From NCBI RefSeq assembly GCF_000165425.1, contig NW_001799628.1:1-64000 (forward strand): a stretch of 64,000 nt of DNA, read 5' to 3'. A program made the translations under genes and the position numbers. The notes below the pieces were generated by a model that was not told the origin of the DNA, did no database searches, and saw nothing but the letters and a program-made list of their open reading frames with translations. Source of the stretch: Paramecium tetraurelia (lineage: Eukaryota > Ciliophora > Oligohymenophorea > Peniculida > Parameciidae). Every line of letters starts with the position of its first letter. Within the stretch, counting starts at the first letter, position 1. Shown piece after piece: positions 1 to 64,000 of this stretch.

Positions 1-3000
1 CTTAAATTGAAGAGCCCAAAATTGAGTTTTAGTTTCTGTAAAAAAATGCTTCCATCTTCGTATATCTTTTATTTAAACAGTAGTAATTGAAAGCAAATTT
101 ATTGTAGATATTAGAATCAACATCAATCCAAATATAGCATTAATACTATTGAAAAATTCAAATGGAGAGCTAAAATTGTAATTGGGAAATTATAACATTA
201 CGCTGAACATAAATTAATGAAGTATGGCTAAATACACTTTAAATATTCCTAAAGAAAAGTATTCTTGTTTTTACTTTACGCATGTTCTCTGAACTTTCTA
301 TTAAAATATACTTATTAATTTAACGACTTTATAGTTATTCCTAAAATTTAAAAAGAGTGTGAAAATTTTTTGTTAAAAGTTGTCAGATGATATTAAAGAA
401 TATGTTAAGTAAGTAAGCATGGATATTAAGACAGAAAAATAACAACTTTTAACATTATATAAATAAGGCTATTGAAAGATATATTTAGGGTCTTGTTGTA
501 AATTACTGTTTACATGATTTGATGTATTTATTGCAAATAATTAATCTATTTAAGATATCTCTAAAATGGGTTATAATGAGACTTTAGTGTAACTGTTTAA
601 GAAATCATTAAAATGCGGTGGAAATTAAAATTGCATGTATTTCACATAAGATAATGACTACAATAAATCTAATAAATTAAGAGACATTATCGCATTTCCT
701 GTTAGAAATGCAAAACTTGAGATTCCAACCATTAAATACATCATAATATTATTTAGTTAAACGATAGATATTAATTATTACTTAGTTGATTCTAAAAGGA
801 CAATCGGAGTGCCAAAATTAACAGATTTTTAATTTTCAAATAGGCCTATTAAATCTCTATTGAATATGGTATTTTTCTGTATATCAACCTGTAAAATCGG
901 ATATTATACAGGTTCAATAAATTCTATCTAGATCTAATATTTAGGATTATTTAGGGTATTTGTTAAGTTCGATATACTATCGACGGTTAATCGATATGGA
1001 GTTTATGGAATGATAGTTAACACAATGACTTCTTCAAACTTTAGACCTTCCTCCAATTTTACTTATTAATTGAAAGTCAACTCAACTATTTGTGTTTATT
1101 GAACATTGTTAGAGAGAATATTTAAATTAAATTTCGGGGGTACAATATACGCACATAAACTTAATGATCCTTATTAATTTATACACTGATAGGAATCCTC
1201 AATATGACAATTAGTAGAGCATCCATCTCCTCCATAATTATTTCCATCATCACATTCTTCATATTGATTGATTAATATCCCATTTCCACATTAGCTAACA
1301 CATGCATGATCAATTAAGATATGATTTTCTCCACATCTGAAATTTGTTAACCAAATTATTTGTTAAATCTCAATATCTAAATCATTATAATCATTTAAGT
1401 TTTCCTTAACACAATTAGCTGTTTTAATATCCAATATATAAGAATTATCACATTTGTTACATTACTATTGCTGACATTCAATACAACCTTTTGAACATTG
1501 AAATTCGCACAAATAACAACCATCATTTGGATTATCATTACCATCATCACACTATTCAAAAGGGTAAACAAAGATCCCATCTCCACATAAAGTAGTGCAC
1601 CGGTTTTATGGATCAAGAACCCACCCTGGACTAATACACGCTTTACAAACACCATTCTAACATTCAGTACATTATTCTGAACATTAAAATTTGCATTCAT
1701 AGCAACCATCATATGGAAGCTAATTGCCATCATCGCATTCCTCTAACCCTAAGACTAATTTATCTCCACATATTGATATACATGTTGCATCAATAAGTTC
1801 CCATCCTTTAACATTACATTCTTTACAAAAACCCAATTCACATAATGTGCATTGGTCTTAACATTAAATATAGCAGTCAATGCACCCATCATCATCATCT
1901 TGATTTCCATCATCACATTATTCATTCCCTACAACCAATAAGTCTCCACAAGTAGGTTAACAATTCATATTTAATAAATCTAATTTCCATCCCAATGAAG
2001 TGCATTCAAAACATTATCCATCAATGCACGTAGTACATTATTCATTACAGACTAAGTTACAACTCAGACATATTTCGTTAGAACCTAAATTACCGTTGTC
2101 ACATTATTCCTCATGAACTAGAATTCCGTCTCCACATATATTATAACAGCTATTTTTTGGTTTATCTAAGTAATAACCTATTGAACATTCAAAACATACT
2201 CCAAATTAACAAATTTGACAATATTAACTACATTAAAATACACATTAATGACATCCATCATATGGAATAATATTACCATCATCACACTCTTCATAATCTG
2301 ATAAATAACCATCTCCACAGTACGATATACATTAATTATCTAAAGTATTAAGCTAGTATGATTTTAGATTACACTGTAAACACTATCCTCGATAACAATA
2401 CTTACAATTTCCTGGACAATCATACATACCATTAAAACAACCATCTTGTGCTACTAAATTCATATCATCGCATTGTTCATTACCTTTTGTATGTCCATCA
2501 TTCAAGATTACAAGGCATCTTCCATCTAGATTATAATATCCAAGCTCACAATTAATACAAACTCCAAATTTGCACTCCAAACATGATTATTAGCATTAAT
2601 ATTGTGAAAGATAGCAACCATCATACATTATGGAATTATAGTCATCACATTATTCTTCACCAACAATTTTAGAATCTCCAAAGAAGGAATAACACTTCTA
2701 ATCCAAGTTTACAAGCCACCCTTCTTTACAATGTAGACAATTACCATATTGGCAAATTAAGCACGACTCTTAACAATTATATCTACATTAGTAGCAATTT
2801 TCATCAATTAAGTCATCACATTCTTCATAATTTTAAACTATAATCCCATCACCACATATAGTTTCACATTTTTTTTATAATTCATCCAATTTCCATCCGA
2901 TGGCATCACATTTTAGACATCCATTTTGAGTACATAAACTACAAGACTGTTAACAACTGAATTAACATAAATAACATCCATCATCTAATAGGTTATTCCT

Positions 3001-5931
3001 ATCCTCACAGATATTCTCGTAGTTCACTAAGACTCCATCTCCACACATTAACACACATTTCTAAAATTATTATTTCCATTTGTATCCTTAGGCGCAAGTA
3101 ACACAAACTCCCTTAATACATTCTAAACAATTTATATCGCATGTAATTTAACATTAATTGCAAAGAATATTCTGATCATCATCACATTATTCTTCTTCAA
3201 GAACTAAAATATTGTCACCGCAAATACTATGGCAAGTTCCATCCGTTTTCAAATACCAACCATTTGGTTCATTGCATTATTAACAAATACCAAAATCACA
3301 AACTGCACATTGTATCGAGCATTAAAACTAACAATTAACACAGTTGCTTCTTTCTTCAAAACATTATTAGGGTAGTCCAATTGTATTTCCTAAACATATA
3401 GAGCGACAATCATTGTTATGAACTTCGTAACCACTTTTACATTAATAACATTTTCCATTTAAACAAATATCACACGCAAAATTGCAAGTTCATTTACAAT
3501 TATTGCAACCATCAAATGGGTTATTATTACCATCATCACAATCTTCTTCTTCCACCACTATCTCATCTCCACAAACAGGAAGACATGGTAAATTGATTCC
3601 GTCATCATAATACCCAGTTAAGCATAAACATTGCTTTCTTTATATACCTCTATGATAATCTCTCACACAAGTAAGACAATTATATTAGGAGTCACCAAAG
3701 CAATATTCACAATATTTATTGCATTAAACACAAGTATTTCCTAATAAAAATGTAAATGGTTTGCATAAGCAAATTCCATTGCTCAAATTAAATTAATCAT
3801 TAATGCATTAAGTGCATTCCTCTGCTCTTGTACATGTAATACATCCAGGTTAATTACAATCTTTGCAACTATAACTTTCAGTCTATGAATCAAAGACCAA
3901 ATATTAGTTAGAGTTGCAATTATTATTTACAGTATCTGAACATGTGCTAAAACCTGTACAGCTAGAGCAAAATGGAGGACACTACATCATAATTTTAATA
4001 GTATACATAATGAATAACAATAAAATATTCTGATATTGCACAAAACTCCTTTGTAATATCAGCAGTTACGACATCACAAACAAACTCGACATAAAGATTG
4101 TTAGAAAAAAAGTTTGTTAAACTTATATTAAAGTATTTAGTGCTTTCTAGCTCTTTACGACCAATTAAATTTTATCCTCCCCCAGGATTACTAAAAGGTC
4201 CGTATTTTTGACTGCTTGAAGAATCTCCTATTATATAAAAAAAATTCCCAGTGTAATTATCTCCATATGTTAAATTAAAATATATGGTGGCTGCATAATG
4301 GGGATTAGAAATCGTCCATGTTTTGATATATGATCCATCATTCCAAACTAATAAACCTCCTAACACTATTTTATTATTTAAAAAAGAAAATTTTTATCCT
4401 GAAGATTAGCTAAGTTATGGATCAGTTGTCATATCATAATATGATTAAATCTCTGACAAAGTCATATTTAAATTATAAAAGCCTTTAGCTAAGTACCTAG
4501 AATCTAAATATAATTCAATAATAATTTACATGGTAAGATATCTTAGTAATCAATGCAATTTGATGAATGAATGGGGCAAGTGATAACACATGAATTTCGG
4601 TATAGTTTGTAATCTGTTTTACACGATTGGCATGATGAGAAGTCAGAACAAATTTCACAATTTTCTTAACAATATCCTTTGTCTACCGTAAAATATTTAA
4701 ACCCCCAGGATTCATTTTATTATTAAAGCTATCCTTTAATTAATATATTTGGATTTGGATTAAATAATTATAAAATCATTTCTACTCTTAATAAAGTATC
4801 ACTACTAATACAAAAGTGTTTCATCTCAGATATTTTTTATAGATTTTCAACAGAGAAACCATTTGGATCTTTTGTTATTCGAGATTATAATTGATTATTT
4901 TATAATATGTAGATGCTACTTGTTTCGTTAAAGTTAAACAAATAAAATGTAATCCGAATTCTTATAAACTTTACAGAACTTTCCAGATTCATCTAATAAA
5001 GCATTCCTTCATTATATTGAAGCTTCCCAATAAAATCATGATGGTAGCAATCATCATCCACTAAATCAGAGTTTTTATAATTAAACTCATCTTTTTCAAA
5101 GATGAGAGGAAAGTATCCTGAATTAAAATTAGTAGAAGAAAATAAAGTAACATTTTATTTTATTCTTTTGTCTTCAACGCATATTTTATCAAAACGTGCA
5201 ATTGAATTTTCTCTCCTACATTCTTAAAGACAGCCAATTAAAGTTTGAGAAAATTGATAATTTGGAATACAAGTGCATCTCCCTGCAGATATTTCATTTT
5301 AAAAACATGATAAACATTCTGTTTCTGTAGGGCCATTACAAGTAAAACAGGTTGGATGGCAGGTATTTACATATATCAATAAATTTCTAATCCCTACCTT
5401 CATATTATCATTTCCAGGATCAAGACACAGTTTTATGGAAAATTAGTTTTTATTATGCTAAGCTATTGTACTTACAACTGTTTGGAAATCAAAATTGCTA
5501 ACAGTGCTATGACAAGTTAGAGCGCTGCTTTGAATTAAATCAGATTATTTGTAATCTCGTTGATATAATTGTTACTCAGAATATGTAAAATTATCTTTAA
5601 ATTCATAAGTAACTTTGAATTATGATTCCACAGCACTATCAGCATCATCAAAATATACATCAAAAATAACTTAAGCTTCATAACCTTTATATGAAAGTCT
5701 TTTCGATAACTATTATACGGAACTTTATAAAATCGCATATTCTAATGAATTTTCACTACATGTTGAAGAGATAAATGATGTTTCAAATTATTCTAAATAT
5801 CCAGAAAAAGTCTTCCAATTATTCTCTATAATAGGCATATTGGTAAAGCTATTATCAATCAGTATCCAGTTGGCTACAACATGTTGAAGAAGAAATATCA
5901 AATGAGCACAAATTTAAAAATGATAAAACAT
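1..5931 (-). CDS. Giant cysteine-rich DUF4215-type membrane protein (3' end off window)
   Basis: Starts at the ATG at 5931-5929 with a hydrophobic signal peptide (MFYHFQICAHLIF...). The frame stays open to base 1, about 1,950 codons, so the 3' end lies outside. About residues 120-600 are a Cys-containing ectodomain. From about 3,570 down to 1,200 come some 12 tandem modules of the form CGDG...E.CDDGN...DGC..C...C...C..C, typical of the DUF4215 / Myxococcus Cys-rich repeat family found in ciliate surface proteins. The part below 1,100 is hydrophobic with several likely membrane spans. Introns of 26 nt (4504-4529) and 25 nt (3982-4006) restore the frame. One TGA (3492-3490) interrupts the repeat array. 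Role unknown; a surface receptor or adhesion protein is an inference. Confidence 0.85.
3490..3492 (-). other. In-frame TGA inside the DUF4215 array
   Basis: Upstream frame reads DGCNNCK, then TGA, then TCNFACDICLNG in the same frame, continuing the Cys spacing of the neighbouring repeats. No GT...AG pair of normal intron length spans it. It is the only TGA in the frame between 5931 and 1. It could be a nonsense mutation (gene dead or truncated), a sequencing error, or readthrough. Confidence 0.75.
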
Positions 5932-8892
5932 AAAATTTTGATGCAGTTTATAAATATTTTCAAAATAAAAAGTCTAATTATTACGTAATCATTTTCGCCT
6001 ACCAATCATGATTGACCAATTCAATATAATTTAGATATCGTTGAGCTTTATCTTGACATTTGGAGAATACATGTACCTTTTTGTTTAAAATCAATTGCAG
6101 GTGGAGCTTCCTAAAAAAATTAACACATCTTTTAGCATCCCTAATTAAAAATAAGTTAAGTTGAGTATAATGAAATCATAAAATTTACTAATCATTTTTA
6201 ATATCAAGTTGATTTATATATTTACTTTCGGAATAAAAAATTTGTAATATTGTTGTAGATAATTACTTCGGAAAATTCTTCATTCTGATAATTGAAAAAT
6301 CATCTACTAAAAAGTTAGATCATTAAAGATTCTTTCTACAGGGAGATAATTTACCATCTCTCGACCTGATTAATATTATATGAATGCTTCTTAGTATAAA
6401 ATTTAATAGACAAATTAATTTGTATGATGAGAAGTAGAAGTTAATCAAGAGAAAATTACATGAAAAACCACTCACTGTAAGATTTTGCAATTATTATATT
6501 CAATATCATTTATTGATTTTATTTTTTGAAATTATTTCAGATGGAAATATTTTAGGTTCTAATACTCATTTCATGAAAAAAAATAGAGGTTAACTTAGAT
6601 TAAATCATAATGATTTGGATTAGATAATTTGATATTAATTTTTTATTTTTATAAATTCTTATGAGTTTTAACCAAAAGTAATCATTCTTTAAGTCTAGAT
6701 AAGAATTTTAGAAATAAGTAGCCAATTTTAGTAAATTGTTGAATCAAGTATTTACTCGATTCAAAGTGATAAATCACTCCATTTAATTTCGATTCATAGA
6801 GTAGAAATGTCATCAATTTAAAAGAAATGATAAACTATGAAGCGAATAATGAAAGTCGAAAATATTTGATTAATAAACAGTTGAATTAATGTCTTTAATT
6901 CTTTATTAATCAACTGATGTATGAATTCTAATCAATATAGATTTCAATGTGAGTTGTTGAAAAAAAAATTATTGATTATTGCTTGTAAAATATTAGAAAT
7001 GTTTTATTTTTCATTTAGTTAAAGAAAAAATCAATTTAATTTTTAAATAAAACAAAATGTATAAAAATTAAAAACAAACAATAAAAGAATGTTGATGGTC
7101 CTTATTTTAAACAGAAATGAGTATCAATAGAATAACTATTATTAAATAACAACATAAGAATAAAAACTCAAGAGGAAAATGTTCTGAAACTGACAAAAAA
7201 TTCATAGATTAAATTCTATATTAATCAATTATAAAACCATTAATAATATCAAACTTAGGATGATTTTTGTGGAATCATAATTTGATGTCATAGCATAAAG
7301 AATTATAACATTTAACCTATGATTTTCTAATACATCTTTTTTCATTGTACTCGATCTTGTTTTTTTATGGGCTGGCCATAAGAGTAGTTATTCAAGCAGG
7401 AAAATTTACAACAAGTGTGATTTTTGCTAGATAAAAAAATAGTACTTCTCGGTTGTTTGCTGCTACACCTAATATAGTAGATATCTTTGAAGATATTTAT
7501 TCAGATTCTCTAATTTAATGAGATCGTTTCCCTTTGTACACTCCAGTGTATTTAGCATCTATGTCGTTATTTACAATTAATCTAATATATGCCTTTATCT
7601 TATAAAATGCTCCTTCTGCAGATCTTAAACAAAAATCATTAAGGAATATGTCAACTCAAGAAGGATAATTAATAGTTAACAATTGCATGATATATTAAAA
7701 TTTGAACAAATATTCAATCCAATGTAAAATGAAAACAAACTTAATTATGTAGATTAGCCATTTTTAAAAACTGTTAATATTAAGAATCATTAAATCTTGC
7801 TTCTTGATTTCTACCAAAATTATACTTTTTAGGCATTATCATTTGAATGTATTAAATCTGTATATTATATTCTTACCTTCTGGCTTCTTTATTATTTAGA
7901 TTAAAAAAAATGTTCCTGATGTTGCTTGGATTACTGTTTAAACAAACTTTGGATCTATTTCTGGAGGAATTTTAGTGTAGTTAGATATGATGTTTATTTA
8001 TTTTATTGTAATAAAAAGGCTGTAATTATCGTTCCCTCTTTGTGGATAGGTACAATCATTATTATTTAGATTAAATTATATAGTTCTTTAAAAACATGAA
8101 ATTGCTGATATTTCATAAGTTTTTCTGACTGGATTATTAATTGCATCAACCTTAACTATAAAATTAATAGTTGACCATAACTGAAAAAAAATATATAACT
8201 GAAATAATAGGAGAAAATTATTAAGCCACGATTACTGGAGCCATGTTTGCAGCTTTTAATTAATTAATTGTTTTATATATTGAAAATTTATTATTTCTAT
8301 TTTGTGGAGGTGTGGCAAGAATTGCATTTTAATGCAATTGGTAATAAAGTTTGAATTCACTCAATAAGTCATTAGAATGATACCAATTATACTGTGTATT
8401 TAGTATTATTCAACTGCAACAAGTAAGAAGTTTAATGAATTCAGGTAGGATAACTTGACAAAATATACACAATAAATAAACACTCCTCTAATTAGAAATC
8501 CGAGAAATATCTTAAAAGCATTTGAAAATTTTTAAATCAACATATTTAATTAATAAGCTATTTATTGGAATTTTATAATATTTTATAAATGATAAAAAAT
8601 AGACTGAATCTTAATGAACTAAAATTTTTATTCAAAACCTGTTTATAAAAACCAAAAAAATAAAACTCATTGATTAATGAATTAATTACTTCGAGCTCTT
8701 GACACCTCTTTTTTTTGAGATTCTTGAAAAACAAGATAAAAAATATATTTTTTTAAACTAAAATCAAAATTGTAGGAGTTATAATAATATATATTAAACA
8801 ATAATGATGAATATAAAAATCATTGATAACTTTATCTAATAAATAAGCTAACAGTTAGAAGTATTATGAGCATTTTTATATATAGTTTTCTT
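5932..8892. other. Gene-poor AT-rich stretch, possible membrane-protein relic
   Basis: No frame with the ciliate code gives a convincing protein. Between about 7,330 and 8,400 on the plus strand there are short hydrophobic segments in changing frames, which look like the remains of a multi-span membrane protein, but the family cannot be named. The rest (5,932-7,300 and 8,430-8,890) shows only AT-rich sequence. Confidence 0.4.
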
Positions 8893-9702
8893 ATGATAGA
8901 ATACTTGAATCCATTGATTCCTGACTAAACTCTTAATTTAAACATTGATTTTTTATAGTTATATTCAATACCATAAGAACGACCATTAGGGTTAAATTTG
9001 GCAGGTCAAGTAGTAGCAGAAATTTCACCTTTTGTTTAAAACATTCAGCTTCTCTTTAAAGAAAAGCAAGAATAATACAAATTAGCAAAAATTTAATATT
9101 CTGAATTACAAAATAGTTTGCAAGAGTTATAGGAAAATAAGATAAATGAAAAAAATAAATATGATCTATTGCTTTAGGATTCTAATCATTTATTGTAATA
9201 AAAACAATAAGAAATCAATTAATTATACTATACTTAAAGTAAAATTAAGAAAGATCAAGAGGAACTACAAAAAGAATTTAAACAATAAAATGATGATTTC
9301 AAATTGGAAAATGCTAATTTGATTGAAGTGATTAAATAAAAGAAGCGATACTTATTTAAACTTAGTAATAATAGACATTCAAGATTTCAAATTCTTTTAC
9401 TTTTTCTGAAATTTATAAAAACTCTTATTGTGAAATATCATAACACGGAAAGCTATATTATAATAAGAGTCTATTTTATTCATGTTTAGGTGATTAAGCA
9501 ATCCCTAATTAAGGTATTGTAAAATTTGGTTATTTAATACATGATATTATTACAAATTAGACTATGGTTGGTGTAGGAGCAAGAGATATAATTTCTAAAT
9601 CTGGATATTCTAATATACAAGATCCTGGTAGAGGGTAAAGAATTACGTTATAAATTTACTGAGATTCTTTTAAAGAATCGTCCCATAATATTGCTCGCTT
9701 GA
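8893..9702 (+). pseudogene. Coiled-coil plus SPRY-like protein, probably decayed
   Basis: The ATG at 8893 opens a frame of about 270 codons. The first 155 or so are Gln/Glu/Lys-rich with coiled-coil character. From about 9,378 a different frame reads FTFSEIYKNSYCEISQ, then G.VKFGYLIHDIITNQTMVGVG and a PGRG motif. This matches the C-terminal SPRY-like module of Paramecium B-box/coiled-coil proteins as I know the family. The two frames could be joined only by an unusual 38-nt GTG...TAG intron, and the domain runs out of frame soon after PGRG (TGA near 9,660). I therefore call it a relic. A real gene with unresolved introns is possible. Confidence 0.4.
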
Positions 9703-10870
9703 TAAGCATAAGCAATTTAAGGATGAATTAATTATAGATGCTGGTTTTTTGCACTTATTCATTTTTCTTATAAATATAAGCCAAGCTAAAATTTTCCTTT
9801 TTTTTATAAATAAGTTCATAATAATAATTATGTTTACAAATAACTCAAATGTAGATATTTCCTTAAAAAAAAAAGTTTAGATATCAAGAATTAATGATTC
9901 ATTTTGTTGTTTAGAAGTGATGAATTTAAAAATTATAACCATTTCTAAAAGTTTTATATTCGATCTCTCCTATTGATAACTCATTTCAGAATGAAACATT
10001 TTAGGTTTAACAGCAACTTTGGAAAAGATTGTGAATATATTATTGGAAGCATGATTGAATAAAATATTAAATCTAAAATCAAGCTTTCTCTAAAATAGAT
10101 CAAATATTAAATAATGTAAAAATATTAAGTATTCATGTAACAACTCAAGCCATTCAAATAGTATAGAATCGATTAAAAAGTCAGGAAAAGAGAAGAACAA
10201 ATCACTAATTAAAAGAATAAAGTAATAAAATTACGGAATGAAATGAGAACTTGCTGAGGAGAGAAGATCAATAAATAAGAATTTTTTATTAAGGTTTAAA
10301 TTAGAAATCTTAATAATAGTAGAACTAGTCAAACTGAACAGTAATAGAAATCAATTAAGACAATCTTGCGACCTCATAGTTTTTGTAAAAATCCAAAGAG
10401 TTCAAGGGCTGAATTTATGTGATAGTTAAAAATACTTATTGTCGAATTGAAATTGTTTATTAATAATTTTATGAACTCTAAGCATTATTTAATATTGAAA
10501 ATATAAGTAAAATCAATTTCTAAATAGTAATTTTACAAAATACCTATTTGACCTCTAATTTATAAGACTGGACAGTTTGTTTTTCTTACAAAATTTCTTT
10601 GTTATCCTTAAAGAATACTTAAAACAAATAAATGTCATTAAATATATGATTGGCATGAAATGTTAAAATGACTTACTTAATTTAGTGGCAGCAATAAATG
10701 TTCGTAAAATAAAAAAGTCATTTTTTCTAATAAAAATTAGATTTAGATTTTCAACTAGTTCCATAACTTCAAATTCTTAACAAAGATCAAAAATATATTT
10801 ATAGAAAATTTCAGATAAATTAGGTAGATTCTATTGAGAATTATAAATAATATTTATTTTATATATATAT
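9703..10870. other. Intergenic, no gene recognised
   Basis: AT-rich sequence. A segment near 10,260-10,430 is open in one plus frame and rich in Gln, Asn and Ser, but has no start, domain or conserved motif that I recognise. Confidence 0.4.
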
Positions 10871-11950
10871 ATGGATTCGGATATCTTGGATACAAAAGTT
10901 CTTTCTAAAATTCTAATAGAGAATCACTCTAAAATACTTAATCAACAAAATGAGCAGGATAAATAATTTAGGTTAATAATATTTAGGATTTATGTAGGGA
11001 TTAGAAAATTGGAGAATAGATTAAGGAATCATAAAAATAGTTTAAAATGAGGAAACTCGATCTAGATTTCTACAAACTTCTAGGATAAGATGTTTATATA
11101 AGTGAATTAAGTTCATAAATCGCAGTGATGATGTAAAAACTTTACTAATATAGAGTTTTTCATTACGACTTTCCTAAAAGTCATCCATAAATATTTGCTA
11201 CGAAATAAATGAGCCATAGATTGATTGATCCAGATACTTGGGAGATAAAGGTTAAGTGGAATGCCTCGCTTTTGCAAATGATGAAAGAGATAGTGAATTA
11301 ATTTGCAACCCAGGCTCCTGAGGATGATTATTACATGGTTGAACTTTCAAAAAATAATTCGGATGATTCATTTTAAAAACATATAAAAGCAATTTAAAAT
11401 GTTAATCTGAGATCAATATTTGTGAATTGTCCTGCCAATTAATTTTTAGAAACCTTACAGCATGATTTAAATCCATTTATCAGGTAATTAGAAGACTACG
11501 AAAAAATTTCTTAATTAATTGTGGAGAAAGCGCAAAAAAATAATTCAATAGGAGGTTGTTTTGAATATCATATTATTAGAATCTATTCAATAGATTATGT
11601 GTGAGAATTTAAAGTTAAAGTCAGAAATAGAAGAGGAGTTGAAAAAATTTTCGGAGACCCAAGTAGATGGATTTCCATTGGATGATTTTTGCTTGTCATT
11701 ATCTAAAGTAAATATGAATTAAAATTTATAGAAATTTTCTGATAAAGAATTAGCAAGAATATTGGAAAAAAAAATATAAATGTTAGAATAGATTAGAGAG
11801 GAGAAGTATGAAAATAAGATTAATGAAGAGGATGAAAAAAAATTCGAAAAAGATATTCAAGAATATTTGGAAAAAAGGAAGGAATATCAAATTTCCATTT
11901 AAAAATAATAATATTGTTTGAGAGCACTGTTAAAGAAATAACAAGGTTGA
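10871..11950 (+). CDS. VPS37-like ESCRT-I subunit (UEV-like plus Mod(r) region)
   Basis: 342 aa with two introns: 26 nt (10994-11019, GTA...TAG) and 25 nt (11555-11579, GTT...TAG). After a short N-terminus, residues about 60-140 hold a UEV/ubiquitin-E2-variant-like stretch (HPQIFATKQMSHRLIDPDTW), as in the N-terminal half of VPS37A. Residues about 180-340 are a charged coiled coil beginning with NPFIRQLEDYEKISQLI, consistent with the Mod(r) domain that binds the TSG101-VPS28 core. ESCRT-I sorts ubiquitinated cargo at endosomes. The assignment rests on order of domains and local similarity; a different coiled-coil adaptor is possible. Confidence 0.5.
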
Positions 11951-12697
11951 TTTGAATATCTCATAATTGATTTAACATATTAATTAAATTCATTATGGTT
12001 CTCTTTGTTGGACAACTTAATAACTAGGAGTATTTGATAAAAAAAGGATTGCTATGGATATTATTAGAAAGGCTAATTGAATTGATAATGTAAAGTAATT
12101 AATCGTGTCTTTCTAAATTTAAATTTGATATTAACATAGTCAAAATGAGTACAATCATCCAAGGTACATTGATTCTAATAATTGCAACAGGAAGTTTAAC
12201 AAATATAATTAGAGCATTGAACAATTAAAAAAAACATATTTAATAAATTAGTTAAAATCAAAAATGTGATATAAAGCACCAAGTTTCAAAAATATTATCA
12301 AAGAGTTCCATTACTTGAATAACTATATTTATGCTAATCACCACTTAAATATGATGATTTTGAGAATCATTATAACAAAGTAATTACCTTATAATTTAAT
12401 TTTTGAATTGTTAATTAATCATTAAAACTTCCAATAAACCTCTGATAACAATAAAATCATAATGAAAGCAACTTATACAGAAACTATTTTGAATGATTAA
12501 TATGGAATATAAGGTTTATAATTTCATTTTTAGTTTGACATATGTAAAAAAGAATATGTGAACGCCCTGCAAACTAATAAAGTAGTTTCAACAGGTTTTG
12601 ATGTTTGATTAACCTTAACGATATATAAATGAATATTATTTATATGAGTAAGTATTGAAATAGATATATATATAAATTTCGTTTGTTTATTTTAAGG
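11951..12697. other. Intergenic, no gene recognised
   Basis: A plus-strand frame from an ATG near 12,146 gives about 55 hydrophobic then polar residues before TGA. Nothing else in either strand looks coding. It forms the 3' flank of the VPS37-like gene and of the U3 snoRNA gene. Confidence 0.4.
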
Positions 12698-12938
12698 AGC
12701 TAGTCAGACACACTCAAGTCTTCACATATTTGAAGGTTCTAATACCCATAAAGAATACTAGAACACTACGAATATGGATGGGCATCGCGAATCGCATTCC
12801 ATGAAATAGAATGGATTCATATTCCTAATTATAGACCAGAGTGCATGCTGAATCATTCTAGCTTGGTTGGTTGCCTACATTTGCTGAAGCAAAGTGTAAG
12901 TAACTACTATAGACATGATCCTGTACGAGTACAGTCTT
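12698..12938 (-). ncRNA. U3: U3 snoRNA
   Basis: Read on the minus strand, the RNA begins AAGACTGTACTC and continues with GGATCATGTCTATAGT, a close match to the near-universal U3 box A (GGATCATTTCTATAGT) that pairs with 18S pre-rRNA. Near the 3' end GTGTGTCTGACTAG carries box D (CTGA at 12707-12704). About 240 nt is within the range of known U3 RNAs (about 217 in human, 333 in yeast). The interval is noticeably richer in G+C than its flanks. ATTTATATGATTT lies about ten bases upstream, a possible TATA-like element. U3 guides cleavage of pre-rRNA in the SSU processome. Exact ends are inferred. Confidence 0.85.
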
Positions 12939-13016
12939 GATCTAAATCATATAAATTAAAGGCCTTAAATATAAATCTAATTTTCTTCAAAATATGGGTT
13001 TATAATTTAATTTAAA

Positions 13017-14235
13017 ATGCTTGAAATAAGAGATGTGGCCAAACAAATTACTTCAAAATTGACACAAAAATTTACTTTGGTTGACCAATCATAATTAAAT
13101 TTGGTTTTAGACTCATTTGTATTGGGATTTTTGTAAGGTGGGAGTTTAGAAAAAAATATATTTCAATAGCATTTAGATATCCTTGTGAGTTTGAAAGCAT
13201 TCAAAGATTGTGAGATCATCAATTAATAAAGGCTATATAAGTTATATAGCGATTCCTTGAAAGAAACTAAGAATGTAATGCTTAAATATTAGATCTAGTT
13301 ATTAATCTTCTACAAAGAAGTCTAAAATGAAATTTTTGAAAAATTGGAAAATAACTAGAATGTAATATTTGAATCTTAATGGGAAATAATACAGAAACCA
13401 TCGGCTAAACCCCTAAATAATGTACAATAATAAACAGTTTTTGCAATTTATTAAAAGTTTCGATAAGAGAATGAAGATCAATAAAAAAGTCTTGAATACA
13501 CTATAGAACAAATATAAGATAATTATAGGCTGAAGATGGAATAACAGAAATTAGAAAATCAACTAAACTATCAAGAGATCGAATGCAAAATCTGCTTATA
13601 AAATATTCCATTTATAGAGATGGTGTTATTGCATTGTTCTCATTATTTTCATCAGAGTTGTTTAAAATTGCATTGTATTACTTAATTATAATAAAAATCA
13701 ATTCCAATATAGTGTCCTTCAGGATGCAAAAAAATTATAATTTTACGAGATATAGAAACAGTCTTAGATAAACCTGAATTACAGGAGTTTTAAATTTTAT
13801 CTTTAAGGGCTTATTTTAGTAGTAAAAAAGAAGTATAAATTTATTTATGAAAAGTATTCATGCTGCCCAACAGCTGATTGCGCTTATTTTTTTATTCCAG
13901 ATGATAATCCACATTTTGATTGTCCTGTTTGCAACAAATCGTATTGCTTGGAATGTAAAATTGAATATCATAATGGATTTTCATGTTAGGAATATAGAGA
14001 TAAATAGATGACATAATCTAATGAAGTCAAATTCTAGAGCTTTGTTAAAGAAGCGAATTATAAGTAATGTCCAAAATGTAAAGTTTGGATTGAAAAGAGT
14101 TAAGGTTGCGCTCATATGAAATGTAAATGCAATTTTCAATTTTGTTATAATTGTGGAGGGGAATATAAGAAATGTAAATGCAAAAATAACACAATTTTTT
14201 CAGCTATCATTAATATTTTTAGTGGAAATAGCTGA
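13017..14235 (+). CDS. RBR (RING1-IBR-RING2) E3 ubiquitin ligase
   Basis: 398 aa. Residues about 185-245 form RING1 (IECKICLQNIPF, then LLHCSHYFHQSCLK and CPSGCKK). An IBR follows (YSCCPTADCAYFFIP...FDCPVCNKSYCLECK), then RING2 (YKQCPKCKVWIEKSQGCAHM...FCYNCGGEYKKCKC), where the C in QGCAHM is the position of the catalytic cysteine that takes ubiquitin from E2. The N-terminal third is helical and coiled. The RING1 and IBR frames are joined by a 22-nt intron at 13833-13854 that ends AAG instead of TAG. Without it the protein would stop between the two domains. Confidence 0.85.
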
Positions 14236-14378
14236 ATGAATGATATTAATTATATTTATATCAAAGGCATTTAGTATCATCTTCTAAAGAAACAAAATTA
14301 ACAATAAATTCTTGATGAATTGTCTAATTATTAATTAATTTAGAATTATTAATATTTTTATCAAATATCAAAGAAAAG

Positions 14379-15061
14379 ATGGCAGAAGAACAATAACCAT
14401 TTTCATTTACCCCAGAAGGTGGTAGTGCCACGAATTCAACTAAGGATTATACAGGCAAAGGAACAGCCACGTAATTATGTCTTATATCACAACAGTTACC
14501 CAAATGGTGATATTTATGAAGGTTAATATGTGAATGGAGTTAGAGAAGGAAAAGGAAAATATACTTATAATCCTTCAGGGGATAAATACGAAGGAGAATT
14601 TTAAGAGAATTTAAAGCATGGGATTGGAAGATTGATTTATAGTAATAACAAAGGGGAATATTATGGATAGTGGGAACAAGGGCTAAGACATGGAGAAGGA
14701 TTATATACATACGCTAATAAAGATGTGTATTCTGGACAATGGTCAAGAGGAAAGAAGCATGGGTAAGGTACCTATGTTTTTAATGACACTGCCATGAGAG
14801 TATTAATAATATCATATAATCGAATAGTTCAGAGGTACTTGGAATAATAATGAGATTGTTGATGGAGAATGGATTTATCCAAATGGAACAGTTTATAGAG
14901 GACCATTTTAACACAATAAACCTAATGGTGTTGGCAGATTTGAATTTCCTAATAAAAACTAAGTTGAAGGTTTTTATGCATAAACCATTGTTCCTAATGC
15001 TAATCCAGAAGACACTACCTTAAATATATAATTGGAATGGGTAACGACAAAACATAATTGA
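14379..15061 (+). CDS. MORN-repeat protein
   Basis: 209 aa with about six MORN repeats of the YEG.F..G..HG.G form (DIYEGQYVNGVREGKGKY, GEYYGQWEQGLRHGEGLY, DVYSGQWSRGKKHGQGTY). Introns at 14471-14495 (25 nt, ends CAG) and 14800-14827 (28 nt) both preserve repeat spacing. MORN proteins bind membranes or scaffold axonemal complexes. The radial-spoke protein RSPH1 and MORN5 have similar layout, but repeats alone do not decide which this is. The last 45 residues are outside the repeat. Confidence 0.8.
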
Positions 15062-15689
15062 ATTATACATAATCATTTATTATGTTGTTATTATATATGT
15101 TTCGCATTTCTTTTTAGATTTGGAATTACATTGATTCTTTATTTATTATTATTATTTAGTTATTTCATAAGATTCTACATATTCTTTTCTTATATTTTAT
15201 GTATATCTTATCTTCTATTTCTTTTCTTCTTCATATTTATCATAATGATCATTTAGTTGTAATTTCATCTCTTCTAATCTTGATTCATTTTTAAGGATGG
15301 ACTCTCAATTATTCTTAAAGGGCTTTTGTATTCCTAATTGAATGTACCAAATTCAAGATTACATTATTACTTATCTAGAGAGTTTTTTAATTAAGCTAAC
15401 TTTATTGAGTTAATTTTTCTCAAAATATCAATCAATCACCAAGAAGATGGCTCTGGTATCTTAAAAAATATTGTAATGTTAAGATTATTTCATCTCATAA
15501 ATTAGGATGAATTAAATTTGTGTTGTAATTTTAATAAAATTGTATTTTATATTTCTTTTTAATAATATAATTTAAAATACGATTCCAAGTAGTTACTTAA
15601 AATATCTAAAATATTTTAATTATGTATGAATGGTTAAATGCTAATTCTTCAGAGTGATTTATTGATTAATGGAATTCGGTTTCAAGTGA
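15062..15689. other. Intergenic, nothing certain
   Basis: The minus strand has a Lys/Glu/Gln-rich open stretch around 15,080-15,300 that follows a TGA and lacks an in-frame ATG. It may be part of a relic, but nothing identifiable is present. Confidence 0.35.
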
Positions 15690-16580
15690 ACAATAATAAA
15701 ATCCTGATGATCCTCCAATTATAACTTATTCTTATGAAAGAGTTTTTTTTATTAAATAAGATTCATTGATTCATGTATTTTGTAAAATTTAACTTGATTA
15801 TAGTTTAATTCTGAATACACCATGCTTATATTACTAATTAATTCAAGTTTGCCTTCTCTAAATTGAGAATTATGGAGATACCAGATTATAAATTCAATAT
15901 TTAAAGTGATAAACCATCATTGCATGAGCAATTAAGGGCTAAGCTTAATCCATTTTAAGTAAAAATAGTATCATGTGAAAATCTTCAAATTTAAGCAGAA
16001 AAATCATACGAATTATGTTACTTCTTCTATATATTTTATATTGGAACCATGATTAATACTAATATGCAAGTTTAAAGGTAAGACATATACTTTAATTCTA
16101 CACACATTTTTTATTGGGAAAAATAGATATTGCAAAATATTTTGAAACTAAACCATTAAAATTTGAATTGCACGACAAAGATGAAGTAGTGAACTGATAT
16201 TAAAGAAGAATTATAATTACAACAAACTTCAATTTAATAACCAATATTTATTATCATGAGTGTATTTGATATTGAGAAAAGGTTTTAAACTGAGGAAGAT
16301 GAAAATAGGCGCTTGAACCTGATTTTACAGTGGATCCAAAGACAGGTAAAAAGATACCGAAAAAGGAATAAAAATAAGAGGAAAAAGATGCAAAAAATAA
16401 AGACAATAAAAAAAAGAATTAAAATTAGATGAACCAAATTTTGGAAGAACTACAAAAAAATAATATAATAATTCCAAGTCGAGCTTTTGAAGAAACTGAA
16501 TCTAATAATTTGGATTTGAATGCAAACACGAGAAGAAACATTCCAAAAATACTTATCAAATGCATTAATAAAAAATGATA
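15690..16580 (+). pseudogene. CFAP92/KIAA1257-like C2-domain protein, pseudogene
   Basis: One frame from the ATG at about 15,873 gives LHEQLRAKLNPFQVKIVSCENL. A second gives FLLGKIDIAKYF...PLKFELHDKDEV, and a third gives EPDFTVDPKTGKKIPKKE followed by Lys/Glu-rich sequence. In that order these resemble the C2-like region of the CFAP92 (FAP92, KIAA1257) family and the basic linker after it. The frame changes at the T-run near 16,110 and near 16,316 need one-base indels and have no usable intron, and a TGA follows EVVN. Coding similarity persists across the breaks, so decay looks recent. Sequencing error at two places is the alternative. Confidence 0.5.
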
Positions 16581-16735
16581 TAATAAATTTTATTATTAAT
16601 TATCACTTAAAAATATCGGAACACTCTATTTCTTATTAAGATATTTATTATCTTTATTAATAGAATTGCTTCTACAGAGTTTCCTCTTCAGACAAATGAG
16701 ATTTAAACGTTGATAATTGCGATTATAATCTAAAT

Positions 16736-18545
<1,810 letters not shown>

Positions 18546-18615
18546 TTTAAATTTTACTTTTTTTTTGAATTTAATTTGTTATTTTTAGTTCGTTATCACT
18601 ACTACATTAATATAT

Positions 18616-18876
18616 ATGTAGTCCAATCATAAAATTACTCCCAATAATCCATTTTACAAAGGCACTTATCCTTAGACCATCTTAGTAAAGGATAAGTAAT
18701 AACCTTCCAAAACTCGTTATGACAGGTAATCACAACCCATCATAAGAGGCAAAGGCAACCAAGCAGTTACTTTTAAACATGATATTCATTAAATCTACAC
18801 AGTCGAGAATTGGAAGATATATAAAATTGAGAATGAAACTCAACCTAACGAAAACAAATGCTGTTTTATAATCTGA
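18616..18876 (+). CDS. Small protein with C-terminal CaaX-like CFII
   Basis: 86 aa, no intron, begins 70 bp from the kinesin-13 start on the opposite strand. It is basic and polar with no known domain. A central part reads GKGNQAVTFKHDIHQIY, then VENWKIYKI, and the protein ends KCCFII. A cysteine four residues from the end followed by F-I-I fits a CaaX prenylation signal, with the neighbouring cysteine a possible palmitoylation site, which would place the protein on membranes. This is inference from the terminus only. Confidence 0.6.
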
Positions 18877-18914
18877 CTATATTTTATTTATATAAATATA
18901 TATAGTAATAATTT

Positions 18915-20767
18915 TCATCTTAACTTTGATTTCAATTTAGCTTAATACTCTAAATTCTCTTTCTGAACCTTCTCCAACAATTATGATTTCTCCAAAACCT
19001 TCATTCTTAATCGTTCTACTTCTCTTTCTTAAAGTTCACACTTACTCATGAACTCATTCATTGTTATACTATTAAATTTAGTATCCTCTGCAGATTTCTG
19101 TAATTGCTTATGTTGGCTAGCCAAATTTCTGTAATTGTCTGTTTATCTTGATAAATCATTTATCAAACTTTCATTCTACTGTTTTAATATGTTTATCTCT
19201 TCTTCTTTTATTTATAATGATTCTAATAATTCTTCTTAATTTTGATTCTTTCCATTCAAACTCATCAAATCTTTTAGTTGAATTTATAATCTATAAATTT
19301 AATCATCCTTCTATTTTATTATGTTATTCAATCTACTACACTCCTCCCCTAGCATATTGGTTTTGCATTCCAATTCTCGAAAATTCTTACCAAAATATTA
19401 TTATTATTCCTAATGCTGATTTTCTAACTTTTAATTAACCAACTTTAATTATTGATTCTATTCCTTATATCCTAACAATTCTTATTCCAAAAATTCAATC
19501 AACAATTATTTTGATTTATGAATATCTTTTACTTCTTATTCATGATTCTTTTCTTCATTTTCCAAATTCACTTCCAATCTCTTTATTTAATTCTGTTCTC
19601 TAATCTATTACTATTACAATAAACAAATTTGTTCTTATGATTTACCATACATACCAGTTAATTCATTTATTTTCTATTATAATTATTCTTTATGTTATTG
19701 ATATGTCGATTACAAATGATCAAAATCACTTTCTACTTATTTAATTTTATTTGTTAACATATTCTCACTTTACTTTTTCTACTCTGCTACTTCCTTTACT
19801 TTTTCTAATTCATTGGTAAGACCTTAATTTTATTCCCTTTAACAACCTAACTTATTTTTCAAATCACAAACATGTTACTCTTATGAAGTAATTATTGCTT
19901 GTTATTTCAATAAAGTGAATTCTTGATCTTTGGATTAAGAATCAAATTATTAAATTGCTTAGGATAATTTCTCTTCTAGTACATTATTACTTTTTTTTAG
20001 ATTTATTAATTGCCTTTCCTATTTTATTAAATTTAATAATTTACCAATACTGATACTAAATTTTGATTTTTATTTTCAGAATTTGATATTTATGTTAAAT
20101 TTTATTAAAGTCTAGCAATTTCTTATTTTGCTTAAGCTTATTCCTATTTAAGTGCTTATCTATGCTTTGATTCTTATTGTTCCATCTAAAATTTCATAGT
20201 TACGACATCTTGTTTCCAATTCAAATCCATTGATCTAACAGTTTCATTGTGTGTCTTTTCTTATAATTCGTATTTTTATTTTTAATAATCTACATGATTC
20301 TATTGAATATTTATAATTATTTATACTTTAAGATCTTGATTCTCAATGGCTACTTTAGGATCTGATTAAATAATTATTTAAGGTTCTTAGGCTTTGACTT
20401 TTAATTATTAATTTTCTAATTATAACCTATCGATTTCTTTAATGAATGTTTCTAAATCTTAAATTTAGTTATTGATTTTGTTATTATTAGTAGTAGTAAT
20501 AGTAGTTTAAGATGAAATTTTATTAATTTATTATGATTATTGTTATGATTATTATAGTAATTACTATTGTTATTGTTGTTATTACTATTATTATTGTTAT
20601 TATGATTATAATAATATCTATTGTTATGATTATTATTATGATTATACATTTAGTGTATTTGATTTAATAAATGAAAATGATTTCAAATCTTATTTATGAT
20701 CTTGTTTATTTTCTCTTTTATCAATAGAGTTATGCTAAGATAATGGTTATCTAAGAGCTGTATTCAT
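18915..20767 (-). CDS. Coiled-coil protein with Gln-rich N-terminus
   Basis: About 600-608 aa. The start is the ATG at 20767-20765 (MNTALRQPLSQHNS). The frame then crosses an AAT/CAA repeat read as a run of glutamine (TAA, CAA, TAG). From residue about 90 to the TGA at 18917-18915 it is almost continuous heptad-like coiled coil (Leu, Glu, Gln, Lys). A 26-nt intron interrupts the middle, and a 27-nt in-frame intron is possible nearer the N-terminus. No globular domain is visible. Such proteins are common in basal bodies and cortex of ciliates, but no role can be assigned. Confidence 0.75.
20524..20650. repeat. AAT/ATT microsatellite-like tract coding poly-Gln
   Basis: Imperfect trinucleotide repeat (ATT/GTT units on the plus strand). 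In the coiled-coil gene's frame the units are TAA and CAA, all Gln. In the +1 frame they would be Asn and His, which yields a false Asn/His-rich ORF with its own ATG. Confidence 0.8.
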
Positions 20768-20817
20768 TTGCTAAATAATTAACGGATAAAATAAATATAA
20801 ATTTTAATGTGAATTTT

Positions 20818-21295
20818 TCATTATAAAGTTAATTTGGGTTCATTCATTTCTTTTTAACTAAATATAATTAATAGATAATGTTACGTCCACTTATTTCCAC
20901 AGATTGGAGTTTTATTGGCACAAATGTATTGAATAATTATTTCCTTCTCATTCTTATCTGTTTTGAGAAAATAGATTGCCTCATCATAATTGCATCTGAA
21001 TAAACAAGATTTATTACTTGTTGCAAATTACCCTTTTTCTTGGCATTGATGGATCAAGAATAAGAGTATTATCAGTGATATCAATTGCTTTAGCTGCTTG
21101 ATAATCCTTTTTAAGCAAAAGAGCATCTTTATTTAATGTCTTATCAATTTTGACTTCAATGATTCCATTGTCACCACAATCCTGATTTCTACATTTGAAT
21201 TGTAATATCTCAGTATCTGCCCCATCGTGAAATGGTTTGAGTAGATTCTTGCATCTGGGACAGAATCTCCATCCATTGTAATTTTTCACCTCCAT
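20818..21295 (-). CDS. RPB9: RNA polymerase II subunit RPB9
   Basis: 151 aa. The N-terminal zinc ribbon reads WRFCPRCKNLLKPF...FKCRNQDCG, as in RPB9. The second, TFIIS-type ribbon reads VICNKCNYDEAIYFLK...QYICANKTPICGNKW, with its first cysteines split by a 22-nt intron ending CAG. RPB9 sits at the lobe/jaw of Pol II and affects start-site choice and proofreading. The usual length is 110-125 aa; here about 20 extra residues follow the second ribbon. RPA12 and RPC11 share the fold, but the N-terminal WRFCPRC pattern favours RPB9. Confidence 0.8.
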
Positions 21296-21314
21296 AATTT
21301 AGTTAAAATAATTA

Positions 21315-22825
21315 ATGGATTTATTATAAGACCCTAAAGGGGATAGACAAGTAGATACGATACCCACTCCACCTCATAGACCATTAAGCGAAGAGTTACT
21401 TTTCATAGATGAGAAGCCTAACTGGAAACTTTTGAAGGAACATCTTTTCAAGGAAGGAAGAATAACAAAAAGCTAGTTAATGAAATTAGTTGATATGTGC
21501 AATTACCATTTAAAAAATGAAGGTAATGTTATATATGTCGATGATCCTCTAACTGTCGTGGGGGATATTCATGGATAATACTATGATTTAATCAAAGTAC
21601 TAGAAATGGGAGGTGATCCAGAATAAGGCAAATATGTATGATTATTTGTGTATTTACATGTTTTTTTAGGTGATTATGTTGACAGAGGTTCCTTTTCAAT
21701 CGAAGTAGTGGTGTTATTATATGCTATGAAAATCTACTACCCTACAAGAGTGTTTCTCCTTAGAGGAAATCACGAATGCAAATAATTAACAAGCTACTTC
21801 AACTTTAGAGATGAATGTCTATATAAATATGACCAAGAAGTCTATGAAGCTATCATGGCATCTTTTGACAATATGCCTTTGGTAGCCCTAATAAATAATA
21901 AATTCTTATGTTTACATGGTGGCATATCTCCAGATCTAAAATCGGTATGAATAGAATAATATATAATTAGTTAGCAGACGTTGAGAGAATAGATAGATTC
22001 AGAGAACCACCAAAGGCGGGATTATTTTGTGATATATTATGGGCTGACCCAGTGGAAAATGAAGAACTTTATGATGAAATTCATTATAGAGGTAATGATA
22101 CTAGAGGTTGTAGTTGGTTTTTTGGAGAAAAGGCAGTTCAACCGTTATTAGACAATAATAAGTTTATTTGCTTAATTAGGGCTCATGAAGCTTAATTAGA
22201 AGGATATAGATTATATAAATACAATGAAAAAATAAAAGAATTTCCTTAAGTATTGACTATATTTAGTGCTCCTAATTATTGTGATGTATATAATAATAAG
22301 GCAGCCATTTTAAAGTTCGAGAATTGCACACTTAACATATCATAATTTGGTTACTCTTAGCATCCGTATTTGCTACCTCACTTTTTAGACATTTTTTCAT
22401 GGTCTATACCATTTGTTACAGAAAAAGTAACTGAAATGCTCAATTATGTCTTATAACCAAGACCTGGTGAAAAAATAGACGATTCAGATGATGAAATACC
22501 AAATGCTTAAGTTATTATCAAATAATAAACATTGGGATAATCCTAATCTAATACTCGTCCCTTAGGAAAATTACAGCAAATAACCAAAAAATAAATTGAT
22601 ATAACCAAATCAAAAATTTCTTTTGTTTCCAAAATGATGAAAATGCAAACAGTACTCAGGTAGGAAAGAGAAAATATCATCAAATTAAAAGGACTATGTC
22701 CTGATAAACGTATCCCAAGAGGAGTCCTATTATAAGGAGCAGAAGGAATTAAAGATGCCCTTGAACATTTCAATACAACCAGGGCTGCAGATAGAATCAA
22801 TGAAAAATGGCCAGAAACTAAATGA
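21315..22825 (+). CDS. CNA: Calcineurin A (PP2B catalytic subunit)
   Basis: 486 aa if a 24-nt block and a 26-nt intron (21945-21970) are removed. PPP metal-binding motifs are present: GDIHGQ, GDYVDRG, RGNHEC, and the later HGGISP and SAPNYCD. The unusual LIRAHEAQLEGYRLY corresponds to the VRAHEAQ..GY block of calcineurin. After the catalytic domain, [20 protein letters not shown] matches the calcineurin B-binding helix, followed by a tail with [18 protein letters not shown], which falls where calmodulin would bind. Calcineurin is the Ca2+/calmodulin-activated phosphatase, implicated in stimulated exocytosis in Paramecium. The junction before GDYVDRG is anomalous (see 21636-21659). Confidence 0.9.
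21636..21659 (+). other. 24-bp stop-containing block in calcineurin A
   Basis: Exon 1 ends GGCAAATAT (GKY) and the conserved FLGDYVDRG resumes in the same frame with GTTTTTTTA (VFL). Between them are exactly 24 bases starting GTATGA, including an in-frame TGA. Removing them restores [12 protein letters not shown]. The block starts like a Paramecium intron but ends CAT; the only nearby AG (21667-21669) would delete FL and break the frame. Confidence 0.6.
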
Positions 22826-22847
22826 TTTATCTACATTATATTTAATA

Positions 22848-24420
22848 ATGAATGAAAAAACTGTTGATAAATATAAATTCTTAACGACTGATCTTCTTGG
22901 AGCAGGGTGGTTCGCAAAGGTATATAAAGGAATTGATACATTAAATAATACTTAAAAAAACGAAATTTTTATATATTTATTAATCAATAATTAAATCGAA
23001 ATGACATTGTACTACAATTAATAGATAAGTTGCTATAAAAATGCTTCCAAAATAAAATATTCTCTAGGAAAAATATCTCATGGAAGGCTTAAGAAGAGAG
23101 TTATCAGTGATGCAAAAACTTAAGGGAAATAATGTTGTTCGTTTATTACACTCTGGAATCATAAAATAATTATTACATAATTCAAGAATATTGTAAAGAT
23201 AGAGATCTAGGAATCTATCTAAAAAAATAGTAATATTTAACAGAGGTTGGAGCAATAAGAATTTTAACAGATATTCTCAATGGCTTTATTGAATTATTAT
23301 AATAAGGTATTATCCATCGTGATTTGAAACCTGCCAATATTCTTGTCCACTAAAATACTTTTAAATTAGGAGGTAATTTATAATTTTAATTTAGATTTCA
23401 GTTTTGCAAAATGTAAATCTAATTTTTAAAGAGATATAATGGAATCTGTTGTTGGAACTCCTCTTTACATGGCACCCTAAATCTTAATGCGAGAAACATA
23501 TACTAGTAAATGTGACATATGGCAATCGGATGCATATTCAGAAGAACTCCATAGGTTGCGAACTCTGTACCCTAATTACTTAATACTATACTGAAATACC
23601 CAGTCTAATTTCCATCTTATATTTCAGCAGAAGCTAAAGACTTTTTATAGAAATGTTTTGAAGTAAATGAGGATAAACGTATTGGCTGGAATGATCTATA
23701 CAGGCATTAGTTAATTTACCCAAAATTTAAGGAACATGTAGATAAAGTTATAAGTATGGAGGCATAGGCAGAATTCATTATTAATGAACTAAGATAAGTA
23801 ATTGTTATCAAATAAATTGATTTATTAGAAACTTGTAAATAGCTATAAATATAAGATAATTAATTTCTGACTTTTAAAGAATTGCAACTTTTATTAAATG
23901 AAATCGATCTTAAACTAAACAGATAACAAATAGAATTCGTTTTTAATATGATTGATGACTAATTAAATCAATTTCTTAGAGTTTTAAAGTTGTCTCTAAT
24001 TACACAGAGTTAGATTAAATTTACAAGAAATTAAAACTGATATATTATATGAAAAACAGTCCATTAATTTAGTTGCCGAAATGGAAAATAGAATTAAAGA
24101 AAATTAAAGATACAATAGAGGAATAAGAAAAAAGCTTAGTTAAATTGTTTAAATTATTTGATAGTGATCTTAATTAAGTGCTCGATCTAGTCGAATTCGT
24201 AAAATTTCTGAGGTAACTAACTATACTTGAATCAATAATTTTAGAACTTTCAATTCAAACATCAACAATGAGGATGCAAGTTTGATTTTCCAACATTTTG
24301 ATAAAAACTGCAAACGAGGCATTGATTTTTTGGAATTAAAGTCAACTTTTTCGAATCTTAACTATGATGGTAGTATTAGCATTTTACTAAATAATATTCA
24401 AGTAAACAAAATATGATAAA
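22848..24420 (+). pseudogene. EF-hand (CDPK-like) protein kinase, pseudogene
   Basis: Kinase fragments appear in order but in shifting frames: LLGAGWFAKVYKGI (Gly loop), VAIKML (Lys), NNYYIIQEYC, IIHRDLKPANIL (HRD loop), FSFAK after an intron (replacing the canonical DFG context), VGTPLYMAPQIL, CDIW then IGCIF. The C-lobe ends EDKRIGWNDLY. Two EF-hand-like loops follow (DSDLNQVLDLVEF and DKNCKRGIDFLEL), as in calcium-dependent kinases. Breaks: a 73-bp insertion near 22,962, a +1 shift near 23,170, a missing base in DIW.IGCI near 23,523, and more in the EF-hand part. None is fixed by an intron. A decayed duplicate is the simplest reading. Confidence 0.7.
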
Positions 24421-25036
24421 TAATATCAATTATTACTTTAATATTTTGCTATTTATTAAACTCATATCCCTTATATTTTATACTCAAAATTGTTATGTTT
24501 TTATATATCCATAATTTTTATATTTTTACTCAGAGATGGAAGATTATTTGAGTCACTTACTATGGTTAGAAATTAAAAGCCATTTTTTCATTTCACAATT
24601 ACTGATTGTTTTATTTTATCACCCATTGATATCATAAAATCGAATCAATATATTATATTCAACTCTAAAACAAAGAATTTTCATTTTTTGATATTAAGCT
24701 TATTGCTGTTAGTGAATTATTATTCCTTTCGATCTTTGTCTTATTAATGTATATTTTTTCATTCTCTTAAGCTTTATACATCTTTTAAAATTTAATTCTA
24801 TTATAATATATCTATGCTAAAAAATATCATTATAGATGAATCTTCCTTTTTATTTATTAGAGCTTTCATTTTCGCTCACATGTGCAATATTAATTTAACT
24901 CTACTTACATAATGAAACAGAAGGCATTCTTAAAAATGAATATTCTGAGAACTCTTTATTCTCAGCAAATTCGGTGAGGCAAAATTAATTAAATTATTTT
25001 AATAAGTTGAAAATTGATTATTATTTTAAAATTATT
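24421..25036. other. Intergenic, possible short hydrophobic ORF
   Basis: An ATG near 24,537 opens about 50 residues that include hydrophobic stretches, and further hydrophobic segments follow in another frame to about 24,850. This could be the remains of a membrane protein, but it is too short and broken to name. Confidence 0.3.
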
Positions 25037-26509
25037 TCATTGATTTCTTCTTGAAGCTTCCGTTTTTAAAGTTTTTGATTTTGTATTATTGTGCTATCTA
25101 AATCCTGTTAAAGTTGAATTTAGATAAAATGTTGAACTATTTTAATTTAAGTCTTCGCAGTAATTCTACTTAGCAAATACTATAGTAGGATTAAGCTCCA
25201 TTAAATCTTTTTATAACCATTACTATGATTTTGAGTTAATTTGATTTTTCTTTGAAGGGGAAAATCTTCGATCTCTACAATTCTAAATAAATTTAATCTA
25301 ATATCTTTTTGCTAAATCATTAGCATTTTCCTTTTCCTGATTCAATTTAATTGCAAAGTCTTACACTTCTACTCTTAAATCGTTTATTTATGTTGTTAAT
25401 TGATTGATCATCTCATCTTTTTATTTAATTATTTTTATTAATTCTTGCTTATCATTATTTTCGATTGAATTATCGAAGATGCTTACATACAATTAAGTTG
25501 TTTGTTCAATATTCATTTCCATCATGTCATTCTGCCTTTTTTCTTCAGAAATATGATTTAGTTCTTATCCAATTTTCTATTCTCTCAATTTTTGTTCATG
25601 TTCTTACTTCATTTTTTCGGTTCCTTTATTAAATCCTCCTTCAGTTGAGCGAAATTTTTAATTCATCTCTTTATATCTTTTAGAAGGAATAATTTATGAT
25701 TGCTATATATTTGATTACATTACTGAATCCGAAGTGTCTTACTTTTCATCTGAAAAAAAATTATCAATCTTTTTGATCTAATCAGAGAACTTTTTTTAGG
25801 TTTCTCTCGAAAAATTTTCAATTCTTAATGATTGCTACTTAGTATCACTTACACATTCTTAATATTTATCAAAAAGAACTTCATCAAATCTTTTTTGATT
25901 CCTACTATCTATATTGAATTCCACATTTCCATTTTATTATTTGAATTTTTTACATTATTTCCGTATTAGATTTTCTAAATCATCCTGATGGATATTCAAT
26001 TACAATAAGTTCTCTTAGATAACGAGGTTTTATAATAGAACATGAAATTCAATTTCTGTTAACTTATCCTTACAATCTTAATGTTCAATTAAAAATTGAG
26101 CTTTTTCTTCAGACTAAAAAGGTATATAAATTAGGTTCTATTCTTGAAAAGCTATCGGTTTACGTGTTTCTTTTCCTATATAATTCAACTATGTATTTTG
26201 AGTTAAATCTGATGAGTTAATTTAACATTTCACCATTAAATTAAGACAATTAAACCGATCTTATTCAATTTTCATGTCCTTATGTAAATTAATACTTCTT
26301 TTGGACTTTTCTTTTTCATTTTTAGAATTCTCATAATAATATTCAATTGAACCTTCTTTTGCTTATATTTCAAATAACGCCAGATTGTTTTTTCTTGATT
26401 TTATTAGCTCACATTTGATCTCAACACTACTATGATATTTCCAAAACAATTTTGAATCAAATAAATCATAACCATTATCGACTTTTAAAATAAATGTATA
26501 AGTATACAT
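25037..26509 (-). CDS. Coiled-coil protein with possible N-terminal C2-like region
   Basis: 490 aa in one uninterrupted frame, no intron. Residues 1-140 (MYTYTFILKVDNGYDLFDSK...) have alternating hydrophobic residues and few heptads, as in a beta-rich C2 or NT-C2-type domain. From about 230 on the protein is Lys/Glu/Gln-rich coiled coil with an Asn/Ser-rich tail. I do not recognise the family. The convergent neighbour upstream is a dead kinase, and the start lies 168 bp from the trichocyst matrix protein relic. Confidence 0.7.
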
Positions 26510-26677
26510 AATAATAATAATATCCTTAGAAATACAAGATTTTCCTTTAAGGATTATTATAATTATTGTTTACCTAAAATAGATAAAATTATTATATAGT
26601 TTATATATGTTAATATTTACTTTGGTTTATAAGTAGTTTGCACGCCATAATCAAATGAGTTTTTAATTAATATATAA

Positions 26678-27976
26678 ATGAAAATTTTGGTGCTTTGTTT
26701 AATAGCATTAGTTATAGCTGACAAATTTGATCAATTCAGAGCATTTGATGAAGATGACTTCGGTAGAACTTTGATTGATACATTATAAATGCAAATGAGT
26801 ACAGGTGAACCTATTGCTCGTTTTATTGAGATTATGAGAAGCCTCGAAATCTCAATTGAAGATGAATAAAAGAAGATGACAAAGCTAACAATCAATATTA
26901 AAATTAATGCACAGAAGACATCAAAGTCTTATAATAAGAAAGTGTTAATTTAGAGAGAAGAACTGTTGAAATACAATCAATTTTGGATGAATTAGAACCA
27001 TTAAGATCATACAAATAAGGATAAGCTGATGCTAAGAATGTTTGGAAGGTAGAAACAGAAAAGAAATTAGCTGATTTAGTAAAGAAGAGAGAAACTGAAA
27101 AAGCTGAATTCTATAAGAAAGTTGAAGAACATGATTATGCAACATTTGTCATTGAAACAGTTAGAAGAATGTTTTCTGATAAAAGTTAAATTTTCTTATA
27201 AATGAATAACGAATCATAATGGCAAAAAGTTAGAGATTACTTTATTAATGCATCTGAATAAGCAAGTATATATATCTATTAAAAAATTAGAGAAATTTGA
27301 AATCAAGAAGAGCTATTCTAAAATGTTTAATGTGTTAGCTGAAATTGCAAGTGCTGCTTAAACAGAAGATTTCTAAAATTCACCTACAGTAAGCAGAATT
27401 ATCAATCTTTGCGATTTCATGTTGAAACAAATTGAAGATAGTAAGGCTTTGGAAACAAAGGCTGAGCAAAAGAGTTTGAATATGTTTGTGTTGGAAAAGG
27501 GTAACTTTGACAAGGATTTACCCAGCTTAAATAATGCTCTTGCTTAATTAACTGATGCCATTATAGGTTTAGATAATAGAATCCAAGATTAAAAGAGAGA
27601 CTTAGCTGATTACAATGCCAGATTGGCTGCCAAAAATAAATAAAACGAAGATAGAGGAGGAGAATGTAGAGAAAAAGCATACAATTATTAATTAACTAGA
27701 GAAAAGAGGTAATGTATTTATTCATATGACTTTAGAGAATAAAAAAGATAGTTAGTCTCTTAAATAAGAGGTGCATTTCTCTGCTAATCAAAGAGATTTT
27801 GCAGAATATATTAAATTAAGAGGCTAAGCTGGAGATTTCAGAGGAAAATCTTCTAAATACTAGGCAATCCAACAGAAGATTGATTATGAATTTTTCTTAA
27901 TAAAAATAATTATTTTAAATTAAATTTATAAAAAAGTTCCAGAATTTCTAAAATCTCGATAAAGTAATAAATTCTG
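26678..27976 (+). pseudogene. Trichocyst matrix protein, frameshifted copy
   Basis: Signal peptide MKILVLCLIALVIA, then FDEDDFGRTLIDTLQ.Q and an acidic, coiled-coil, Cys-poor body typical of Paramecium trichocyst matrix proteins: EDIKVLQQESVNLERR, VIETVRRMFSDKSQIFLQ, FVLEKGNFDKDLPSLN, RDFAEYIKLRGQAGDF. These proteins are cleaved and crystallise in trichocysts. A 25-nt intron near 27,265 fits, and a 27-nt one near 27,718 is plausible. Two breaks are not introns: one base is missing in the A-run near 26,870 (EDEQKK to DDKANNQ), and another indel lies near 27,770. Hence probably a pseudogene of this large multigene family, or two sequencing errors. Confidence 0.65.
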
Positions 27977-28008
27977 ATTTGATTTGATGATTAATTTATG
28001 ATAAATTA

Positions 28009-28430
28009 ATGAAAAATCATTATAATACTTTGGGGCTAGAAAGAGATGCCAAATAAGAGCAAATAAAGGAAGCTTACCATAAATTGGCATTAGAATGCCA
28101 TCCAGTATGATAATATTGTTTAAACTAAGTTAGGACAAGAATATGAATAATAGGACCTAAGCAATCATCTAATTCTAAGAGATTAGCGAGGCCTATAACA
28201 CCTTATCCAAATAAGAATCAAAGAAAATATACGATTATAGTCTTGATAGAAAAGAAATTATCCGAAATGTGACTAAAAAATAATAAGAATAAGAAATGGA
28301 GTTGTATAACTAATTATCTAAAGAATTCAATTTAACTGGTACATACTTAACAAAAGATGAATAAGACACAATAAATAAATTCATGAATAGAATGGAAAAA
28401 TAAAGTAAACGGATTAGAAAAAGATAATGA
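28009..28430 (+). CDS. J-domain (DnaJ/HSP40-type) protein
   Basis: 130 aa. Residues 3-65 are a J domain: HYNTLGLERDAKQEQIKEAYHKLA, then the HPD tripeptide that activates Hsp70 ATPase, split by a 29-nt intron (28105-28133) between CCA and GAC, then FQEISEAYNTLS...YD. The rest is a short basic helical tail ending SKRIRKRQ. No Gly/Phe or zinc region, so a type III J protein. Substrate unknown. Confidence 0.85.
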
Positions 28431-28787
28431 ATTTTTATAATTATCTATAAAATTGCTTCATTAATTTTATAATTTATATTCACTTTTCTCCTTAAAATTA
28501 TAATCATAGATTTTAATAATTTCTTTCTAATTAAAAATAAATAAATTTTTTAAGCAATCAGTATTTTAACTTTATTTTTTTTAGAAGAATTTGATGTTTT
28601 GAATAGTAAGATAGATGCTTTTTTGATAGAAATTTCGTAAGGATTCTGTATTTATGATTTAAATTTTTTATTAAAAACTATCAATAACATTATTAAGAGT
28701 AAAAATTAAGTAATCTGATTAGAAATTTACTTATTTTGAAAAATAAGTTTAATGATATATATAATTTAATTTAATACATTAAATATA
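28431..28787. other. Convergent intergenic spacer
   Basis: AT-rich 3' flank between the J-protein stop and the Myb-like stop on the other strand. No gene, hairpin or repeat stands out. Confidence 0.5.
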
Positions 28788-29591
28788 TCATTAATCAAGT
28801 TATGGTAATGAGTCTTAAAATGGTTGATTTTATTTTTCATTAGTTCTTTTTTAAATCCATGTATTAAGTAAATTGTTAGATTTTAGAAATTCCAAATTTG
28901 TATTCTAATTACTATGTATATGTAAAAACTATTATTGCTTTACCTAATCACATTGCATCTATTCAATAGTATTCTATTGTGGAGTTTGCCATAGATTCTA
29001 CTACTACTACTACTATAGAGGTGCTTATTAAGGTTAAACACTTGGTGACATGTCTTGGTATGGACTTCGAATGAGTAATGGTGACATTCCCATATAGGCA
29101 TTGTTGTTGTTATTGTACATGTACATTGGCTGTGCAGGTGTGTAAACCATAGGTGTTTAGTTGATTTATTAAAATGGGGAAATAAGATTATAATTTTAAG
29201 GATAATTCTTAAAATATTGTCCCATTAACATTTAGACAGGAGTCTATTGGATTTATTAAGAAATTTCCTCTTGATATGGTCGAAAACCTTAATAAAGTAC
29301 TTGGTTTTATTATTATTGAACAGGAGACATTTATACTTATTTTAATCTGAATTGATCATTCTTCAATTCTTCCAATTATTGGAGTTATGGTTAAAAATAA
29401 TAAGATAAGGTGTTTGGAGTAGATAAGTCTCTCTTATTGTTTTCATTTAATGATAATTAGGGTATTTAATATTATTGGGAAAGGATTTTTTGTTATTAAT
29501 CCAGTTGGAAAGATGATTGATCCAATAATTAATCATCATTTTATCTATTGATAATTTATTCTAATTGTTATCTTGTATTATATTATTGTTA

Positions 29592-29632
<41 letters not shown>

Positions 29633-30766
29633 GTTATATTTGTTATTTAGATTTATTTTCCTTATGTTTTGTCTTTTGAGTTTATTTTACTTATTATGAA
29701 TGTTAAACTATAGGATCTGGGCCTATGTTTAGGAAGTCCTTTATTTGCGAACTTATTTTCCTCCTTTTGGTTTAGGGTTCTTGAGGCATTATTAGGGGAG
29801 GTTCTTGAATTAATTCTTTTTTTTTCTCTCTTAGATTAAATTTTAATTTTGCTTATCTTGAATATTGAGTTCGAACTTAAGGTTCTTCTTTTTGAGGTTC
29901 TTCTTCTTCTTCTATGTTTTATTTATTCAAGTATTCTTTAATAGCCTGGAGTTCTTCAATGTCGTCATCTTCTTCATCCTTATATATTTTCTAAATTAAA
30001 CTTTTAAATCTATAAGATTATATTGTAGATTTATACCTATTTTTGACTTAGTTCTCTGTCCTGCCTTCAAGCAAAGTAGATATAAGGGACCATCTCTTGC
30101 CATTTTTGACAACTGTGTTTAATAATTGAAGATCTTCTTACTGGCTCCAATTCGTTCTATTGTATTTAATAAGTGAGGATACTTTTTAAGTTTTGGGTTC
30201 AAGTAATTCATCCATCTTTCTCTAACTTATTTGGGTGTTCTAATGAATTGTCCATTATTTTGATTATATAATTCAAGTGCAATGTGTGTCCATATATGTT
30301 TTTCATCTTACTCACTAAATTATAGATATAAAATAACTCACTGCATGAGTGACTTAATGATTTCATCTTCTTCTGGATCCCAATTGATACTTTTGGAAAC
30401 TGGATTGATCAAAGTAATCCATCTTTATTTAAGTGTAGTTTCATCAATCTAAAGTATAGATGCCAATTAGATCCATTCCTCCTTGTTTGGATTTATGGTC
30501 TTTTTGTTTTTGAGTTAAAAGAATTTACCCAATATCCAGATAAACATCATTTTGCATTGTTTGTCCCACTTACGTTTGATTCCAGCCTTCTCCTCAGATA
30601 ATAATCTAAAACAATATTAATGATTTCTAAACTTTTAGGCTATGGATTCAAAATGTTTACTATTAGGATTAATGAAATTCTCCTTTATTTTGAATTAGTT
30701 ACGGAAAGGGAAGGGAAGTTCTGCATTTTTCAATGTGCCTAACTCTTATAGAAACTCATGAAACAT
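28788..30766 (-). CDS. Myb/SANT-repeat DNA-binding protein, Gln-rich tail
   Basis: 641 aa after removal of a 27-nt (GTG...TAG) and a 26-nt intron. Residues about 60-260 carry Myb-like repeats with spaced tryptophans: KRKWDKQCKMMFIWILGK, INWDPEEDEIIKSLM, EKHIWTHIALELY...VRERWMNYLNP, then the clearest one, NWSQQEDLQLLNTVVKNGKRWSLIS...RTENQVKNRYKS. An acidic segment and a long Gln/Pro-rich tail follow (QQQ runs, YMYNNNNNAY, QAPLQQQQQQ), typical of transcription factors. Its ATG is 11 bp from the ATG of the CDP-diacylglycerol synthase on the other strand. Target genes unknown. Confidence 0.8.
29586..29643. repeat. ATT trinucleotide tract in the Myb-like gene
   Basis: About 17 near-perfect ATT/GTT units. 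On the coding strand the gene's frame reads them as TAA and CAA, so they encode poly-Gln. Confidence 0.85.
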
Positions 30767-30777
30767 TTAATTAATTA

Positions 30778-31865
30778 ATGGTTAATTGGACTCAAAGATT
30801 TGTTACAGGATTGATTGGAGGTCCCATTGTTTTGTACGCAATCTAAAATTAATTAGCACTCTGCGTCCTTATTAATGGTATACATATAATATAATATTTC
30901 AAGTGGTGCTCTATTTGTTACATGCAGAATTCTAAAAATTGATTTCGAATGTACTTAAACATAATTGCAGTGATTCAGATCGTTGGTATGTGGAAACCAT
31001 GTCATCCTCTTGGGTATTTATAAACTTTACATATCAATAGTTCATTCGAATTCCCACTCATTATTTCATTACTATGTCCATAATGCAGAGCAATCCATTA
31101 AGTGTTCATTTACATATGGTCATATCCATTTTCTTCTTACTTCTTGTTAGATTGATGAATTATCTAAAAATTAGCGATTTCTTAAAATAAAATGAGAAGT
31201 AACCACTCTCTGCATATTTTATTTTTAGGACTATCTCAGATAAGTTTCCAAGTCAAATGGTTGAAAAGAAAATTCAAATGTTAACATTCTTCTAAATGTC
31301 TGCTGATATAGTATGTAATTGCTATTGCTCATATAATTAGAATTCATGCTATTTGTCTATCCTCTCAATTTTGTTTTGATAGTTTTCCAATTTAAATAAG
31401 CATAAGCTTTGAATCTCATTTGGTTGATATCTGCTTGGTAAACTGATAATGGTGCGTTGTTTATGGGTTCCATGTTTGGTAAAACATTATTTTGTCCAAA
31501 AATCTCACCAAATAAAACATGGGAGGGGGTCAGTGGAGGTATATTCTTAAGTGTCTTTTCTTCACTCATACTCTCACAACTGAATTTTTTATCTTTTATC
31601 ACTTTGGACAGTCTCCATACAAAGCATTTCCTATTAATTTCCTTGATAGTTTCTATAGCATCTATTTTTGGAGATTTGATTGAATCCTTCATCAAAAGAG
31701 TTGCTGACGTCAAGGATTCTGGCTCACTCTTTCCTGGCCATGGAGGTATTCTTGATAGAGTACTTTCAATTTTTATATTTTTAGCTTGATTCCCTATGTT
31801 TTAGTGCACCTTTTGTTTACCTATATATTCAAATGTATATGCATGATGTTTTAGAAGAGGTGTGA
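30778..31865 (+). CDS. CDP-diacylglycerol synthase (phosphatidate cytidylyltransferase)
   Basis: 336 aa with introns of 26 nt (30878-30903, ends AAG), 26 nt near 31,312 and 25 nt near 31,770. The CTP transferase 1 signature is complete in the C-terminal part: ISPNKTWEGVSGG, then IFGDLIESFIKRVADVKDSG and FPGHGGILDRLDSL, where the Lys-Asp and the final Asp-Arg-Leu-Asp bind metal and CTP. The N-terminus RFVTGLIGGPIVLYAI is the first membrane helix. The enzyme makes CDP-DAG for phosphatidylinositol and cardiolipin. A longer start in the same frame (ATG near 30,733) would overlap the Myb-like gene. Confidence 0.8.
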
Positions 31866-32028
31866 TATATAATAATAGTATTCATTTATTTATTTCTCTC
31901 TAAAACAAGCGAATCAGTAAAACCAATATTTGAATTTAATTAATTATGAATTATTTTAATATTGAACAATAATATCTTTAGTCTCTAAATTTAATCAGTT
32001 CATTATTAAATCATTTATTTATTTATTA

Positions 32029-32640
32029 ATGTACAATAGACACTCGGATTTCAAAATGCTCGATTAATATTCTCGACCTTAATCTAGAATTCAATTTCTG
32101 CCTGAAATACCACTCTATTAATAATTCAGATCTCTATAAAATATTCCTAATACTAGTAGAGCTTAAGACGCTATGATATCTGGCCGATATAGTGATTAAC
32201 TCTATGAATCTTAAACCTAAAGAGTTATTTAGAGTTTGAAAGATAAGAAAGTTAGTTTCAATTAGGAGTCACCAAATTTATAAAGAGGACTATTAAGAAA
32301 AATGGATGATAAAGGGATATCTACAAAGGAGAATAGTCAACCCAAGAGCATTTTGAAAAGAAAAGGGTCAAATAGCAGTAGACACTCTGATATTTTTGAT
32401 TTTTTTGAGTCAGTTGAAGTAGAATAATAATAAGTTATTCGAAACAATAAACATGTAACACTTGCACCTTTGCAATGTTCGATAACTCTCTCACCAAAAA
32501 AGATTGAGACAGTATCTCCAAAGAGGGTTTCATTTAATAGGAGAATATAAGTGAAAATTATAGGGGATGATGAGTTCAATATACAGAAATCAACAAGTAG
32601 ACATGCATTTAGAAGATAGTTGACTGATTTTATAAATTGA
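32029..32640 (+). CDS. Disordered protein with PP1-docking-like RVxF motifs
   Basis: 203 aa, no intron, Ser/Arg/Lys-rich and without predicted fold. Two copies of an RVxF-type motif are present: KKVSFN near residue 80 and KRVSFN near residue 165. KSILKRKGS lies between them; (K/R)SILK is the partner motif seen in some PP1 regulators. RVxF docks regulatory subunits onto protein phosphatase 1. A PP1 regulator is therefore a reasonable guess, not shown. The start is the first in-frame ATG; the next gene begins 22 bp downstream on the same strand. Confidence 0.65.
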
Positions 32641-32662
32641 TAACAATATTTTATATATATTA

Positions 32663-33631
32663 ATGTAAAACAATTAAATCATTTACTCTTAACCTTAAGA
32701 AAAAAGATCATTTTTGTCTCGATTGTGTTCTTGCTTTGAATATTTCAAAAAGAATCCTAAGCAAGAGAATTAATATCATCCAGAAATAGATAGTCCGAAA
32801 TCGTCATTTATTGTATGAGACTGGGATTTTATATAGGGTCAAAGGAAAATAATTGTTTTGGACTTAGATGAAACATTAGTGCATAGTTAATTTTAGCACT
32901 TTGATTCTTACGACTTGTCACTTGATGTAATCCATATAATAGAAGTAGATTGTGGTGTAATCACAGAATTTTAAAGTATTTGTGATTGTCCGTCCTGGAA
33001 TTAAGTAATTCTTTGATTAACTTAATCAATTCTACGACATAATTTTGTGGACAGCTAGTTTAAAGGAGTATGCCATGCCAGTAATGGACTATATTGATCC
33101 AGATAGAAAAGCGGTGGAGAGATTATTTAGAGATAGTTGTACCCCTTTGAAAAATGGATTAACTAAGGATTTAACTAAATTGGGGAGAGATCTTAAGGAT
33201 GTTGTGATTGTTGATGTAAGAATATTATTGTTTCAATATATAGAATTCAGTTTTCTCATTTATTATGAATCCTGAGAATGGGTTAAAGATTAAGGATTTT
33301 TATTTTGATAAATTTGACAAGGAACTAGAAACCATATTGCCTTTTTTAATTTGGATTTCATAAGTATGGTGATCAACTACTAAATAAGTTGTCTGATGTC
33401 AGACCAGTTTAAATACAATATGGAGAGTTTCAAAAGAAGAAGCGATTAGAGAAGAAGAGTGATGAATAACAAAATTAATATGGGATATCGAAATCTGTAA
33501 CGATTTAGAGGAAGAAACTTAATCGGAAGAGTCTGATCAAGACATTGACTGAGCATGTGATGGAGAGAGCACGAGTAGGCAAAGAGGACACTAATGAGAG
33601 TGAGAAGGAAACATTTGAGATGGGTAATTGA
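32663..33631 (+). CDS. FCP1/SCP-like (NIF) phosphatase
   Basis: 289 aa with four introns (24, 22, 28 and 25 nt); the last (33364-33388) ends AAG. The catalytic motif VLDLDETLVHS has the two HAD aspartates (DLDET). IILWTASLKEYAMPVMDYIDP, LTKLGRDLKDVVIVDNS and LSDVRPV complete the CTD-phosphatase-like domain. The N-terminus contains CSCF, a likely palmitoylation site that could anchor the protein to membranes, as in small CTD phosphatases with membrane-bound forms. A basic tail follows. Substrates could be the Pol II CTD or other phosphoserines; sequence does not decide. Confidence 0.85.
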
Positions 33632-33677
33632 TACTGAGAGTTTTGGTTTAATTTATTTGTTTGTATTATATTTAAAA

Positions 33678-36625
33678 ATGGAAGATATTCAAATCACTAC
33701 AGTAGAAAGTGAGACTGGCAGGAAGTTAGTATGAGTTTGAGTCTATGTAGGGTAAATATTCGATGAGATCAATGGCTTTGCCGAAGATTTCAATTGCAAA
33801 GTAACTGCCGTATTTGAGTGGATTGGATGATGTGAGTATGCCCAAACGTTATAACAGGCAATATTACAAGATCCAATAACCAACCAAAGAGAAGGATCTC
33901 ATTAATGATGTTAATTGAATTCAATATATTGTGTAGAAGGAGGTCTTTGCGAGTCTGACATATAATAATGAGGAACCTTATGAGGATCGTAAGCCCAAGG
34001 AGTTGGTTGGCGAGGACGCTTACAGATCCTATTACCATACATTTAAAAATATTAAGAGAATTTTGGAACAGAACTAATTCGAGAATATTTAAAGTATTCA
34101 TAGATTATCATTACTAAATAGACTCTGTATAGACTAATTTGGTATAGAGATCTGAAAGATTACGGATTTTGCCATGTAAAATGGGTTTGATTAAACTCAA
34201 GGGTGATAGGAATTCACTTTCAATACAGAACTAAAAATTTGGAGATAAATATGTGGAGATGCTTTCTGAGGGGCTTCGGATTCTACCAGCTATTCAAGAT
34301 TTCAATTTTAATCATAATCGAATTAAGGAGCATGGGGCTTCATAATTAATGCCTTTGATTAGTAAATAAGCAAGGAAGATCGAATTTTAAACAAATATGA
34401 TTGGAGAAAAAGGTTTGGACTCAATTTTGAAGATATTACCTATACAATAATGCAAGTAAATTCAAATGCAATATAAAGGATTCAGGTTTTGAATTTGGAA
34501 GACAATAATTTGGGAGATCAACTAATTATTGAATTATGTAAAGCAATGAGCAAGAATCTCTCTGTTGAAACTTTGAACATTTCCAAAAATAAGATAACAA
34601 ACAATGCACACTAAAGTTTGAAATAGTTGATAGAATCCAACGATACTCTACTTGAATTATATTTGCGTTGGAATTCAATTAAAGGTTCTGGTGGTGTAGA
34701 GATATTCAAAGCATTATAAGCTAACAAAAATATCAAAGTCTTGGATTTCTCATACAATTTGTTGGGATGTGGAAATGTGATAGCTCCAGCTCTGAAGGAT
34801 TTCATTATTGAGAATAAATCAATTCAACATTTGGATCTATCGGCTAACAGTTTCACTTTCTCAGATTGCACTATTATATCAGAGGCTCTGAAGTAGAATC
34901 ACTCGATTTATGGATTTCATTTCAGGGGGAACTTTGGATTCGTAGATTCAAAGGGGTTCTTAATAATTGATTCAAGTATGAAGAATTTCAACTCAATTCA
35001 TATTGAATAAAGAATTAAAGGAGTAATGCCACATCCGAAACCTTATGATCATGCATCAAGATTTGAGAAAGTAAAGGATATCTGTTGGATTTGTGATCGT
35101 TGGTAGATGGCCACATTCGAATGGATTCCAAGTATGATATCACATTTATGAGGTAGATAAAAGTGGAGCATGTTCTGAGGAACCAATTTTCATTCATTTC
35201 GATTACGAAGGTTATGAACCTATCTTTTTAGGGAAACCTGATGGACACGGTCATTTCAGAACTCATAGAATGATTCCAACTGGAGACATTGAGTACTTTT
35301 ATACTGCCAATTCTATCTAAGTTGCAAGTCAATCTGTTCCTATAAAATAACACATTGAGAAATTCAGAACTAAAGTTAGCATAGCCGATTAGGTTCTCAA
35401 TCTCTTCATCATTAGGTTGTGAATGTGTTGATTGATGAAACCAATATAGAATCATATCCTAAATCGAAACCTGTTATTGAAGATTGGTATCCCAATTTTG
35501 ATGTTTTACCAAGAACATAAGATCCCATCTACATTCCTGCCAAAAGAAAGAAGTAAAAAAGAATTTGGACATATCCAATCTCTATATGGGCTCCTAAGTA
35601 TAAATTTGACACTGAGGAATTATTGCGTAAATGTTTTGAACGAGATTGGTAATGTTGCAAAATTTCTAAGTTTGTTAAAAAGTAAGAAGAACAGGATTAG
35701 GTTAAAGATATGTTATGGTAAGCATACAAACCAATGAGAGAAACCTATAGATTTTATGCTAGTGTCAATCCAACAGGAGATGTATTTTCAATGTCTGTAA
35801 ATCCAACATCTGATTTTGTGAATCAATGCCAATTGATTGATTAGAAGTAATTGAAATTGGCAGATGTGGATCTTAAATTTATTGCAACTTGTAGTGCATC
35901 TTCAATTGATTACAAGGGTAATTATAGAAATCCAGAGAGGTCATTGGTTAGATACCAGATGATGGAATTCTTAGTGAGAGTCTCAGATGATAAATACATT
36001 AGATTCAATCCCTAAATCAACATTGTCTAAGCTACCAAAATGATGTTAGAATAATGTATGCCACACATGTCCTAATTTGATTCTCATAAATGGAGAGCAG
36101 AGAGATACTTCGTAGAATAATGTGATGATGTATGTAAGAAATATAAGTGGGTTTTTGATTATGTTTATATGAGAAATTCATCCAGAAAGGTTAAGCCTGG
36201 TCAAGCACCTTTTATGTGTTTGGATGAACTCAAGGATATTTGCAATAGAGCAAATTTGTATGATGAAAACTTTGTTGAAAGGGATGTAAATCTGGCATTC
36301 AATTTATCTACACTTACACAAATTGATGAATTGGAAAGTGATAGATTATTTTAAATGCAATGGATCGAGTTTATGGAAGCCATAGCAAGGATTGCAGATA
36401 AGTATTCCCCTATTGCTATTGGAAAGAAAGAAGAAGTATTTATTATTATGATAAAGCTAGAAAGAGTGGACTTATGAGTTGAGATCGCAGTAACCACTAT
36501 ATTACAAATTAGAAGCTTTTATGGTGCATTTAATAAATACCTTAGTTGATGAGGAAACCAAAAAGAATTGGAAATAACCTACGATTTCTATGTTTGATGA
36601 AGTTGAAGAAGATGAATATTATTGA
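33678..36625 (+). CDS. Large leucine-rich-repeat protein
   Basis: 924 aa after removing seven introns of 22-28 nt (one, 34456-34478, ends AAG; two begin GTT). Residues about 170-430 hold ribonuclease-inhibitor-type LRRs (VLNLEDNNLGD, TLNISKNKITN, LYLRWNSIKGSGG, VLDFSYNLLG, HLDLSANSF). After them comes CWICDRWQ with a nearby C, possibly a small zinc site, then IFIHFDYEGYEPIFL. The C-terminal 450 residues are a conserved-looking, tryptophan-rich region of unknown fold ending FDEVEEDEYY. Cytoplasmic, no signal peptide. The size and layout recall ciliary LRR proteins, but no name is safe. Confidence 0.85.
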
Positions 36626-36717
36626 AATATGTAATGTTTGTTTTACGTGCGTATTATTTATATCATTTACATAACAATTACATCATATACTCAATTTGTT
36701 ATTATAAAATAGCCACT

Positions 36718-38746
36718 ATGCTAGAAAAGGAGAGAAAGTAAGCTCAGTTTCCGTAATTGGAGATGTCTCACCTCTTGTATGGAGATAAGGAAGGTTTCGA
36801 CAAGTTTATAGAAAGATAGACCTTCTTTGACAACCATCCATTGTTCAAAGTCGATTTCAATTTTTTCAACAAATCCAGACAAGATTAAGTTCTTATCTTA
36901 TTTATGAAAGATCCTTTTAAATGCCCAAAAAACCATCGAAGCTGTAAAGAATCTGGATCTGGCAAATCAGAAATACTACACTCCAAATATATTATGTCCT
37001 TAAGGAAACTTTATATCTACAGTTCATTTTGCCATGGTAATTCCCGCCTTCTAGGTTTTGGCATCTGATGATCAAATTGAAAGGTGGATGCCATCATTGA
37101 AAAATTTCTATGCATTCGGATGTTATGCATAATCTGAATTAGGACATGGTTCTGACGTTTAAAGTATACTGACTGTAGCCACTTTTGATAAAACAACATC
37201 GGAATTTATAATTCATACTCCGAATGTTGAGGCTACCAAATGTACTTTATAAATTTACAAATTTAGTTTGGCCTGGAGAATTAGGATTATATTGTGAATT
37301 CGCTTTGGTATTTGCCCAATTGATAGTAGATGGAAAGAACCACGGAGTTCATCCATTCTGGATAAGAATAAGAGATAAGGATACTCATAGACCAATGCAA
37401 GGTGTTTAAATTGGTGACATAGGACCTAAGATGGGATTTGCAGTTAAGGATAATGGTTATATGTCATTTGATCATTTTCGAGCACCTCTAGATAGTTTAC
37501 TGAATAGATACATTAAAGTAAGTTCTGATGGAAAAGTTGAAAGATAAGGTAATCCAAAAGTTGGATATGCCAGTATGTTGTACATGAGAAATATTCTTTG
37601 TGATCAATATACTAAGTTTGCAGGTAAAGCTTTAACTGTTGCTGTTCGATACTCTCTATATCGAAGATAATTTAAAGATGATAATAAATAAGAGATTTTA
37701 ATTTTAGATTATCAATGTTAATAATAAAAGTTATTCCCCTTACTGGCTGAATTCTACGCTTGTGTCTTTGGAAGTATCAAAATCAAAGAATTAACCAACG
37801 AAAATTTCAATAAAATCACCTAATAAAATGACTTTAGTATGCTTAATTTGACTCATTCAATTTTGAGTGCAGCAAAATCAAATTACACTTACTTTGTAGC
37901 CAATTGTGCTGAATGGTGTAGATTGAGTTGTGGTGGCCATGGTTTTGCTCATTATTCAGGATTACCCACTATATTCTTTGAGATGTCTCCAAATGTACTC
38001 ATTATAATCATCTATTATAGATTGTGTTGGAGGGTGAAAATACTATATTAAATTTATAATTAGCAAGATATCTACTTAAACAATTATAAAACACAGTGTC
38101 CAAACCAGACTCTGTCCCCTCCTACTTTTAATTCTTGTCAACTGACACAGTCAAAATCTAGGATGTCACTACTATTTAAAGTCTCGCCACTCTTTTGGGT
38201 TGCAATTGCTCCATCTTAACTAGGTACGCTGCCTCCAAATTCATGGCCCATTCTGATCTTTAAGATAGTTGGGACACAAAGAGTGGCATTGCTTTAGCCA
38301 AGGCTGCATCAGCATTCATTCCTTACTTCAATATGATATGTTTCATTGACACCATTCAATATAAAGCTAAAGACACCAAAGAAATACTTACAGTACTCGC
38401 TTAAGTTTATGGCATAACTATGTTACTCAATAATTTTCAAGGATTGTTACTCAGTAAATTATCATATATATCATTATTAGAAAATCAAATCAGCAGTGAA
38501 TAAATTAAATTATTGCAAGATACCAGGGAATAACTATATCCAATCATAAGAAGAAATGCCTTAAGTTTGGTAGAGGCTCAAGGGTTATCTGACAACACTT
38601 TGCAAAGCTTGATTGCTCCCAAAGATGGAGATGTCTATGAAAATATGTACCGTTATGCCTCATAAGATAATTCTTTAAATAAACAGAAGGTACATGAAGG
38701 AGTAACATACATTAAAAAAATGAAGGAAGTAAATGCTAAATTATGA
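36718..38746 (+). CDS. Peroxisomal acyl-CoA oxidase
   Basis: 651 aa with introns at 36889-36910 (GTT...AAG), near 37,239 (25 nt) and near 37,995 (26 nt). Conserved blocks include CYAQSELGHGSDV (FAD/substrate side), FWPGELG, GDIGPKMGF, DNGYMSFDHFRAP, SMLYMRN and CGGHGFAHYSGLP. VLEGENTI contains the acidic residue expected to be the catalytic base. The protein ends NAKL, so AKL is a type 1 peroxisomal targeting signal. It oxidises acyl-CoA with O2, giving enoyl-CoA and H2O2, the first step of peroxisomal beta-oxidation. Its stop is 12 bp from the stop of the PP2C gene on the other strand. Confidence 0.92.
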
Positions 38747-38758
38747 TTCTTATAATTA

Positions 38759-40043
38759 TCACAATCCATATTAAAAGAATATAACTATTGCAGTAATATC
38801 ATCTATTCCCTAACTATGCATTTTCCAAGCAGCCACAGCCTCCTAAATAATCTTTTAACAAGCTCCTTAAGGATCGTTCTTCATATAAAATGGATAAACC
38901 AATTCTGCTATCTTGATTATTTAACTCATATTACAGTTTTATTATTAAGAAACTCCCAGATTCCATCAGATCCTAATACAATAAATAAATCCTCTTTATT
39001 CACCATATCTACTATTTTTAACTCAGGTATTTGAGATACTCCAATAGATGCAGCAACCAAATCTCCTAAACTTCGACTCATTGCCAAACCAGGAAATTAT
39101 GCTCCCTTTGCCCATACTCTCGATGGTCCTATGGGTGCTCCACCTGGAAGATGATATGTATCTACAACTCCCCCATGTTATTCTATTCTCTTTCGTTCTC
39201 CTTCCAAATGAGGCTTATGATCTACTGATAATTCAATAACAGATAAATCTTGATGTTTCCTCACTAGAATGGCTCTGCTATCACCTACCCAACCGCATTG
39301 TATATTGTTTTCTTTTAGAAGTAGTACAGTTGCAGTTGTTCCAGAGAATTAACATTCAAAAGCTGTCTGCAATTTCATCTTTTAATGGATATCCAAAAAT
39401 ATCTTTTGAAAGTCAAATAGCTTATAAAACTTATTCAAATTAACTACATATTTATAAATCTCTTACGTTTCAATTGTTCCTTAACAAAACCGCTAACTTA
39501 TTCTCCTTCCATTCCATGACCATCCATTACTACAAATGCATAATTATTTTCATCTAACTATAAACAGAGTTCTCTATCTTAATTAGTTTTCTCAGATATT
39601 CCATCATAACCAGGTCGTGATTAACTAAAATAGGAGACCTTCACCTTTTCTTTTTATTATTGACTATGCTAAATACTCTCATCATTTTTATTCTTTATAG
39701 TCATTGATTACGTCAAAGACTATTATTATTACTACTGTTATTTTTATTTGGTGTCAATGATGATTCTACTTTTCATTAGAGGAGGTTTTTTAGTGATATC
39801 ACCTCCAGATATTGACTTTTCAATTTGTTTTTGCGATTTGTTTAAATCAGGTAATCTTACATTTCCCCTTTGTGTAGATATACTCTAAAAGAGCGATTTC
39901 TATTCTTCACTTACTTTTGATTCACTCTTCTATCTCTTTTGGGTTATTTAAAAGTTTTATTTTTGGTTAGCTTATTCCTTCTTAGTTTCAGACGACGATC
40001 TATTGCCAATGGGTTTTAACTATTAACCAAATTTAGTGAACAT
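38759..40043 (-). CDS. PP2C-type protein phosphatase (first copy)
   Basis: 412 aa with two 23-nt introns; the one at 38912-38934 ends AAG. A basic Ser/Gln-rich N-terminal 125 residues precede the PPM domain. That domain shows RPGYDGISEKTNQDR, FVVMDGHGMEGEQVS (metal-binding Asp-Gly), FSGTTATVLLL, GWVGDSRAIL, LSVDHKPHLEGERERI, GLAMSRSLGD, VLGSDGIWEFL and GIDDITAIVIFF. All metal ligands are in place, so it should be active. PP2C removes phosphate from Ser/Thr using Mn/Mg. The long N-terminus probably serves targeting. Confidence 0.9.
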
Positions 40044-40874
40044 TTTATAATGTTTATTATATTATTATAACCTTTCATTTTTATATTCCCAATTAGATAG
40101 ATAAAAAAGTTTATATAAATGATGAATAAGGAAATAATACTTATATTTGCATTACGAATTATATTTAAATAATCAAATTTCATTATTAAGACTACCAGGT
40201 GATTAATACACAAGGTATAAAATAAATAATTAGAGAAATGATATAAGCATTAATGAGTTTATTACATATTTCCATTATTACCTTTAATATTGAATAATTA
40301 ACAATTCAATACTTTTGGAAATTCAAATTTATTAAATTCTACTATTAAATTGCAAATAGAAACTGAAGAAATAATATCAGCTGTATTACTTTTACTTCAT
40401 ATCATGAAAATATTCTGTAAATCATATATTTTCTTAATGGAATCTTCTTATGCTTTATAAAATTCCAAGCAATTGATCCAATAGCTAAATTGTAATTTAA
40501 TTAGTAAATATATTAATTTTATATTCCATTAACAAAATATTAAATCATAATTATTCTCAATGGAATTTATATTTAAACACTTATCTCATAATTACATATC
40601 AATTGTACGATATCTGCTATTAATGATTCTAAGATATAAGACTACATCTAGTTAAATGTTATTAAATCTCAGAATTTATTGCTAGACAGATTTTCTTGCT
40701 TATTTTAAGTTATTATTATAGATAAACATATTAGTCTGATATCATTTATATTATTTAGGGATATTATATACAAATTCGATAATGGATAATTTCCATCTAA
40801 AAAATGACAAAGAAATCAATTATATTAATTATTTTAATAATAAAATTTGTATTAAGAATTGAGATAAAAAAATT
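40044..40874. other. Intergenic, nothing recognised
   Basis: 830 bp of AT-rich sequence between the PP2C start and the tRNA. No coding frame with convincing composition. The T-run at 40868-40874, read on the minus strand just after the tRNA, is a Pol III terminator. Confidence 0.5.
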
Positions 40875-40957
40875 GCCTGCTGTCGGATTCGAACCGACGC
40901 GGAGTAGGCTCCAGCAGATCTTAAGTCTGCCCCCTTAACCAGCTCGGGCAAACAGGC
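40875..40957 (-). tRNA. tRNA-Leu (anticodon UAA)
   Basis: 83 nt on the minus strand. The acceptor arms GCCTGTT/AGCAGGC pair. The D arm is GCCCGAGCTGGTTAAGGGGGC-like, the anticodon stem GCAGA/TCTGC carries loop CTTAAGA (anticodon TAA), and there is a long class II variable arm. The T loop is GGTTCGAATCC. A class II tRNA with UAA anticodon reads UUA/UUG as leucine. It is not the UUA-anticodon tRNA-Gln that decodes the reassigned UAA codon. TTTTTTT follows directly as terminator. No intron. Confidence 0.95.
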
Positions 40958-41046
40958 TGTGATACTAATTTGTATATCCTTTGTATATATTTATGAAAAA
41001 ATATTAGTAAGTTTTTGGAATATTAATTTATTTTTTTTTTCTATAA

Positions 41047-43002
41047 ATGAATGAAGATTGGACAACCAAGAAAGTAGACAAATATGTTGTTGTCAATAAA
41101 TAATTGGGGTAGGGGGCTTATGGTACAGTGTTTCGAGGATTTTTGTAGGAGGATGAAACCAAACAAGTGGCTGTGAAAACGATAAAGATTTCTGTAAATA
41201 CTTCGTTTATTGCTTAGACTATTTCAGACACGCCGAAGATGATCGAGCTAATAAAGAGAGAAATAGCTATCCTGTAGAAAATTAATCATCCAAACATCGT
41301 GAGATTATTTGATGTAGCAAGAACAAACAATTACCTCTACATGTTCCTTGAATATTGCGCTGATGGTGATCTCAAAGACTATATGGCTAAAAAGGATGAA
41401 AAGCGACTCAGCGAAGTATCTGTATATTGTGATTCTTTAGTTAGAAGCAGTCATATTTATTAAACACATTGTCGAAGGATTTAAAAGGTTGTACAAACAA
41501 AAAATCATACATCGCGACATTAAACCTGCCAATATACTTCTTCATTAAGGTGTTGCCAAAATCACAGACTTCGGTTTTGCTAGAGTTATGGACACTGAAA
41601 TGAATGGTAATAGATATTTTTAAATCCTTTTTAGATCCTGCCTACTTATCAAGACTTGGGTCACCTCTCTATATGGCACCATAAATCTTGGAGGGTTAGC
41701 CATTTTCAGCGAAGTGTGATGTCTGGTCTGTTGGAGTCATGTTTTATGAACTTCTGTATGGTCGTCCACCTTGGGCAGCAGAAACAGCATTTTAACTCTT
41801 AGAGAATATCAAAAAATAAGTATGTCGAATCTTAAATTTAGCCTCTAAAATTCTTGCCAAAACCAGTAAGATCACAGAAAGTCAAGGAACTCATCACTCT
41901 GATGTTGAGAGTTTAAGAGAAGGACAGAATTTCATGGGAAGGAGTGTTCGAGGATCCAACTATAAAGATAGATGAAGAAATTATGAAGGAAAACATGAGG
42001 AATATTTTAAGAGAAAAAGGTATGGCAATTATAGATATGTATTTATAGATGAGGTATCTAAATCAATCAGTTTGAATAAATTATATATTGATTAAAATCT
42101 AGTTGTTGGATATTTGGCAAAGAATCCAATAAATACATTAGAAAACTCTAATCAATCAACTTTAGATGCTTCATCCGAAGCGAGATCACAATCTGCTAAA
42201 TTTTCAAGCTAATTTGACTCTGAATCAAATGTTTGACATTTTAATTTATAATTAGGGTGAAATAATCATGAGCAATTATAGAAATGAAAAAAAACGAAGA
42301 GATGCTATGTTAAAATACAATAACTACTTTTTGTTTGAGAGAAACATCGCATTCTTCTTCAACTTTGTTATCTAGAAAGTGATAAAGCTATAGACCATCC
42401 AAATGCTCTAATTAGCCAATGACAATTACTTTAGATTAATATATCTTATAGCTAAAAATCAGATGGTCCATTTGGAAAGAGTCAACTAGCAATTATCGAG
42501 AAAGGAACATGATAAATTTGATAAGGAAACTTGGGGAAGATTCTTGGTCTCTTAAGTATGCTATTCTTATTAAATTTTATAGGAATATTAAAAACTCACC
42601 CAACTCATTTAAATGGATATGAAACACTCATCTGAATTCTTTGCTGAAATCTCAAAGAAATGCAATCAAGTTTAATAGGAAGAATTGCAAAATGGAAAAG
42701 CTTCAAGTTAGACCACCAATTTGATCAAGAATTTCTTATCAATTCATAACAATAACTTTGAAGCCAATGATACCTTTCACATGTTATATCGAGATGTAAT
42801 TTTAGAGAACTTAAAAATTATTAAAAATTTGAATAGCAAAGAAACTGAGGCTAATTTACTCATCATTTATTTGACCATATGTTAGAATCCCTACGAAGAA
42901 TTTAAAGATATCAATTATGATTTCAATACTTTCTATGAGGAAACAGAAAATTTAAGTCTATCCGAAGTCCAAGAAAAGTTTCTAAAAAAAGGAATAAAAT
43001 GA
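41047..43002 (+). CDS. ULK/ATG1-like serine/threonine kinase
   Basis: 599 aa, six introns of 22-29 nt. The kinase domain covers residues about 10-290: LGQGAYGTVF, VAVKTIKI, EYCADGDLKDYM, IIHRDIKPANILLH, ITDFGFAR, GSPLYMAPQIL and CDVWSVGVMFYELLYGRPPW, all catalytic residues present. The C-terminal 270 residues are helical (RRDAMLKYNNYFLFERNIAFF...), the place of the regulatory helical domain of ATG1/ULK kinases. PANILLH and GSPLYMAPQIL resemble the ULK/unc-51 group most. Roles could be autophagy or, as for ULK4 and fused, cilia; the sequence does not separate these. Confidence 0.85.
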
Positions 43003-43066
43003 ATCAAAAGATATTATAAGAAATAAACATTTATTCATAAGGATTTATTATAGATAAATACGTTTA

Positions 43067-45357
43067 TCATTTGTGCATCTTTTCTTACTTTCTAGCCTTC
43101 TGCAATTATGTCACCTTATTCTTAGCTCTTATATATGCCAAAGCATCCTGATCCACATCATCCTACTCCGAAGGATCATTAATTGAATACTCCTCCTCTT
43201 TCTAATTCACAAGTGGATTGTTGATGTCTTACAAAGTTAATCCATACTTCTTCAGGAAGTGCTCCTCAAATTTTTGAACCAACAATTATTTTGACTAAAA
43301 TCTCATAAAAACTCAATACTTAAACGATATTTTAGTCTAATTCGTTAATCTCTGATTTCAAAGTTTTTATATTGGATTGGTTCTATTTTAATGACTTTTT
43401 TAGATCCTTCAATTCTTTCAAAATTTAATATTCCTCCTCATCTATAATTCCCTATGCAATTTCCTATATTCATTTAATTATTCTCTTACTTCCTAGTTTT
43501 TATTCTATTATTTCTAAGCAATCATTCCCTTCTTTTACTCTATCAAAGTTTTGAGTTTGTTTGAAACCTCTGACTGAGAGACAATGCTATCCTTCTTCTT
43601 CTTTCAATTGATTCTAAATGATAGATCTTATAAATGTTACAATATTTTCTAATATTTGTTGGTTAATTGAAGAACCCCTCTTTATTCTTAAAATCAGTAA
43701 ATGCTTGCTATTTATCCACATTGACAATTCTCTTTTCAATAGTAGATTCCTTGTTGGCCTCTGTAATTTAACTCTCCTTCCTTATTTCTTGTTATGCCTT
43801 TTCATCCAACTGTTTGAATTCATCCTTAGGAATATTGACTAAGTTCTCTATATTGGTTGTTGGTTTCCCATCCTTTCTTGCCTTACCTAAACCGAATCCA
43901 TGTTTATTTTCTTCATATCCAACAGGATCTACTGTTTTAACCTAGTCACTCTTCTTCTTTGAAACATCAGGTTCTTTTTCTGTTCTGGGAATGTAATTTT
44001 TATTTTCCAAATCTTTAACTAAATTTCTGTAGAGATTCCTAAATTGGAAGAATAATTCTTTGACTTATCTTAATGAGTCGATATCAATATCTTCAAGTTC
44101 CCCATTCAAAAATTGTTAGGCTATCTATTATTATTTGTATTATTGTTCAGGTGTATATGGTTCATATTATATCCTACCTCTATTAGCCAATGTATCATGC
44201 ATAGCTAATTCCTATCTCAAATCTTTGATTTCTTTTTCGTACTTTTTTATCAATACTTATGGATCCAAATTAACTCTTATGGAAGACTCATTAGTGACCT
44301 TCATCATTCTTTATGCGAATTTCAAAGTGGATATAGTTTCTTCCAATTGATTTTTCTCTGGCCATATATTAGCAATCATAACTGTCTTGCTGTTGCCTCC
44401 AATAGAATCTTTGAGAAGATTTGTCAATTTGCTTTGTCTATAGGGAATGTGATCCCTTTATTTCTCTGATAATGCTACGACTACTTATTCTAAAAATGAG
44501 AGTGATTTATTGATAAATTAGGCTTCCAATAGAGTTCTACCTTCTGATCCTGTTTTCTTTGTTCTTTCAGATCCTGCCAAATCCACTAGATTCAGTTTAC
44601 TAATAATGACTTTTTCAGCAGATTCCACTTTAGATCTTATCTCTAAATGGACTGTAAATACGCAATGAGATCTAGATGATGCTTTATTGAGTTTATGTTC
44701 ACTGATTGTCCTATTGGTTTCTCCTTCAAATAATTAAGCTATTGCATCTTCTTCGGTTTAGCATCTTTTGATCGTCAATCCTTTGACTTACACATAGCCA
44801 TTGTTGTCTTCCTGGATTGCCAAACCAGAGCTATTGTAAGTTATGAATTGATTTACTTTTGATCTCCTCCAGCCAATAAATCATACATCATTTCGTTATA
44901 TATCTCCAAATATGAAACTCCTACGGTAATTTATTATTCGTATCTGGCTTCAATTTCTTGAAATAGTAAACTTATGCATCTTGGCATCATTCCTCTATAT
45001 TTATAATCAATCTGAGATCCCATCATTGTGAATGTCTTTCCTGCTCCAGTCTACCCATAAGCCATTATGGTCCCTGAATATCCTCCAAGAGCACTGTGAA
45101 TTAATTCTTTGCCACATATGTCAAATACAACCTCTTGACTAGCATTCTAAAGAACCTTATCAAAAGTGAAGCCCCAATCTTCTTACTAATGATTCACAAA
45201 TCCTTTGATATGTTAAATCAACACTCATACCTTGTTCAGCTGATTTTGGTATATTAATTGCAATGTGTCCTGTATTTTCGTTGATATTGATGTTCTTATA
45301 TGCAAATTCAACAGTTGGTCGTGTGCGCACTATGACCTTTATTGGAGTTTTAACCAT
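43067..45357 (-). CDS. Kinesin-9 (KIF9-type) motor
   Basis: About 725 aa. The motor begins [15 protein letters not shown] and has [36 protein letters not shown] (P-loop), [20 protein letters not shown] and [19 protein letters not shown]. The NHQQ.DW.F.FD.VL.NASQ pattern is diagnostic of kinesin-9, the class associated with the central pair and motility of cilia. The tail has [15 protein letters not shown], then [18 protein letters not shown] coiled coil ending QEKMHK. Introns of 28 nt (45203-45230, ends AAG), 26, 26 and 25 nt fit. One junction near 43,610-43,650 must lose 2 mod 3 bases and was not resolved. Confidence 0.88.
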
Positions 45358-45471
45358 ATTTATTATAAATTATATATTTACTATCGGATATTCTAAATTA
45401 TTTATCTATGTAATAAATAACAATGTTTATTATTAATAAATAACGATGTTTAAATAAGAGATTAAATCAAT

Positions 45472-46769
45472 TCATGCTTCATCACCATCTTCATCCATCC
45501 ACAATTACGGTTAGATCTTCCAAACCTACAACATATTTTTATCAGCTTCTACACTTGCCATCAAATTCTTATGATTAGGATTCCAAGACAAATCATTCAC
45601 CTTCGATCTATGACCCCCATGATAAAACTAGAATGGTTACATATAATTACCACTACTTCAGGAGGTCCATCTCTCTCAAATTCCCTCTCCTGTGATTTAC
45701 CTACTCTCAAATAATCCCACAAGATAACTTTGTTGTCCACAGAACCTGTAGCCAACAAATTCTTTTTATGAGGAGACCATTAAAGAGTATATATGGCATC
45801 TTCATGATTTGAAAAGGAATAAATCTAATTATCTGGTTTTGTGATGTCAAACATTTTAACTTCGGCATCATTTGAACCTGTTGCAAAATACCTTGGTTCC
45901 AATTGATTAAATTAAATGCAATTAATCTCCTAAGAGTGGGCTTCCTATTGGATTTTCATTCCCTATTATGAGCGAGTGTCACATCTAATATACAAATACA
46001 TATTTACATCGCAAATGTTCTATCATCAGAACAAGATATGAATAGGTTTGGATCTTGGGGATGCCAACACACATCTTCAACTTCTTGACTATGGAAATTG
46101 TAAGACTTTATTAATTATCCAGTTGTCACATCCCAATAATATATCTTCTTATCATAACTAGCTGATAATAGGTGTCCTTAATTCTTAGGGTTCCATGATA
46201 ACCCATAACCTTCTCTTTCTTATCCTTTTAGAGACATCACTTTTTGGTGTTTATTTATATCATAAATGCCTTTATTTAATTATTGATTTTTATACTTATT
46301 TCACCAACACTAGTTTATGCTGCCAGAATACTTTTACTCATTGGCTATTGTCTGATCTTATTGATTTCATGTTACACTGGAATTTGAGATTCCTGTGTTA
46401 TCTTACCAACAGGTTGAGTTTTCCCTTTTGAATAAGTTTATCTGATTACATATATTATTTAAGGATGATGCATCAAAGTCTTCTTCTGTGTACTATGGAA
46501 GTGATAGTTTAAGCACATTAATGAATTCCTATTCTTGTCTGGCTGTTTATGTAGCCACAATTAATTTATGCACTTCGTTGTTATTTTGGTCTCTAAATTT
46601 AGTTAAAATAGAATAACATTTCAATTTCATTTAACCAAGTCACAGTCAGCGATGGCCAACTATTTTAGTGGCTTATGCAGATCTCATACATGAAAGGGAC
46701 ATTCTATTTCCAATTTTCGAATTGTTCACCCTAGGTTCTTTCCTCTTGAATTTCATTTTCTGCACTCAT
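45472..46769 (-). CDS. MSI1: RBBP4/MSI1-type WD40 histone-binding protein
   Basis: 389 aa with five introns of 23-29 nt; two (46270-46295 and 46425-46449) end AAG. The N-terminal helix reads VPFMYEICISHQNSWPSLTVTW, the hallmark of RbAp46/48 proteins that bind histone H4. WD40 repeats follow: GYGLSWNPKNQGHLLSASYD, DVCWHPQDPNLFISCSDDR, NQLEPRYFATGSNDAEVKMFD, TLQWSPHKKNLLATGSVDNKVILWD, DLSWNPNHKNLMASVEADK. The acidic end WMDEDGDEA also matches. These proteins serve CAF-1, HDAC, NuRF and PRC2 complexes in chromatin assembly. Confidence 0.9.
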
Positions 46770-46838
46770 TTATTTAGTAAAATTTAATTATATTATTTTT
46801 ACTTAATATTATACAGTTTATTGCTATTAATTGCAGTA

Positions 46839-47547
46839 ATGAATATTATAACTAAAATCGAGTACATTGAATTTCATTAAGAATCCTTAGAGTTCTGATT
46901 GAATCTCACAATAAATATTATAATCAAGTTTAAGAATATTATCAACCTTAGAAATTTACATTAGTTTTATTTAATTAAATTACTTTAGATTACAAAAGAA
47001 TATTATTAAAAAGTAATTTCCTAGATAATTTTTGTTTACTATAAAATGTTTTTTCTCTAAATCCTTTAATTATTTAAATAGAATTAAATTCAACTTAACA
47101 AAAAGTATTATTTCTTGATTCATTAGATATTCTTCCTAACAATACCAACTATGTTTACTTCCAAATATTTTGGGTTACTAATTATTTAGAAAACTAAGGA
47201 TCAGTATTCCTTTCTTTTTCTGTTTAAGATTAGACCAATGTCATAGACATCCTTCCACTGTTTGTTTATGCATATTTTATGAATTTAATGAGTATTTGGT
47301 ACATCCATATAATAATTTAAATGAATATTAAAATTTCAGTATATTTATTAACTCATTCTCTTAACTGGTTGATGCATAATACCTAAAAATATAGATTTTA
47401 GAATATAAGGAATAGCTTACAGTTAAGATTCTAGAGACTTGGCAATCGATCATTTAATGTTGATTCTTCTTATATAACCAAAGAAGTAATGAGAATATAG
47501 GAATAAATCAAATAGGCTCCAATTAATATACTAAAAATTAAATTATA
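46839..47547 (+). pseudogene. Unexplained long open stretch, possible relic
   Basis: From an ATG at 46839 a frame begins MNIITKIEYIEFHQESLE and stops. One base over, a frame stays free of TGA from about 46,868 to 47,650, giving RILRVLIESHNKYYNQV, SLDILPNNTNYVYFQIFWV, then QRLGNRSFNVDSSYITKEV. Composition is protein-like and no family is recognised. It ends inside the next gene in another frame, so a relic is more likely than a working gene. Confidence 0.3.
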
Positions 47548-47943
47548 ATGCAGAAATCAAATGTTGGTCCTAAATTACTGTTACAACTTAATGTAAAAGT
47601 GGGGCCGGATGATGATACAGTATCTGATGAGGCGTTTAGTTAAGTTTTCAATAAAACTTCCTTGATTAAAGATTAGTAAAGGTATGATGCGAAGGGAAGG
47701 CAGATTGGAAAAGGGAAGAATTATTCAATAGAATTTGATAATTGTGTCACGGTTTGTGTGTATGACCCAAATGACGAAGTGTTATAAATCAAAGAGACTC
47801 TTTCTCAAATTTCTAATCTTGATATAATGAAGGTTAACTTCAGAAACCAATACTATATTAATAATCAACAATAATTAACTGATTAATAAATAAGGCCGAT
47901 TCTAAAAAGAAAAGGCCCTATGTATCCAAACGTATTGAAATGA
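47548..47943 (+). CDS. Small uncharacterised protein
   Basis: 131 aa, no intron, no signal peptide or membrane segment. A central conserved-looking part reads RYDAKGRQIGKGKNYSIEF, then DNCVTVCVYDPNDEVLQIK; a Tyr-Asp-x-x-Gly-x-x-Ile-x-x-Gly pattern of this kind recurs in ciliate proteins as far as I can judge. The C-terminus is basic (ILKRKGPMYPNVLK). Role unknown. G+C is higher than in the flanks, which supports real coding sequence. Confidence 0.6.
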
Positions 47944-48136
47944 GGATGGACATTGTGAGTTATTTTACAATTTTGATTCTATTTGTGTTTAATGTATACT
48001 AAATATTGTTCAAGAGAACTATTAATATTAATTTTAATGATGATAATTGAATGGTTTAACAATTTAGAGGAATTTAGATATTCCATTAGATTATAAAATT
48101 TACTTCATATTAAACAAATGGTTAATCAAAAAAATA

Positions 48137-49018
<882 letters not shown>

Positions 49019-49041
49019 TTTATTATTTATAATTCAATTTT

Positions 49042-49734
49042 ATGTAATTAGGCAGAGTTTGCTCATTGCATATTCTCTATTTTCTAACTCCCCAAGATTA
49101 ATGTTAATTACGATAAGTATCCTCATTCTGGGATCAATTATTAAAATATGCGTATAAATTGATCTTGAAGACTTGGCTGGATTATGCTAAATCCATTGAC
49201 CACTAAATCTCATATTTGGAATAACAGAAGACCCACTCCTCAGAACAGAATTCCACTCTCAAGTAATCATTTTATGAGTTTAATAAACTCAACGAAAAAG
49301 ATCTTTAAGTTATACGCAAACAGATACTCAATGAAGATTTGGAGAAAAATTGTCTCCACACTTTAATAGCCTTGTGTGGTTACTTGAATAACGGCTATTT
49401 GGAAGACAAATTTAATGATGAACAACTAATTTGCTTACAATACTTAAAACATCCCAATGTTTTAAAGTGGGCCCTGAAATTAGAAGAGGATTTTGAGAAA
49501 ATTACAGAAGAACAAATCAAAATTCTTATAAAATGCGATGAAATCTAGGAGAGTGTAGTTTAGGAAGAATCCTTTGCAATTCATAGATGCTTGCATTATT
49601 TATAAAATCTCAGAGAGTTACTTACTTCGCCTTACTATGTTTATCATCGATAACTTTAACGCTTGTATCTTATCAAGCAAAATACTGAACTCCATACTAT
49701 GACCTTCCAACTCTGGATGAGTAAGATTACCTGA
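49042..49734 (+). CDS. Possible F-box protein
   Basis: 230 aa, no intron. Residues 9-36 (LHILYFLTPQDQCQLRQVSS, then FWDQLLKYAYK) fit the F-box pattern of a helix, L-x-x-x-D and a VS-x-x-W motif. The rest is helical and Leu/Glu-rich with no known repeat. If correct, it would tether substrates to an SCF ubiquitin ligase through SKP1. Shares a 23-bp divergent promoter space with the HGD kinase. Confidence 0.5.
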
Positions 49735-49783
49735 TTTATAAATTAAATAGCCATATTTTTATATTATATCTAGATATTCATCT

Positions 49784-50618
49784 ATGTACATGCAGATCAA
49801 TGAAATGGATTTGATATTGCCATCCACAAAAACTACTGGAGCTCTGTGGTTAGGTAATATAAAGGCTGCTTAGAATATAATGAATCTGAGTAAGGAAAAC
49901 ATTCGAACTGTGATTACAGTAGCTAACAATGTTAATGTAAGCTATCCCAAACATTAGAAAATTATCCATAAAGTATATTCATCCATATGATTAGGTTTTT
50001 AAAATTCATGACAAAGAAAATGTAAATATCCAAGAACTGATCGAAATGACTAATGAAGAAATCTAACAGGCTATGAAAATTGGATCTGTTTTAGTGCATT
50101 GCATGGCTGGTATATCTCGATCAGCCACATGTGTTATTGCGTATTTAATGTATCAAAATAAATGGCCATTTGAAAAAACACTTAAATTTGTAAAATCTAA
50201 AAGACCCTGTGTCAAACCCAATGAAGGATTTAAAAAATAACTCATTTCATACTCCAACGAAATCTAAAAGAAATTAGAACCTTAACAAACCTATTCTACT
50301 GAAAACCCTTTAGCCAAATTAAGAAGACAATTGCATTAATCTCCAGAAGATTTGATTAAAAACACTTAATTAGCCAAATCTCCTAGGCATGAGATTAAGG
50401 TCTTGACAAAGGACTCTACAGAAGAAGAGAAACAGTAATATAGATAGCAATTAGCCTAAAAATTATTTGTAAATACTTTTTCTACTACCGAAAGAAATCG
50501 AAAATAATTAAAAACTTTGCTTGCCAATAAATCTACTAATGTTAAAGGATGTATAAGCATGTACAAATAAGTAGAGGAATCAAAATTGGTTGGGTTTCTA
50601 TCAGATCGTTTTAATTGA
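49784..50618 (+). CDS. Dual-specificity protein phosphatase (DUSP)
   Basis: 270 aa, one 22-nt intron. The first 145 residues are a compact DSP domain: GALWLGNIKAAQN, VITVANNVNV, then VLVHCMAGISRSATCVIAYL. The latter has the C-x5-R signature with catalytic Cys and Arg and the AYLM helix, and the general-acid Asp would lie in KIHDKEN. RPCVKPNEGFKKQL closes the domain as in MAP-kinase phosphatases. The C-terminal 120 residues are Lys/Gln-rich and disordered. It removes phosphate from Tyr and Thr/Ser. The first two ATG codons (MYM) leave the start slightly uncertain. Confidence 0.88.
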
Positions 50619-50821
50619 TCTACATATTGATTCTAAATTTCAATTTAAAAATATATTATAAACTAATCAATCTTTTTAATTTAATAGATGAATCATGATC
50701 ACTTCTGATAAAATGGATCTAAACATAACTCTGTGATAGTACTTGCACTTACCGATTAATAATTAACAGAAATTTTATTGAAGCAATAATTCCGCTAATT
50801 AATTATTTTAACAGTTAATTC

Positions 50822-52294
50822 ATGTCTGAAGAAGAGATTGTTGCATGTGATCAATGCAAATAAGTGCCAGATAATTACTTAAGTCTGAATTGTAATCATT
50901 GTTTCTGCTTAGTCTGTATGGCTCAAAACTTTCTGAAAGTATTTTAATTTAGAATAATAGGGTGGAAGAATCTTCAAATTAGAAGGAACAGATAACATTC
51001 ATTATATATGTACGGTGTGTGAAAAAGACACTCCCTTAGATGATGGATCAGTATCAGTAGTTGAGAGTATCTGTCATCAATTGATTCAAACTAGTCTTGA
51101 GAAGGTTCGTGAAGAATAACATATTACTAAAGAAGAAAAACCCCTTCAATAGAGTTAGACTATTGCATAGCCTATAGCATAACCAAAATGCGATATTCAT
51201 ACCAAGGAGGATGCAACATTATTTTGTTTCACTTGTGAGAATAAATGTTTTTGTATTAAATGCCTGTTGAGACACGATAATAAAACACATGAAATATAGA
51301 ATGTGAATAGTTGTTTGAAAAGATTGAGGAGTAAAATGAATGATGCCACTCACACAATAGGGGCATCATTAGAATTAATGCAATTGCAATTAAAAAGAGT
51401 TTAAGACTAAGATTCTACGTTGTAAGAGGAGATGGATTATCTAACTTAAAGAGTGCAAGAATAGTCTCAATCATTATATCAAGTGATTCAGAATAAAGAG
51501 AAAGAGATTGTAACTCAATTAGATAATCTCAAAGAGATACAAGAACAACAGACTGAAAAAATGCTCAATGATATTCAGATGAAAATTAACAGTCTCATTT
51601 AATTGAGGAGTGACTTTGAAAACATTGGTTTGAGTGAATAATTATAACCTTCAGTGAGTATTCTCAACTACTATTCAGGATGTAAATAAATAATGCAAAA
51701 AGTCATAGGATAAATGAGTTTTAGTGATATTTTTAGTACTGTCAAATATTTCCCAGATAATGGTAATTAAGTATTTATTATGAAGATTAATTCTTTAGAT
51801 ATGACGAGTTTGAATTGAAAATGCAGAATTTGAAAGCACAAATTGATAGATTCCTTACTTAATAAAGATCAGTCTCTTAACATGAGAAGTAGAGTAGAAT
51901 TACTCAAAAATCAGCCATCATGGATTAGTTGTATCTTAGTTAAAGATGTCATACCTAAATGGATGAAAGTACTGATAGTTTTAAATCCCATTAAGTGTCC
52001 ACTTACTCTAAAATAAACACTCCAATCAATAATTAAAGGAATTTGTAAGCCAAGGTTGAGGAAATAAAATAATTATATTCAGATAGAGTGAAGACTTAAT
52101 AAAAGCTGTAGAAACAATAAGAGAATAGTCTGAATAATATTCAAAGGTCCTTTTCTGAATTAGCTAGTTTCAAAAAATAGACTGCTCTAAGTGCGTTAAG
52201 ATTATAATAAGGTTTATTCGATTCTAGAGTAACCAAGAAAGTATAATAATCTTAGTAACAATAATCACAAGAATCACAACAAGTACAAAAATGA
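50822..52294 (+). CDS. B-box/RING-like coiled-coil protein
   Basis: 475 aa, introns of 22 nt and 23 nt (51763-51785, ends AAG). Residues 8-80 have C..C...(LNCNHCFCLVC) and CTVCE, a RING-like N-terminus. Residues about 130-170 are a B-box: KCDIHTKEDATLFCFTCENK, then CFCIKCLLRHDNKTHEI, with its Cys/His ligands. A coiled coil follows, making a TRIM-like order. The last 180 residues are Gln/Ser-rich and disordered. TRIM-type proteins are often ubiquitin ligases, but the RING ligand spacing is loose here, so ligase activity is uncertain. Confidence 0.75.
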
Positions 52295-52343
52295 TACCAT
52301 TTTAAATTTTTGTTAAATTTTAATAATAATTATTCATCTATAT

Positions 52344-53561
52344 TCAATTCAACCATTAAGACAGCTTCACCTCTTACATACAAGCTCTCTCGTTTGGATC
52401 AACCCTCAACATAGATGATACTAACTATCTCGCTTGATTACTAACAAAGGATGGATATTCCAATTTCCCTAAACATATCTTTCTGTACAGATCTTTCTCT
52501 GAATTACCACGAAATGGAAATACACCAGTTAAAATCTTATACAAAATAACACCACAAGCCCAAACATCAACTGATTGATCATAGGCACTCTTTTTAACTA
52601 ATTCTGGTGCCATATATTGAGGTGTTCCACAAGAACATGTCTATTTACCATCTACCTTAATTGAATATCCAAAATCAATAATCTTCACTTTTCTGGTGTT
52701 GTAGTCTATTAATAAGTTTTCGAACTTGAGATCCCTATGAGAAATGTTCAACATATGGATGTAAGCAATAGCATCTGCTATTTATCTGAATAATATTTTA
52801 GCTTCATCCTCATTTATTCTTTTGAATGGACGACCTTTCATAAAAGTTTCCAAATTAATGGGAGATGAATATTCCATAATTAAGAATATGGATTTATCAT
52901 TCTCATAAGTATGATACAAATTAATAATATTTGGATGCTTAATTAAATTTAAGATATCCACTTCTCTCTCCAGATTCTTAAGATGCATACTATTCATCTT
53001 CTTTCTATCGTATATTTTTATTGCAACTTCAATATCTAATTCTTTATTTCTTGCCATTTTCACTTCAGCAGTAGCACCGATTCCCAATGTCTTAATAAAT
53101 GAGTAATTGTCAATTCCTTAATATTCGATTGGGATTTCTATTAATTGGGAATATTCTTTTCTGATTACTGCATTTTCAGGATTTTCTCCAAATGAGCCTT
53201 ATTGTTGATAATTAGTCTTTAATATATTTCTAAGATTGTTTCCTAAATTCTTGCAAACTGGCATTGTCTTTTTCTTTTGCAGAGGCTAATAGTTTTCCTA
53301 TTTTGGAGAAGATTGCCTTTTGGTTTATTGGGTTTTGATGGGCGATTTATTGCATTACATTTTGTTGTGAATAGAAACAGAGCGTCTGTGAGTGTCTTCT
53401 CGGTTTTTGAGATATTTCTTTTTGAGATCAAATAGTTTAGAATGCTAATTCGCTAAGTATCCTTATGAACTCAATGGTTAATGACTCTTCTGATAATCTA
53501 CAAGGCTAAGTAGAAAGTTTACTTAAAGATTAATACATATTTGTTTCAGTTGGTTAGTCAT
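52344..53561 (-). CDS. Serine/threonine protein kinase (CAMK/AMPK-like)
   Basis: 405 aa in one frame without introns if the first ATG (53561) is used; an in-frame ATG at 53264 gives 306 aa and cannot be excluded. Kinase domain: [84 protein letters not shown] and RVDPNERA. The APE triplet and [14 protein letters not shown] segment are those of the CAMK/AMPK-like group. The N-terminal 150 residues are basic and disordered. All catalytic residues are present. Confidence 0.85.
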
Positions 53562-53951
53562 CTTCTTAATTAAAGTAATCTTCTGGATTTGTCTAAAGTG
53601 TTCTTTGCTTGTGCTAATCGAATTGGATCATGTATTTAAACTAAAAATAAATCAGTTAATAATATATTTTTATAATAATTTTCGGATTATAAACCTTATT
53701 ACTTCTATCGAAAATAGGTCGAATTATATATAGACACCTTTTTTTACAATATTGGCATTCTAGAGAATTACTTTAAATAGATTTATTGGTATAAATAAGT
53801 AAATATGTTTAATAAAGCAATCAGACAATAAAGTTAATACATTCTATGTTGATTTCTGCAGACCTGATGCTAAATTGAAAAAGGGATGAAGTTATTTTAT
53901 TATTCTGTTCTCTATACTTATTTGTTATAAGATTTAATTATTTAATTAAAA
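53562..53951. other. Divergent promoter region
   Basis: 390 bp between the kinase start (minus) and the ATP synthase gamma start (plus), AT-rich. No gene seen. It presumably carries both promoters. Confidence 0.5.
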
Positions 53952-54891
53952 ATGTAGAGATTATAGGGTGCCACACTTAGTTTATGGAGTAGCTTTACTC
54001 CAGTTCCTTAGTATGCATTTGCAACACTGAATCTTAAATAATTGAAGCAAAGAATGAAGTCTGTAGGATCCATCAGAAAAATCACCAAGGCCATGAAGAT
54101 GGTTGCTGCATCAAAAATGAAGCAGGATGTGTAAAGACTTGAGAATGGCAAATATTTTGGTGTACGTTCTATTTAGGATTTGTTTGCAAATGAAACATAC
54201 TTGTAGAAAAAACAATTGACTTTCAAAATTAATAAGACCCTGTTGGTTCCGATTACATCAGACAAAGGACTTTGTGGTGGCATCAATTCATCAATTATCA
54301 GAGAAACACGTTCAGTGGTACGTCAAAATCGTAATGCTTTCAAACTGTTCTTGATCGGTGAAAAAGTATATGAATATTTAATCACACTTTTAGTCCCTTG
54401 GAGCATTACAAAGAGGATTTCCTGAATTGCTCACATAGGCTATCACAGCTATTCATACACCTATCAATTTTGTTAATTCATCATCAATTGCTCATCAGAT
54501 TTAATTGAATGTCACAGATGATATTGATTAAATAGCTATAATCTTCAATCAATTTAAGAATGTGGTGCAATAAGTGGTCAAGAGAGTTGATTTATTGAAT
54601 AGAAAGAATTTCATAGCTTAATTCAGATTGGTCACTAAATACGATACAGCTGAACCAGAGAAGGAATTTGTTCAAAATTACATGTATGAATATTATGTTG
54701 CAACTGCCTTCTATCATGCCATGTTGAACAATTTCGCTAGTGAAACATCATCAAGAATGAATGCCATGGAGAATGCCTCTAAAAATGCTGGTGAAATGCT
54801 TGACAAATTGACACTTGAATACAATAAGGTCAGACAAGCTAAGATCACAGTTGAGTTATGTGAAATCATTTCAGGAGCCTCAGCTGTCTGA
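53952..54891 (+). CDS. ATPG: Mitochondrial ATP synthase F1 gamma subunit
   Basis: 303 aa, one 28-nt intron (54366-54393). The N-terminus ([15 protein letters not shown]...) is a plausible mitochondrial presequence. The mature part starts [20 protein letters not shown], the gamma-family N-terminal helix, and has [18 protein letters not shown] and the C-terminal signature [20 protein letters not shown] with [12 protein letters not shown]. Gamma is the rotating shaft linking proton flow to ATP synthesis. Length and motifs are normal for the family. Confidence 0.95.
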
Positions 54892-54975
54892 TATTAAATC
54901 AAATCATTTAGAACATATATATATATATAAATATATTAAATCTGTTTTTATGCTTATTATATAAATTGTGTCTTT

Positions 54976-55559
54976 TCATTTTGTTCTGAGCACTTCAGTC
55001 TCAATTTTTCTTCTATTTGTCAATTTAGCTAGGTATTTCTCAAATTATTCAGCAGTAATGTCAACTGCATCATACCCTGCAACATTGTGAATTATTTCAT
55101 CGATATCCTTTTATGAAAAGTTGAGATGCAATTCATCTGAAATCTTTTTCAAATCATCCTTATCCAAGGTACCTTTACCATCAATATCCACCAATGTAAA
55201 GAGTTACTCTCTTCCTTTCTATTCAAATGTATTGCCCTAGAGGAATCTATGCTATCAAATTACCAACTTAGTTGTCAACTCTCTTACGAATTCTTCAAAA
55301 TCCACACCTCCATCTCCATGTTAATCAGAAACTTATGACAAAGTATTGGCTACTATTGGACTCTTCTCCACCAATCCCAAATGTTATGCTGTTATCATTA
55401 CATCCTTCAAATCAATTCTTCTTGTTCTTGGATCACAATACAAATTAAACAATCTGTAAAGTTCTAAGATGTGATCGTTTGTCAAAGTGGTATGATTTCT
55501 TCACCCAAGGCTTTTTAGAGTAAAGCGATCTCGTCTTTGTCCAAATTTTATTGATTCAT
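54976..55559 (-). CDS. EF-hand calcium-binding protein (centrin/calmodulin-like)
   Basis: About 185 aa. Four EF-hand-like units appear in order: LFNLYCDPRTRRIDLKDV (degenerate), QVSDQHGDGGVDFEEFV (canonical loop), LFTLVDIDGKGTLDKDDL (canonical) and VAGYDAVDITAEQFEKYL (degenerate). A 27-nt intron falls between hands 2 and 3. The first 25 codons from the ATG at 55559 (MNQQNLDKDEIALLQK) are in a different frame from TLTNDHILELYRLF. The joint near 55,490 needs 2 mod 3 bases removed and no normal intron was found, so start or sequence is uncertain. A second Ca2+-related protein in the window besides calcineurin A. Confidence 0.7.
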
Positions 55560-55635
55560 TAAATTAAAGATATTTTTAATATATATACATTCTAAACATT
55601 ATTTAATTTAAAATAATTACATTAGAACTAAATAA

Positions 55636-55956
55636 ATGGCATTATAACTTTAAAATAAACTTCAAGGAGTCCTAATGGTTTTTGAAGACACCTTCAGAAA
55701 CTCTCTGTATATGGAAATGGATCAATAGGAATTATAACAGAGAGCTGCTGATATGCTGAAATATCAGAAGGAATTAATGACTCTCATCGACTAAATGCCA
55801 GATATCGATGATTAGGTCTAAAAAACTAAATTATAGGAGTACTTTCTAGAAAAAGACATACAAATCGATAGACACAACCAATTAAAAAAAGAATTAAATG
55901 ATTTAAGTGAAATAGTAGATGTTAAAATTTAAGAATATTTCACTTAATAAAAATGA
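55636..55956 (+). CDS. Small helical protein, possible Mediator subunit 21
   Basis: 106 aa, no intron. It is all helix with the MED21/Srb7 order: an N-terminal LQLQNKLQGVLMVFEDTF, then KYQKELMTLIDQMPDIDDQ resembling the (K/Q)xIDxLIDSLP motif, then a second helix ending VDVKIQEYF. MED21 pairs with MED7 in the Mediator middle module. Similarity is short; a prefoldin-like or other coiled-coil subunit is possible. Its stop is 15 bp from the stop of the BTB gene. Confidence 0.45.
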
Positions 55957-55971
55957 TCAATTTTATATAAA

Positions 55972-57018
55972 TCATTAGTAAAAATTTTGCGTATAATTTC
56001 TAACATAATCTTATGAATTATAATCCGAATCTGATTCCTATTAATCGAAGTCTTCAACTACAAAGTGTACCTTTCTTGCTTTTCTTATCTTCTTTTGATG
56101 ATAATTTAAAAATAATTTTGTCATCAATCCTGGCACTTTAGTTATATCTTACTCTAAATTTGGATTCAATCTTAATATCTAATCAAAATCATCTATAAAT
56201 AAACTATGTGCCTTATCCACTATTATCGGAGATAATATATCGCAATATTTCTCAACAAATAACAAAACCTATAGAATATTTGTGATGTCCAATTTTGATA
56301 TAATATCCTCTTCACACTTCTATTTCAGATCCATTATCATATACTCATCTGCTAATAACATCAAATCACATGCATCTGCGATATTATCAGGGAACTAGCA
56401 AGATCATAATCTTATTTAAATACTTCTTTCCAATATCCACTATATATCCAACCTAGCATCAACTTAAATAATTCAGGCTTTTTGTATTCTACTTTTATGA
56501 TGTTCTATGTACTCTCCATCAGATTTGATGAAAACATTCCATTAAATTTAGGCGATCGACAAGACAATATGCATTTATGTAAGGGAAGCACCTAAATATG
56601 TATCTATTACAATCTTTACTATCTCATCATTAATCTTAAGGATGACATCACTAAATATTCCTCCTAAAAATAAATTTTATAATGAGGATTTCAAAGGATT
56701 TTACACCATCTAATTAAACTCATTGGTATGTATCACCTTAACTAAACTTGCAGTCATTATACTAGTCTCAGGCTAGATCATTAATTAATCAAATACTCTT
56801 ATGTCTCTTCCCAATGATTGAAATCGAAGTTATTTATAATTTAAACCTGTTATACCACAAAATTCTAAACTATAAGATAAAAAAGTTCGAGGCTTTGTAA
56901 TTGGTAATCTGATAGAATTGTTTTTTAGAATGATAACCTAATTCTTCGACGAATTCATTAAATCTTCCCCGGCTTCGAAAATTATATCTAACTAATCTGA
57001 TCCTCTCTTTTTTAACAT
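55972..57018 (-). CDS. BTB/POZ-domain protein
   Basis: 332 aa. The BTB domain lies in the middle: GGIFSDVILKINDEIVK, LPLHKCILSCRSPKFNGMF, then KVEYKKPELFKLMLGWIYSG and NIADACDLMLLADEYMI, the standard D..L...H..(I/V)L..RS..F pattern. It is followed by a BACK-like helical part and an acidic, basic end. A 19-nt intron (56592-56610) lies between the first and second beta segments, and a 29-nt one after YWKE. BTB proteins often serve as CUL3 adaptors. The N-terminal 130 residues are unassigned. Confidence 0.8.
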
Positions 57019-57357
57019 TAATAATTCTAAAATATATAAAAATACTTTAATTTCATATATTTACTAATGATAATTCTTACATTAACTTCTTCTATTTTAC
57101 AAATTCTCTTAAAACAAATAGTATTTTAATCCTAATTTTAGTTGCAAGCTATGGATAATAAATAATAGGAAAAACAGTTTATGTATAATGATAGTAAAAT
57201 AAATTTGGTGTTTAAGGTTGAATGAATCAGTTCACCTATTTTATTTCTTTCAAGTAATTCATTAAGAGCATAATGAAGATAAGATAAAAAGATGAAGTTT
57301 TATTCGATAATAATAAATTTGGAATTACTTAATTTTCTATTAAAAATAATATAAAAA
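57019..57357. other. Intergenic, nothing recognised
   Basis: About 340 bp of AT-rich DNA between divergent starts. No gene seen. Confidence 0.5.
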
Positions 57358-57652
57358 ATGTAGGATAGAGAAGCAATCAAAAATAAAATACTAGCCTGCT
57401 TTAAGGAAATTGATGAACAATATGAAGTTAATTCTTATTTTTTATAGATCCCTTTAGTCGTCAACAACAAAAATCGAAAATTCTATTGAACAAATGCCAG
57501 AATTCTAACAGAGTGATTAAGGGTTGGATAATACACCTAAGTTGTAATAGCAAAGCTAACCTTAACCTACTTAACCTAATGTTTCCTGCATAACTAACGA
57601 ACTTTCTAAATTGTCAGGTGATATTGTAGAGGCTTTAAAGTTTAAGTAATGA
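57358..57652 (+). CDS. Small helical protein, unknown
   Basis: 87 aa with a 31-nt intron starting GTT. MQDREAIKNKILACFKEIDEQYE is a helix, then TTKIENSIEQMPEFQQ, a Gln/Pro linker and a final ELSKLSGDIVEALKF helix. No domain recognised. Frame and composition support a real gene, but evidence is weak because of its size. Confidence 0.5.
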
Positions 57653-58003
57653 ATAGTAAAATAATATGAAAATTTTATATTTAGAAATATATACAAACTT
57701 TATTGCCCAATTGAATAATTCTGAGAAATAAAACTTAATTTTTCTTCTTTTTTTAATATTAACAAAATAGTATCTATATTTGTTTAACTTAATGGTGAAA
57801 ATGAAATGATTGTCAATTTTCTTGTAAAAAATCTTCTTCTATAATGTGAATCATATATCAAAGTATAGTAAATCAATTACATTTTAAAAATTAAGACTGA
57901 TACTTTATAGCAATATCTTACTATATAAGTAGAGTTGAAGTTGTATAAAATATTTAAAATTGGAAATTAATGTGCCTATATTTTTATAATAAAATAATTA
58001 TAA
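57653..58003. other. Intergenic, nothing recognised
   Basis: 350 bp of AT-rich sequence upstream of the second PP2C gene. No coding frame seen. Confidence 0.5.
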
Positions 58004-59331
58004 ATGCACTAATAATCTGTTCCAATTACAAGATTATAAAGAGAGTATCGTTTAAAACCACTTGAATTTTCATCTCCTCAAAAAGAAAATATTTAAAGAA
58101 TAGTTTCTAGATATCCTGAAAGTGCTGATTATAACAGCAATAGTGGTAAATACTAGACTAATCTATCATTGCCTGCACTACCTCCTTTAAAAAAGATGAA
58201 CAAAATAGAGTAGACAATTTCAATCTATAAGGGTAAGGCTAATCGTTTGCCATCTATATAATTTACTTCAAGTGAGTAGTAATTATAAAGAAAAAAGTAA
58301 ATTTAAGAAATCGATGGAATGAGAAAATCAATAACACCAGAGAAAAGATTGGGAAAGAGAAATTCCTTATTGTTTGCCATGAGAACTAAGGCTGGTTGTT
58401 AGCCAAATAAGGCTACAAAAATTAATTAAGATGCTGCAATAGTATGTCCAAAAAATGTAGAAAGGTAACACTCTATATATTAAGCATTAGTGTTGGATAT
58501 AAGTTGTTTGCAGTGTGTGATGGCCATGGATTAAATGGACATATGGTTTCAAATTAAATCAAATAGCAATTGCCTAAACATTTGGGTAGATTATTAAAGG
58601 ATGCAGAGAACATAGAGAATCAAATTCAAAAAGCATTTACAATAACTAATAGAGAACTTTGGAACTCTGAAATTGACACCAATCTTTCAGGTTCAACTAC
58701 AGTATCATTATTGATAACTAAGGACATTGTAATTTAAACATTCTAATTAAGATTTACTCAGCAAATGTAGGTGACTCAAGGGCAATAATGTGTAGATTTG
58801 ATGACGGTTGGAAAGTAGTTCCTTTGAGCAGAGATCATAAACCAGATGATTCAGAAGAGAAAAAAAAAATATTGGAGGCAGGAGGAAGAGTAGAATAATA
58901 AAAAGGTTTATTACTAATTAAATTAATAGATTTGTATGGAAACCCAATAGGACCATTTCGAGTGTGGCTTTCGTATATTTAAGCTCCAGGATTGGCAATG
59001 AGTAGGTCACTTGGAGACAAAGTAGGGGCTTAAGCAGGAGTAACTGCAGAACCAGAAATTAAACAGTATACTATAACTGGATAGGATCATTTTATTGTGG
59101 TGGCATCGGATGGGGTGTGGGAATACTTAAGCAATGAAGAGGTACTTTAAAATTCAATTAGGTCATGAGTATTGTTATTCCTTATTTGGAAAAAGACAAT
59201 CCAGAATAAGCAGCAGAACGTATAATAATAGAAGCAACCTAAGCATGGAGAAGAGTATATTTGATCATAAATTCTAGAATAGTTTAGCTAGAGACGACAT
59301 TACTTGTATAGTTATATTCTTATAAAAGTGA
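58004..59331 (+). CDS. PP2C-type protein phosphatase (second copy)
   Basis: About 411 aa after introns of 26, 23 (58729-58751, ends AAG), 20 and 23 nt; a further 24-nt in-frame intron near 58,900 is possible. A basic, Ser-rich N-terminal 150 residues precede the PPM domain: AVCDGHGLNGHMVS, SGSTTVSLL, YSANVGDSRAIMC, LSRDHKPDDSEEK, GLAMSRSLGDK, VVASDGVWEYLSNEEV and LARDDITCIVIFL. Metal ligands are intact. It has the same architecture as the PP2C at 38,759 but is clearly divergent, so not a recent duplicate. Probably a Mg/Mn-dependent Ser/Thr phosphatase. Confidence 0.9.
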
Positions 59332-59723
59332 AATAATAATTTATTATAATTTACATATTCTAAAGATCTCCAATGAATAATTCAATTTTTAATGTGTAAA
59401 AACTAATCTGGACACCTCTATATGTTGTTTAATTGTTTAAGATGAATCAAGCAAGTAACTGATTTTTTCTTAAAAAAAAGATATGTTATTTGGTTAAAAA
59501 TATTAGATTTTTCAGTTAACTTCAAAATTACATCGATGATTATAAAAGAAATTAAATAATGTTATAAAAGAAATTCATAATAAACATATGGTTATTCAAG
59601 GTGTTTCTTGATCATTCTAAATATCATACTACTCTCTTTAGATTAGAATAACTATTATAATATCAAAGATCTAATACCAGATTATGTTAATAAAAGTAAT
59701 TTAGATATATATAATTAATTAAA
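59332..59723. other. Intergenic, nothing recognised
   Basis: 390 bp of AT-rich sequence between two same-strand genes. No gene or repeat seen. Confidence 0.5.
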
Positions 59724-60853
59724 ATGAAATAATCAGCTTAACCTCCCCGCTCAACTTAATTTCGGGCAAACTCTCGAGAAGCCAGACTTAACTTTGCTTA
59801 ATAAGCGGAAATGAATCTTCGTGGAGATTTCAAACCTTAAGTACCTTTAGAGCCCTAAAGGCCTACTTAAAGAAGTAATAGTTATAGTCGAAACAATCCC
59901 AATCGTCCAGCTACTTAAGAGGAAATACGATCGGCTTTAACTCTACTCAAAGCCAAACGAGATAAGGATAGGAAATATTCTGAATTCACATAAGCTGTGC
60001 CAGATCAAGATATTTACTAGGCTCCTTCCTTAATGAAAGCTTAAAGTTATTAGCCTCAAGCAACTGCGTATGAAGATATTGTAGCAAAGGAGGATAAAAA
60101 ACCGATTGAAATCGATGAATACGAAAATGATGATGAGGAATTAATCGAATGTCCTGAAGGTTGCGGAAGGAAGTTTAAAAGGTCTGCTTTGTAAAAACAC
60201 ATTAAGATTTGCAAGAAGGTATTTCAAGAGAAGAGAAAAGCATTCGACACTAAGGAGCATCGGATACTCAATCCTGATCATGCTAAATTATTATAGAAAT
60301 AAGAGTAGGAAGATAAGATTTGTAATTATTGCATTTATTGAAGAGTAACAACAACAATAGAAAAAAAAATAAGCCTAACCTAAAATTGATGATAGACCAT
60401 TATAAGGTTAAAAAAAGCCTAAATGGAAACTGCAATCTGAATAGTTCAGAGCAGCAATGAAAATAAATAAAGGAGTACCACTTACCCAATAGGAACAAGT
60501 ACATGAATCACTAAGTCTAGGTTGCCATCGAAGAAGTGGATGACAGAGTATAGTGTGAGCATTGCGGCAGAAAATTTAATGAGCAAACAGCCTTGAAACA
60601 CATACCATCGTGTAAGGAAAAGGCTATGATAAATTCAATGAAGAAGAAATCTCAATAGATGTTACCACCATAACAGAATACTATTAAGTCTCAGTTTAAT
60701 GCAACTAACAATTTCCAAAAACAACAACAATAACCTTAATAATAAACCAATAATATCAGAAACAACGTTAACTTGAATGGAACAAACAATACATTCACAA
60801 GTACTTAAACTGCTTCAAGAAGGCCTCCTCCTTCTTCTTCAAAAAAATATTGA
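59724..60853 (+). CDS. C2HC zinc-finger protein (ZC2HC1-like)
   Basis: 361 aa, two 22-nt introns; the first (60322-60343) ends AAG. Two C2HC fingers of the ZC2HC1/FAM164 type: ECPEGCGRKFKRSALQKHIKI followed by C, and QCEHCGRKFNEQTALKHIPSC, separated by a Gln/Lys-rich linker. The N-terminus is Arg/Gln/Pro-rich and the C-terminus Asn/Gln/Ser-rich, both disordered. The GRKF....L..H...C core is well conserved in this family. Its function is poorly known; some members are linked to cilia or sperm, so any ciliary role is inference. Confidence 0.85.
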
Positions 60854-61120
60854 ATATAATTAATTATATTTATAATTTATAATCGATTGAATTAAAGCAT
60901 TTGATTTAAGATTGTCTCTATGTTATTAGTATATTTGTCTATACACAAAAATATTAATAATTTATACATAAAATCAGTTATTTAGCTCCATATTTTTATT
61001 ATTATTTTTCAATATATTAAAATTTACTAGAGCTATCTGATTATTTTTACTGTTTATGTCATTCTTAAGATGTATTATCTACAATAAATTATCAATATCC
61101 ATATAAATAATTAATTATAA

Positions 61121-62174
61121 TCAGATTTGTTAAAAATGGTTTCTAAATTTGTTTGATTGATCCAATATCAAATTGTATTTCTCATTCATTCTAAGCAATC
61201 TCTCTAAGATGAATAATGATAAATATGATACAGTTTAAGTCTTCTCTGGATTGTCTTAAAAGGTCCACAATTTCCTTAGCTTCTTAAGATTGTGATCTAA
61301 TCGGACTCTTTACCTCTAATGTTGATTTTGGAGATGTTTGAGGTGATATCTGAGAATTTTGTGAAGTATTGAGATTTTTTAATGTATTCTTTGTTTTTAT
61401 AGATTTTTTTTCTTAAATCACTGTTTCGGACTTGGCAAATTTTTTGGTTGACTGTCTTTTTTCATAATTTGTTTTTGTTGCTTACAAATTTTATCTTGGC
61501 TAGATTTTCTTAGATGCAAGTTAGATATATTATTGTTCTACTACAATTTCTTTTTCCAGTTTGGCAATATCATTTAGTAATTGTTATTTCTTACTTTAAA
61601 ATTATAAATGAAAGGATTAATTCGATTAACTTACTTAGTTCTTAATAAGTTTATTTTTTGGTTAAGGTACTTGATCTATTGATGTTCTTCTAAAATGCTA
61701 TGAGCCTCTCGATATATCGATTAATTAAGATTGTGTTATTGAAGAATTAATCTATTATTTTTATGTTCCACTCTTTACAGCTCTCTTTTTGGATTCATAA
61801 AATTCTTTTTTTTTATTTTTTGCATTATCCTTAGATCTTTTTATTTGATCTTGAATAGTCTTTTGTCTTTCACAATAAGCTTTCTCTGCATCATCAGGAG
61901 CCATTTGACTATATGTGTAGCTTTTAAGTATCCTATCATCCTCACTTATTTACTGATTTTAGATTTCAGAAAATGCAGTGTGACTATTATAGAAAGCACT
62001 ATCAGCATAAATGTTAATAATCTTAGATGGAGATTACTCATTTTCCTCTAAGTATTTAAGAGGACTGATTTATTCCACTTGGTTTTGTGGTTATGACTAT
62101 TTCTATTTGATTCTTAATGCCGAACCAGTAGAGAATGCAGAACTCTGCACTTTAATCAAAGGAGAGGCTTACAT
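61121..62174 (-). CDS. Coiled-coil, Ser/Gln-rich protein
   Basis: 341 aa with a 28-nt intron near the C-terminus. Residues 1-100 are Ser/Gln-rich. YCERQKTIQDQIKRSKDNA, then KKKEFYESKKRAVK form a basic helix, followed by a disordered part, a coil LNDIAKLEKEIVVEQQ and a C-terminal coil EIVDLLRQSREDL...RLLRMNEKYNLIL. No known domain. Localisation unknown. Confidence 0.65.
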
Positions 62175-62271
62175 ATTAAATTAACTTAATATTTATATAT
62201 AATTTGGTTATACTCTAATTGATGACCAAAACCGAAGGGTAACAAAAATTTATAGGTAAATATGTACATTA

Positions 62272-64000
62272 TCATAGTTCTGTAAATAGACTTTATTTCT
62301 CCTATTATCTGCCGGGATAGTAATGAGCAGGAGTTCTCTTTTTTATTTTACCAGCGTCTAAGTACTTTTTCTTTGCAAAGAATGCCAAAATAAGTAGGAT
62401 GACTCCAATTGCCAAGTATGTAAATTTAATGCCACCACCACTTGCTTTCTTTTGTGTAATCTGTACTTTTTTAGAAGGGACTTATGATTATTATGTTTCA
62501 TTCTCTTACTAATTTTATGGAGAAACATTTTCTTTTTTTGTAGTGGATGACTCCTCTTATTCACAATTAACTTCAATTGGACCCAAATACACTCTACATT
62601 TATATATTATAAATATAATACCCATCTTAGCATTCATCTCCTGAGATCTTTCTATACCCCTAACTTTTCAAATAAGTGCCTTTGCATTGTTTTGGTTTGA
62701 TCTCTCTCATTGGGACACAATTAGAATAGACATCTCTTTTGAATCCAACATCACATTCCCAATCAGCCTTTGAGCATGGACAACTTTCAGTCTAGACTGG
62801 CAGATTGGGCTCTTTGTTATAACATTATGCTCTCTGCTTTCTTCTAATATACTTTTCTCTTTTTCCAAATAAGCATTTGTCTCCAGCATAATTAGTTGGA
62901 TACCAGAATTCATAGTCAGAATCTTATTCTCCTGGATTATCAAATCCTTGACACTCTCTAACCATAATCTAATTGATGTCTAATGAAACAACTATTCCTT
63001 TCAATGCACTCGAAGTAAAATCATCTTCCTTAGCAACTCCAAGAGTTTTGCTGTCAGATATACCATGAAATATGAACTTACCATTTTTATATACAACATT
63101 AGTTATATCCATTGTAATATTCATCTTAATCTTCTTAAATGTTAGACCTTCATCCCAAGTATATAATATTTCACTTGCCTATTCTTCATCACTCACAAAT
63201 ACAATAAGTCCTGTATTTTCAGCAATATCATAAATGTGCATGCCATCCAATATTTCAAACCATGTGTGTCCTCCATCCCTACTTAAATAGGTCTTGTACT
63301 CATTCCCTAAATAAATTCCAGTGTTTCCAGTTCCAATTGTAATGTAAGAATGACTAACAATTCTATTCCTGGGTGCTTCACTCCTTCCTAATAGATGTAA
63401 TGAACAATCTCCATTGCATTGAATAGGCTATCCTTTATAATCGTATTTTGGAGCTTTGATAGCATGCCACTCTCCTCCTTACTCAAAAAGTAATTCTACT
63501 TTATTTATAATTTTCCAATCTTTTAATACCATCTGTATTTTTTGTAGATCTTCTCAACTTAAATTTCTCAAATTCAGTGTTATCATAAATATTAGCAATT
63601 GTATACGCTTAGGATGCGTGAGTTCTCAATAACAATTTCCAGTATCCAAACTCCTGACATTATTTAATAATGACAATGTATATTTGGTTCCACTTGTGTC
63701 ACTTTAATATATATTCATAATTTTTGGCATGTCCTCCAAATGAGATATCGATATAAAAATAGATCCATTGACAGTATCCAAAACAGTAAATGTGTATTTC
63801 TGATGATCTTCAATTGGCAACACCAATTCTACTGGAGTCAGACTTCCTTATTTAATTACTTCCAAATCATAGCCTTTGCTAAAAGGATCAGCGTCAATCA
63901 AAATAAATAGGTATTCTTTGGTCTAATAAAACCCATAAGAATTATTCCTCAATAATTAGGTAGTTTTGAAATAATCATCACTATAACTAACCTATACGTG
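62272..64000 (-). CDS. Sortilin / VPS10-domain receptor (5' end off window)
   Basis: Only the C-terminal part is inside the window. It shows beta-propeller strands of the VPS10 domain (a DGG-type BNR repeat around 63,270-63,290). The 10CC module follows: CPCSKADWECDVGFKRDV, then NCVPMREI and GYRKISGDECQDG, closely matching the sortilin pattern GYRKIPGD.C.GG. Next come one transmembrane helix (FTYLAIGVILLILAFFA) and a short basic tail with AHYYPGR. Sortilins carry cargo from Golgi to lysosome-related compartments and are known to be needed for secretory granules in Tetrahymena. Small introns upstream were not all mapped. Confidence 0.85.

Follow-up and report, generated by a model that had tools for sequence, protein, structure and literature searches.

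A TA-bounded 73-bp block in a Paramecium kinase pseudogene as a candidate retained IES

Introduction

The closest described counterparts of the elements reported here are the TA-IESs of Paramecium, whose ends follow the consensus TAYAGYNR in those parts of two reports on which we draw (PMC3464196, PMC6143343). The same parts place the size peaks of these elements at 26-28, 45-46, 55-56 and 65-66 bp, recurring every 10.2 bp (PMC3464196), and also name a length of 75-77 bp (PMC6143343), while the interiors published have about 20% GC. Above about 40 nt TACAG is given as the commonest end; between the fourth peak and about 135 bp there is a marginal preference for C, followed by A and then by G (PMC4132734). 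A mutated TA abolishes excision (PMC3464196), and the targeting of IES ends by the excision machinery is described as an open question (PMC6143343).

Retention of an IES in the somatic genome is an already known fate that is rarely documented. For P. tetraurelia, the survey sections consulted here describe, across 64 quartet groups, six cases in which an IES was recruited into an exon, and also a known IES that had been assembled into the MAC reference (PMC3464196). As to evolutionary loss, noncoding IESs can also disappear by becoming MAC-destined sequence, whereas exonic ones are lost only by precise deletion, according to the relevant part of Sellis et al. 2021 (PMC8354472). Here we describe a TA-bounded block in a kinase pseudogene, together with a shorter element in another dead gene, both of which have an IES-like anatomy and stand in a genome sequence that looks macronuclear.

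Results

The window and its ohnologous contig

The window, by which we mean the whole 64,000-nt stretch that was analysed, comprises positions 1-64000 of contig C209 in an assembly of 69.07 Mb and 231 contigs. In its reading frames TAA and TAG encode glutamine, and TGA is the sole stop. From position 12,572 on, the window runs colinear with a second contig, C201. Identity is 82-95% in 15 of the 21 chained matches and 66-78% in the rest, as expected for a recent whole-genome duplicate in the Paramecium aurelia group. Membership of that group is suggested by the genetic code, the 21-bp intron described below, the ohnologous contigs and the assembly size of 69 Mb. Two stretches, C209:63853-65452 and window 35387-36186, are 97-100% identical to C201, while elsewhere the two contigs mostly differ by 5-20%; judged from the alignments, this local identity suggests recent gene conversion. 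The features discussed below are collected in Table 1.

Table 1. Positions of the two inserts and of the genes around them, in window coordinates
Feature	Position	Strand	Basis or remark
Pseudogene carrying the 45-bp insert	15872..16557	+	Frame-broken; ohnolog C201:17368-18192
TA-bounded insert, 45 bp, 22% GC	16218..16262	+	Absent from ohnolog C201
Calcineurin-like phosphatase, upstream neighbour, downstream part	21974..22822	+	Pfam Metallophos E 2.7e-05; colinear with the ohnologous contig
Kinase + EF-hand pseudogene	22848..24370	+	Start at 22848; ohnolog alignment and ohnolog protein matches
IES-like insert, TA-bounded	22937..23009	+	73 bp (one TA counted), 14% GC
Right-edge TA, second copy in the direct repeat	23010..23011	+	Sequence and cut placement against the ohnolog

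The kinase gene of the window is dead for more than one reason

The ohnolog of the kinase gene starts at C201:23598 and, once one 21-bp intron is removed, has an open frame of 449 codons when read with table 6; its protein matches the Pkinase (E 6.6e-66) and EF-hand families. Relative to this gene the coding part of the window copy, besides carrying the 73-bp block, lacks 2, 16 and 8 bp at three gaps and has gained 1 and 2 bp at two inserts; the window copy also has, in its noncoding part, a 1-bp insert in the intron and a 4-bp insert in a likely second intron, which the alignment places close to the 3' end of the ohnolog. Thus, the block and the several smaller indels together indicate that the window gene is dead for more than one reason. 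One of the gaps, that of 16 bp at window 23525-23545, may reflect the loss of sequence between two ATGCAT repeats together with one further base, and on that reading it is a slippage-type lesion bearing no relation to IES excision.

Differences between the two copies are concentrated at third codon positions, with 44 of 150 in exon 1 against 7 of 151 and 6 of 151 at the others, and with 93 of 280 in exon 2 against 30 of 280 and 22 of 281. From this excess we conclude that the kinase gene probably remained functional during much of the period after the duplication.

Edges of the 73-bp block

The original prediction held that an AT-rich, TA-bounded block of 73 bp breaks the kinase frame just ahead of the VAIKM motif and that the gene has further lesions; sequence and ohnolog alignment bear out the former, and the indels listed above the latter. 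The edges had to be moved. We shifted a cut of 73 bp along the sequence of the window, counting mismatches to the C201 ohnolog over 187 bp. The fewest, 19, were obtained with four equivalent cuts at 22937-22940, among which 22937 is a TA that is matched by the TA at 23010 and leaves one TA at the empty site. The ohnolog-guided optimum, which was obtained without regard to IES motifs, includes the TA/TA placement, and this placement yields TACA at both ends (TACATTAA and, on the other strand, TACAATGT). The joined site then reads DTTINRQVAIKM, to be compared with DTTNNRQVAIKM in the ohnolog.

Other TA pairs fit less well, those starting at 22946 and 22949 giving 21 mismatches each over the same 187 bp, so that the cut at 22937 leads other TA pairs by just 2 mismatches and ties with its three neighbouring cuts. 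The placement initially proposed, which leaves a single TA between ACT and GTT, has its two TAs at 22953 and 23026, likewise 73 bp apart; it costs 23 mismatches as against 19 and gives the junction DTLNNTQVAIKM, and the span of 22962-23036 that had been assigned to the block fits neither this cut nor the ohnolog-guided one. Paralogs without the block read DTTSNLKVAIKK (C200) and DTTTNLKVAIKK (C14) at the insert site, and their DTT-x-N motif fits the 22937 cut (DTTINRQ) but not the 22953/23026 cut (DTLNNTQ). On these alignments, edges at 22937 are preferred, by a modest margin.

The block is absent from the recent ohnolog on C201 and from the more distant paralogs on C200 and C14, that is, from all three copies examined among the 103 kinase matches listed, and the open frame is kept across the insert site in each of them. 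Since the sister copies lack the block, its insertion is derived in the window copy; presence in all ohnologs, which had been named beforehand as evidence against a retained IES, is not what we found.

IES-like features of the 73-bp block

At the corrected edges the two ends agree with TAYAGYNR at 7 of 8 and 6 of 8 positions. The poor match to TAYAG that had been reported for the earlier edges disappears here, both ends beginning with TACA and missing just the G. A length of about 75 bp, near a periodic class, had also been claimed, and this holds roughly, with the actual 73 bp being 2-3 bp short of the 75-77 bp peak.

Short introns of Paramecium measure about 20-30 bp and have GT...AG ends. 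A short intron was ruled out as the identity of the block by its length of 73 bp and its edges, TACA...TTG; the ohnolog's own intron has 21 bp. A local duplication was rejected as well, for comparison of the block with the window, with C209:64001-94000 and with C201:1-200000 returned only short AT-rich matches, the best of 19 bp. When the whole genome was searched with 22950-23040, a query covering 60 of the block's 73 bp, only the block itself was found outside simple repeats, which the search skips.

A second element of 45 bp

Another TA-bounded insert sits 6.7 kb upstream of the kinase block, in another dead gene, whose ohnolog is open throughout the 275 residues covered; no Pfam family was found for it. 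The ends of the insert (TACAACAA and, on the other strand, TACACTCA) both carry TACA and agree with TAYAGYNR at 7 of 8 positions each by an eye count; the left flank is identical to the ohnolog over 18 bp and the right flank over 13 bp, and one TA remains at the empty site. The length of the insert is divisible by three and it contains no TGA in the ohnolog's frame, as read from the alignment. The TA bounds were seen in direct alignments and in a junction scan, the automatic indel test being blind here owing to small gaps nearby. A whole-genome search with 70 bp around the element, again skipping simple repeats, returned only itself. Taken together, the two elements have TACA at all four ends, G at position 5 at none of the four, and intact flanking TAs throughout; the length of 45 bp falls on a published peak.

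Indel survey and chance expectation

For the survey, the window and C209:64001-94000 were aligned to C201:1-130000, giving 44,934 aligned bp, to which the stretches 66548-72000 and 92650-94000, merely 54-73% identical, added little. It returned 30 ungapped indels of at least 12 bp, 15 of them listed individually, and 7 of the 30 are at least 20 bp long with a flank identity of at least 0.75, a threshold fixed after the indel list had been seen. Among these 7, the 73-bp and 45-bp blocks have TA bounds and TACA at either end, while the other five, including an ATT repeat, are additional sequence in C201. A separate junction scan recovered the same two elements and, besides them, only a simple-repeat region. 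The elements number two in all and come from the single contig pair C209/C201. A further 6.1-kb stretch of C209 (102405-108495), compared with C201, held two indels of at least 8 bp, neither of them TA- or TAYA-bounded. In a 400-bp scan, the rows over both pseudogenes have several frameshifting gaps, as do other rows.

Several other candidates were dropped. One near 29557-29610, also flagged near 29563, lies in an ATT repeat and has many equivalent edges, and the TA-bounded indels near 58000 (11-12 bp) and 72048 (37 bp) do not have TAYA at both ends.

How often such ends arise by chance was simulated with 60,000 random inserts per model, the inserts being either blunt or accompanied by a 2-bp duplication. 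TA bounds appeared in 4.5% of the blunt and 17.9% of the duplicating inserts, TAYA at both ends in 0.10% and 0.44%, and TACA at both ends in 0.01% and 0.05%, respectively. Among the 7 longer indels of the survey, by comparison, 2 have TAYA at both ends.

Discussion

Two inserts that run from TA to TA with IES-type ends, one of them of an exact class length, make retained IESs the simplest account of the data. We consider it probable, on the sequence comparisons given above, that each is an IES which the somatic genome now retains within a dead gene, and that the 73-bp block is a former or very weak IES that is no longer reliably removed, a judgement that spans a permanently kept and a very weakly excised element alike. 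The original prediction of a retained IES accordingly stands as the best reading, made stronger by the correction of the edges and by the 45-bp element, and is upheld overall only in part. The GC contents of the two blocks, 14% and 22%, speak for it. Against it stand the preferred base G missing from position 5 of all four ends and the off-peak length of the longer block; the best-documented cause of retention, a mutated TA, is likewise absent. Moreover, for neither element was a relative found elsewhere in the genome, which is usual for IESs but provides no positive family link.

We infer a germline IES origin, a loss of excision and a cause of that loss as follows. A Tc1/mariner-like element would have inserted at a TA of the kinase gene in the germline, either earlier or later than the recent genome duplication, and during the useful life of the gene its precise excision at the TAs by the PiggyMac machinery would have been required. 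In the window copy the excision signal would then have decayed, the TAs staying intact while neither end retains the position-5 G and the length departs from the helical-phase peak; either of these defects might be the cause of failed excision. The decayed element would pass into the macronuclear chromosome as ordinary DNA, and, with the ohnolog covering the kinase function, its retention may have been tolerated or may itself have been among the fatal lesions.

Within this reading of the inserts as retained IESs, the 73-bp block could still be a living IES, one that most macronuclear copies have lost by excision, weak excision having allowed the unexcised form to be assembled. Both TAs and the TACA ends of the block are intact, IESs retained in more than 10% of copies do exist (0.7% of genic IESs on average), and the IES built into the P. 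tetraurelia MAC reference is a precedent (PMC3464196). Both elements, however, lie in pseudogenes, and no other TA-bounded, TAYA-ended insert was found in the aligned stretches; this pseudogene-only location fits relaxed selection better than random capture in assembly, two cases being few. A living IES therefore appears to us possible but doubtful.

An ordinary insertion, in which AT-rich filler or captured DNA was added at break repair when the gene was already dead, would make the TA and TACA ends coincidental. The many other indels of the kinase gene would suit such an event, as would the absence of the position-5 G at both ends and the off-peak length, and TA bounds alone are frequent enough among simulated inserts (4.5-17.9%). 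It is the rarity of TAYA (0.10-0.44%) and of TACA (0.01-0.05%) at both ends of these inserts, and the repetition of the same pattern by the 45-bp element, that make this origin improbable. The TA duplication and TACA-type ends would equally be expected of a short Tc1/mariner-type, MITE-like remnant that landed in a dead gene, where no excision is needed, and that was never an excised IES. Such a remnant seems very unlikely to us, as a second genomic copy was found for neither element (the first query covering 60 of the 73 bp) and the 45-bp length coincides with an IES size peak.

If the inserts are indeed retained IESs, elements kept with their TA and TACA would be natural loss-of-excision mutants, and a catalogue of them across ohnolog pairs could reveal the end bases and lengths that excision requires, as well as the order of retention and gene death. 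We further suggest, tentatively and as a generalization that may well fail, that dead genes act as a graveyard in which exonic IESs turn into permanent somatic DNA. The position-5 G and the length phase would decay there under relaxed selection while TA and TACA persist, macronuclear pseudogenes would hold datable fossil IESs showing the signals that excision needs, and the step common to them would be that both ends lose the G. A partial literature search met neither this locus nor a catalogue of retained IESs in pseudogenes, from which we claim no absence of either.

As compared with the Paramecium TA-IESs described in the consulted parts of Arnaiz et al. 2012 (PMC3464196), the present elements are alike in having TA at both ends, an exonic position, an AT-rich sequence, no second copy found, ends near TAYAGYNR and, for the shorter one, an on-peak length of 45 bp; they differ in being present in a macronuclear-looking assembly, in lacking the position-5 G at every end (0 of 4) and in the off-peak 73 bp. 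With the exon-recruited IESs of the same source they share the retention of an IES-like stretch in the somatic coding DNA of one ohnolog, but they lie in pseudogenes. The route proposed here, finally, is the one by which noncoding IESs become MAC-destined sequence in the account of Sellis et al. 2021 (PMC8354472). That account restricts the loss of exonic IESs to precise deletion; a dead exon would be the natural exception to the rule, the MAC-destined route being open to it too.
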